36,481 nt of DNA from Halovenus rubra (GTDB lineage: Archaea; Halobacteriota; Halobacteria; Halobacteriales; Haloarculaceae). The notes under the pieces were generated by a model. It saw only the letters and a program-made list of their open reading frames with translations. It did not search any database and was not told the DNA's origin. The stretch spans positions 1 through 36,481 of the forward strand of contig NZ_JAODIY010000042.1 of the NCBI RefSeq assembly GCF_026586665.1, given 5' to 3'. The translations under genes were made by a program, and so were the position numbers. Positions 1-36,481 of this stretch are shown here, piece after piece; positions within the stretch are counted from its first letter, which is position 1; each line of letters starts with the position of its first letter.

Positions 1-84
1 CAAGAAGTCGTCTACCGAAGCTACATCGTGCAGGGTTGCGCTTGTGTTGGACACACTTCGCGCACCCTGCTGCTTCGTACGTGA
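1..84 (+). CDS. 3' end of an unidentified protein (partial)
   Basis: An open frame enters from the left edge and ends at the TGA at 82-84, giving a 27-residue tail with the core VVYRSYIVQG and a second core TLLLRT. I do not recognise the family. The tail resembles, in both DNA and protein, the tail that enters from the right edge on the opposite strand (36384-36481, core RLYRRIILQG then TLL). That makes a multi-copy gene such as a transposase plausible, but this is inference. The last 55 bases also form a stem-loop (arms near 30-41 and 60-70). The HTH-10 gene starts 26 nt after the stop codon. Confidence 0.4.
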   Translation, partial: QEVVYRSYIVQGCACVGHTSRTLLLRT

Positions 85-109
85 CGCTTTCTATGACAGG
101 CTCCTATGT

Positions 110-787
110 ATGACAATTACGACTGAGTTTTCCCTCAGTTCACCGTCTCTCCCGCTGGTCAGTATCACTGAGAGACTCCCACCGGACCAAATTGAGTGCG
201 TCCATGGGCTCTGTTTCGAACAGGACGCCCGGATGTTCATCGTCAAAATCGATTCCGATGTCAACGTTTCAGAAGCCGACTTGGAATCGCTGGACGAAGT
301 CCAAGAGGCGACAACGATCGGCTACGCGGGCGAGCAAACCGTCCACAACCTTACGATAGACCTCGCCGACGCGATCTCGGAAGTATTCAGTGGTGGCAGT
401 TCCGTAGCGGCCAAACTCGAGCCGACCGTCGTCACACCGGACGGATGGTACGAAAGGAAAGTGTACAAGGACCGTGATGCGTTCATGGAGTCCCGGACCC
501 GCTGTGAGAACTACGGGATCTCGCTCGACCTCATCTCGATGACCTCCACTTCCGCTGCATCGGACGATGCTATCCCGTTTGGGTTGACTGAACGGCAATA
601 CGAGGCGCTGACACTCGCACTCTCTCGTGGCTACTACGAGAGCCCACGACAGACCTCGACTGAGGAGCTCGCTACGGAACTCGGCATCTCCCAACCCTCG
701 CTCTCGAGACTCCTCAGGCGGGGTGAGCGTCAGCTACTCTCTTCGGCACTCCAAACACAGGAGCACTTAAACACGGTTTCCAATTAG
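110..787 (+). CDS. HTH-10 (bacterio-opsin activator-type) transcriptional regulator
   Basis: A 225-residue DNA-binding regulator. The C-terminal part is a recognisable HTH-10 domain: LTERQYEALTLALSRGYYESPR leads into EELATELGISQPSLSRLLRR, the helix-turn-helix. The N-terminal half is the variable sensing region of this haloarchaeal family, and its ligand cannot be read from the sequence. The ATG at 110 is chosen over the upstream ATG at 44 because family members begin with a short polar stretch like MTITTEFSLSSP, and because the longer form would overlap the preceding gene tail. It lies directly upstream of an aldo/keto reductase. A 28-bp motif overlapping its stop codon recurs upstream of the cupin gene, which suggests that it regulates this redox cluster (inference). 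Confidence 0.8.
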   Translation: MTITTEFSLSSPSLPLVSITERLPPDQIECVHGLCFEQDARMFIVKIDSDVNVSEADLESLDEVQEATTIGYAGEQTVHNLTIDLADAISEVFSGGSSVAAKLEPTVVTPDGWYERKVYKDRDAFMESRTRCENYGISLDLISMTSTSAASDDAIPFGLTERQYEALTLALSRGYYESPRQTSTEELATELGISQPSLSRLLRRGERQLLSSALQTQEHLNTVSN

Positions 788-792
788 CACCG
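765..792 (+). promoter_or_regulatory. Shared 28-bp upstream motif, copy 1 (before aldo/keto reductase)
   Basis: The core TTAAACACGGTTTCCA is followed by TTAGCACCG. It matches 23 of 28 positions with copy 2 at 1778-1805. It ends 48 nt before the ATG of the reductase and overlaps the stop codon of the regulator gene. The TTAAA part could act as box A, which would put transcription start near 795. The conserved GGTTTCC part could be an operator for the adjacent HTH-10 protein (inference). Confidence 0.55.
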
Positions 793-839
793 TCGCTATC
801 TGGCCGTAGTCCCTCTGATTTTGTAGACAGAGACCTACT

Positions 840-1691
840 ATGAAGACAGCTGAACTCAACAACGGTGTAGAGATGCCGATTCTCGGATTCGGCACGTATC
901 AAATCGAGGACCTCGACGAGTGCGAACGAAGTGTTTCGGAAGCCCTCGAAACAGGGTATCGACTCATCGATACTGCGGCGTCGTATGAGAACGAGGAGGC
1001 GGTCGGGCGGGCAATCGAGAAGAGCGACGTGCCGCGAGACGAGGTGTTCGTTACGTCAAAACTCTGGGTGCAGGACACCGGCTACGAGGCTACGTTGGAC
1101 GCGTTCGAGCGATCGTTGGACCGACTGGGCCTCGACTACCTCGACCTGTTTCTGATTCATCAGCCCTACGGCGACGTCCACTGTTCGTGGCAGGCTATGG
1201 AAGACCTCTACGAGGACGGCAAGATCAGGGCCATTGGAGTCAGCAACTTCCACCCCGACCGGGTGATGGACCTCATGGTCCACAACGATGTCGTCCCAGC
1301 CGTCAATCAGATCGAGACGCATCCCTTCTACCAGCGAACCGAGGATGCAGCATTCCTCGAGGAACAGGACATCCAACACGAGTCGTGGGGGCCGTTCGCC
1401 GAAGGCCAGAACAACATCTTCGAACACGACGTGTTGACCACGATCGGAGACCGCCACGGCAAATCCGCTGCACAGGTAGTGCTTCGATGGCTCATCCAGC
1501 GCGAAATCGTCGCCATTCCGAAGTCGGTTCACGCCGACCGGATCGCCGAGAATTTCGATGTCTTCGACTTCGAACTCACCACGGAGGAAATGGAGACGAT
1601 TTCGGAACTAGACGAAGGAGAAAGCCAGTTCTTCGACCACCGAGACCCGGAGATGGTGAAGTGGTTGGGGGAGGCTGAACGGGACACGTGA
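840..1691 (+). CDS. Aldo/keto reductase, AKR5-like (diketogluconate reductase type)
   Basis: A 283-residue NADPH-dependent (beta/alpha)8-barrel oxidoreductase that reduces aldehydes or ketones in the cytoplasm. The catalytic tetrad is intact: D44 and Y49 in [14 protein letters not shown]74 in VTSKLWV, and H107 in LDLFLIHQP. Other hallmarks are the N-terminal GFGTY strand, [13 protein letters not shown], and the cofactor-binding [13 protein letters not shown] near the C-terminus, which contacts the phosphate of NADPH in this family. The length is normal. It follows an HTH-10 regulator and precedes a cupin and a second reductase, suggesting a response to reactive carbonyls or quinones. The physiological substrate is unknown. 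Confidence 0.88.
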
Positions 1692-1777
1692 GCTGATCTG
1701 AGCGCTCTCCCTACGTGACCTATCCGTCTCTCAGACGCGATCTTCGGTATCCCCTTCGCCACTTCAGAGACGACGGG

Positions 1778-1805
1778 AGTTAAATACGGTTTCCAGATAG
1801 CATCG
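1778..1805 (+). promoter_or_regulatory. Shared 28-bp upstream motif, copy 2 (before cupin)
   Basis: The core TTAAATACGGTTTCCA is followed by ATAGCATCG. It ends 43 nt before the cupin ATG, almost the same distance as copy 1 from the reductase ATG. The repetition at two transcription units flanking the first reductase supports a shared promoter or operator. The cupin and second reductase (2-nt gap) would be one transcript starting from this site. Confidence 0.55.
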
Positions 1806-1847
1806 AAGTCTTGGATATCAAACCCGCAATTCGCAAACGTACAAAAC

Positions 1848-2228
1848 ATGGATGTGACAAACGTTCCGGCCGCTAATAGAGAAGAATCCGATCACCCGGC
1901 CCAAGTGACGACGGCGCTCGTTTCGGATGGTGTTTCGAGCGAGTTCGACGGGAACACCGTCCGCTCGGTGGAAGTTACGTTCCGACCGGGAGAACGAACC
2001 AAATTCCACACGCATGCTGGCGTACAGGTGTTGTACGTCACTGAAGGCGAAGGAATCGTCGCGACCCGCAACGGAGAACGTGAGGTCTCGGAGGGCGACC
2101 TGATCGTCTTCGAGCCTGATGAAGAGCACTGGCACGGGAACACACGGAATGCCGATTCGCCGTTCAGCCACCTCGCCTTCATGGCTGAACCGGACGGATC
2201 TGAAGTAACTGCCCTCGAAGAACCATAA
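1848..2228 (+). CDS. Small cupin-domain protein
   Basis: A 126-residue single-domain cupin (Cupin_2 type beta-barrel). Motif 1 is RPGERTKFHTHAGVQVLYV, with metal-ligand candidates H54 and H56. The usual glutamate position appears to be Q60. Motif 2 is GDLIVFEPDEEHWHG, with P90 and H94. Small cupins of this kind bind a divalent metal and act as dioxygenases, isomerases or sensors; the sequence does not say which. It is translationally close to the next reductase (2-nt gap), so the two are probably co-transcribed. A Q in place of the canonical E could alter metal binding. Confidence 0.82.
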   Translation: MDVTNVPAANREESDHPAQVTTALVSDGVSSEFDGNTVRSVEVTFRPGERTKFHTHAGVQVLYVTEGEGIVATRNGEREVSEGDLIVFEPDEEHWHGNTRNADSPFSHLAFMAEPDGSEVTALEEP

Positions 2229-2230
2229 CC

Positions 2231-3244
2231 ATGGAATACACGACTCTCGGTTCGACCGGAATGGAGGTCAGCCGCATCTGTCTCGGCGGGATGAGTTTTG
2301 GCGTGAGCGACTTCCACGACTGGACGCTCGACGAGGAGGGCTCGCGCGAAATTATCGAACGCGCGATTGACCTCGGTATCAACTTCTTCGACACGGCCAA
2401 CGCGTACTCAAATGGAGAGTCCGAGGAGATCATTGGGAATGTTCTCGGAGAGTACGACCGCGACGAACACGTCGTCGCCACGAAATGCTACTTCCCCACG
2501 AACCTCTTCTCCGATGCGGACGAACCACACCCGAACGCGTCGGGACTCTCCCGGAAGACTGTCGAACAGGAACTGGAGAATTCGCTAGACCGACTGGGGA
2601 TGGATACCGTTGACCTCTACCAGATCCACCGGTGGGACTACGAGACACCCATCGAGCAAACGCTGCGTACCCTTGATGACGCAGTTCGACGCGGGAAGGT
2701 TCGATACATCGGCGCGTCGTCGATGTGGACTCACCAGTTCGCCGAGGCACTGTACACCAGCGAGCACCTAGATCTTGAACAGTTCGTGACGATGCAGGAC
2801 CACTACAACCTCGTCTACCGCGAAGGCGAGCGGGAGATGTTCCCCTTCTGCGAGAAAGAAGACATCGGCGTCATCCCGTGGAGTCCGCTCGCACAAGGAT
2901 ACCTCACCCGCCCCCACGAAGAGATGACGGCGACGACCCGCGGCGAAGAGCTCACTGAGACGCACGAGGAATACCGGATGGGCGGCGGACCGGCCGTCAA
3001 CGAGCGAGTTGAGGAACTCGCTGCGGAGAAGGGGGTGACGATGGCACAGCTCTCGCTGGCGTGGTTACTCCACCAGGACGTCGTTGATGCGCCGATCGTC
3101 GGCACCACGAGCGTCGAACATCTCGAACAAGCCGTCGAAGCACTCGATATCGACCTGACGGATTCAGAGCTAGAGTACTTGGAAGAACCGTACGAGCCCC
3201 TGCCGATTGCCGGCACTCCTGTCCCTGGGTCGGAAGCCAACTAG
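2231..3244 (+). CDS. Aldo/keto reductase, YajO/Kv-beta-like
   Basis: A 337-residue aldo/keto reductase of the longer 'predicted oxidoreductase' branch. The catalytic residues are present: D54 and Y59 in FFDTANAYSNGESEE, K85 in VVATKCY, and H133 in LYQIHRWD. The barrel continues with VRYIGASSMWTHQF, IPWSPLAQGYL and a C-terminal PIVGTTSVEHLEQAVEA, the NADPH-binding part. It is distinct from the 283-residue reductase upstream, so the cluster carries two reductases of different subfamilies. It follows the cupin by 2 nt. A short hairpin lies after its stop codon, before the flavodoxin-like gene. Confidence 0.9.
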   Translation: MEYTTLGSTGMEVSRICLGGMSFGVSDFHDWTLDEEGSREIIERAIDLGINFFDTANAYSNGESEEIIGNVLGEYDRDEHVVATKCYFPTNLFSDADEPHPNASGLSRKTVEQELENSLDRLGMDTVDLYQIHRWDYETPIEQTLRTLDDAVRRGKVRYIGASSMWTHQFAEALYTSEHLDLEQFVTMQDHYNLVYREGEREMFPFCEKEDIGVIPWSPLAQGYLTRPHEEMTATTRGEELTETHEEYRMGGGPAVNERVEELAAEKGVTMAQLSLAWLLHQDVVDAPIVGTTSVEHLEQAVEALDIDLTDSELEYLEEPYEPLPIAGTPVPGSEAN

Positions 3245-3246
3245 CG

Positions 3247-3262
3247 CCTCAGTAATCTGAGG
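3247..3262. repeat. Short inverted repeat between reductase and flavodoxin-like gene
   Basis: CCTCAG and CTGAGG are separated by TAAT, giving a 6-bp stem with a 4-nt loop just after the reductase stop codon and 17 nt before the next ATG. It could be a weak terminator or an operator. There is no T-run after it. Confidence 0.4.
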
Positions 3263-3278
3263 ACTCAGTCACTCCATA

Positions 3279-3960
3279 ATGAGAGAGAATACCCTACGTA
3301 CTTCGAACGATTCAGAGATCGATAGAACGAGTCGGCGAAAACTGCTAGGGGCAGCTGCAGTGGCAGGAGGTGGATTCCTTGCGGGATGCATAGACCCGAG
3401 CGGGTCCGAGACGGAAGAGCAGAATACCCCCTCCCAGACTGCGGATGAGACCGGCGTGTTGATCGTGTTTTTCTCTCGTACGGAAAACACCCAGGCTGTC
3501 GGTGAAATCATTCAGCAAGAAGTGGGTGGAGAGCTGTTCGAAGTGTTGCCGGCAGACCCGTACCCCGTCGATTACGACACGCTCGTCTCACAGGTAGACC
3601 AAGAAAACGAAGAGGGCTATACACCGCCTCTCATGCAACGTGGAGGATATCGAGGCGTATGACACCGTGTTTTTCGGTGCCCCGACGTGGGATATGCAGT
3701 TGCCACCGCCGATGAAGACCTTTCTGAATGAACACGATTTAGGCGGGAAAACTGTGGTCCCCTTCAATACGAATGGTGGGTATGGCGTCGGGAGTAGCTT
3801 TCAAACGATCGAAGATCGCTGTCCCGATGCCGACGTACGGGAGGGCTTCTCTACTCGGGGTGGGTTGGAGAGAGATGGTGTGTACTTGGCAATCCAAGAC
3901 GATCGGAGAGAGGAAGTCAGGACGGAAGTGACGGACTGGTTACAGAGGATTCAGATGTAA
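3279..3960 (+). pseudogene. Flavodoxin-like Tat lipoprotein, frameshifted
   Basis: Two adjoining frames together encode one flavodoxin-fold protein. The first (3279-3662) starts with a twin-arginine signal (SRRKLL, residues 18-23) and a lipobox LAGC with C37, so the product would be exported folded and lipid-anchored. It then shows the FMN-binding start GVLIVFFSRTENTQAV. The second frame (about 3640-3960) continues with NVEDIEAYDTVFFGAPTW, GGYGVGSSF and a helical C-terminus. The switch is a net +1 shift near 3634-3642, around the ATGCAACGTGG stretch; reading AACGTGGAG in the other frame restores the family sequence. It is either a real inactivation or a sequencing error. The intact protein would be a flavin redox carrier fitting the neighbouring reductases. 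Confidence 0.72.
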
Positions 3961-4010
3961 CCTCAGCCTTGCCGGTGCCGCGGCCGCACCCCTCTCATGG
4001 AATTGTTGCG

Positions 4011-4880
4011 TCACCGAAGTCGAACCGTTTCACCATCATACTCGAGAATATCCTTCGTGACCAGTCGCTCAATCGCGTCATTGACGGCGTCCTCTTGATC
4101 GCCAGAAAGCGCCCGCACATTCGAAAGCGCCCGCTCTTGAATTGCTTCGACGCCGTTGATGCCCTCGTCAACAGCTTTCAATATGGTGTACTCGATCTCG
4201 AATGCTGTCGCGAACGTTTCGATGCGGTCGATGAACGCATCCGGGAGCCCGGACAATGAGTTCACCGCTATTTCGATTGCGAATAGCGGGTGGGAGCGGT
4301 CACGGATCTGTCGTGCTTCAGTGGAGCCAGTATTGAACGGTCGCTGATCGTCAATCTCCGTCAGAATCACCTCATAGTCTAACCCACGCTGGGCATACGT
4401 TCGCATATCTTCGATGTCGCGGCGTCGGCCACTCCCCAGATCTCCGCCGGAGACCGCTTTTAGCAGAAACATATCCTCATCGGAGAGAATGTGTGCTGTT
4501 GCGTGACGGCCGGTCCAGAACTCTTCAGCCCGGTCGTGCATTCGGTCGGTGATCCACACTTTCCCGACGACCTGCCGTTCGAAGAGGTCAATCTGGAGTC
4601 CACGCTCTGCGTGATGCAGTTCGACGGTTTTCCCGACGCCCTCAAACGACTCTGTTGGCTCGCCGACCACTGAGAATCCCTTGGATGTGAGCGTCTGATA
4701 GACGTGTTCGAACTCTGAGACCACACCAAGCGCGAGGTCGATATCCTCCGTCTGGTCTTTCAACCCGTGAACTGTCATCGCCGATCCCCCAAGGAGATAC
4801 ACAGTTACGGACTCTGACAGCCAGCTGTCGAACTCTTCGAGAAACACCCTGATTGCCTCGCTACCACTAAATACAGTCAT
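4011..4880 (-). CDS. Nucleotidyltransferase of an AbiEii-like toxin-antitoxin module
   Basis: A 289-residue protein with a minimal nucleotidyltransferase core: GGS at residues 31-33 in YLLGGSAMTVHG, the metal-binding pair D46 and D48 in TEDIDLAL, and a third carboxylate D98 in LQIDLF. The region around residues 215-285 looks like a winged helix (AFEIEYTILKAVDEG...IERLVTKDILEYDGETVRL). Proteins of this form include AbiEii-type toxins, which transfer nucleotides to RNA, and uncharacterised haloarchaeal relatives. Its start overlaps the stop of the upstream regulator by 4 nt (ATGA), which implies translational coupling and supports a toxin-antitoxin pair. Function as a toxin is inference. Confidence 0.68.
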   Translation of the reverse strand: MTVFSGSEAIRVFLEEFDSWLSESVTVYLLGGSAMTVHGLKDQTEDIDLALGVVSEFEHVYQTLTSKGFSVVGEPTESFEGVGKTVELHHAERGLQIDLFERQVVGKVWITDRMHDRAEEFWTGRHATAHILSDEDMFLLKAVSGGDLGSGRRRDIEDMRTYAQRGLDYEVILTEIDDQRPFNTGSTEARQIRDRSHPLFAIEIAVNSLSGLPDAFIDRIETFATAFEIEYTILKAVDEGINGVEAIQERALSNVRALSGDQEDAVNDAIERLVTKDILEYDGETVRLR

Positions 4881-5827
4881 GCGACTCCGTACTGCTCTTT
4901 GAGTGCCCTGAATTCTGCTTCACTTGGGAGGACGACAGGAAGGTCCTCAGCGATGTCGAACTCTCCTTGGAGTGACCGATACATCGCAGTCACCGTAGAC
5001 TCTAGACCATACCACTGCGAAGTCCTTGTCAGCGTCTCTTGGCCGATGTCCGATGTCTCGATCAGGAGCATTGCATAACTGACGCGGCGGGACCCGCTAT
5101 CGAGGACGAGCGTGTGGCACACTACGTCGGCAGGTGTGGGTTCCATGTCTGGAGCATACCAGAACGCGGGTTCGCCAGCGAGGAAAAATTGCAGGCCGTA
5201 CTCGGCAAACCGAGCAAGCCCGGTCAGTTGCCAGTCGGTGGCGCCCTTGAGTGCCTCCGTATCCTCGGCTGTCTGCACGCGGACGAGTGCTCGCTTCGGA
5301 TCACACCATTCGACGGTCGCACTCGGTGCAAGTCTTCGGACGCGCGACCGGTGCTCGTGCCGGACGACTGCACGAGCGAACGTCAGCAGCGGCGAGAGGT
5401 CCTCACTCAACGCGTACTCCGGGCCGGAGGGGGATAGCATCGAGCGATGTTTGAGCGGTGACAGCGCCTTGTGGGCGCCTTGCCGAGTAATCTTGAGTCG
5501 CTCAGCAATCTCAGACACACGTCGGGGCTCGTCGAGATACCAGCATACCCGGAGTGTAGCCGGCGAGAGAAGGTCGGGCCATTCGACGTGTCCAAGTTCG
5601 GATCGAAGGGCCCGGTACGCTTCGACGACTGGGTGGTCTGTGAGGGAGACCTCCCGCTGGTTGTTTGCCCCACGGTGTTCGGCGAGCAACCCCGATTCGA
5701 GTAGCTTGTCGAGTACGTCGTAGAGATGAGTCTGCGAATATTCGGTTTCCATCGCGAGATCAGCTGCTGTGGCTTCCCGGCCGGTGCTCAACGCGTCGAT
5801 GACGGCGAGTCCAGCCTTAGTGAGCAT
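4877..5827 (-). CDS. Double winged-helix regulator, probable antitoxin (AbiEi-like role)
   Basis: A 316-residue protein with two helix-turn-helix segments. One is near residues 18-50 (TAADLAMETEYSQTHLYDVL) and the second near 100-130 (RRVSEIAERLKITRQGAHKA), MarR-like in pattern. The remaining C-terminal 180 residues are unassigned and have the mixed composition of a ligand- or partner-binding domain. It is the first gene of a two-gene operon with the nucleotidyltransferase and overlaps it by 4 nt. A good box A sits about 29 bp before its ATG, so the mRNA is probably leaderless. In AbiE systems the first gene is a repressor and antidote; that role is inferred from position and architecture. 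Confidence 0.65.
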   Translation of the reverse strand: MLTKAGLAVIDALSTGREATAADLAMETEYSQTHLYDVLDKLLESGLLAEHRGANNQREVSLTDHPVVEAYRALRSELGHVEWPDLLSPATLRVCWYLDEPRRVSEIAERLKITRQGAHKALSPLKHRSMLSPSGPEYALSEDLSPLLTFARAVVRHEHRSRVRRLAPSATVEWCDPKRALVRVQTAEDTEALKGATDWQLTGLARFAEYGLQFFLAGEPAFWYAPDMEPTPADVVCHTLVLDSGSRRVSYAMLLIETSDIGQETLTRTSQWYGLESTVTAMYRSLQGEFDIAEDLPVVLPSEAEFRALKEQYGVA

Positions 5828-5852
5828 CTGTGTCTACTGTAAGAACCATACC

Positions 5853-5860
5853 TATAAATA
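5853..5860 (-). promoter_or_regulatory. Box A of the nucleotidyltransferase module
   Basis: On the - strand this reads TATTTATA, centred about 29 bp before the ATG at 5827. This is the expected spacing for a leaderless haloarchaeal transcript. Confidence 0.6.
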
Positions 5861-5974
5861 CGTTTGCTGATTTAGGTTGACGACAACCGATTCAACAACG
5901 ATTCGTCAATGCGATCTGCGAGCGCAGTCTCCAATGATCTGTTGAGTTACTATCTGAATGGGGAGCGAACATCG

Positions 5975-6370
5975 CTAAGCCAGATGTGACACCTCATCTG
6001 GTTCCTCCACATCGTCGAATTCGCCACGTTCGACCGGCTCCCAGTCCTCATTTGGCTTCGGACTCCACCAATCGACCTCGTAGGCACCCGGTGCGCCGAG
6101 GACCTTCACGCGCGCCGACCCATCGGGGAGGTCGCGACGGAGCTTCTCGTCGACGTGGAGGTTCCACGTTGAGTGGGTGTCGAAGCAGGCGAGGACGGCC
6201 TCCTCGTAGCCGCGTGTCTCTCGGGATTCTTGGAGTTCGACCTGTGTGTTGCAGTTCTTGCAGAACACACCTTCGAAGGGAATATGACTGAATACCTCGT
6301 GCCCGCAGACCGGACACCAGAGGAACTCGATCAGTGCCTCACTGTAACGGTCAATGACTTCCAGACTCAT
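5975..6370 (-). CDS. Small zinc-ribbon protein, haloarchaeal accessory family
   Basis: A 131-residue protein with one four-cysteine zinc ribbon: CPVC at residues 19-22 and CKNC at 37-40. An acidic C-terminal half follows, with the tryptophan-rich stretch YEVDWWSPKPNEDWEPVE. I recognise it as a type common on haloarchaeal plasmids and integrated elements, with no known function. Conserved small zinc ribbons often bind nucleic acid or mediate protein contacts, but nothing here shows which. It is a single gene, with no clear box A in the 40 bp upstream. Confidence 0.65.
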   Translation of the reverse strand: MSLEVIDRYSEALIEFLWCPVCGHEVFSHIPFEGVFCKNCNTQVELQESRETRGYEEAVLACFDTHSTWNLHVDEKLRRDLPDGSARVKVLGAPGAYEVDWWSPKPNEDWEPVERGEFDDVEEPDEVSHLA

Positions 6371-6675
6371 CTGTGGATCTGGCCTGATCGGGACGGGCCA
6401 CCCTTCTCGGCCCGAAAACAGACTTCACCGCAGGTACGCGTCCATCCTCAGGGCCTTGTTTAGACGCGGGACGAGACTGGGGGTTTCTTTCGCCAGAGAC
6501 GTTACGAACCACGCGGTCAGTTAATCTGTGAGTGTTCGAGGTAGTTCGTACCCTCGGGACGCTCGGACTTATCGTTGTCCACGTTACAGCCTACATACGC
6601 AGTGTACAGAGAGCAAGACAAACTGAAATCCGGGGTACGCTTACGGCTGAAACACAACTCGCCGAATCAGTATTG
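6371..6675. other. Gene-free interval upstream of the methyltransferase
   Basis: About 300 bp. A + strand frame runs from a GTG at 6532 into the methyltransferase. Its first 58 residues do not look like the family's N-terminus, and a better promoter and start lie at 6676-6706. The stretch may be a remnant of another gene. I see no RNA gene or clear repeat. Confidence 0.4.
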
Positions 6676-6682
6676 TTATTAG
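6676..6682 (+). promoter_or_regulatory. Box A of the methyltransferase gene
   Basis: TTATTAG lies 24-30 bp before the ATG at 6706. This supports a leaderless transcript and fixes that ATG rather than the upstream GTG at 6532 as the start. Confidence 0.5.
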
Positions 6683-6705
6683 ACGGCCGATACAACTTGG
6701 CCGAA

Positions 6706-7365
6706 ATGGGGATTCTTGAAGACAAATCTAACGCTCAGTTCTTTTACAAGTACCTTTCAAAGGTATACGACCAAGTCAACCGGATAAATTGGACTGAAGA
6801 GATGCGGTCGGAAGCGTTGGAATGGCTGGAGTTTGGCGCCAATGATAGAGTTCTTGACGTGGGATGCGGGACTGGATTCGGAACTGCAGGATTATTAGAA
6901 TACGCTGACAATGTTCATGCTCTCGACCAGAGCATCCATCAGATGGAGAACGCTTTTGAGAAGTTCGGCAAGCAAGGTCAGGTAACCTTCCATATGGGTG
7001 ACGCCGAACGCCTCCCCTTCACGGACAACACCTTCGATATTGTCTGGTCTTCCGGATCTATCGAATACTGGCCAAACCCAATTCAGGGTCTCAAAGAGAT
7101 TCGTCGTGTTGCCAAACCAGGCGGTCAAATACTCATTGTCGGTCCAGATTACCCCTCCAACCCAATCCTTCAACGCGCTGCCGACGCCATTATGCTGTTC
7201 TATGACAAGGACGAAGCCGACTATATGTTCACCGAGGCAGGGTTTGTTGACTTCCACCACTACATCCAGCAAGCTTCATCTCGAAGTCCGAGAGCTATCA
7301 CGACCGTCGCACGTGTTCCTGACGAAAATATACAAACCCACGAATCCTTCGCCGCTTCGCCATAA
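6706..7365 (+). CDS. SAM-dependent class I methyltransferase (UbiE/MPBQ-like)
   Basis: A 219-residue Rossmann-fold methyltransferase. Motif I is VLDVGCGTGFG (SAM binding), followed by the acidic loop NVHALDQS. GDAERLPF precedes motif IV IVWSSGSIEYWP, and LKEIRRVAKPGGQILIVGP is the post-motif. The MGILEDKSNAQFFYKYLSKVYD start matches the usual beginning of haloarchaeal relatives annotated as quinone (MPBQ/MSBQ-type) methyltransferases, and box A lies 24-30 bp upstream. The actual substrate is unknown. It stands alone on the + strand between - strand genes. Its base composition looks less GC-rich than its neighbours, consistent with separate acquisition. Confidence 0.8.
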   Translation: MGILEDKSNAQFFYKYLSKVYDQVNRINWTEEMRSEALEWLEFGANDRVLDVGCGTGFGTAGLLEYADNVHALDQSIHQMENAFEKFGKQGQVTFHMGDAERLPFTDNTFDIVWSSGSIEYWPNPIQGLKEIRRVAKPGGQILIVGPDYPSNPILQRAADAIMLFYDKDEADYMFTEAGFVDFHHYIQQASSRSPRAITTVARVPDENIQTHESFAASP

Positions 7366-7464
7366 TTAACCCAGGTGAACGATGAATCGGCCAGTGCAGT
7401 AAATTGACCGAAGTTAGCAGGCAAGCTCGATATTTCTCACGGCTTCTTTCAGCACGAGTTCACG

Positions 7465-7535
7465 GAACTGACCAAACCACGTTCTGCTCGGAGCGTACCG
7501 CACTGCTCGGTTTTGGCTTTGTTGTTGGTCAGTTC
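7465..7535. repeat. 11-bp inverted repeat with internal half-palindromes
   Basis: GAACTGACCAA at 7465-7475 is repeated inverted as TTGGTCAGTTC at 7525-7535, 49 nt apart. Each arm is joined to a small palindrome (GTTCACGGAAC on the left, GTTCACCGGAAC on the right). It lies in the 214-bp gap between two convergent genes. It could be a bidirectional terminator stem or a protein-binding site. No supported gene is present in this gap. Confidence 0.45.
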
Positions 7536-7579
7536 ACCGGAACAGAATGCTCTCTCAAGCGTCTAAATAAGACCCATTC

Positions 7580-7945
7580 TCATCGTTCGGCGCCGTAGAC
7601 GATGCGTGAGGGGGCTTCGTACCCACAGTCGGGGCAGTCGTACCATCGCTGGATTTTCGCCCCGTCTGCTGCCTTCTCGCCGACGCGAACGTCGTTGTTC
7701 GGACACTCCAGGCAGCTGAGGTCCGGGGCCGGCCGCTCCCGGAGTTCGTCACGGAACGACGTCGCGTCCTTCGTCTCGTATCCCCGCGACCACACCGGGT
7801 AGCCGTCGACGAGAATCACCCCGCGCCACTTGTACCGGTAGGAATCCGGGGCTCGATGCAGGACGGCTCGCGCACCGGTCTCGGCGTTCCGATACGCAAG
7901 CGTCGGCGAGCGGCTCTCGCGTCGCCAGTTGGTGATCCTGGGCAT
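7580..7945 (-). CDS. Small haloarchaeal protein with C-terminal zinc ribbon
   Basis: A 121-residue protein of unknown function. The N-terminal half has the conserved-looking core RAPDSYRYKWRGVILVDGYP. The C-terminal half carries two cysteine pairs, CLEC and CPDC, spaced as in a treble-clef or zinc-ribbon fold (SCLECPNNDVRVG...WYDCPDCGYE). It is the same general kind as the zinc-ribbon gene at 5975-6370 and is typical of accessory DNA in haloarchaea. It ends the - strand run that begins with the gene at 8969 and lies 3 nt after the next gene upstream, so those two are likely co-transcribed. Confidence 0.65.
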   Translation of the reverse strand: MPRITNWRRESRSPTLAYRNAETGARAVLHRAPDSYRYKWRGVILVDGYPVWSRGYETKDATSFRDELRERPAPDLSCLECPNNDVRVGEKAADGAKIQRWYDCPDCGYEAPSRIVYGAER

Positions 7946-7948
7946 TAT

Positions 7949-8440
7949 TCAGAAGTGGACGTCAGCGGGTACGATCCAGAGCTCCTCACTCTCCTCGAGG
8001 AGTCGATCCAGCTGTCCACGGTGACGAATGCCGGTTCCGTGTTCGGTGTACAGGAAGATCGTCGGGCCGTCGTACGCACCGACCTGGTGGAAGGCGTGTC
8101 GGGCGAGGTCCTCGTCGCGCATGATCTCCTCGTCGGAGAGCTCGTCGATGGCCTCCTTCACCCGGTCGAGATTACGCTCGAATTCCTCCTTCGTCGCCTC
8201 CCAGCCACGCTCGAGCAGGTCCTGGCCGTCGTCGGAGTCGACGGGGGCTGCCGTCGGCAACTCCCCCCAACGTGCCTTCCCCGCAACGGACGTGTCCTCC
8301 TCGTCGAAGGTCACATAGTAATCGAAGACGGCGCTGGCGTGTGGGTCCGCGCCGACCAGGCGGTCGAACACCGAATTTCCGGTGGCCTGTGCGTCGTCGT
8401 GGGTCGATTCTTCTACCAGAGCGTAAATTACCATGTGCAT
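7949..8440 (-). CDS. Conserved haloarchaeal protein of unknown function
   Basis: A protein of about 163 residues beginning MHMVIYALVEEST. An ATG at 8509 would give a longer form. The shorter start is preferred because the extra 23 residues are low in conservation character and overlap a perfect GC-rich hairpin. The sequence is acidic, with the blocks VFDYYVTFDEEDTSVAGKA, ERGWEATKEEFERNLDRV (helical) and LDRLLEESEELWIVPADVHF. There are no cysteines and no membrane segment. I recognise this as a widespread haloarchaeal plasmid or element family without a known role. It is co-directional with, and 3 nt upstream of, the zinc-ribbon gene. Confidence 0.65.
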   Translation of the reverse strand: MHMVIYALVEESTHDDAQATGNSVFDRLVGADPHASAVFDYYVTFDEEDTSVAGKARWGELPTAAPVDSDDGQDLLERGWEATKEEFERNLDRVKEAIDELSDEEIMRDEDLARHAFHQVGAYDGPTIFLYTEHGTGIRHRGQLDRLLEESEELWIVPADVHF

Positions 8441-8495
8441 CTCGAACACCTCGAAACGCCGACGCACCGGGAGTGATTGCTCGCTCGCTCCAGCT

Positions 8496-8518
8496 GCGCC
8501 GGCACCCATCGCCGGCGC
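8496..8518. repeat. 8-bp perfect hairpin before the 7949-8440 gene
   Basis: GCGCCGGC and GCCGGCGC are separated by a 7-nt loop. On the - strand a run of five T lies just before it (8521-8526). It follows the stop of the gene at 8547 by about 30 nt, so the T-run may terminate that transcript and the stem may be part of the next gene's leader. Confidence 0.45.
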
Positions 8519-8546
8519 TCGAAAAACCTGATCTAGCGGTCGATTT

Positions 8547-8969
8547 TTAGGACTCGTTCGCTCGGTCGACTGTGATGGTTAGATCGCCCGACGCGTAGTC
8601 GGCCTCGAAGTCGACCGCGAACGCGTCCGCCTCGTAGGCGGCGTGGTAGGCGCGGTGGCGTTCGAGCGAGCCTGTCGCCTTGAAGTGGAAGAACGCAGCC
8701 GACGTGTAGGGCTTACTCTGCGTCTCGATTTGCGTTTCGACTGACGCCGGAAGTGCGATCTGTGGCGTGTCGGTGTCAACACTCGCAGCGAACTCCTTTG
8801 CCTCCTTGACGGTCGCCTGCGAATGGGCGGGCGTCTCACCGGTTACCACGTTCATCGGCGTCTCCGTGTCGTCGGTGAACAGGACATCGTGGAAGGTGCG
8901 CGTCCCGAGGACTGCGTCAGGACCTAACTCGCAATCGTGGAATGGATCGTCGTCTGGATTCTCGGGCAT
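8547..8969 (-). CDS. Hypothetical haloarchaeal protein
   Basis: A 140-residue acidic protein starting at the ATG at 8969; a TTG one codon upstream is rejected. Its N-terminal part, ENPDDDPFHDCELGPDAVLG, looks disordered. The C-terminal part alternates strands and helices (AAFFHFKATGSLERHRAYH, then AFAVDFEADYASGDLTITVD). No motif, signal peptide or membrane segment is visible and I cannot assign a family. It sits downstream of the metal ATPase on the same strand, but a T-rich terminator-like run lies between them, so co-regulation is not implied. Confidence 0.55.
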   Translation of the reverse strand: MPENPDDDPFHDCELGPDAVLGTRTFHDVLFTDDTETPMNVVTGETPAHSQATVKEAKEFAASVDTDTPQIALPASVETQIETQSKPYTSAAFFHFKATGSLERHRAYHAAYEADAFAVDFEADYASGDLTITVDRANES

Positions 8970-9052
8970 CAAATCACGAGCCCACGGTGGGGCTCAGTCC
9001 TTTCTGCCCCAGACAAACCACAACTTGTCTCGATGTAGCGGAGGTAAGTCCC

Positions 9053-9060
9053 GAAAAAAG
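9053..9060 (-). terminator. T-run terminator after the metal ATPase
   Basis: On the - strand, six consecutive T at 9054-9059 lie about 32 nt after the ATPase stop codon. U-rich runs are the usual archaeal termination signal. Confidence 0.45.
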
Positions 9061-9090
9061 AGCGTCCTGCCCGCACTTCCCGCCGCAGAA

Positions 9091-11463
9091 TCAGGCGTCG
9101 ATGATTCGATCGGGCTCAATCCGGGACAACCGCATCGCGTTCCCGGTGACGCCGAGGCTCATCCCCATATCTCCGACAACGACTGCCAGCGCAACGCTGA
9201 CCAGGCCCAGCGGCACGCCTAGCGCGAGTAGGAGCTTCACGCCGAGGCTGGCCCAGATGTTTTGCCGGATCACACCGTTGGCCGTATGCGACAGATCGTA
9301 CAGGTACGGGAGTTTCCCGATGTCGTCGCCCATCAACGCAATATCAGCCGTTTCGAGGGCGGTGTCGGTGCCCGCCGCGCCCATCGCGATGCCGACCTCC
9401 GCAGTGGCGAGCGCGGGGGCGTCATTGATGCCGTCGCCGACCATCGCAACCTCCCCGTACTCCGCCTGTAACTCTTCGACTGCGTCGACCTTCTCGTCGG
9501 GCAGGAGTTCGGCGCGATACTCATCGACACCGACCTGCTCGGCGATGGCGCGGGCGGTGCCCTCGTTGTCGCCGGTCAGCATCACCACGCGCTCGACGCC
9601 CAGCTCGTGCAGGCGTTCGACAGCCCGCTTCGAGGCCGGGCGAACCTCGTCGGCGATGGCGATCGCACCCAGCAGTTCCGACTCCGTCCCGACGATGACG
9701 ACCGTCTTGCCCTCCCGCTCCAGCGCGGAGAGTGCATTCTCGGCAAACGCCCCGTCGTCGGACTCTGACGACTCTTCCGCTACGACGCCGCCGTCCGTCT
9801 CGCGGCGTGCTCGAGCGAGGTCGAAGCCCAGCTCCTCGAAGAGCGCGGGCTTGCCCGCATAGTACGTCTTGCCGTCGATCTCGCCCCGGATGCCCTTCCC
9901 CGTGAGGCTCTCGAAGCCACTCGGGTCGGGCAGGTCGCCCACGCCCGCCTCCTCAGCACGGGCGAGAATCGCCGCAGCGATGGGGTGCTCACTGCGCCGC
10001 TCCAGCCCGGCGGCGCGACGGAGCAGATCGTCCTCCGTGGTGTCACCGACCGGGACGACATCGGTGACGGCGAGTTCGCCCTTCGTGAGCGTCCCCGTCT
10101 TGTCGAGCGCGACGGCATCGACTTCGCCCATCGCCTCGAGGTAGTTGCCGCCCTTGATCAGGACGCCGTTCTTCGCGGCGCTCGTAATTCCCGACACCAC
10201 CGAGACGGGCGTCGAGATGACGAACGCACAGGGACAGGCGATCACCAGCAGGGTGAGCCCCCGGATGAACCACGTCTGCCAGTCGCTCGCGAAGGTGAAC
10301 CCGTACCCGGCCAGGTCGACCGAGATGGGGTCGGCGATGACCAGCGGCGGGATTGCGGCGGTCAGGATTGCCAGCACGACGACGAGGGGTGTGTAGTAGC
10401 CGGAGAAGCGGTCGACGAACTGCTCAGACTCGGTCTTCTTCGCCTGTGCGCCCTGGACCATCTCGATGATGCGCGAGAGCGTCGAATCGCCAGCGGTTGA
10501 GGTGACCTCTACCTCGAGGTACCCCTCTTCGTTGATCGCGCCGGCGTAGACCTCATCGCCCGTCTGCTTGTCGACGGGGACGCTCTCGCCCGTGATCGGC
10601 GACTGGTCGACTGCACTCCCGCCTTCGATAACCGTTCCGTCGAGCGGAATCTTGTCGCCGGGGCGGACGACGACGGTCTCGCCAACGTCGACCTCCTCGG
10701 CGGGAACGGTCACTTCCTCACCGTCGCGAAGGACGGTCGCCTCGTCGGGCGAGAGTTCCATCAGCTCGCGCAGGGAGTCCCGTGCCCTGTCCATCGCGTA
10801 GTCCTCGAGCAGCTCGGCGATGCTGAATAGGACGGCCAGCGTCGCCGCCTCGACGAAGTAGCCGATACCGGTCGCCGCGATGATCGCCGTTCCCATCAGC
10901 AGGTCGATGTCGAGGCTTCGGTTCTTCGCGGAGTAGTACCCGCTACGGACGACGGGGATGCCGCTGGCGGCGACGGCGCCGAGGAACAGGACATCTGCGA
11001 TGTGGAGCGGGTACTCGAGGACGCTCGCCACCGTGGCGTTCTGTCCGGTGAGGAGGAACTCAAAGAGGAGGCCGAGCGTGACGAACGCCGCGCCGAGCCA
11101 CGTCTTCTTCGCGCGAGGACTCGTCCAGACCTCCGATGGTGGCGCGATGTCGACGCCATCGGCCGCCTGGTTGTCCTCATCATCGCCCTCGGCGTCCGAG
11201 CCCCCGACGACCTCGTAGCCGGCGCCTTCAATCGCCTTGACTACGTCGGCTTCGCTAGTCCGATCAGGGTCGTACGTGACGTTGGCCGTGCCGGTGGTCG
11301 GCTGGAGCGTGACGTCAGTAATGCCGTCGACACGCTGGAGGCTCTTGTTCACCTTTTGGGCGCAAGAGGGACAGTCCATCTCGGGAACGGCGAGGCGGGC
11401 GGTCAGCTCACGTCGCTGTCCGCCGCCGCTCGTTCCTCCTGCTGCGTCCGGATTCTCTGTCAT
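9091..11463 (-). CDS. Zn2+/Cd2+-type heavy-metal P1B ATPase
   Basis: A 790-residue membrane pump that exports divalent soft metals at the expense of ATP. An N-terminal heavy-metal-associated domain carries CxxC (VPEMDCPSCAQKV, about C31 and C34). The transport motif in the membrane is ACPCAFVISTP (about 408-412). The phosphorylated aspartate is in ALDKTGTLTKG (about 453), SEHPIAAAI is the nucleotide-binding HP motif, and VGDGINDAPAL (about 675) is the hinge. CPC followed by AFVISTP, a lysine in SLGVKLLL and an aspartate in VVVGDMGMS of the last helices match the Zn/Cd/Pb (ZntA) group rather than CopA. The ATG at 11463 is chosen because GTGAGG lies just before it and a promoter palindrome lies 37 bp upstream. 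It is adjacent to an HTH-10 regulator. Confidence 0.9.
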   Translation of the reverse strand: MTENPDAAGGTSGGGQRRELTARLAVPEMDCPSCAQKVNKSLQRVDGITDVTLQPTTGTANVTYDPDRTSEADVVKAIEGAGYEVVGGSDAEGDDEDNQAADGVDIAPPSEVWTSPRAKKTWLGAAFVTLGLLFEFLLTGQNATVASVLEYPLHIADVLFLGAVAASGIPVVRSGYYSAKNRSLDIDLLMGTAIIAATGIGYFVEAATLAVLFSIAELLEDYAMDRARDSLRELMELSPDEATVLRDGEEVTVPAEEVDVGETVVVRPGDKIPLDGTVIEGGSAVDQSPITGESVPVDKQTGDEVYAGAINEEGYLEVEVTSTAGDSTLSRIIEMVQGAQAKKTESEQFVDRFSGYYTPLVVVLAILTAAIPPLVIADPISVDLAGYGFTFASDWQTWFIRGLTLLVIACPCAFVISTPVSVVSGITSAAKNGVLIKGGNYLEAMGEVDAVALDKTGTLTKGELAVTDVVPVGDTTEDDLLRRAAGLERRSEHPIAAAILARAEEAGVGDLPDPSGFESLTGKGIRGEIDGKTYYAGKPALFEELGFDLARARRETDGGVVAEESSESDDGAFAENALSALEREGKTVVIVGTESELLGAIAIADEVRPASKRAVERLHELGVERVVMLTGDNEGTARAIAEQVGVDEYRAELLPDEKVDAVEELQAEYGEVAMVGDGINDAPALATAEVGIAMGAAGTDTALETADIALMGDDIGKLPYLYDLSHTANGVIRQNIWASLGVKLLLALGVPLGLVSVALAVVVGDMGMSLGVTGNAMRLSRIEPDRIIDA

Positions 11464-11499
11464 TACCTCACGGTAGGAGTGGGAGTTCCATATGTCTTT

Positions 11500-11515
11500 G
11501 TTGGAATATTCCAAC
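11500..11515. promoter_or_regulatory. 16-bp perfect palindrome at the ATPase promoter
   Basis: GTTGGAATATTCCAAC is a perfect 16-bp palindrome, centred about 45 bp before the ATPase ATG and 8 bp past the stop codon of the regulator. Its AT-rich centre could be part of box A, with transcription start near 11480. A bound dimer would then cover the promoter. The natural candidate ligand is the adjacent HTH-10 regulator, or an ArsR-type repressor encoded elsewhere. Confidence 0.6.
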
Positions 11516-11523
11516 TGCGGCCC

Positions 11524-12273
11524 TCAGTGCGATGCCAGCCGTTCTTCCGCTACCCGCTCGCCGGCGACATGTTGCTTCGCCAAATGTTCTTCCGCCCGAC
11601 GGAGTCGGTAGGTGAGTGTTGACCGTGGCACGTCGAGATGCTCGGCGAGTTCGCCGACGTCGACCTCGCGGGGTGACTCGTAGTAGCCGTGTTCGACAGC
11701 GGCCTGGAGTGCGGCCTCCTGTGCTGGCGGCAGGCCGCTCGGTGTCCCGTCGCCTCCCCCAGCTGATGTCGTCGTATCCGCGGTGCGGAGCATCTCCATC
11801 TGGGCGCATTCCCCGACGGCAACCCCGAGGGAATCGAAGAACGCCGCCACATCGCCCTCGTCGGAGTGAATGAGCCGCCACGTGTAGTGGCGGCCCTCGT
11901 GACGGGTCTCGAACAGCACACCGTCGCCGAGGTGGTCGCGGGCGATGTGGGGGACTGAGGCACAGGCAGGGGTCCGCTCCCAGTCGGAGTAGAGGATGAG
12001 CGTGTCGTCCGTGCGGTCGAGGACACGGGTGGTCTGGGTTGCGCCGCAGTCCTCGGTGGCGAGACAGTCGGCGTAGTAGTCGCTGTTGCGAAACGCGTCC
12101 TCGATGGCGTCGAGTGCGTCCGGAGTGCCGGTGGCATGGTCGACTCGCCAGAGCTGGTCGGCAGTGGCGTGCAGCGAGAGTGAACGAACGCGAGCGTCGG
12201 GGTGGTCTGCGAGGGCGTCCGCCACCCTGTTGCAGCCGGGCTCGTATTCGAGAGCGAAGACGAGTTCGCGCAT
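11524..12273 (-). CDS. HTH-10 regulator of the metal ATPase
   Basis: A 249-residue regulator with a C-terminal HTH-10 domain: PAQEAALQAAVEHGYYESPR followed by VGELAEHLDVPRSTLTYRLR. The N-terminal 160 residues include several cysteines (GCNRVA, DCLATEDCGATQ, TPACAS, GECAQMEML) that could bind a metal. The ATG at 12273 is chosen because a TTATGT box lies about 28 bp upstream; an ATG at 12306 would place that box inside the gene. It lies immediately upstream of the Zn/Cd ATPase on the same strand, with a palindrome in the gap. It probably senses the exported metal; which one cannot be told. Confidence 0.8.
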   Translation of the reverse strand: MRELVFALEYEPGCNRVADALADHPDARVRSLSLHATADQLWRVDHATGTPDALDAIEDAFRNSDYYADCLATEDCGATQTTRVLDRTDDTLILYSDWERTPACASVPHIARDHLGDGVLFETRHEGRHYTWRLIHSDEGDVAAFFDSLGVAVGECAQMEMLRTADTTTSAGGGDGTPSGLPPAQEAALQAAVEHGYYESPREVDVGELAEHLDVPRSTLTYRLRRAEEHLAKQHVAGERVAEERLASH

Positions 12274-12334
12274 ACCCCGACTAAGGCCTGCCACGACATA
12301 ACCCATGGCTTGGGGCGATGTCTACTGGCGGGTA

Positions 12335-12619
12335 TCAGATCACGTCGTCCGGGTCGTGAACCTCCTGCATTCGCTGTGCTTCGGCCGCGTATTGCTCCTG
12401 GAGGTCGGGGTCATCGACCATGCCAAGATTGCCGGGTTCAGCATCGACTGCTGCTGTCGTATCTCGGACGTCGGTGAAGGACGTGAGTGCGCGTTCCTTC
12501 CGATAGTACTGTTCTCCATCGGGTGTTGCGTAGGTGAGGATGATCAGGTTCTGCTCGTCATCGGAGTACGTCCGTTCGACAAGCCAAACACGAACGTCAT
12601 CTTCAGACTGATTTGACAT
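12335..12619 (-). CDS. Hypothetical small acidic protein
   Basis: A 94-residue protein beginning MSNQSEDDVRVWLVERTYSD. The first half looks like a small beta-sheet (VRVWLVERTYSDDEQNLIILTYATPDGEQYYRKERAL is continuous strand-like sequence). The second half is helical and acidic (DPDLQEQYAAEAQRMQEVHD). No motif is recognised. The ATG at 12619 is preferred over one 24 nt upstream because the acidic N-terminus is typical and the extra residues are not. It is the last gene of the - strand series of accessory genes and lies 37 bp after the DUF6735-like gene. Confidence 0.55.
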   Translation of the reverse strand: MSNQSEDDVRVWLVERTYSDDEQNLIILTYATPDGEQYYRKERALTSFTDVRDTTAAVDAEPGNLGMVDDPDLQEQYAAEAQRMQEVHDPDDVI

Positions 12620-12656
12620 ACTTAGACGTCCCCCGATATCCACTAAGGGATTGGTG

Positions 12657-13319
12657 TTACGGCTTGCCGAGACTCGCTGTCTCGAAGGGTGATTCTCCGG
12701 TCGGAATGAGCAGCTCCTGTCGGTCTCCGACCCGCTCAGCGAGCTTCCGTTTCAGATACTGTATCGCCGTTGACGGCGTGAAGACGCCCTTATCGAGCAT
12801 GTCGCCGACGACGTCTTTGAGGGCCGCGAACTGTCCCTGTAGGTGGCCGTCGCCGACCGGCTTGCCGTCGTACCAGCGCACCGTCGCGAGCGCGCCGTTC
12901 CCGACGGTCTCTCCCTGTTCGACCGTCTCCGAGTCGTACTGCAGCCCGAACCACAGCGTCCGATAGGCGGTCACCTCGAAGGTGGGTGACACCACGAAGA
13001 TCGCCTCGTGGTGGAGATAGTCGAGGTGGTCCGCGACGATCTCGTCGAGGGTGAGCCCGGTGGCACGGGGCTTCGGCTTGACGACCGACGACGGACGATC
13101 CTCGCCGGCGAGGTAGCCGTCGACGCCATCTGCTTCGAGGCCATCGGCCAGTTCCGCCAGCAGCTGTTTCGCCCACTTCGAGTCGGTGTCGTCGCCACCG
13201 AACGGTGTTTCGGCCGAGATTCGGTGCTTGAGCTTGAGATTCGCTGCACCCCAATGAGAGTAGTGGAGCGTGTACTGTCCGTCTGTGCGTTCGTACGCAA
13301 CGAGTGCGCGGTGGCCCAT
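12657..13319 (-). CDS. DUF6735-like haloarchaeal protein
   Basis: A 220-residue protein beginning MGHRALVAYERTDGQYTLHY, followed by SHWGAANLKLK. I recognise this start as that of a family widespread on haloarchaeal plasmids (DUF6735, from memory and not checked). The middle has LDEIVADHLDYLHHEAIFVV and TAYRTLWFGLQYDSE, and the C-terminus is a basic helix (STAIQYLKRKLAERVGDRQ). No enzymatic motif is visible. The ATG at 13319 is taken because longer frames run through the hairpin element at 13356-13387 and are shadow sequence. The gene upstream ends at 13388, with a shared leader element in the gap. Confidence 0.72.
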   Translation of the reverse strand: MGHRALVAYERTDGQYTLHYSHWGAANLKLKHRISAETPFGGDDTDSKWAKQLLAELADGLEADGVDGYLAGEDRPSSVVKPKPRATGLTLDEIVADHLDYLHHEAIFVVSPTFEVTAYRTLWFGLQYDSETVEQGETVGNGALATVRWYDGKPVGDGHLQGQFAALKDVVGDMLDKGVFTPSTAIQYLKRKLAERVGDRQELLIPTGESPFETASLGKP

Positions 13320-13355
13320 TGAACAATCTCCTTGCAGGACGACCCACGACTGGAT

Positions 13356-13387
13356 CGCCCCGCACCCCTCCCGGGGGACGAACAACG
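13356..13387 (-). promoter_or_regulatory. C/G-rich leader element, copy B
   Basis: On the + strand, CGCCCCGCACCCCTCC is followed by CGGGGGACGAACAAC. It aligns closely with copy A at 13793-13822. On the - strand it directly follows the stop codon of the 13388 gene and ends 37 nt before the ATG at 13319. It can fold into a short G/C stem. It is probably part of the leader or a terminator of the preceding gene. Confidence 0.45.
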
Positions 13388-13768
13388 CTACTCGTCGATC
13401 GGGTCGGGGGAACTGAGGTCCGCGTGGAGGACTTCGCCGTCGCGAACGACGTACCGTTTCGCCAGCACGGGAAACCGGCACTTGGTAAATCCGGCTGTCT
13501 GGATGTCGAATTCTTCGTTCGGTTCGAGATACTCCGCGAGCGACCGGAGGAACTCGTGAGTGACGATGCCACCGTCGTAGTCAGGAAGACCGTTCTCACG
13601 GGCCTCGTACACTTCGAAGCTGTCGTAGCCCCAGATAACGAGTTCGCCGTCGTCGTCCACTTCCCAGTTGAGCGTCCCGAAGCAGTGGTTCTCACAGAGC
13701 TCGCGGACTGCCTGTGGATCCGATACGAGCGCGCCGGTCGATGTCGTTGCGGCTTGCAATGTTGCCAT
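13388..13768 (-). CDS. Hypothetical haloarchaeal accessory protein
   Basis: A 126-residue protein starting MATLQAATTSTGALVSDPQA. The core is ELCENHCFGTLNWEVDDDGE, then LVIWGYDSFEVYEARENGLP, then GGIVTHEFLRSLAEYLEP, and it ends KCRFPVLAKRYVVRDGEVLH. It appears to be a small alpha/beta protein with two conserved-looking cysteines. I cannot assign a function. It lies between two copies of the same G/C-rich leader element, suggesting that it and the 12657 gene are controlled alike. The start ATGG context matches the neighbouring genes carrying that leader. Confidence 0.6.
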   Translation of the reverse strand: MATLQAATTSTGALVSDPQAVRELCENHCFGTLNWEVDDDGELVIWGYDSFEVYEARENGLPDYDGGIVTHEFLRSLAEYLEPNEEFDIQTAGFTKCRFPVLAKRYVVRDGEVLHADLSSPDPIDE

Positions 13769-13792
13769 GGATTGTTCTCGGGAGCGGTCTCG

Positions 13793-13828
13793 CGCCCCCG
13801 CACCCTTTCAGGGGGCGAGCAACTGCTC
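13793..13828 (-). promoter_or_regulatory. C/G-rich leader element, copy A
   Basis: CGCCCCC at 13793-13799 pairs with GGGGGCG at 13811-13817 across an 11-nt loop. A second small palindrome, GAGCA/TGCTC, follows at 13817-13828. On the - strand it lies 25 nt before the ATG at 13768. Its sequence is shared with copy B, and the stem design is shared with the element at 22265-22285. Confidence 0.45.
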
Positions 13829-13874
13829 ACGCTGTGACGGCCACATGACGTTGCGCTGCCGATGCGTCGAGCTG

Positions 13875-14063
13875 TCAGGATTCTCTGTTGATGTCACCGT
13901 CCCTCGTCGTATTCGGTTGGGTGAGAAAATCTACCTGCTCGAGGAGCGTCGTCGCGGTGCTAATTCGCTCTCGATCAGCGGGCTCCAATTGGTCGCTGTC
14001 GATACTGGTGAGGCTACTGAGCGCGCGGTGGAGTCGATAGCCGGGGGTGTCTCGTGGATCCAT
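13875..14063 (-). CDS. Small hypothetical protein (62 residues)
   Basis: A 62-residue polar protein with one predicted helix-rich core (GYRLHRALSSLTSIDSDQLE and ADRERISTATTLLEQVDFLT). The acidic composition and ATG start fit a real haloarchaeal gene. Its upstream region carries a T-rich box plus CGGCGCCG, shared with the promoter region of the gene at 21289-21579, and an inverted repeat further upstream. I do not recognise the family. Confidence 0.45.
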   Translation of the reverse strand: MDPRDTPGYRLHRALSSLTSIDSDQLEPADRERISTATTLLEQVDFLTQPNTTRDGDINRES

Positions 14064-14084
14064 GTGTGCGCCTCCGCCAATTCT

Positions 14085-14099
14085 CGGCGCCGAAAAACA
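14085..14099 (-). promoter_or_regulatory. Shared promoter-like element, copy 1
   Basis: On the - strand this reads TGTTTTTCGGCGCCG. It differs in one base from the element upstream of the gene at 21579 (TGTTTATCGGCGCCG). The T-rich part lies about 33 bp before the ATG at 14063 and could serve as a weak box A. Confidence 0.4.
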
Positions 14100-14153
14100 C
14101 CGGCGGGCAGTCAGCAGGTGTGGTATCGTCGGGTGGTCGCGAGCTGGCTTCTG

Positions 14154-14194
14154 TTAACCAACAACTCCGAGCCGACACCAGAATTGTTGGTTAA
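14154..14194. repeat. Long-spaced inverted repeat TTAACCAACAA, copy 1
   Basis: TTAACCAACAA at 14154-14164 is inverted as TTGTTGGTTAA at 14184-14194, with a 19-nt spacer. On the - strand it begins 13 nt after the stop codon of the gene ending at 14208 and lies 91 nt before the next ATG. Two further copies are at 21749-21790 and 36096-36136; the arms are conserved but the spacer is not. Confidence 0.75.
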
Positions 14195-14207
14195 TTTGAC
14201 GTCGTCT

Positions 14208-15095
14208 TTACTGATCGGCTTCGGGTTCGGGCCCGTAGCGTGGCGTGCCGCACCGCTGACAGCCCCACATTGGCTGCCCGGTCCACTCGTCATCGGGGAC
14301 AGCCTCGAATTCGCGGAATCGATGCTTAGTCTCCCGATCACACTCTCGACACTCGAGGTGAGTTCTGTTTGGGCGCTCGCGTCGTGGCTGTTCGGTATCG
14401 GTCTTGTCAACGGATTTCTGGAGCGCAATCGCTGGCACCAGCCAGAGGTCGTTGTCTGCGTCCTCACGTAGGCTTGCAAGACGAGCTTCGGTGCGAACCT
14501 CGCTCCCGGTTTCGTCGTAGAGGAACGTCGTGTGCTCGCCGTCGTGACAGGACTGCGTCGTCTCTGTCCACGCCGTCCGCTCACGAGCAGCCGCGAGCAG
14601 CTGATTACCACATTCAGACGTGACCCGTGTCGCCGAGGGGAGCGAGGGCCACTGATCGACAAGCCGTGGGGCCGGTTCCTCGTCGAGATCATAGATTAGC
14701 TTGCAGTCATCGACTACTGGGTCATCGTCTGCCTTCGCGAGGAGGGTGGCCGCAGCAGATCCCTTCCCGACGGCGCCGTAGAACGTCGACGCCTCAACGA
14801 CTATGTGGATGATATGGAGGAGAGTCTGTTCGGCAGTCGATGTGTCCTGATCGTCGGCTGCTTCGAGATGGTTCGTGAGACAGAACCGGCACTTCGACTG
14901 GCCAGCGGGGATCGACGCTCCACAGGAATCGCACTCGGTCTCACCTTCTGTCGGGTCGTCTGGATAGCCCGCGTCGACGCCACCAGAGCGTTGCCGCCGG
15001 GGCTCGCCACTACTACTGGCGAGTTGATCGTCGGGAACGTGGGTCGCTTCGCCGAGCGGTCGGAGGGCTTCGTAGTCGGCGTACTGGTCGGTCAT
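14208..15095 (-). CDS. Double zinc-finger protein, haloarchaeal plasmid family
   Basis: A 295-residue protein with two four-cysteine zinc sites. An N-terminal one is in CDSCGASIPAGQSKCRFC and a C-terminal one has HLECRECDRETKH plus WGCQRCGTPRYG. The middle is helical (EQTLLHIIHIVVEASTFYGA) with an alanine/glycine-rich GAVGKGSAAATLLA segment. Relatives in haloarchaeal genomes are often labelled 'biosurfactant protein 1', a name that says little about function. Zinc ribbons at both ends suggest nucleic-acid or protein binding. The ATG at 15095 is chosen because box A at 15131-15139 places transcription start near 15110, after the alternative ATG at 15116. Confidence 0.7.
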   Translation of the reverse strand: MTDQYADYEALRPLGEATHVPDDQLASSSGEPRRQRSGGVDAGYPDDPTEGETECDSCGASIPAGQSKCRFCLTNHLEAADDQDTSTAEQTLLHIIHIVVEASTFYGAVGKGSAAATLLAKADDDPVVDDCKLIYDLDEEPAPRLVDQWPSLPSATRVTSECGNQLLAAARERTAWTETTQSCHDGEHTTFLYDETGSEVRTEARLASLREDADNDLWLVPAIALQKSVDKTDTEQPRRERPNRTHLECRECDRETKHRFREFEAVPDDEWTGQPMWGCQRCGTPRYGPEPEADQ

Positions 15096-15130
15096 AGAGT
15101 GATCTGGCCGTATCATGCTTCGTCTTCGGG

Positions 15131-15139
15131 TTTAAATAA
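15131..15139 (-). promoter_or_regulatory. Box A of the double zinc-finger gene
   Basis: On the - strand this reads TTATTTAAA, about 40 bp before the ATG at 15095. It implies a short leader of about 15 nt and excludes the ATG at 15116 as the start. Confidence 0.5.
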
Positions 15140-15195
15140 TGGCTCTCACATCAATCAGCCTACAGACATACAATCGAAAATCAGCAGTGTGGGCG

Positions 15196-16122
15196 TTAGA
15201 CAGCCAGTTCGTCCAGTGTGTCGCGGTGGGTCCGCACGGTGACCACCGAGACGTTCGCAACGTCAGCGACGTCCGACTGGGTGAGCCATTGCCCGTCTTC
15301 GCGTCCGGCTTTGTACAGACAGGCTGCAGCGAACCCGGACGGCCGAACCCCGGTGGTTGCCCCAGTCGATTCGGATGCTTCCGCCAACTGCCGAGCCCGC
15401 TGCCGGATTTGATCGGAGACGTCGAGCTCCGAGGCCAACCGCGGAACGAACGCACTGGGCGTCACGGGTTGGGCTGGCAGGCCAAGTTCCGTATTCAGCG
15501 TCGTGTATGCGTTCGTCACCCGCGATTGCTCGACGCGCGCCGACTCGGTGATGTCGTCGAGCGTTCGTGGTCGCCCGTTACACCGACACGCTCCGTAGAC
15601 ACTCGCGGCGGCCATCGCCTCAATCGACCGGCCCTGCAGGAGTTCCTCGTTCTGAGCGCTGCGGAAGAGCTGGCAGGCCTGGTCACGGATCGTCTCGGAT
15701 AGTTCGAGCGCACTACTGATCCGGCGGACTTCACTAAGCCCGTGTGCGAGGTTGCGTTCAGCTTTCGACTGAAACCGCCCACGGGTCTGTTCACGCCGCA
15801 TCCGAGCGAGCCGCCGTCGCTTCTGTCCTGAGAGTTCGTTCCCGTTCGCATCGGTCCCGCGGCCGATCTCCGTCGACAACCCTCGATCGTGTCGTGCCGC
15901 GGTCAACGGAGCGCCCGTGCGCTCCCGTTCGTCTTCGTCGAACCCTCGCCACTCTGGCCCGTGGTCGATCCGCTGCTCGTCGATGACGAGCCCACACTCC
16001 TCGCAGATGGTTTCGACTGCGTTGGTAGTGACCCGCCCGTCGCACTCGGGACACAGGTTAGCGCTCGACTCCGTCTGGACGTCCTCATCGAAGTCAGTTT
16101 CGTAGATGTCTCTGATTGCCAT
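15196..16122 (-). CDS. tfb: Transcription initiation factor TFB
   Basis: A 308-residue archaeal TFIIB homologue that bridges TBP-bound box A and RNA polymerase. The N-terminal zinc ribbon has C24 and C27 (LCPECDGR) and C40 and C43 (ICEECGLVID). The B-finger/linker region follows (HGPEWRGFDEDERERTGAP), then two cyclin repeats: the first ending around AAASVYGACRCNGRPRTLDD, and the second with AACLYKAGREDGQWLTQSDV and a C-terminal recognition helix VSVVTVRTHRDTLDEL. The start MAIRDIYETD at 16122 is typical of haloarchaeal TFBs. Haloarchaea carry several TFBs; a copy inside an element could direct polymerase to element promoters (inference). Its promoter has a palindromic operator. Confidence 0.93.
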   Translation of the reverse strand: MAIRDIYETDFDEDVQTESSANLCPECDGRVTTNAVETICEECGLVIDEQRIDHGPEWRGFDEDERERTGAPLTAARHDRGLSTEIGRGTDANGNELSGQKRRRLARMRREQTRGRFQSKAERNLAHGLSEVRRISSALELSETIRDQACQLFRSAQNEELLQGRSIEAMAAASVYGACRCNGRPRTLDDITESARVEQSRVTNAYTTLNTELGLPAQPVTPSAFVPRLASELDVSDQIRQRARQLAEASESTGATTGVRPSGFAAACLYKAGREDGQWLTQSDVADVANVSVVTVRTHRDTLDELAV

Positions 16123-16161
16123 GGTTCTCACCGTGTTCAGGGAACTTGCCAGTACGGCGAG

Positions 16162-16189
16162 CCCCTCACCCATTGAGGGGTAAATAAAC
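16162..16189 (-). promoter_or_regulatory. TFB promoter: box A followed by palindromic operator
   Basis: On the - strand GTTTATTTA (16181-16189) is a strong box A. Immediately downstream lies a perfect inverted repeat, CCCCTCA and TGAGGGG (16162-16168 and 16174-16180) with a 5-nt spacer. The repeat fills the interval between box A and the expected start site near 16157, which is the classic position for a repressor that blocks initiation. The TFB leader would be about 35 nt. Confidence 0.65.
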
Positions 16190-16250
16190 GCCAATTGCTC
16201 CCAAAGCTCCATCATCCACTCTACTGAAACACGAGAAAGAGTAACTCAGT

Positions 16251-17630
16251 ATGCCCAACGACACTGACCCACTCTCTCAGGCAATCCACGACCAGCTTCT
16301 GGAACTTCTCCAAGAAGGAGAACTCGATGAGGAACCCACCGAAGACGAGATCGCGGAAGCTACCAGCGAGGTCATTGAGGCTGTTGGGGATAGTATGTAC
16401 CAGCAGGTCCGCGAGGATGACGAGGGATTGCGACGGCTCTATGAAACCAAGGCAGAATTTCAGCGCGGGATCGAAGATCGCTGGGGGGAACCTTTGGAAC
16501 TGCTTGAACGGTTCATTATCTGGTCGCAGGAAACGGGTGATGCAATCAACTCGGAATATCGGCTCCAGGCAGCTCAGGAACAGGACTTCGTCTTTGACGC
16601 TCTGACGCGACTTCACGCACGGGCAGTACAGGTCGCGATGGAGATCCACCACCTGCTCAAAGGCGGATTTGCTGATGGAGCCTTTGCCCGATGGAGATCC
16701 CTTCACGAACTCTCAATTACCACTTCCTTCATCAAGCAAGCAGGCTCCGACACAGCCGAGCGTTTTCTGCACTACCGGTATCTCTGGGAATACTACTTCG
16801 CTCAGACGTATCAAGAACACGTAGACGACCTTGATGAGGAACAGATCGCGGATGAGACGATGGCCTCACTCGAAGAGGGGAAAGTGGAGCTGGTAGAGCG
16901 GTTTGGATCCGATTTCGACGATAACGGGTACGGAACCGGGTGGGCGGCAGACGCATACGAGGGTGGTGGCGGGCCGTCGATTAGGGGCCTCCAGGAAGCT
17001 GGCGATCTGGACCACTACCAGCCATATTACCGGTTAGCCAGCGAATCGGTCCATGGAGGGTCGAAGGGGACGCTTGACCGACTCGGTATCATCGATATAC
17101 CCGACGTTGAACAGCCCGACCTTCTACTGGCTGGCCCGTCGAACGCAGGGTTGGACCGTCCAGGCCAGTTAACGGTGGTCTCCTTGGCACAAATCACGTT
17201 TGCGTTCATCGAGTGGCAGTCGTCTGCGACCCATGTGGCGGAAATGAAGGGAATGGAACAACTCGTGAGCGACATCCAAGATGCGTTCGCAGCGGCTGCC
17301 GAAGAACTAGAGGAGGACGAACGAGACCGACTGGAGGAGTGGGCCGATCAAGATATCGTCGATATTGCTCTAAACTACGTCGGCGCGCCAGTGCTGTTCA
17401 CCGATGAGTTCGTACGTGAGCAGACCGAGTTCGAGTCACAATCGGCGTTTGAGAACGCACTTCCGATCTACCTTGACGAGATGATGGATGTAGACGATCT
17501 TCCAGAGGCCGTGGACACAACGATTCGAACCAATTCCGATTACAGCTCCCTCGAAGAGCTGGTTGATGCTGCTTTCGAAGAATGGGTTTACCGAGAGGTC
17601 GACCTCTCTGAGTTCGATGTCGATTCGTGA
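16251..17630 (+). CDS. DUF5677-like protein, lone + strand cargo gene
   Basis: A 459-residue soluble protein. The centre matches my recollection of the DUF5677 pattern: AVQVAMEIHHLLKGGFADGA, then FARWRSLHELSITTSFIKQ, the paired HYRYLWEYYFAQTYQEH, and later YYRLASESVHGGSKG. The N-terminal 90 residues are acidic and helical, and the C-terminal 100 include EEDERDRLEEWADQDIVDIA. No catalytic motif is known to me. It is the only + strand gene between 12335 and the right end, inserted between the TFB promoter and the RPA-like gene, and its base composition looks lower in GC. That suggests cargo; genes of this type occur near defence genes, but a defence role here is conjecture. Confidence 0.7.
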   Translation: MPNDTDPLSQAIHDQLLELLQEGELDEEPTEDEIAEATSEVIEAVGDSMYQQVREDDEGLRRLYETKAEFQRGIEDRWGEPLELLERFIIWSQETGDAINSEYRLQAAQEQDFVFDALTRLHARAVQVAMEIHHLLKGGFADGAFARWRSLHELSITTSFIKQAGSDTAERFLHYRYLWEYYFAQTYQEHVDDLDEEQIADETMASLEEGKVELVERFGSDFDDNGYGTGWAADAYEGGGGPSIRGLQEAGDLDHYQPYYRLASESVHGGSKGTLDRLGIIDIPDVEQPDLLLAGPSNAGLDRPGQLTVVSLAQITFAFIEWQSSATHVAEMKGMEQLVSDIQDAFAAAAEELEEDERDRLEEWADQDIVDIALNYVGAPVLFTDEFVREQTEFESQSAFENALPIYLDEMMDVDDLPEAVDTTIRTNSDYSSLEELVDAAFEEWVYREVDLSEFDVDS

Positions 17631-17641
17631 TTGAGGTCGTG

Positions 17642-17655
17642 GCTGCGCGCGCAGC
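17642..17655. repeat. 14-bp perfect palindrome after the cargo gene
   Basis: GCTGCGCGCGCAGC begins 12 nt after the end of the DUF5677-like gene. It could be a terminator stem for that gene, which converges on the RPA-like gene. Confidence 0.4.
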
Positions 17656-17721
17656 GACCGCAGGGAGCGAGCACGGAGCGGAGGGTGGGGCGGTGGGGCT
17701 TGGGTCTGGTCTGGCACACAG

Positions 17722-17731
17722 CAAAAAAGAA
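17722..17731 (-). terminator. T-run terminator of the RPA-like gene
   Basis: On the - strand TTCTTTTTTGC lies about 20 nt after the stop codon at 17747. This is the usual U-rich archaeal termination signal. Confidence 0.5.
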
Positions 17732-17746
17732 GGCTGCGTCAGCTGG

Positions 17747-18613
17747 CTACTCTTCCCACCAGCGGCCGCGCTCCGGGAAGTGGATATCCGACCACCCGGT
17801 CAGCGCGATTGAGCACCGGCCTTCGTACCAGTTCTTGGCTGCTGCCCGGAACCGAACTGTCTGACCTTCTCGCACCACCGTCTGCCCGGATTTCTCCCAG
17901 CAGGTGAACTTGATTTTCCCGCTCTCATCTGCTATCAGCCCGACTTGCTGGATGCTTGAGGAGGAAGGCTCCCAGAGGGTCTCGATTGTTCCTTCAACCG
18001 TCACCTCCCCGACCGGGACGTCCGGCACATCCGCGATGGGAACGATTGCACCGGGGACCGCCTTTAGCTCCTCGAGCGTCTCCAGTACTGCCTTCGTCAT
18101 GTCTTGGCCGCGCTGCACCTTTTCGGCCAACTGCTTCGCGACGACTGACCTCGACCAGCCGCCATCGACTTCCTCCTTAATCCGCATCGCTTGCTTGTTC
18201 ACCGCCCCGAGGTCTTCCTGCGTTAGCTTCTCTCGGGGATCCGTGCGCTCCACCGGTTCGGGCTCGTCACGGCCACACTGCTCGACGACGACCTCCCGCG
18301 TCCGCTTCGCGCGTCCCTCCTGCTGACTGAGTTCCGCCTGGGCACTGATGTGCTCCAGCTCGGCCTCCCGTGCCTCGATGCGCTCTTCCTGTTCGAGGGT
18401 CTTCCCGAACAGGTGATCCGGACCTTCCTCGACCCGCGCGTCCGGATGGTTGGAATCGACCTTTGCCTGAACTTCCATGTCGACCGTCGCCCGGAACTCC
18501 GGGGTCTCGTCGACGACCTCAAATCCGTCCTCGTCGACCTCGGCTTCATCGTGTTTCTCGAAAGCCTGTTCATCGACCGAAACCTCATTACCGAAGACGT
18601 TCTTACTCGACAT
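17747..18613 (-). CDS. OB-fold single-strand DNA-binding protein, RPA-like
   Basis: A 288-residue protein starting MSSKNVFGNEVSVDEQAFEK. The N-terminal half is acidic and helical with a coiled-coil-like stretch (LFGKTLEQEERIEAREAELE, then HISAQAELSQQEGRAKRTRE). The C-terminal 100 residues form an OB fold: EVTVEGTIETLWEPSSSS, QVGLIADESGKIKFTCWEKS, VREGQTVRFRAAAKNWYEGR and CSIALTGWSDIHF. The GLIADESGKIKFTCW strand pair is typical of archaeal RPA proteins. It probably coats single-stranded DNA during replication or transfer of the element. The ATG at 18613 follows the gene-free structured region, so that region may be its leader. Confidence 0.75.
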   Translation of the reverse strand: MSSKNVFGNEVSVDEQAFEKHDEAEVDEDGFEVVDETPEFRATVDMEVQAKVDSNHPDARVEEGPDHLFGKTLEQEERIEAREAELEHISAQAELSQQEGRAKRTREVVVEQCGRDEPEPVERTDPREKLTQEDLGAVNKQAMRIKEEVDGGWSRSVVAKQLAEKVQRGQDMTKAVLETLEELKAVPGAIVPIADVPDVPVGEVTVEGTIETLWEPSSSSIQQVGLIADESGKIKFTCWEKSGQTVVREGQTVRFRAAAKNWYEGRCSIALTGWSDIHFPERGRWWEE

Positions 18614-19277
18614 TGGAGTTAGTACAGCTCCGAAGGCGCTCACGCGCCCGACACCGCGATGCTCCAACATCGCGGATTTCCTCGACGACAACGACCGACA
18701 GAACCATCTGCGCGCTCTCGCTCGCGCCTTCGCGAGCGCCCTGTGGGCGCGAGCGAGAGCGCGCCCGAGGCGGACGATCATCCAGCACCGCGCGCCGACC
18801 CGCCCGGAGCGAGCGGCCAGCGGGATATGCCCGCTCGTGTCCGGCCCGATGGGCGGGTTCGTGTCCAGGGCGACTGTCGTCGAGAACGCGCGCCGCGGTG
18901 TGGCGCGCGACAGCGCAGGCGGCATAAAGCGCTGGAACGCGAAAGCCCGCAAGGGGCGCAACCGACGGGGATACCCGCTGGCGCCGAGGGCACATCCATT
19001 TTAGCCCGGAACGGGCGCGGGCCGTGCGGAGAGCGCCCGCACGCCCGGAATGGTCGGTCGCGAGCGACGCGGAGGGCGGAACGCGGCGAGCGGGGCGGGC
19101 CGTAGAGAACCACTGGTCAACCGGGACCGACGGTTAGTGACACAGCCGACATCCTGGCGGACTCAGAAAGGGCGAGGCCGTTTCGGTCGTCCCCCGACCC
19201 CGCTAGCACCACAGGAACGAGGAGCGCAGCGTGGGGCGCGGGATGCCGAGGGGCCGAGGGCTTTCACGGGACGCGTC
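18614..19277. other. Gene-free, GC-rich, hairpin-dense segment (possible structured RNA)
   Basis: About 660 bp without a believable gene, in very GC-rich DNA. Stems seen directly are CCGCGATG/CATCGCGG (18654-18675, 6-nt loop), a 19-bp perfect stem (18710-18764), AGCGGG/CCCGCT (18819-18835), CGCGCGCC/GGCGCGCG (18887-18909) extended across a bulge by CTGT/ACAG, GCCCG-GAA-CGGGC (19004-19016), and CGTGCGG/CCGCACG (19023-19043). Such a succession suggests a long structured RNA or an origin-type region. Open frames in it on both strands look like composition artefacts. The transcribed strand is not known. Confidence 0.5.
18710..18764. repeat. Perfect 19-bp inverted repeat
   Basis: The arm at 18710-18728 (containing CGCTCTCGCTCGCGCC) is exactly inverted at 18746-18764, with a 17-nt spacer. 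A competing hairpin, CTCGCG/CGCGAG (18721-18736), lies within the left arm and spacer, so two alternative folds are possible. Confidence 0.8.
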
Positions 19278-19607
19278 TCAGTCCTCTCCCTGCGCGTTCA
19301 ACTCCCGAAGGGTCCAGACAGCCGTCGTGCCGATCCGAACACCATCGAAATTGCGTATATCGAGGTTGACCGTGGCTGTCCGAAACGGATAGTGCTCAAC
19401 GAGCACACGATGGATGACAGTTCTGACCGCCTCTGCACCATATCGATCAACGACAGCAGCCATCGCCTCGTCGAAGTGTGCGTTGTGGTGGTTCTCACGC
19501 GGGTCCCGTGCTCGCTCAAGGACAAGTGTGATCACGTCGTCGACCGACGCGTGGGCTGGATTCCCCGTCTGTTCTCGAATCTCGTAGAGCGCGTCGGTCT
19601 CGGTCAT
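19278..19607 (-). CDS. Hypothetical small protein
   Basis: A 109-residue protein beginning MTETDALYEIREQTGNPAHA, mostly helical, with HHNAHFDEAMAAVVDRYGAE and AVRTVIHRVLVEHYPFRTAT, ending in a strand-like segment NLDIRNFDGVRIGTTAVWTL. No recognised family. It lies 9 nt after the zinc-ribbon gene at 19617-19973 and is probably co-transcribed with it. Several histidines are clustered in the middle (RENHHNAHFDE), but no metal-site pattern is clear. Confidence 0.6.
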   Translation of the reverse strand: MTETDALYEIREQTGNPAHASVDDVITLVLERARDPRENHHNAHFDEAMAAVVDRYGAEAVRTVIHRVLVEHYPFRTATVNLDIRNFDGVRIGTTAVWTLRELNAQGED

Positions 19608-19616
19608 GGGTAGTAC

Positions 19617-19973
19617 CTATCCACTGTCGACGTTGTCAGTTGAGTCGGCCCCATCAGTCGTGAGACGACGCTGACGGCGAACCTCAGCGAGGGCGTCTTT
19701 GAGCGTCGTGAGGTCGTCAATCGCCGTCGCCTCGCTCATAATGTCGTCGAGAATCGCGGCTCGCTCGACAGCGTGGGTGTCTCCTTCGGTTGTCTCGATC
19801 GAGTCGATGGACACCGACCGCTCCTCACTCCATCCACACGCCCAGCAATTTCGGGCGACGACGATCTGCTCGTCTTCGTCAGCAGCAAGCAGTGCATCCG
19901 CCACTGATGCTGAGAGTGGATGGTCTGGCCCCACTTCCATCGTGACAGGGCCGCCACACGCAGGGCACTCCAT
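19617..19973 (-). CDS. Zinc-ribbon protein, haloarchaeal accessory family
   Basis: A 118-residue protein with a split zinc ribbon: MECPACGGPVTMEVG at the start and ARNCWACGWSEERSV at about residues 43-57. The C-terminal half is helical and acidic (AILDDIMSEATAIDDLTTLK). The ATG at 19973 is chosen, rather than one 30 nt upstream, because an AATATAT-type box A lies about 30 bp before it, giving a leaderless transcript, and because other zinc ribbons of this kind begin close to the first CxxC. Function unknown. It is the first gene of a probable two-gene unit with 19278-19607. Confidence 0.65.
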   Translation of the reverse strand: MECPACGGPVTMEVGPDHPLSASVADALLAADEDEQIVVARNCWACGWSEERSVSIDSIETTEGDTHAVERAAILDDIMSEATAIDDLTTLKDALAEVRRQRRLTTDGADSTDNVDSG

Positions 19974-20072
19974 ATCGATACCGAATACCGCCGTCGCTTT
20001 CAATATATGGCGTCCGAGTCAAACAATCACATGGTCGTTGAGGAGGCGCTGCCGTAGCGAGATTGGGCGCCG

Positions 20073-20540
20073 TCAGGAAACGTGTTCGATGGTGATTTCA
20101 GGGAGTGAGTGCGCTGCTGGCTCCAGCTCGGCGAAGGATTCGTCGTTTGTGAGAATCGTCGGGTCGCGGTCACGGTGCTCAAACGCTAGCACGAGGATTG
20201 GAACGTCCTTCGGCTGGATCTCACAGACGCGAGCGAGCGTCTGCACGGTCGGAGCTGATCGCTGCTCTCGCAGGAGTGCGTCGCTCACATCACGACTCGA
20301 CGGCGCCTCGATGAGCCCTGTCATTCGCGTCAGTCGCGTCAGAAACCTCGTTTTGACGGTATCACGGTCCGCCGCAGAGAGACTCTGTGTCCGGTCGAAT
20401 GCGGCCAGCGCTTCTTGGACCATGTACGCGTTGATAGCAGACGTTGTCTCACCGCGGTCGATTTCAGCAAGCAATTCAGCGGCCTGCTCGTTGGTTCGCA
20501 GTGTCCCGAAGACCCACAGATTCGTATCGAGGATCTTCAC
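20073..20540 (-). CDS. vapC: PIN-domain ribonuclease toxin, VapC-like
   Basis: A 155-residue PIN-domain protein. The acidic active-site residues are D5 (KILDTNLW), E43 (YMVQEALAAF), D112 (QPKDVPILVLAFEH) and D133 (ILTNDESF), the usual four-acid layout for a Mg2+-dependent endoribonuclease. It begins with GTG at 20540, overlapping the antitoxin stop codon by 4 nt (GTGA), which indicates coupled translation. The partner gene encodes a ribbon-helix-helix protein. VapC toxins cut tRNA or rRNA when the antitoxin is lost; here the pair may stabilise the element (inference). Confidence 0.85.
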   Translation of the reverse strand: MKILDTNLWVFGTLRTNEQAAELLAEIDRGETTSAINAYMVQEALAAFDRTQSLSAADRDTVKTRFLTRLTRMTGLIEAPSSRDVSDALLREQRSAPTVQTLARVCEIQPKDVPILVLAFEHRDRDPTILTNDESFAELEPAAHSLPEITIEHVS

Positions 20541-20869
20541 GCGTCAGACCCGTACACCTGCTCGGACGTCTCCTTTCGTGCCTCTTCGACGGCCTGTTCG
20601 AGGTCGTCCGCATCGACTTTCTCCCCGAGTGCCGCGAGCTCTGCGTCGATATCGCTATCGGACTGGCGGCTCTGTTCTGCCTGCGCCAGCAGTTGCTCGA
20701 GCCGAAGCGCGGCGATCGCCGTGTCGTCATTGAGTTCTCGGAGATGGGACCGACATGCTTCCTTGATGAACTCGCTCTTATTCGTGTAGATCCCCGTTTC
20801 ATCGAGGAATCGCTCGATTTCGGTGTCGAGTTCGACCGGGAACTTGACGCTGACACTCGCGTATTTCAT
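20537..20869 (-). CDS. vapB: Ribbon-helix-helix antitoxin, VapB-like
   Basis: A 110-residue protein with an N-terminal ribbon-helix-helix domain: SVSVKFPVELDTEIERFLDE is the strand and first helix, and NKSEFIKEACRSHLREL is the second. The C-terminal half is acidic and helical (QSDSDIDAELAALGEKVDAD), suitable for wrapping the toxin. It overlaps the PIN-domain gene by 4 nt. The promoter just upstream has a palindrome over the start codon, consistent with autorepression by the RHH dimer, as is usual for these pairs. Confidence 0.82.
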   Translation of the reverse strand: MKYASVSVKFPVELDTEIERFLDETGIYTNKSEFIKEACRSHLRELNDDTAIAALRLEQLLAQAEQSRQSDSDIDAELAALGEKVDADDLEQAVEEARKETSEQVYGSDA

Positions 20870-20900
20870 GGTAGTACCATCGTGCTACAAATATTTAAAT
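20868..20900 (-). promoter_or_regulatory. VapBC promoter and operator
   Basis: Box A is the AT run AAATATTTAAAT at 20889-20900, about 25 bp before the ATG at 20869, so the mRNA is leaderless. ATGGTAGTACCAT (20868-20880) is a palindrome around one central base. GTAGTAC (20871-20877) and GTGCTAC (20882-20888) form a second inverted pair. Together they cover the start site, as expected for an RHH operator. Confidence 0.6.
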
Positions 20901-20953
20901 GAGGGGCTCAGCCCTTGTTCCGGAGGGCGACGTACGGACATCGCCTCTCCTCT

Positions 20954-21289
20954 TTACTCGGTGACCTCTTGGACAAGATGCTCCTCGAGGTCGCGCGTCC
21001 AGTACGTCGCGGGCCCGCCAGGACTACATCGCACACACAGCTGCAGCGGCCCCTCGAGATGGCCGAGTTCCACACGGAAGCGCGTGAGCGCCGTGAGGGC
21101 GTCGACGACGAGCCCACAGCCATCGCAGGCGTAGCGATCGCGCTCGTCGGGATCCGGCTCCATCTGGATCGCGCAGTCGACGCAGATAGGGTGGGTGACC
21201 CGCTCATCTTCCCCCCAGGTGTGGGCCTCGCCAGTCTCGGTGCTGGGCGGAGCGTCGCAGAACGCACACCCTGTAAGCGTCTGCTGCAT
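20954..21289 (-). CDS. Cysteine-rich zinc-binding haloarchaeal protein
   Basis: A 111-residue protein with at least three cysteine pairs: GCAFCDAPP (residues 8-11), PICVDCAIQ (about 36-39) and ACDGCGLVV (about 54-57), plus LCVRC near residue 86. They probably fold into two zinc ribbons. It resembles a family common on haloarchaeal plasmids (possibly DUF7558, from memory) without known function. Its start codon overlaps the stop of the gene upstream by one base (TAATG), so translation of the two is coupled. Confidence 0.65.
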   Translation of the reverse strand: MQQTLTGCAFCDAPPSTETGEAHTWGEDERVTHPICVDCAIQMEPDPDERDRYACDGCGLVVDALTALTRFRVELGHLEGPLQLCVRCSPGGPATYWTRDLEEHLVQEVTE

Positions 21290-21579
21290 TACTCCGCTTC
21301 CGCGTCGGCGTCGCGGCCGGCCGTCCAGCCACGGTGGAAGACGGCCAATTGCGTCGTCGAGTCGAAGGTAGTAACACTCGGCTCGTGAACGAGAACGCGA
21401 TCCTCGGGAACGGGTGTGACGACGTCCGCGTCGATGAGGTCGTCGACTAGGCTGCGGGCCGTTGCGTCGTCGATGTCCGCGGTCGCAACGCTCGCGGCGT
21501 CACGGTCCTGTGCGAGGAGTTCGGTTTCGAGCTGTTCGTGGTCGGCACTCGTGTCGTCGTGAGGATCGGGACCAGCCAT
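21289..21579 (-). CDS. Hypothetical acidic protein
   Basis: A 96-residue, highly acidic protein (MAGPDPHDDTSADHEQLETE). The first half is helical. The second half contains ATARSLVDDLIDADVVTPVP followed by LVHEPSVTTFDSTTQLAVFH, suggestive of a small winged-helix-like fold but not diagnostic. It is the first gene of a two-gene unit with the cysteine-rich gene (1-nt overlap). Upstream, a T-rich/CGGCGCCG element and an inverted repeat match those before the gene at 14063. Confidence 0.55.
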   Translation of the reverse strand: MAGPDPHDDTSADHEQLETELLAQDRDAASVATADIDDATARSLVDDLIDADVVTPVPEDRVLVHEPSVTTFDSTTQLAVFHRGWTAGRDADAEAE

Positions 21580-21799
21580 GGTGAATCACGCCGCGCACGC
21601 TCTCGCGCGCTGCACGCCTCCCGGCGCCGATAAACAGCCCAGTCGGAGGGCGTCAGTCCGACCCTGGGTCACGATACTCGAAAACGGCAACGTCGCGGAG
21701 GGGCAGGGCGGTGGGCGGGGGTTGAGGGCATGAATTCTGGCAACGTCGTTAACCAACACTTCGACAGAACTGGTCCCGAGTGTTGGTTAAGAGTGTGGG
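21580..21799. other. 220-bp intergenic region with shared regulatory elements
   Basis: No gene is seen. On the - strand, TGTTTATCGGCGCCG (21622-21636) is the second copy of the promoter-like element at 14085-14099, about 43 nt before the ATG at 21579. The inverted repeat copy 2 lies further upstream at 21749-21790. The stretch between them is G-rich. Confidence 0.45.
21749..21790. repeat. Long-spaced inverted repeat TTAACCAACACT, copy 2
   Basis: TTAACCAACACT at 21749-21760 is perfectly inverted at 21779-21790 (12-bp arms, 18-nt spacer). On the - strand it begins 10 nt after the stop codon at 21800. Its sibling copies are at 14154-14194 and 36096-36136. Confidence 0.8.
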
Positions 21800-22240
21800 C
21801 TATGGAGTCCGGAGTTCCTGAACCGGCTTCACGGTGAACGTGTCCGGCTCGCTGGCTGCTGCTTCTCGTGTGCGTTCCGCTTGTGAGGCTGCCGACCAGG
21901 TGAACTGGGTGACGAGTTCGTCGCGAACGGTCTCTTGAGGAACGGTGGTCTCGTGCCAGCCCAACCGGACGTCGAAGTGCCGCTTCTGGAACTGCTTGCC
22001 GACGTCGTCGACGGCGACGTACTGCGTGCGGTTCGTCCCCCGCACCTGGTGGGTGACGACAACTGCTCCCACGTGCTCGTGAGTCAACTCGACGAGGACA
22101 CATTCCACGAGCGCGACGAGCGACGCGTGATCGCGGTCGGTCGGGATCGTCACCTCGAGGTCTGCCCACGGAGCCTCCCCGTCGGAGTTGGTTGCTGCTT
22201 GCTGTACCGTCTGCGTTTGGGTCGTACGTTCCGAAGCCAT
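21800..22240 (-). CDS. Hypothetical accessory protein
   Basis: A 146-residue protein beginning MASERTTQTQTVQQAATNSD. The folded core alternates strand and helix: WADLEVTIPTDRDHASLVAL, VECVLVELTHEHVGAVVVTH and NRTQYVAVDDVGKQFQKRHF. The C-terminus is a charged helix (SAASQAERTREAAASE). No motif is recognised. It lies downstream of the primase-like gene, with a G/C hairpin in the 74-bp gap, and could be co-transcribed with it. Its stop codon is followed after 10 nt by the inverted repeat. Confidence 0.58.
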   Translation of the reverse strand: MASERTTQTQTVQQAATNSDGEAPWADLEVTIPTDRDHASLVALVECVLVELTHEHVGAVVVTHQVRGTNRTQYVAVDDVGKQFQKRHFDVRLGWHETTVPQETVRDELVTQFTWSAASQAERTREAAASEPDTFTVKPVQELRTP

Positions 22241-22264
22241 CGTCTATCGGGGGCACGTGATGTA

Positions 22265-22285
22265 CCCCGCCGCCCCCTGGCGGGG
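22265..22285 (-). promoter_or_regulatory. C/G-rich leader hairpin, element C
   Basis: CCCCGCC (22265-22271) pairs with GGCGGGG (22279-22285) around a 7-nt loop, 24 nt before the ATG at 22240. The design and position match the leader elements at 13356 and 13793, although the sequence match is weaker. Confidence 0.4.
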
Positions 22286-22314
22286 GTGACAGACGTGCCG
22301 CTGCGGTCGCAACG

Positions 22315-23574
22315 CTACTTGGACCGACCGCCGAATAACCGACCCAACAGTGAGGATGACTCTGACTCACTACTGTTCTCACTCGTAGTAGCGGCGTGCT
22401 CGCCCTGGCACTCCTCCTCCTCCTCCTGGCCACGGGTGCTGAGTTCGTCAGTGAGTCGCTTGACCTCCGCTTCGAGAGCGTCGATGCGCTCGGTTTTCTC
22501 CGTGAGTGTCGCCTCGAGCTCGTCGACGCGATTGCTCAAGATCTGGTTCTTCTCGGCGAGATACGCGCGACTCCGCTCCGAGTCAGCAGCGCCGACGTCT
22601 GGCGACGATGTGGCGGGGATCTCGTCCGCGGTATCGTCGCCGGCGTCCGGGTCGTAGAACTCCGAAGTAGTCGCAATTGCTCGCTCGATGGTCTTCTCCC
22701 CATACGTCGACCCATCAGCGTAGTGGACCTCGTCCCACTTCTCCCGAAGCAATCCTGACTGGCGAAACAGGTGATCCATCTGCGTCCGGTCGCCACCGGT
22801 CCAGAACGCCAGCAGACAGCACAGCGCCATGTCGGCCTCGGACTGGCTGTCGTAGCCGGCTGTGTTCCCGTTCCAGAGCCGCTCGAACTTCTCGCCGTTC
22901 GATGCATTCCGCGCTTTCTCGAGGAGGTCCTCGTCTTCGAGGTCGACGTCAACGCCGGCTGCACCGGTCATCGGTGCCCGGTCGTTAGCGCCACCACGCT
23001 GTTCGGACTCGGATGCTGTGTCACGCTCGGTGTCCTGGACGTACTCGCGGTGAATCGCTCTGAGCGCGTCCTGTCGACGTGCGACGCACGTTGGTGCCCG
23101 CTCGACGTGATCGCCAGTGACGGTGAAAAAGCGTGCCGTGTCGTACAGTTCGATGCTCCCGCGACGGTTCCGCCCGTCGGGAAGTTCGCCCCTGATGAGG
23201 ACGTGATAGCCGGTGCCGGACGGTGACACCTCCGTATAGGAGTCGAGGCGCTCGATGATGTCTAGTGCCGCGTCGTCGACGTCGCCGGTTTCAGGATCGC
23301 GGCAGTCGTCCAGATCGACGCCGACGATGGGATCGTCGTCGGTAAACACGAACCCGACGCCATCGGCGTGTGCCGTCTCGGTGTAGTCGAGTGCTGCCTC
23401 AAAACTCGCCCAGGTCTCCGGCTCTGTTGATGACGCAAACCCCCCAGCCCCCGGCGTCACCGGAATCTTCGTCGGCTTGCCGTCTCGCTCCTCTTCGCGC
23501 CAGCACACCCATTGGTCGCATTCGCGTAACGTCTCCGGGATCACCTCCGGTTCGTCGATGATATTCTTACTCAT
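22315..23574 (-). CDS. Archaeo-eukaryotic primase-polymerase-like replication protein
   Basis: A 419-residue protein. The N-terminal domain has the primase-polymerase signature: IVGVDLDDC (metal-binding D87 and D89), SGTGYHVLIRG (H124), and IELYDTARFFTVTGDHV. Residues about 215-310 form a helical domain (KFERLWNGNTAGYDSQSEAD, then ALCCLLAFWTGGDRTQMDHL, FRQSGL) as in the small domain that follows the catalytic core in NrS-1-like phage polymerases. A coiled coil (ILSNRVDELEATLTEKTERI) and an acidic/serine tail follow in place of a helicase. It probably primes replication of the element. It is preceded by the five-copy repeat array, a likely origin or operator. Confidence 0.78.
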   Translation of the reverse strand: MSKNIIDEPEVIPETLRECDQWVCWREEERDGKPTKIPVTPGAGGFASSTEPETWASFEAALDYTETAHADGVGFVFTDDDPIVGVDLDDCRDPETGDVDDAALDIIERLDSYTEVSPSGTGYHVLIRGELPDGRNRRGSIELYDTARFFTVTGDHVERAPTCVARRQDALRAIHREYVQDTERDTASESEQRGGANDRAPMTGAAGVDVDLEDEDLLEKARNASNGEKFERLWNGNTAGYDSQSEADMALCCLLAFWTGGDRTQMDHLFRQSGLLREKWDEVHYADGSTYGEKTIERAIATTSEFYDPDAGDDTADEIPATSSPDVGAADSERSRAYLAEKNQILSNRVDELEATLTEKTERIDALEAEVKRLTDELSTRGQEEEEECQGEHAATTSENSSESESSSLLGRLFGGRSK

Positions 23575-23697
23575 GTTCTCACAGTACTTTGCATGGCTCT
23601 CACTAATTCTGAGCCAGCACAGAACTCACTCAGTTCTACTCCTCGATCCAATCCCTTGGTCCCAACGGGGACCCCCCGTTCTATCCTAGTTGGTTGT

Positions 23698-23875
23698 TGG
23701 GTGGAACACCCGCTATAGCTGGTTGTAAATCGCCGGACGTGAGAGTGTTCCACCCATTTCGGCCATCTCGTAGGTGTTCCACCCATTGAGGATTTGGGTG
23801 GAACATGCCGTTGTCGGGTGGTTTTCGACTTACGAATCTGGTGGGTTGAAGTCATGATTCAGCTTGGGTGGAACA
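23698..23875. repeat. Array of five TGGGTGGAACA repeats (candidate origin)
   Basis: The 11-mer TGGGTGGAACA occurs at 23698-23708 (+), 23746-23756 (-), 23775-23785 (-), 23795-23805 (+) and 23865-23875 (+). The flanks extend it to WTGGGTGGAACAC in several copies. Copies 3 and 4 form an inverted pair with a 9-nt spacer. The array sits in the 351-bp gap between the primase-like gene and the large ATPase gene. Iterated sites beside a replication gene are typical of origins or partition sites; an operator is the alternative. Confidence 0.75.
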
Positions 23876-23925
23876 GGTCTCGAGAAGTCCCAATGATCTC
23901 GGGAATTGGGGCGCATACGTCCATT

Positions 23926-26900
23926 TCATGACTCAGATCCTTCTTTAGACCGGATGCAGACACCAGTGTAATGCCGTACGGGTTCCCCGTCGATTCGTTT
24001 CTTCGCGGAGTCCACCTCCATGTGGGTGTTGAGCTTCCGTGTGAACCAGCTCTTATTCAACGGATCGTCGATGCCATGGGCCTCTGCCCAGTCGTTATAG
24101 AGGCCGAATACGTCATCTTTCGGCACGGCTCCATCCGCGTCTTCGATAAGATAGTCGTCGACGAACGATTCGAACGACGGTGGCGATGAGTTTTCCTGCT
24201 GTTCCTCGACCGTGCTATCTGGCTGGTGGGTCTGGTCAGCTGGTTCTTCAGCGGCCGCTGATTCGGGCGATACCGGACGAAGCGACCCATCGGTGATTGC
24301 CGAGAGGGGCTGCTTCTCACCGTCTTCATACACGACCGATTCCACCTCATCGTGAAGGATAACGATGCCATACGTCGAACGTGTGTAGTCTGGTACGGGG
24401 AGTTTGGCTTCGGGGACGAATGGCTTCTTGACACGCACCCAGCTGTCCTCGAACGCCGATTTCGTCTCGTAGATGTGTTGTTCACCGGGCTCGTATACGG
24501 CGTACTCGTCGGCAGCGTGGTCGTAGCTGTAGATGGCTGGCACACGATCCTTCGAGAGGGTCGCAAGCGAAGGGATTCGGATGTGTTCCGTCCCGCTGGC
24601 ATCATGAAGGACGATTTCGTCGCCATCACGCCGCCAGATGTTCTGAGTCCCGTTCTCGTCGCCGTTCGCCGGTCGCACGGCCGTCACCCCACCTTCTTCG
24701 GTCGCTCCACCGTTGAACGTGAGATTCGAGTCAGTCGTGTAGAACCGTGTCTCACCATTCTGGAGGGTACGAACGAGTGGTGTGAGAATGCCGTCGACAC
24801 GCTCGGCCCACTCAGTTTCGTCGTTTCCTGAGCGAACGACAAACAGCGGGATATCCCCTGCTTCTTGGGCTTTCCGGAGATTCGTGAGCACCTTTGCGGG
24901 ATTCTCGGGTGTCGTCGTTTCGACTTCGATGGCGAATCGGTCTGCAACGTCGGGGTGGCTCGCCCTCGCGTCAGGTTTCTCGCTGCCATCCTGTGCGAGG
25001 ATCGAGACAGTGAAGCCGAGTGCGGTGAGCTCTTCTTCGATCTGGAGGAGTGCTGCGTCGTGGACACTCCCACCAGCGGCCTGCACGCTACCAGTATCGG
25101 GCGTCGCGACCTCTTCGCCGGCGTCAGTGAGGCGGATGCGGAGCTCGTCGGCGTCGATATCGACGGTCGTATCGAGGTATCGTGATCGTTCTCGGATGTC
25201 CGCGAGTGCATCATACGATGGTGGTTCGGCGTCGACGTCGTCGAAGAGCCGCCTGAGTTCGTCGTCAACTGCTTCAACGGCCACCCAGCCGTTCTCCTCG
25301 CGGCATCCTTCTTGAAGCTGGAGACTCCGAACCACCTTGGCAATCGCGACGTCCAGGTCGTCGCTCGCGATATCGAGGCCCTCGTGTCCGTCGGCAGGTG
25401 TGCTCGTTGTTGCGGTGTCTGGCTCAGCCGGCACACCGTGTTCGTCGCTGATGTTCTCGTGCATAGAGGAGAGTGTCTCGGTGAACTGCTCCTCTTCACG
25501 CTCAGTGAGCGGGGATTCGCTCTCGGGGTGCCCCGGTGGAATCGGGAGTGGTTCGAGACTGAACGGATACGGCCCTGTTTCACCGAACGTCGGGCTTGGC
25601 AAGCTGGCGATCCACTCTCCGCGCGGCAACGAACGAATCCGATTGGCGAAATCCGCGGGGTCCATCTCTTCGTGGGCCATCGCTCGCGCCAGTTCCCGGT
25701 CGACGTTGATTTTCCCGATGAGCGAACTGCCGATGTTGTTCAGAGCATTCAGGTAGATCTTCCGCCCACCTTCAGCCTCCATCTGTTCGGGGAACTGCAT
25801 CGACAGACCAACAGAGAGCCGGAATCCCCGCCCTTTCTCGAGGAGATCGTTCATGATGTCGGAGACCACGACCGACGCTGCCTCGTCGACGAGCAAGTTC
25901 ACGACGTAGTCGTCCGAGTGCTGGGAGAGCGCCTGTTTGCGGTCCTTGAGGGCTGCATCGAGATTGGTCAGGATCACACCGGTCATGATCCGGGCGGCGT
26001 CGTCGCGGAGGTCGCCGAGGTCGAAGAGGATGACCGTATCCTCGTCGAGGACATCCCGAAAGTCGAACCGGTTCTCGGTATTGTTGAAGATCTGCCGCAG
26101 GTGCGTATCCTGTGAAATGTACGCAAGGCGGTTTCCGACACCGCCCATCACGTTCGCGAAGGTGTTCGAATCTAACTGGAGTTGCCGTCGAATCGTCCGG
26201 GTGACTTCCTCGTCGCTTGACCGTGGAGCGTCGCCGATGTTCTCGTTCGGTGGCCCGGCCTCCCAAAGCTGGTCGACGACGTGTTCGAGCTGTCGGTGGG
26301 CGAAGTAGTCCGTCGATGCTCGGTACTGCCCGTTCTCACGGCCGTATTTCTCGTCGAACAGTGCCTTGATGAGTGTCTTGATGAGGGTTGGGGCTACGGT
26401 CGCCCGCTCGTAGCGGTCGGTTCCCATCACGAGCTTCAAAATCTCCTCGTAGTGGTCGGCCTTCCGTTGGACGGCGTCTTCGCGGCGCCGTCCACTCTCC
26501 ATCGACGGTTCGAGATTGAAAAACGAGAACCCGGGGAGGACGTCCGGGATCGGGAAGTGGACGACGTTCTCTTCGAGGTCGGTCATTCCGAACCGGCGTG
26601 CGTGAGCCCGCATGTAGTTCTGGGCCATGTCGTCGTTCTTCGGAATGATGAGGATCGTCGGCCCCTCGGTGTTGTTGTACAGCGACAGCATATCGTTGAT
26701 GAGGGCTTTCGACTTCCCAGAGCCGGTTGTTCCGAACCGGCCGTAATGAGTGGGCAGCAGTCCGGGTGGAATGTGTGTCGGCTCGTCTTCGGCCTCGCCG
26801 GTGTCGTCGAGGGCATACCCGATTGCCATCCCGTCGCGGAATTCACTCATGAGGTCCTGGTGGGGGCGTGGCAATGGATTCCGACTCTGCTGTTCCGCAC

Positions 26901-28245
26901 GCGTCCCACGTGCCCCCTCGACAGTCAGCTGTTCCGAGGAGGGCACGAGTACGAAATTCGCGAGTTCTCGGCCACTCAGGACGAACTCGGGTCGGGTCGT
27001 CCCACGGCCGGTCGTGATCTCACGATCCAAGAGCCGCTGCAGCGCCGCTCGTGCGTTCCGTTCTTTCGTGGCTGCCCGGAAGCCGCTGTCGCGTACCCGT
27101 TCGGCCGCAACCTCGTAGTACGGTCCGTCAAGCGGGTCGAATACCGGGACAAGTGATTGCATCCGATCATCGAGATCATCGCGACCGTCGTCCCCGGACG
27201 GAATCCCGATCGCTCGGATGTTCGCGGTGAACGACCGCTTCGGATTTTTCGCCTCGATTGCCGCGACACGTTTTGCAACGGCGTCGCTCAGCTGGTTTCT
27301 GTCCCGGCTCTCCGACTGATCGTCGAGTTCGAAAAGGGAGCCAATAATCTCCTGAGCGAGTGTGTCTCGTCCGTCGATGACGTCCTCCTTGCGAAGGTCG
27401 GCATCGGACTGCCAGCTCTCGCGTCGCTGGAAGACGGCCTGGAACGCTACTGGTGCTGTCGCCTCCATCAGGTGGTCGACAAGCGACGCGAGCGCACCAC
27501 CTGGCTGATCGACGGCTGGGAGTTCTGCTTCGTCGTCGGCAGTGAATGGCGAGAGTGAGGTCATCCAGTCCTGTTTCCGAGTGGCCGACCCCTGCCACCG
27601 CACGCCGAGTGGGGAGACGGTCTTGGTCGCTGGCCGGGCGAGTATCGTCCCCTCTGTTGTCACCGTTGGTTTGGCAAGCGTCGTGAGTGGCTCATCCTCG
27701 GGAATCGCATCTGGTGGGGCGAGTTCGAGGGCGGTGTCTCCGATCTCGATGATGTGGTCGGCAGACAGGTCGCCGACCGTCCCTCCTTCCGCGACTGATT
27801 GGGCGTCTGCTTGCCTCGCTTGACTGTCTTCGTCAGTCCCACGTTCGTATTGCTCGTCAGGACCGAACTCGTACGTGAGATCGCCCGACTCATAGTGATC
27901 GACGAATGTCTCTCGGTCGAATTCCACAGGCTGCACGAGTCGGGATGCGACGTCGACTTTGGTACGCTCGATGTCGAACGTCTCGGGATAGATCGACCGG
28001 AGACGTTTCTCAAGCGTATCCAGATGGTCGTCAGCACCGTAGTAGAATTCGACGGGGTCGTCTGCACCCTCGCTGAGCGCGAGGAATTCGAATCGTAGCG
28101 GTGTTTTGCTGTGTAGCGGATTGAGTTTGTCAGCTAGCCCTGTCGAGTTCGTTAAGGTCAGTTTGTGGAGACTCTCCAGTGCCTGCGGCAGCCGCTCCGG
28201 ATTGAGGCGTTCGGAGGTAGGCGTCACGCGGAGGTACTCACGCAT
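23926..28245 (-). CDS. Giant coupling-protein-like ATPase with nuclease-like and primase-C-type domains
   Basis: 1439 residues. An N-terminal region of about 500 residues, with no motif I know, precedes a P-loop ATPase: Walker A FGTTGSGKSKAL (about 504-511), Walker B YVVNLLVDEAASV (about 783), then LSVGLSMQFPEQ and LPRGEWIASLPSP, as in VirD4/TraG/HerA-type DNA pumps. A winged-helix-like linker follows. A second region resembles a PD-(D/E)xK nuclease fold (EEELTALGFTVSI, KPDARAS, RFAIEVETTTPEN near 1100), though the usual lysine is not evident. The last 70 residues (DGAVPKDDVFGLYNDWAEAH, KSWFTRKLNTHMEV, RIDGEPVRHYTGV) match the winged helix at the C-terminus of D5-type phage and plasmid primases. 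Its ATG overlaps the VirB4-like stop by 8 nt. Confidence 0.75.
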   Translation of the reverse strand: MREYLRVTPTSERLNPERLPQALESLHKLTLTNSTGLADKLNPLHSKTPLRFEFLALSEGADDPVEFYYGADDHLDTLEKRLRSIYPETFDIERTKVDVASRLVQPVEFDRETFVDHYESGDLTYEFGPDEQYERGTDEDSQARQADAQSVAEGGTVGDLSADHIIEIGDTALELAPPDAIPEDEPLTTLAKPTVTTEGTILARPATKTVSPLGVRWQGSATRKQDWMTSLSPFTADDEAELPAVDQPGGALASLVDHLMEATAPVAFQAVFQRRESWQSDADLRKEDVIDGRDTLAQEIIGSLFELDDQSESRDRNQLSDAVAKRVAAIEAKNPKRSFTANIRAIGIPSGDDGRDDLDDRMQSLVPVFDPLDGPYYEVAAERVRDSGFRAATKERNARAALQRLLDREITTGRGTTRPEFVLSGRELANFVLVPSSEQLTVEGARGTRAEQQSRNPLPRPHQDLMSEFRDGMAIGYALDDTGEAEDEPTHIPPGLLPTHYGRFGTTGSGKSKALINDMLSLYNNTEGPTILIIPKNDDMAQNYMRAHARRFGMTDLEENVVHFPIPDVLPGFSFFNLEPSMESGRRREDAVQRKADHYEEILKLVMGTDRYERATVAPTLIKTLIKALFDEKYGRENGQYRASTDYFAHRQLEHVVDQLWEAGPPNENIGDAPRSSDEEVTRTIRRQLQLDSNTFANVMGGVGNRLAYISQDTHLRQIFNNTENRFDFRDVLDEDTVILFDLGDLRDDAARIMTGVILTNLDAALKDRKQALSQHSDDYVVNLLVDEAASVVVSDIMNDLLEKGRGFRLSVGLSMQFPEQMEAEGGRKIYLNALNNIGSSLIGKINVDRELARAMAHEEMDPADFANRIRSLPRGEWIASLPSPTFGETGPYPFSLEPLPIPPGHPESESPLTEREEEQFTETLSSMHENISDEHGVPAEPDTATTSTPADGHEGLDIASDDLDVAIAKVVRSLQLQEGCREENGWVAVEAVDDELRRLFDDVDAEPPSYDALADIRERSRYLDTTVDIDADELRIRLTDAGEEVATPDTGSVQAAGGSVHDAALLQIEEELTALGFTVSILAQDGSEKPDARASHPDVADRFAIEVETTTPENPAKVLTNLRKAQEAGDIPLFVVRSGNDETEWAERVDGILTPLVRTLQNGETRFYTTDSNLTFNGGATEEGGVTAVRPANGDENGTQNIWRRDGDEIVLHDASGTEHIRIPSLATLSKDRVPAIYSYDHAADEYAVYEPGEQHIYETKSAFEDSWVRVKKPFVPEAKLPVPDYTRSTYGIVILHDEVESVVYEDGEKQPLSAITDGSLRPVSPESAAAEEPADQTHQPDSTVEEQQENSSPPSFESFVDDYLIEDADGAVPKDDVFGLYNDWAEAHGIDDPLNKSWFTRKLNTHMEVDSAKKRIDGEPVRHYTGVCIRSKEGSES

Positions 28246-30431
28246 CGTCGTCACCTCCCGCTGCGCCACCATCAGTCTCTGCTGGCGTCTGCTCAGGTGG
28301 GCGTTGTCCATTGTCGGTCGCTCGGCTTTCAATATCGTCTTGGAACGCCTGCACGTCCGCGTCCACGGCGTTCTCACCAGTCCCGGGGAGTGAGGCTCGC
28401 CGTTGCTCGGTTGGCTCGAAGTCGATGACCTGCTTCTCCTTGGGCATCGCTTTGACCTGGATCCCACGCCACTCGCCGTCGACGCCAACCAGTGCTTCGG
28501 AGAAGCCGGCGTCCTCGTTGCCGGGGACGGCGTCCTGGACGAACCGCATCTGTGCGTAGTTCAGCCCGAACTCGTCGGCCCACTCCTTGTCCATCCCGTC
28601 GAGGCGGTGGAACTGCTTGACGGCACACTGATCGAGGATCGCCTCGCTTTCGGCGTGCTCGAAGAACTCGTCGACGGTCTGGGTGACCAGCCGGATCGAG
28701 AGGTCGTGGTGGCGGTGGTGCCGGAACACCGTCTCGAGGAACGCCAGACTTGCGGCGTCCTGCATGATGTAGCGCGCTCGCGGCCTCTTTCTCCGAGACC
28801 TTCGCCCGTTCGTACACCAGCGAGATGAGTAGCTGCATCGTCAGTGCCGTGCTGCTGTCGACGCTGCCCTCCTGCTGGGCCAGATCGAGGTAGATGACCT
28901 TCTCGTCCCGGATGTCGAAATCCGATTCTTGGCCGAGGTTGGCGTGGCGACCGTCGTCCTCGAAGGGGCGCAGCTGATCGAGGAGCCACGTCGCGTCCTC
29001 TTTGATCTTCCCTGCCTCTTCGTCGGATCGAACGACGAACTCCTCAGGGTCGTCGACCATGTCCTCGAAGACGTCCATCATATCACGGATGGTCGGACTC
29101 GGATTGCTGTGCGTCGAGATGTCGTCGGTGATGCCGTTGCGCTGGTAGGCACGTTTGAGGGCGAGTTCGAGCGTAGTGCGCCGGTCTCCCAGTGAGATGC
29201 CCCGGAGGGCAAAGAAGTTCGTCAGGAAGCTCATCGCGTCGTCGAGTTTCTCGTTGAACGGGCTCGCGTCCTCGCCCATCGCCCGCTGGACGTGTTCGGG
29301 CGTCTCCCGAATCTCCAAGGGGTTCAGCCCGAGCGTCCCGCCGACTGTGATCCGCTTGGCGTCGAGCGCCTCCGAGACACCGGCCCAGTTGTTCAGCGGC
29401 TCGAGGATGATGCCGATACGGTCCTTACTCTGCTCGATGGAGCGGATGAAGTTCTGCTTCGAACTGAACGACTTCCCCGACCCCGTGTCGCCCACGGTGA
29501 ACATCGCGTACCCGTTGTCCCGCGCGAACGGGTCGATGACCACGGGACTCTGGTTATCTTTGTGAATCCCGAACTCGACGCCGCCCTCCTCGAGAATCGT
29601 CGCGTTGTGCGGCGAGGACAGCAACGCGCCGACGGCGCCGCCGAGCGCAATCGATGTCCGCCCGAATTCGTTGTCACCAATGGGCGCGGCGGATTGGAGG
29701 GCGAGATCCTGCCGACAGATCGCCGTCTTCGGCGTGAGGTTCGCCGGGTCGTCGCGGAGCGCGCTCTTGACCGTCTGGACGGCATCTCTGAGTTCGTCTT
29801 TCTCGTCGGCCCGCACGGTGATGAACATCCCTTGGTCGAAGACGTTCGCGCCGTTCTCGACGGCCTTGTACGTCGCTGCGGCCTCGTTGGCGCGCTCTTG
29901 GAGATAGGCGCTCCGGATACTCTGTTCGAGGTCAGCATCGACCTGGAGGTCGTCAGCGATGTCCTGCAGTTCGTTCCGGGCCCGCTCCTGATTTTTCGGC
30001 GTGATGTGGGCCGTCAAATCGAACTGGACATCGGTCATCTCGAAGAGGTCGCTCAGATACCCGTCGTTGGGATAGTCGGCATAGTTAGCGATGTAGAGTG
30101 TCGTCGTCCACTGTTCGCCGACCCGTGCGGCTCGCGTTTCCCACTCGACAGCTCCGGGAGCGGTGACGGTCTTGTGCGACTCGGAGATGTCGTCGAGGAG
30201 CTTGCGTTCGGCCTCGCCTTCTTCGAGTGTCTCCTCGTCGAGGACATCGGTAAAGTCCACGTCTGGTTCATCATCCGCAGTGAAGCGGTCCCACAGGTAC
30301 TTACTGCCGACGCCAAGGCCGAGACCCACTGCAAGGGCAAGTACTGCACTCTCTGCTGGTGTCAGATTCTGGAGCCACCCGGCGACGGAGCCAAGCGCGC
30401 CACCACCAGTCTGGAGGATCACGTTACGCAT
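28238..30431 (-). pseudogene. VirB4-like conjugation ATPase, disrupted at Walker B
   Basis: The gene starts at ATG 30431 with a membrane-anchor segment (AVLALAVGLGLGVGSKYLW). It then has the VirB4-type N-domain and Walker A FTVGDTGSGKSFSS (about residues 314-321), and LLDQLRPF and IRDEKVIYLDLAQQEGS downstream. After VYERAKVSEKEA the frame is lost near 28770. The family would continue with hydrophobic residues plus DEARYIM (Walker B), but only about 13 nt remain where about 27 are expected. The frame then resumes, shifted, from MQDAASLAFLETVFRHHRHH through RLVTQTVDEFF to 28238. A net 14-nt loss is the simplest reading. Without Walker B the ATPase would be inactive even if the frame were restored. 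The overlaps ATGCGTAA and ATGCGTGA couple it to its neighbours. Confidence 0.8.
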
Positions 30432-31545
30432 CGTGTGGGTCCTCCCGGCGCGAGTGGCCGATGATCGATTGGTCGCGAACGACACGTTCCGCCTCGTCGT
30501 AGTCATGTTCGCGGCCGTTCCAAAAGTCCATATTCAGAACGAACAGCTCGACCGTGCTGAGTCGACGTGCGGACCACCCCGACGCCTGCTGGATAAACTC
30601 GGAGCGAACGTCGTTCACGCGACTGTCGAGCTTCTCGAACATCTGCGCACGACGTTCGACGTCGGTGAGGTCCTCGCGGCGGGTGACGAACGGGTTGAAC
30701 AGGAACCCGATGACGGGGAACTGGGTCAGCTTCTCGGCGGGGGTGCCCTCGTCGCGGAAGCGGTCGTACACTTCTATCGGGCTGACTTCAACGCCGATGT
30801 AGTACCGGACCTGCTGAATGCCCCGGTCACGCATCTCCTTCGGCCGTGTTTCCCGATATTCTTCGAGGAGTTCCCGGAAGATCGGGTTCTCCGTGACGTC
30901 TTCGTCCGTGAGCCGATCCTCGATAGTCTCGGTGATCTGCTCGACCGGGAAGGAACGAGTTGTGGCGTGGAGTTTGAGCTTCGAGTCCAGCTCTTTGTTG
31001 GCGAACTCTTCGCCGGCGTCTTGCAGCTGCGCCCAGTCGTCGGACATCGCGAAGTCCATGTTGGCCGGATCGATCTCGATGAACGCCTCCATCGCGCCGT
31101 CTTCACGCTGGATGGCACCAGCACCCGGCCACGCCCGCTTGATGTTCGTGAGGTCCTGTGTCCGCTCGTCCGGCTTGAACGGCGTGTAGTTCGCGAGTCC
31201 GCCTTCGTTGCGCTCTGACTCGTTGGTACTCGTGTCGGCTTCGGCGGGCGCACTGAACGTGATCTGAGGTCGCTTGAGGTACCTATAGACGTCTTTGGTC
31301 CACGTCCAAGCGTTCAGGTGGGTTGGTGAGACGTAGATGACGGCAACGCCAAAGCCAAGCCCGCCAGCGACGAACGGGAGGGCAAGCGACTCGATCCCGG
31401 TGAGGCCAGCGATAAACAGCCCAATAATGGGGAAGGCGATGAGCATGCCGACGTCTCCTTCCTCGATATTGAGATACGGGATGCGACTCTCCTCGCCGAA
31501 CTGATCCATGATGCGCCGTGCGGCCGCGTCTTGATCTGCTGACAT
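30424..31545 (-). CDS. PrgI/VirB3-like membrane component of the secretion system
   Basis: A 373-residue protein. After a polar N-terminus, two adjacent membrane helices (GMLIAFPIIGLFIAGLTG and ALPFVAGGLGFGVAVIYVS, residues about 33-72) are followed by YLKRPQITF, the PrgI/VirB3-like arrangement. A large cytoplasmic domain follows (FKPDERTQDLTNIKRAWPGA, GAMEAFIEIDPANMDFAMSD, RDRGIQQVRYYIGVEVSP). In many systems VirB3-like and VirB4-like parts work together or are fused; here this gene overlaps the VirB4-like gene by 8 nt. It probably anchors the ATPase at the inner face of the membrane. Confidence 0.7.
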   Translation of the reverse strand: MSADQDAAARRIMDQFGEESRIPYLNIEEGDVGMLIAFPIIGLFIAGLTGIESLALPFVAGGLGFGVAVIYVSPTHLNAWTWTKDVYRYLKRPQITFSAPAEADTSTNESERNEGGLANYTPFKPDERTQDLTNIKRAWPGAGAIQREDGAMEAFIEIDPANMDFAMSDDWAQLQDAGEEFANKELDSKLKLHATTRSFPVEQITETIEDRLTDEDVTENPIFRELLEEYRETRPKEMRDRGIQQVRYYIGVEVSPIEVYDRFRDEGTPAEKLTQFPVIGFLFNPFVTRREDLTDVERRAQMFEKLDSRVNDVRSEFIQQASGWSARRLSTVELFVLNMDFWNGREHDYDEAERVVRDQSIIGHSRREDPHDA

Positions 31546-31547
31546 TG

Positions 31548-32663
31548 TTAGTGGATTCCTCGATCAAACTCCATCCCACGGTCGTCACTCGCCGATTCCG
31601 CTGTCGCTCCACCAGGGTCATTCTCTGTTCGACGGTACGATGGCGTCCCGCCATCGTCTCCTCCATGCCCACCGCGGGCAGCTGCCTTTTGTGCGACGGC
31701 GTGGCCAGCGGCGGCTTTCGGCCCCCACCGAGCGGCGGTCGTCGCGACGCCGGCGCCACCGACATAGGCACCGGCGGCGACACCACCAACGAGTGCTGCG
31801 CCTTTCGTCGCACCGCCGACGACTTTGGCCGTCAGCGGCGTCGCGTATTTGAACGTCTTCCACGTGATGTAGAGGGCGACCAGTGGAAGCGACGCCGCGA
31901 CGAGATATTTGAGGAACGCTGTTCCGGGTGTGAGCGTTCCACCGCCGTAGATCAAATCGTACCCCTTGAGGACCATCGCTGCTGGGAGCGGGAGGACAGC
32001 CAACGGGACAAACCGTTTGCAGAACCCCATCGCGATATCGGATACGACCGGAATGTTTCCGTAGGCCAGTGCAAATGCAATCGGCATTCCGTACAGGTAG
32101 ACATACAGCAGAATCATCCGGATGTAGAACAGCGCCTCCAGCGCCCACATCGAGATTCCACCAATCACGGCGAACAATAGTCCCAGCCCTGGGTTTGTGA
32201 TAGATACCTCCAAGAATCCAATCATCGCCTCCGTAACCGAGGAAAGCTCCGGCATCAGGGCGATAGTGAATCCGTCAACGAGGTAGAGTGCAAGAGTTCC
32301 AACCCAATACCACGTAATGATTAGAAAAGCACCGACCCAGGCCGTCTTCTTCGTTTTTCGGGCTTCGTAGGTACTTCCAATATTGAATATCCGAACCGTG
32401 TGACGGCCCTGAACGCTCATCACGAGGAGCAAGAGGGCAACCAGCATGATTTCGCCGCCGATGAGAGCATCGTGAATCGCTGGCCAGGGTGCATTGGTTG
32501 GTTCACCGAAGACAAAAGCTCCGTTCGTCTCTGGAGTAGGTGTCCCGAACATTCCCTCAGTCAGAGTTTCATACCCTGATCTGAGACCGTCCATGAACAG
32601 CCCAATGAACCACTCAACGACGCCCTTGATACCCTCAAGGACGACATCAATGAGATCGACCAT
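31548..32663 (-). CDS. Polytopic membrane protein, VirB6/TrbL-like
   Basis: A 371-residue protein with about six membrane segments: GGEIMLVALLLLVMSV, WVGAFLIITWYWVGTLALYL, LGLLFAVIGGISMWALEALF, MILLYVYLYGMPIAFALAYG, FVPLAVLPLPAAMVLKG and YLVAASLPLVALYITW. A glycine/alanine-rich stretch and a polar, probably cytoplasmic, tail follow (GGHGGDDGGTPSYRRTEND). Size, segment number and position between a surface lipoprotein and VirB3/VirB4-like genes fit the channel protein of a type IV secretion system. It starts 2 nt after the upstream gene, so both are in one operon. Confidence 0.68.
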   Translation of the reverse strand: MVDLIDVVLEGIKGVVEWFIGLFMDGLRSGYETLTEGMFGTPTPETNGAFVFGEPTNAPWPAIHDALIGGEIMLVALLLLVMSVQGRHTVRIFNIGSTYEARKTKKTAWVGAFLIITWYWVGTLALYLVDGFTIALMPELSSVTEAMIGFLEVSITNPGLGLLFAVIGGISMWALEALFYIRMILLYVYLYGMPIAFALAYGNIPVVSDIAMGFCKRFVPLAVLPLPAAMVLKGYDLIYGGGTLTPGTAFLKYLVAASLPLVALYITWKTFKYATPLTAKVVGGATKGAALVGGVAAGAYVGGAGVATTAARWGPKAAAGHAVAQKAAARGGHGGDDGGTPSYRRTENDPGGATAESASDDRGMEFDRGIH

Positions 32664-32665
32664 CG

Positions 32666-33502
32666 TTATACCTCAGTGATCGTGACCTCACAATCAGTCA
32701 TATCGTCGGAACCAGTGTATTGAACGTTGTAGGTGCTTGAGACCTGATTTCCACCGACCCGTGTCTCAACGATAACAGTAAACTGGCCACTATTCCCGTC
32801 TGGGGAGCATCCCATCCCGTCCTCAGTTTCTGTACCGAACGGAAACGAACTACTGAACAGGTCGGCCGTCTCGCCGGGGGAAACTACTACCCGGTCGGTT
32901 TCGTGCATTCCACTGCCTCTGGGGTTCTCAATTGGATTGGGAACGTCCCCGGAGAAGATTAGTTCAGTTATCGCTTCCGGACCGCTTCCTGTGTTCTCTA
33001 CCGTAACGAATGCCTCGCCATTCTTGATCCGGTCCGTCTCGCTCTCACCATAGACTTCGTCCCACGGCTTATCTGGGTTATTCCGATAGAGTCCGACATC
33101 CTGTATCTGAATCTCTGGACGGAGTTCAGTCGTGGTCTCAACTACTGTCTCCTCGCCTTTCAACGCGAGTACGCGGTACTCACCGGGCGCATATGCGGTG
33201 CCGATCTCGAATGAGACCTGCTGAGCACCTGCGGCTACGTCACGCTTCCCGAATAACTCGCCGTTCGGTTGGATGAGGTTGACTTGGTCGACGTCGGCCT
33301 CTTCGGAGAGTTCGACGACGAGTGTTGTCTCCTCGACAGCGATGCGCGTGAGTGGGCCGTTGCCATCTGGAGAGGTCGTTCCATCACCAGGCGTCCCAGA
33401 ACCGCCATTGTCGTTCAGACAGCCAGCGACGCTTACGAGCGCAGCACCTGCGACTGTTCGGAGGGCGGTTCGCCGACTGATGTGTGGGTGGTTTCTAGTC
33501 AT
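32666..33502 (-). CDS. Tat-exported lipoprotein of the conjugation operon
   Basis: A 278-residue predicted lipoprotein. The twin-arginine signal is HISRRTALRTVAGAALVSVAG followed by the lipobox cysteine (about C28), so the mature protein is anchored outside the cell. A Gly/Thr/Ser linker (NDNGGSGTPGDGTTSPDGNG) leads to two beta-rich domains, with VEETTLVVELSEEADVDQVN, GEYRVLALKGEETVVETTTE and a late GEAFVTVENTGSGPEAITEL block, Ig-like in pattern. It lies 2 nt from the VirB6-like gene and 3 nt from the large surface-protein gene. It is probably a surface part of the mating apparatus. Confidence 0.75.
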   Translation of the reverse strand: MTRNHPHISRRTALRTVAGAALVSVAGCLNDNGGSGTPGDGTTSPDGNGPLTRIAVEETTLVVELSEEADVDQVNLIQPNGELFGKRDVAAGAQQVSFEIGTAYAPGEYRVLALKGEETVVETTTELRPEIQIQDVGLYRNNPDKPWDEVYGESETDRIKNGEAFVTVENTGSGPEAITELIFSGDVPNPIENPRGSGMHETDRVVVSPGETADLFSSSFPFGTETEDGMGCSPDGNSGQFTVIVETRVGGNQVSSTYNVQYTGSDDMTDCEVTITEV

Positions 33503-33505
33503 GGA

Positions 33506-35242
33506 CTATGGGTTCCGTTGGAAGATGTCTTCTGGACCGAGCATTCGGAGGAGCCGCTTGCCTGCGTAGAACATCACAAGAAACGGGATGAGCTGCCAGC
33601 CGACCTCGAAAATAAATGCGAACCAACCGTCGATGGTGCCGAGCGGATGCCAGCGAGCAGTAGCCGTCGCACTCACATATGCGGGGTTGTGCCCGAGCCA
33701 CGAACCCGGATGGTACCGTGCCGTGTAGATACCCGGCTCGTCGATCGTCACAATCGCCACCCCGGAGGCGTTGGTCTCGACGCGTTGCTCCGCGATGGTG
33801 ATGTAGCCGTTGCGAGTGTTCCCGCCAATTGGATATCGTCGGTCGGGATCGCTGAGCACGATCGGTGCGCCGGTCTCGTTGTCTCGGAGTTCGATGCGGA
33901 GTGTGGCCTGACTTTCGTTCTGCTGGAGCACCTCAACCGTCAGATTACTGCGCCGGAGCTGCCGCTCTGAGCTAGCGTCAGGTGCCACAATCGAGGCGTT
34001 CACGCCCCGTACGATCCCCGCCACCTGGAGCGCGTCGCGGTCGACGTTCTCCGCGCGAACCGCAACACCGTACGTCGTCGTGTACGACTGGTTGACGATG
34101 TCGATGTTGATGTTCTCACCGAGCGTTCCGTCCGGAGACGGTCGGTCAGTGCCCCAGGTGTCGATAATCTCTGGGCCATCGCGAACTGGTTCAGCACGCG
34201 GGCCGATTCGCGACGGGTACGCGTGAATATAGACCGGAATCGCATCCGACTCGACGGTGGCGCTGTCGGTTCGGTTCGACCTGACGAGTGTATCCCAGTT
34301 GGTGTTCCGAGCGGTGTAGAACCGCCAGACGCCACGCACTCGTGCGCTTCCATTCTCCGTCAGCGTGTACCCCTGCCACGGTCTGGACTGGAAAATGGCC
34401 ACACCGGCGTCACCATTGGGATACTCGGCGTAGTAGGGGTACGCCGAGAGGTCGTAGATCTCGACGGCGATCGAATCCGAGACGTTGAGCGATTCGGTTC
34501 GGTACGTGACCTCGACATCAGTCTCGTCGCCTCGGTCGATTCGCGTGGTCTTCTTCAACCGGACGCTGATCTCGGCTTCAAGCGTGAGGTTTGCACTCCA
34601 GTCATCCTCGATCTGGTAGTCGAGGGCCGGCGTGTGCGAGCCGTCGCGCTCGACGATGGTTTCGCCGTCCTTCTGCAATCGAACCTCCTCAACCTCGTTG
34701 CTCGCGAGCGACCACTCGATCGTCGTGTTCCCCGAAGAGCTCCCGTTCGGGACGCGAACGCGATAGTCGACGAACCCCCGCATCGTGCCGTTCGGCGCGA
34801 TATAGAGCGGCGTGTCACCCGACTCCAAGTGACCTCGCGTCGACGGCTGCACTGCGAACACCGTGGCGTGGGCGTCCTCGATGAACACCCCGTCTTCGAG
34901 CGACGCGTGGCGCGGATGCACAGACGTATCCGACCCACCGGGTTCGAGATCAGCGAAATCGTTTCGCGTCCACGTTGCAGCTGTCGCCGGCGGGCGCGTG
35001 AACGTGATGTCCGTCCCGTTTGCGAGTTGGTGCATCGCGGTCCGGCTCTCGCCGTAGCGCTGCTGGTACTCCTCCTGGGTGATGTAGTTGTCCGCGTCGC
35101 GAGACCACAGCGTCGCTGATTCATTCTCAGTGAGCCCATTCCCCTCCGTGCCTGGCCGTGGCGGGCTTGCAGTGACGAGACCCGTGACTAAACTCGTCAC
35201 GAACAGGGCGGCCATTAGCACGGAGAGCTCTCGTTGTGTCAT
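33506..35242 (-). CDS. Large exported surface protein of the conjugation operon
   Basis: A 578-residue protein. A Sec signal peptide (LSVLMAALFVTSLVTGLVTA) is followed by a long beta-rich extracellular region with many Asn-X-Ser/Thr sites (NGTD, NGSS, NLTL, NVSD, NESQ, NASG), as in glycosylated haloarchaeal surface proteins. A C-terminal membrane segment (WFAFIFEVGWQLIPFLVMFY) has a short basic cytoplasmic end (GKRLLRML). Near residue 500 a carboxypeptidase-regulatory-like repeat appears (VETNASGVAIVTIDEPGIYT). It is likely an envelope-spanning or cell-contact component. The next gene starts after 3 nt. Confidence 0.7.
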   Translation of the reverse strand: MTQRELSVLMAALFVTSLVTGLVTASPPRPGTEGNGLTENESATLWSRDADNYITQEEYQQRYGESRTAMHQLANGTDITFTRPPATAATWTRNDFADLEPGGSDTSVHPRHASLEDGVFIEDAHATVFAVQPSTRGHLESGDTPLYIAPNGTMRGFVDYRVRVPNGSSSGNTTIEWSLASNEVEEVRLQKDGETIVERDGSHTPALDYQIEDDWSANLTLEAEISVRLKKTTRIDRGDETDVEVTYRTESLNVSDSIAVEIYDLSAYPYYAEYPNGDAGVAIFQSRPWQGYTLTENGSARVRGVWRFYTARNTNWDTLVRSNRTDSATVESDAIPVYIHAYPSRIGPRAEPVRDGPEIIDTWGTDRPSPDGTLGENINIDIVNQSYTTTYGVAVRAENVDRDALQVAGIVRGVNASIVAPDASSERQLRRSNLTVEVLQQNESQATLRIELRDNETGAPIVLSDPDRRYPIGGNTRNGYITIAEQRVETNASGVAIVTIDEPGIYTARYHPGSWLGHNPAYVSATATARWHPLGTIDGWFAFIFEVGWQLIPFLVMFYAGKRLLRMLGPEDIFQRNP

Positions 35243-35270
35243 GGGGGCTCGCGACGGGGGTGGTAGTCAC

Positions 35271-35693
35271 CTACCAGGGGGCGAGGTCGACGCACTGCGC
35301 CAGCGGGAGGTTCATCATCGACCCAGCGACGGTGTAGAGTGGCCCGAGGGCGACGAGGACGACCGCGGACTTCATCGCCGACCGTTTGTGGCGCTTGAGG
35401 CCCTTCTTCTGCTCGGGCGTAATCGTGAACATCTCGATAAGGGAGTCAGCCTGCCACACGACTGCGAGGCCGACAATGCCCAGCGCCGTGGTAAGCTGGA
35501 AGAAGCCCTCGATCATGCTGGGAAGGTTGTCTGCGCTACAGACAGCGTTCGTCTGTGCGGCGGCGGGTTCCACAGCGAACAGGCTCAGGACGACGACGAT
35601 GAACACAGCTTGCCTGGGAAGCCTACTCGATGCCGTGGACTGGCTGTCGGGGCGATTCGAAGCCGTCTCGGAGGGCGTATTGTCCTGTGACAT
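35271..35693 (-). CDS. Pilin-like small membrane protein (VirB2/TrbC-like)
   Basis: A 140-residue protein. A hydrophobic signal (AVFIVVVLSLFAVEPAAAQT) has a good cleavage site after AAA. Two membrane helices follow (LTTALGIVGLAVVWQADSL and SAVVLVALGPLYTVAGSMM) with a basic loop between them (TPEQKKGLKRHKRSAMK). This is the topology of VirB2/TrbC pilins. Cysteines near both ends of the mature form (AVCSAD and AQCVDL) could form a disulfide bridge. Position near the head of the operon fits. Assignment is by topology, not sequence identity. Confidence 0.6.
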   Translation of the reverse strand: MSQDNTPSETASNRPDSQSTASSRLPRQAVFIVVVLSLFAVEPAAAQTNAVCSADNLPSMIEGFFQLTTALGIVGLAVVWQADSLIEMFTITPEQKKGLKRHKRSAMKSAVVLVALGPLYTVAGSMMNLPLAQCVDLAPW

Positions 35694-35699
35694 AGCGGG

Positions 35700-35948
35700 T
35701 TACTCCTCTGCGTCGTCGACGAGTGCTTTCAGATCAGCGTAGCGGTTGGTCTCGTCGACGATCTCGTCTTTCGTGTAGCCCTGTTCGCGGGCCCGTTCGA
35801 AGAGATCTCGAAGCTCGTCGGGGTCGACGTCGCGAAGCTCCATCTCATCTCGGAGGGCGCGGCGATAGAGGGCGGAACCGTTGATATGGCTGTTCCACGT
35901 CAGGTACAGATCATCGATGTCTTCGATGGTGACTGCCCGTGTGATCAT
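35700..35948 (-). CDS. Small helical protein heading the conjugation operon
   Basis: An 82-residue acidic protein starting MITRAVTIEDIDDLYLTWNS, with helices ALYRRALRDEMELRDVDPDE, LRDLFERAREQGYTKDEIVD and a short C-terminal one. No cysteines, membrane segment or known motif. The ATG at 35948 is chosen over the one at 35969 because the extra seven residues are histidine-rich and unlike the rest. It lies 6 nt upstream of the pilin-like gene, so it is the first gene of the operon; a regulator or chaperone role is possible but not shown. Confidence 0.58.
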   Translation of the reverse strand: MITRAVTIEDIDDLYLTWNSHINGSALYRRALRDEMELRDVDPDELRDLFERAREQGYTKDEIVDETNRYADLKALVDDAEE

Positions 35949-36055
35949 ATGTGCGGGGTGGGTATGCACCGGTTGAGCCCCGGTCCATGGTGGTGCGATA
36001 GCTAGAAGATCGGTATATGCTTTCTGGCCACCAACTGGCGCAAAAATCTAAAGTA

Positions 36056-36063
36056 AATTATAA
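36056..36063 (-). promoter_or_regulatory. Box A of the conjugation operon
   Basis: On the - strand TTATAATT lies about 110 bp before the ATG at 35948. A second candidate, GCATATACC (36012-36020), lies closer, about 68 bp before the ATG. The leader contains the short inverted pair ACCGG/CCGGT near 35971-35986. The TTAACCAACA repeat lies about 40 bp upstream of the first box. Confidence 0.45.
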
Positions 36064-36095
36064 CCGGAGAGTTCGTTCACCTCGCAAAGGCACCG

Positions 36096-36136
36096 TTAAC
36101 CAACAATGGGGTTAGATTCCGTTGACTGTTGGTTAA
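36096..36136. repeat. Long-spaced inverted repeat TTAACCAACA, copy 3
   Basis: TTAACCAACA at 36096-36105 is inverted at 36127-36136, with a 21-nt spacer. On the - strand it begins 16 nt after the stop codon at 36152 and lies just upstream of the conjugation operon promoter. The arms match copies 1 and 2. Confidence 0.75.
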
Positions 36137-36151
36137 GACTGAAATCGCGCT

Positions 36152-36334
36152 CTACTCGAGTTCCACGACCTCTCCACGCCCGTTGTCGAGGATTTCTCGC
36201 ACCTCGGCCAAGAGTTCCTGACCTTCCTCGTGGAGCCTTGTTCCTTCATCGAGGTCACACTCGTCCGCATCGAGCTGTTTAATGATTTCTTCGACACGGG
36301 CCAGCCGGTCGTGGATCTCTTGGTCGTTTGCCAC
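36152..36334 (-). CDS. xseB: Exonuclease VII small-subunit-like protein
   Basis: A 60-residue helical-hairpin protein whose pattern matches XseB: RLARVEEIIKQLDADECDLD, then EGTRLHEEGQELLAEVREIL. In ExoVII, XseB subunits coat the arms of the large subunit XseA. The GTG at 36334 is chosen because GGTGATC, complementary to the 16S rRNA 3' end, lies just before it; a TTG seven codons upstream is less likely. No xseA is beside it: the upstream sequence belongs to the unrelated gene tail at the right edge, and the next gene downstream starts the conjugation operon. It may act with an XseA encoded elsewhere. Confidence 0.65.
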   Translation of the reverse strand: MANDQEIHDRLARVEEIIKQLDADECDLDEGTRLHEEGQELLAEVREILDNGRGEVVELE

Positions 36335-36383
36335 GTTTAGATCACCCCCAACCAAAGCCCAGTGATGGCCAACAACGAGGGTG

Positions 36384-36481
36384 TCATAGAACAGTTCTCA
36401 TACCAGAGAGCAGGGTGAACGCTGAGGTGGTATGAGCCCAGCGACCCTGCAAGATAATCCTACGGTAGAGACGTTCTTCAA
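36384..36481 (-). CDS. 3' end of an unidentified protein (partial, right edge)
   Basis: A frame enters from the right edge on the - strand and ends at TGA (36386-36384). The last residues include ERLYRRIILQG, HTTSAFTLLSG and MRTVL. It resembles the tail at 1-84 on the + strand. Both share a Y-R-x-x-I-x-Q-G core and a TLL segment, and both carry a GCAGGGT...ACCCTGC stem around the same codons. I do not recognise the family; a transposase is plausible. Confidence 0.4.
   Translation of the reverse strand, partial: EERLYRRIILQGRWAHTTSAFTLLSGMRTVL
36397..36450. repeat. Overlapping inverted repeats near the right edge
   Basis: CTCATACC (36397-36404) is inverted as GGTATGAG (36429-36436). GCAGGGT plus CGCTG (36410-36424) is inverted as CAGCG plus ACCCTGC (36439-36450). 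The two pairs interlock in the order A-B-A'-B', so they would form a pseudoknot in RNA rather than two separate hairpins. They lie inside the partial gene tail. Confidence 0.55.

Follow-up and report, generated by a model that had tools for sequence, protein, structure and literature searches.

Results

The TFB gene and its relatives

The window, by which we mean the whole stretch of DNA that we analysed, is an entire contig of 36,481 bases. It encodes a transcription factor B (TFB) with TFIIB repeats (Pfam PF00382, 9.7e-37) and a zinc ribbon (PF08271, 1.8e-12), together with type IV secretion-like genes that include a TrbL/VirB6 match as well as VirB4-like and TraD/CedB-like matches below curated cut-offs. 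A 1520-aa ORF (23926-28488, - strand) combines a TraD/CedB-like middle with a poxvirus-D5/primase-like C-terminal end, and at 9091-12306 (- strand) an HMA-domain P-type ATPase of the metal type adjoins an HVO_2928_N/HTH_10 regulator. The gene downstream of the TFB matches NCBIfam MBSP1, an odd name for a gene adjoining a plasmid TFB.

The closest named relatives of the window TFB are plasmid TFBs from Natrinema pellirubrum (96% identity) and from Natronomonas gomsonensis and Halorientalis litorea (both 95.5%), and the pHS2 TFB of Halobacterium salinarum R1 is 89% identical. Against the pNRC200 TFBs of Halobacterium NRC-1, it shares 61% identity with VNG_RS11900, which we take to be tfbE, and 43% with VNG_RS11765, presumably tfbC. 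Judged by pairwise identity, the window protein appears to belong with NRC-1 TfbE. Its N-terminus, MAIRDIYETDFDEDV, fits the TfbE-type signature M..R..Y...FDE, which we defined in the present analysis rather than taking it from the literature, and so do 94 of the 114 TFB loci that we compared.

The tfbE promoter

The TFB ORF begins ATGGCAATCAGAGAC at 16122 on the - strand. The sequence-only reading had described a box A with the palindrome CCCCTCA-N5-TGAGGGG directly after it, upstream of this gene, and the sequence confirms the arrangement: in - strand order, box A (16188-16181) is followed at once by the element (16180-16162), then by 39 nt and the ATG (Table 1). The + strand across palindrome and box A is agCCCCTCAcccatTGAGGGGtaaataaacgcc. 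A T-rich block occupies the same place as box A in 79 aligned TfbE promoters, and we read the site as the core promoter of this TfbE-type gene. That reading had also put the palindrome between box A and the start site. Its position after box A is observed, and the start is predicted from an archaeal TATA-to-start spacing of ~26-30 nt.

Table 1. Features around the tfbE promoter and the two further element copies in the window
Feature	Position	Strand	Basis
Box A TTTATTTA of the tfbE promoter	16181-16188	-	Sequence; reads GTTTATTTA when extended to 16189
Element CCCC-TCAAT-GGG-TGA-GGGG, i.e. the CCCCTCA-N5-TGAGGGG palindrome (CCCCTCAATGGGTGAGGGG)	16162-16180	-	Sequence and comparison
Predicted transcription start zone	~16158-16162	-	TATA-to-start spacing
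Possible leader hairpin GGGGCTCGCCGTACTGGCAAGTTCCC, beginning in the right G-run of the element	16140-16165	-	ViennaRNA fold, moderate statistical support
Putative Shine-Dalgarno-like GGTGAG ahead of the ATG	16127-16132	-	Sequence reading
TfbE-type transcription factor B, 308 aa	15196-16122	-	ORF, Pfam; 61% identical to NRC-1 VNG_RS11900
302-aa gene downstream of the TFB	14208-15116	-	NCBIfam MBSP1 'biosurfactant protein 1', 8.1e-140
Second element copy CCCCCTGAAAGGGTGCGGGG, weak box A TTGCTCG	13796-13815	-	Window pattern scan
126-aa protein behind the second copy; recurrent element-headed family	13388-13768	-	No Pfam match
Third element copy CCCCCGGGAGGGGTGCGGGG, weak box A TTGTTCGT	13358-13377	-	Window pattern scan
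DUF6735 protein, 220 aa, behind the third copy	12657-13319	-	Pfam PF20509
Divergent DUF5677 gene, start ~70 bp from the element	16251-17630	+	Domain search

Searching for further sites gave a divided answer. The exact CCCCTCA-N5-TGAGGGG dyad occurs once in the 3.57-Mb genome even with one mismatch allowed, and at up to three mismatches it finds 3 matches in the window vs. 2.17 expected, so that the dyad by itself matches about as often as chance predicts. By contrast, the relaxed pattern CCCC-N2-7-GGGNGNGGGG occurs 3 times in the window, always on the - strand, against a shuffle mean of 0.03. The two additional copies head the genes for a 126-aa protein and a DUF6735 protein, bearing out the expectation that other genes of the mobile element would carry the site; the window pattern scan found none upstream of the 302-aa MBSP1 gene.

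Conservation at TFB loci

To place the site among its relatives, we compared 114 distinct TFB loci, a sample of the TFBs in the 146 family genomes made up of the best of the relatives list, 40 contrast loci (26 with an alignment starting at the N-terminus and 14 starting later), own-genome paralogues and named plasmid records. In relatives ranging from 51% to 100% identity, an upstream C-run and then GGG-YG-N-GGGG directly follow a T-rich box A. Of the 94 TfbE-type loci, 80 had a C-run and then the core GGG[TC]G[ACT]GGGG, the remaining 14 being recognisable variants; another strict pattern recovered 82 of the 94, the rest being visible variants, and none of the 20 non-TfbE-type TFB loci carried the element. 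Related TFB genes have therefore kept the element, an outcome that removes one way in which the sequence-only reading could have failed. The exact 7-bp dyad was found at only 15 of the 94 TfbE-type loci. The CCCCTCA/TGAGGGG pattern on which the reading was built is thus ruled out as the conserved unit and is a sub-clade feature; what is conserved instead is the asymmetric motif C4-spacer-GGG-YGM-GGGG.

Within the core, pairwise identity averaged 0.96 among 30 TfbE loci whose proteins are at least 70% identical and 0.91 among 46 loci with less than 62%, compared with 0.26-0.34 over the 30 nt preceding box A in the same comparison. Such conservation puts the site beyond chance. A chance or neutral G/C-rich stretch, for which the chance-level dyad count in the window might speak, is scarcely credible given the window shuffles, this core conservation and the class-wide control described below.

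The same distinction between TFB types holds within NRC-1 pNRC200, where, in the stretch read, the element is present at the VNG_RS11900 promoter and absent at that of the other TFB, VNG_RS11765. A different TFB paralogue, represented by an own-genome copy and relatives with ~50-53% identity and no FDE N-terminus, has a separate palindrome, ACCTACCGGTTACCGGTAGGT, usually ~90 nt above the start and above the box A of that paralogue. A simple pattern for it matched 11 of 15 loci of that paralogue and none of the 94 TfbE-type loci.

Anatomy and direction of the element

The element could be parsed at 81 of the 114 TFB loci (79 after de-duplication, 71 with stricter runs), the unparsed loci being non-TfbE loci and element variants. 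Its consensus is C4-6, then 1-6 nt usually holding R-A, G3-5, [TC]G[AC] with one TGT exception, and G4-6, for a span of 18-23 nt. The gap between the two G-runs was exactly 3 nt in all parsed sites, whereas the left spacer varied from 1 to 6 nt. Within the plasmid TfbE clade, promoters of tfbE are mostly of the TGA or CGA form, those of the other genes mostly of the TGC form. A box A followed by the inverted element was found at 33 places with up to two mismatches, nearly all of them the reverse side of DUF6735 sites, at which TGGATC mimics a box A, and the same search returned none with 0 or 1 mismatch. With no credible inverted copies at box A, the element is read in one direction.

Some dyad character extends past the runs. 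At TFB sites, the flank was complementary at outer position 2 in 29 of 71 cases vs. 15.8 expected from shuffles; at non-TFB sites, it was complementary at position 1 in 45 of 80 (29.0 expected) and at position 2 in 35 of 80 (27.0 expected). In ViennaRNA folds of 68 non-redundant sites, the right G-run paired with the leader in 60 vs. 46.9 expected, and the mean MFE was -8.9 vs. -7.0 in shuffles that preserve mononucleotide content only. Just 42 of the 68 sites fell below their own shuffle mean, and leader folding was weak in several gene families. We treat flank complementarity and leader pairing as moderate signals, and the shuffles disregard shared ancestry. The right G-run often opened a predicted leader hairpin, the sequence of which differed between gene families. 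Rfam gave no match to a known RNA family in the window.

Spread beyond TFB genes

Exact CCCCTNNNNGGGTGAGGGG occurs at 24 places in the 146 family genomes. TFB genes, one broken TFB gene and short TFB remnants account for 22 of these. At three loci with broken or remnant TFB genes, box A and element persist. Relaxed searches ruled out a site confined to TFB genes, with no regulon. When three mismatches were allowed, box A plus element was found at 114 places in 60 of the 146 genomes, compared with 4 for a reversed-letter control, and the TGC form at 95 places in 53 genomes, 88 of them away from a TfbE start, compared with 0 for the control. Across the class, 169 of the 391 Halobacteria genomes and 51 of the 86 genera had the element, with no control matches. 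Of 208 motif occurrences, 158 passed the box A filter; the 50 that failed include many TFB and DUF6735 sites at which box A is weak.

A gene-blind scan for exact matches returned 48 stretches from 84,980 bacterial and archaeal genomes; all have haloarchaeal record titles, and they head at least 23 members of the 126-aa family and 4 TfbE-type TFBs. Families that recur behind the element are the 126-aa family, DUF6735, DUF6166, DUF6610, DUF7389, an HNH protein and a SWIM protein, along with TnpB-like proteins (Pfam Cas12f1-like_TNB) and a metallopeptidase judged ArdC-like by eye (in Pfam, a sub-threshold M78 match only). The same promoter build is thus common to several unrelated genes. Since some of these genes look ArdC-like, we considered a single-stranded-DNA promoter of the plasmid leading-region kind, but the position of box A outside the dyad led us to drop this reading. 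A virus-borne element was likewise rejected after exact patterns gave 0 matches in two scans of viral contigs. Three halovirus records do contain a TFB, a distant one at 33% identity.

Co-occurrence with TfbE-type TFBs

We searched for TfbE-type proteins with a profile built from 33 of them and a cut-off of ~402 bits (E 1e-119) that was set by eye and may miss divergent copies. At this cut-off, 67 of the 146 family genomes contain a TfbE-type TFB. Class-wide, such a TFB was found in 133 of the 169 genomes with the element vs. 49 of the 222 without (odds ratio 13). In the family, outside one genus (g3), it was present in all 27 genomes that have the element at other genes vs. 26 of the 87 without, and 55 of the 88 non-TFB sites share a contig with a TfbE-type gene. 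This co-occurrence supports a functional link between element and TfbE, although it is not strict, plasmid linkage confounds it, and the counts are not corrected for phylogeny.

Exceptions run in both directions. At the cut-off, 36 of the 169 element-bearing Halobacteria genomes have no TfbE-type TFB, nor in the family-wide test do 12 of 24 element-bearing genomes of genus g3, and conversely 49 genomes have TfbE and no element pattern. Unless divergent copies were missed, TfbE is therefore not the sole factor at these promoters. In genus g3, several copies of box A plus CCCCC-GGGTGAGGGG per genome head genes for short MSTEQQ-type proteins and other genes, though no TfbE-type TFB was found there.

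Discussion

TfbE as a candidate factor for a class of promoters

These results are best read as a haloarchaeal promoter class that is linked to mobile elements and common to tfbE and other genes, in which the palindrome is one form of a directional conserved element filling the stretch from box A to the predicted start. Because the same promoter build stands at tfbE and at mobile-element genes across Halobacteria, these genes most likely form one regulon, and tfbE and the element-headed genes would be co-regulated. As to what acts on it, we rank TfbE first, and estimate a probability of roughly 0.4 that it is an autoregulated, sigma-factor-like alternative factor acting at promoters with box A and the element. 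It takes this rank because, among the TFB promoters examined, the element marks all those of TfbE-type genes and none of the others, and also because the element is directional and fills the stretch past TATA over which a TFB extends. TfbE and TBP would then work together at these promoters, that of tfbE included, with transcription starting perhaps 0-6 nt past the right G-run and the YGM step lying near -10. Archaeal TFB contacts DNA downstream of TATA and toward the start site, according to the available text of one study (PMC3542263), and that text and another (PMC4983044) give an A/T-rich pair as normal near -10 in haloarchaeal promoters. The weak box A at both non-TFB copies in the window counts against this reading, as does the difference in form between tfbE promoters (mostly TGA or CGA) and other genes (mostly TGC) in the plasmid TfbE clade. 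Nor, to our knowledge, is it established that a TFB can read a G-rich downstream element by its sequence.

The proposal that the TFB acts as a master switch for the promoters of its mobile element looks reasonable in the light of the shared element and the co-occurrence, although the element-bearing genomes in which no TfbE-type TFB was found weigh against it. A bolder version would make this a private promoter system of mobile elements, with TfbE reading a new downstream core-promoter element, C4-N-GGG-YGM-GGGG right after box A, so as to drive its own gene and others of the element, as the archaeal counterpart of an element-encoded sigma factor. We consider this version rather unlikely.

Possible repression or nucleic-acid structure

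Second in our ranking, the element would be the operator of a repressor that is widespread in haloarchaea, or of a related family of repressors, with polymerase blocked at tfbE and the mobile-element genes until the repressor's loss or titration, for example on entry into a new cell, turned the set on. Archaeal repressors commonly act between box A and the start, which is where the element lies relative to the predicted start, and the C4/G4 dyad, its flanks complementary beyond shuffle level at the innermost one or two positions, and the occurrence of the element in genomes without TfbE all suit such an operator. Yet the single orientation, with inverted copies nil at 0-1 mismatch, and the variable left spacing, with half-sites at no constant distance (spacer 1-6 nt, span 18-23 nt), are unlike a rigid symmetric repressor operator. 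Neither was a regulator gene seen constantly beside the sites, and we know of no protein that binds the element. Repression at the tfbE promoter is possible, with the element as a candidate operator, and as a general account of the sites it is tentative.

Third, and improbable in our judgement, is a role for nucleic-acid structure, in which a hairpin or purine-motif triplex of C-run, G-run and G-run in supercoiled or single-stranded promoter DNA, a 5' hairpin in the mRNA, or both would tune initiation or stability. All parsed sites do have a C-run, a G-run, exactly 3 nt and a G-run, which is the general layout of intrastrand triplexes in the available part of one report (PMC4666352), and the excess of leader pairing and the lower mean MFE given above point the same way. 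The stems are only ~4 bp, however, and the uneven leader folding, measured against a mononucleotide-only shuffle, speaks against a general role. Unlike the element, the Escherichia coli triplex motifs, as far as that report describes them, have no promoter activity and no fixed distance to genes (PMC4666352).

Relation to known systems

Whether the multiple TFBs of haloarchaea have promoter sets in the manner of sigma factors is an old question, and the element offers a sequence-defined candidate regulon for TfbE. Because TfbE occurs in model strains such as Halobacterium NRC-1, the question is directly testable. The promoter tag also suggests wiring among haloarchaeal mobile-element genes and would aid the annotation of DUF6735, DUF6166 and the 126-aa family as co-regulated. 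The literature that we searched, which covered few subscription journals, gave no description of the element, so it may have been published elsewhere.

Among known arrangements, archaeal repressor operators of the Lrp and MDR1 types, which lie between the TATA box and the start site, resemble the element in position and partial dyad, whereas the element is directional, has variable left spacing and is common to many mobile-element genes. The intrastrand triplex motifs PIT, BoxC and TMECO, as set out in the available text (PMC4666352), share with it a pyrimidine run followed by two purine runs (C-run, G-run, G-run); the present element differs in its shorter stems, its fixed place at box A, its linkage to genes and its restriction to haloarchaea in the gene-blind scan.

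The nearest likeness by protein is the TfbE family itself, whose NRC-1 member resembles the window TFB in sequence and has the element at its promoter. In the portions available of the respective studies, TfbE is a family of its own for which a knockout was not obtained (PMC2121645), tfbE is present in 39 of 80 genomes (PMC4230888), its transcript is higher in stationary phase (PMC2880973), and a tfbE relative is tied to a shift from acidic to alkaline pH (PMC4176423); those portions of PMC2121645 and PMC4230888 describe no promoter element or dedicated promoter class for TfbE, and the element itself appears in the portions of none of the four. The TfbB, TfbD and TfbG variants, in the accessible part of their description (PMC3542263), are a likeness in that paralogous TFBs go with different promoter sequences. 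There the differences lie upstream of TATA, in the BRE, and an A/T-rich proximal element stands near -10 (PMC3542263), whereas the element described here is G/C-rich, stands downstream of box A and occupies the proximal-element region.
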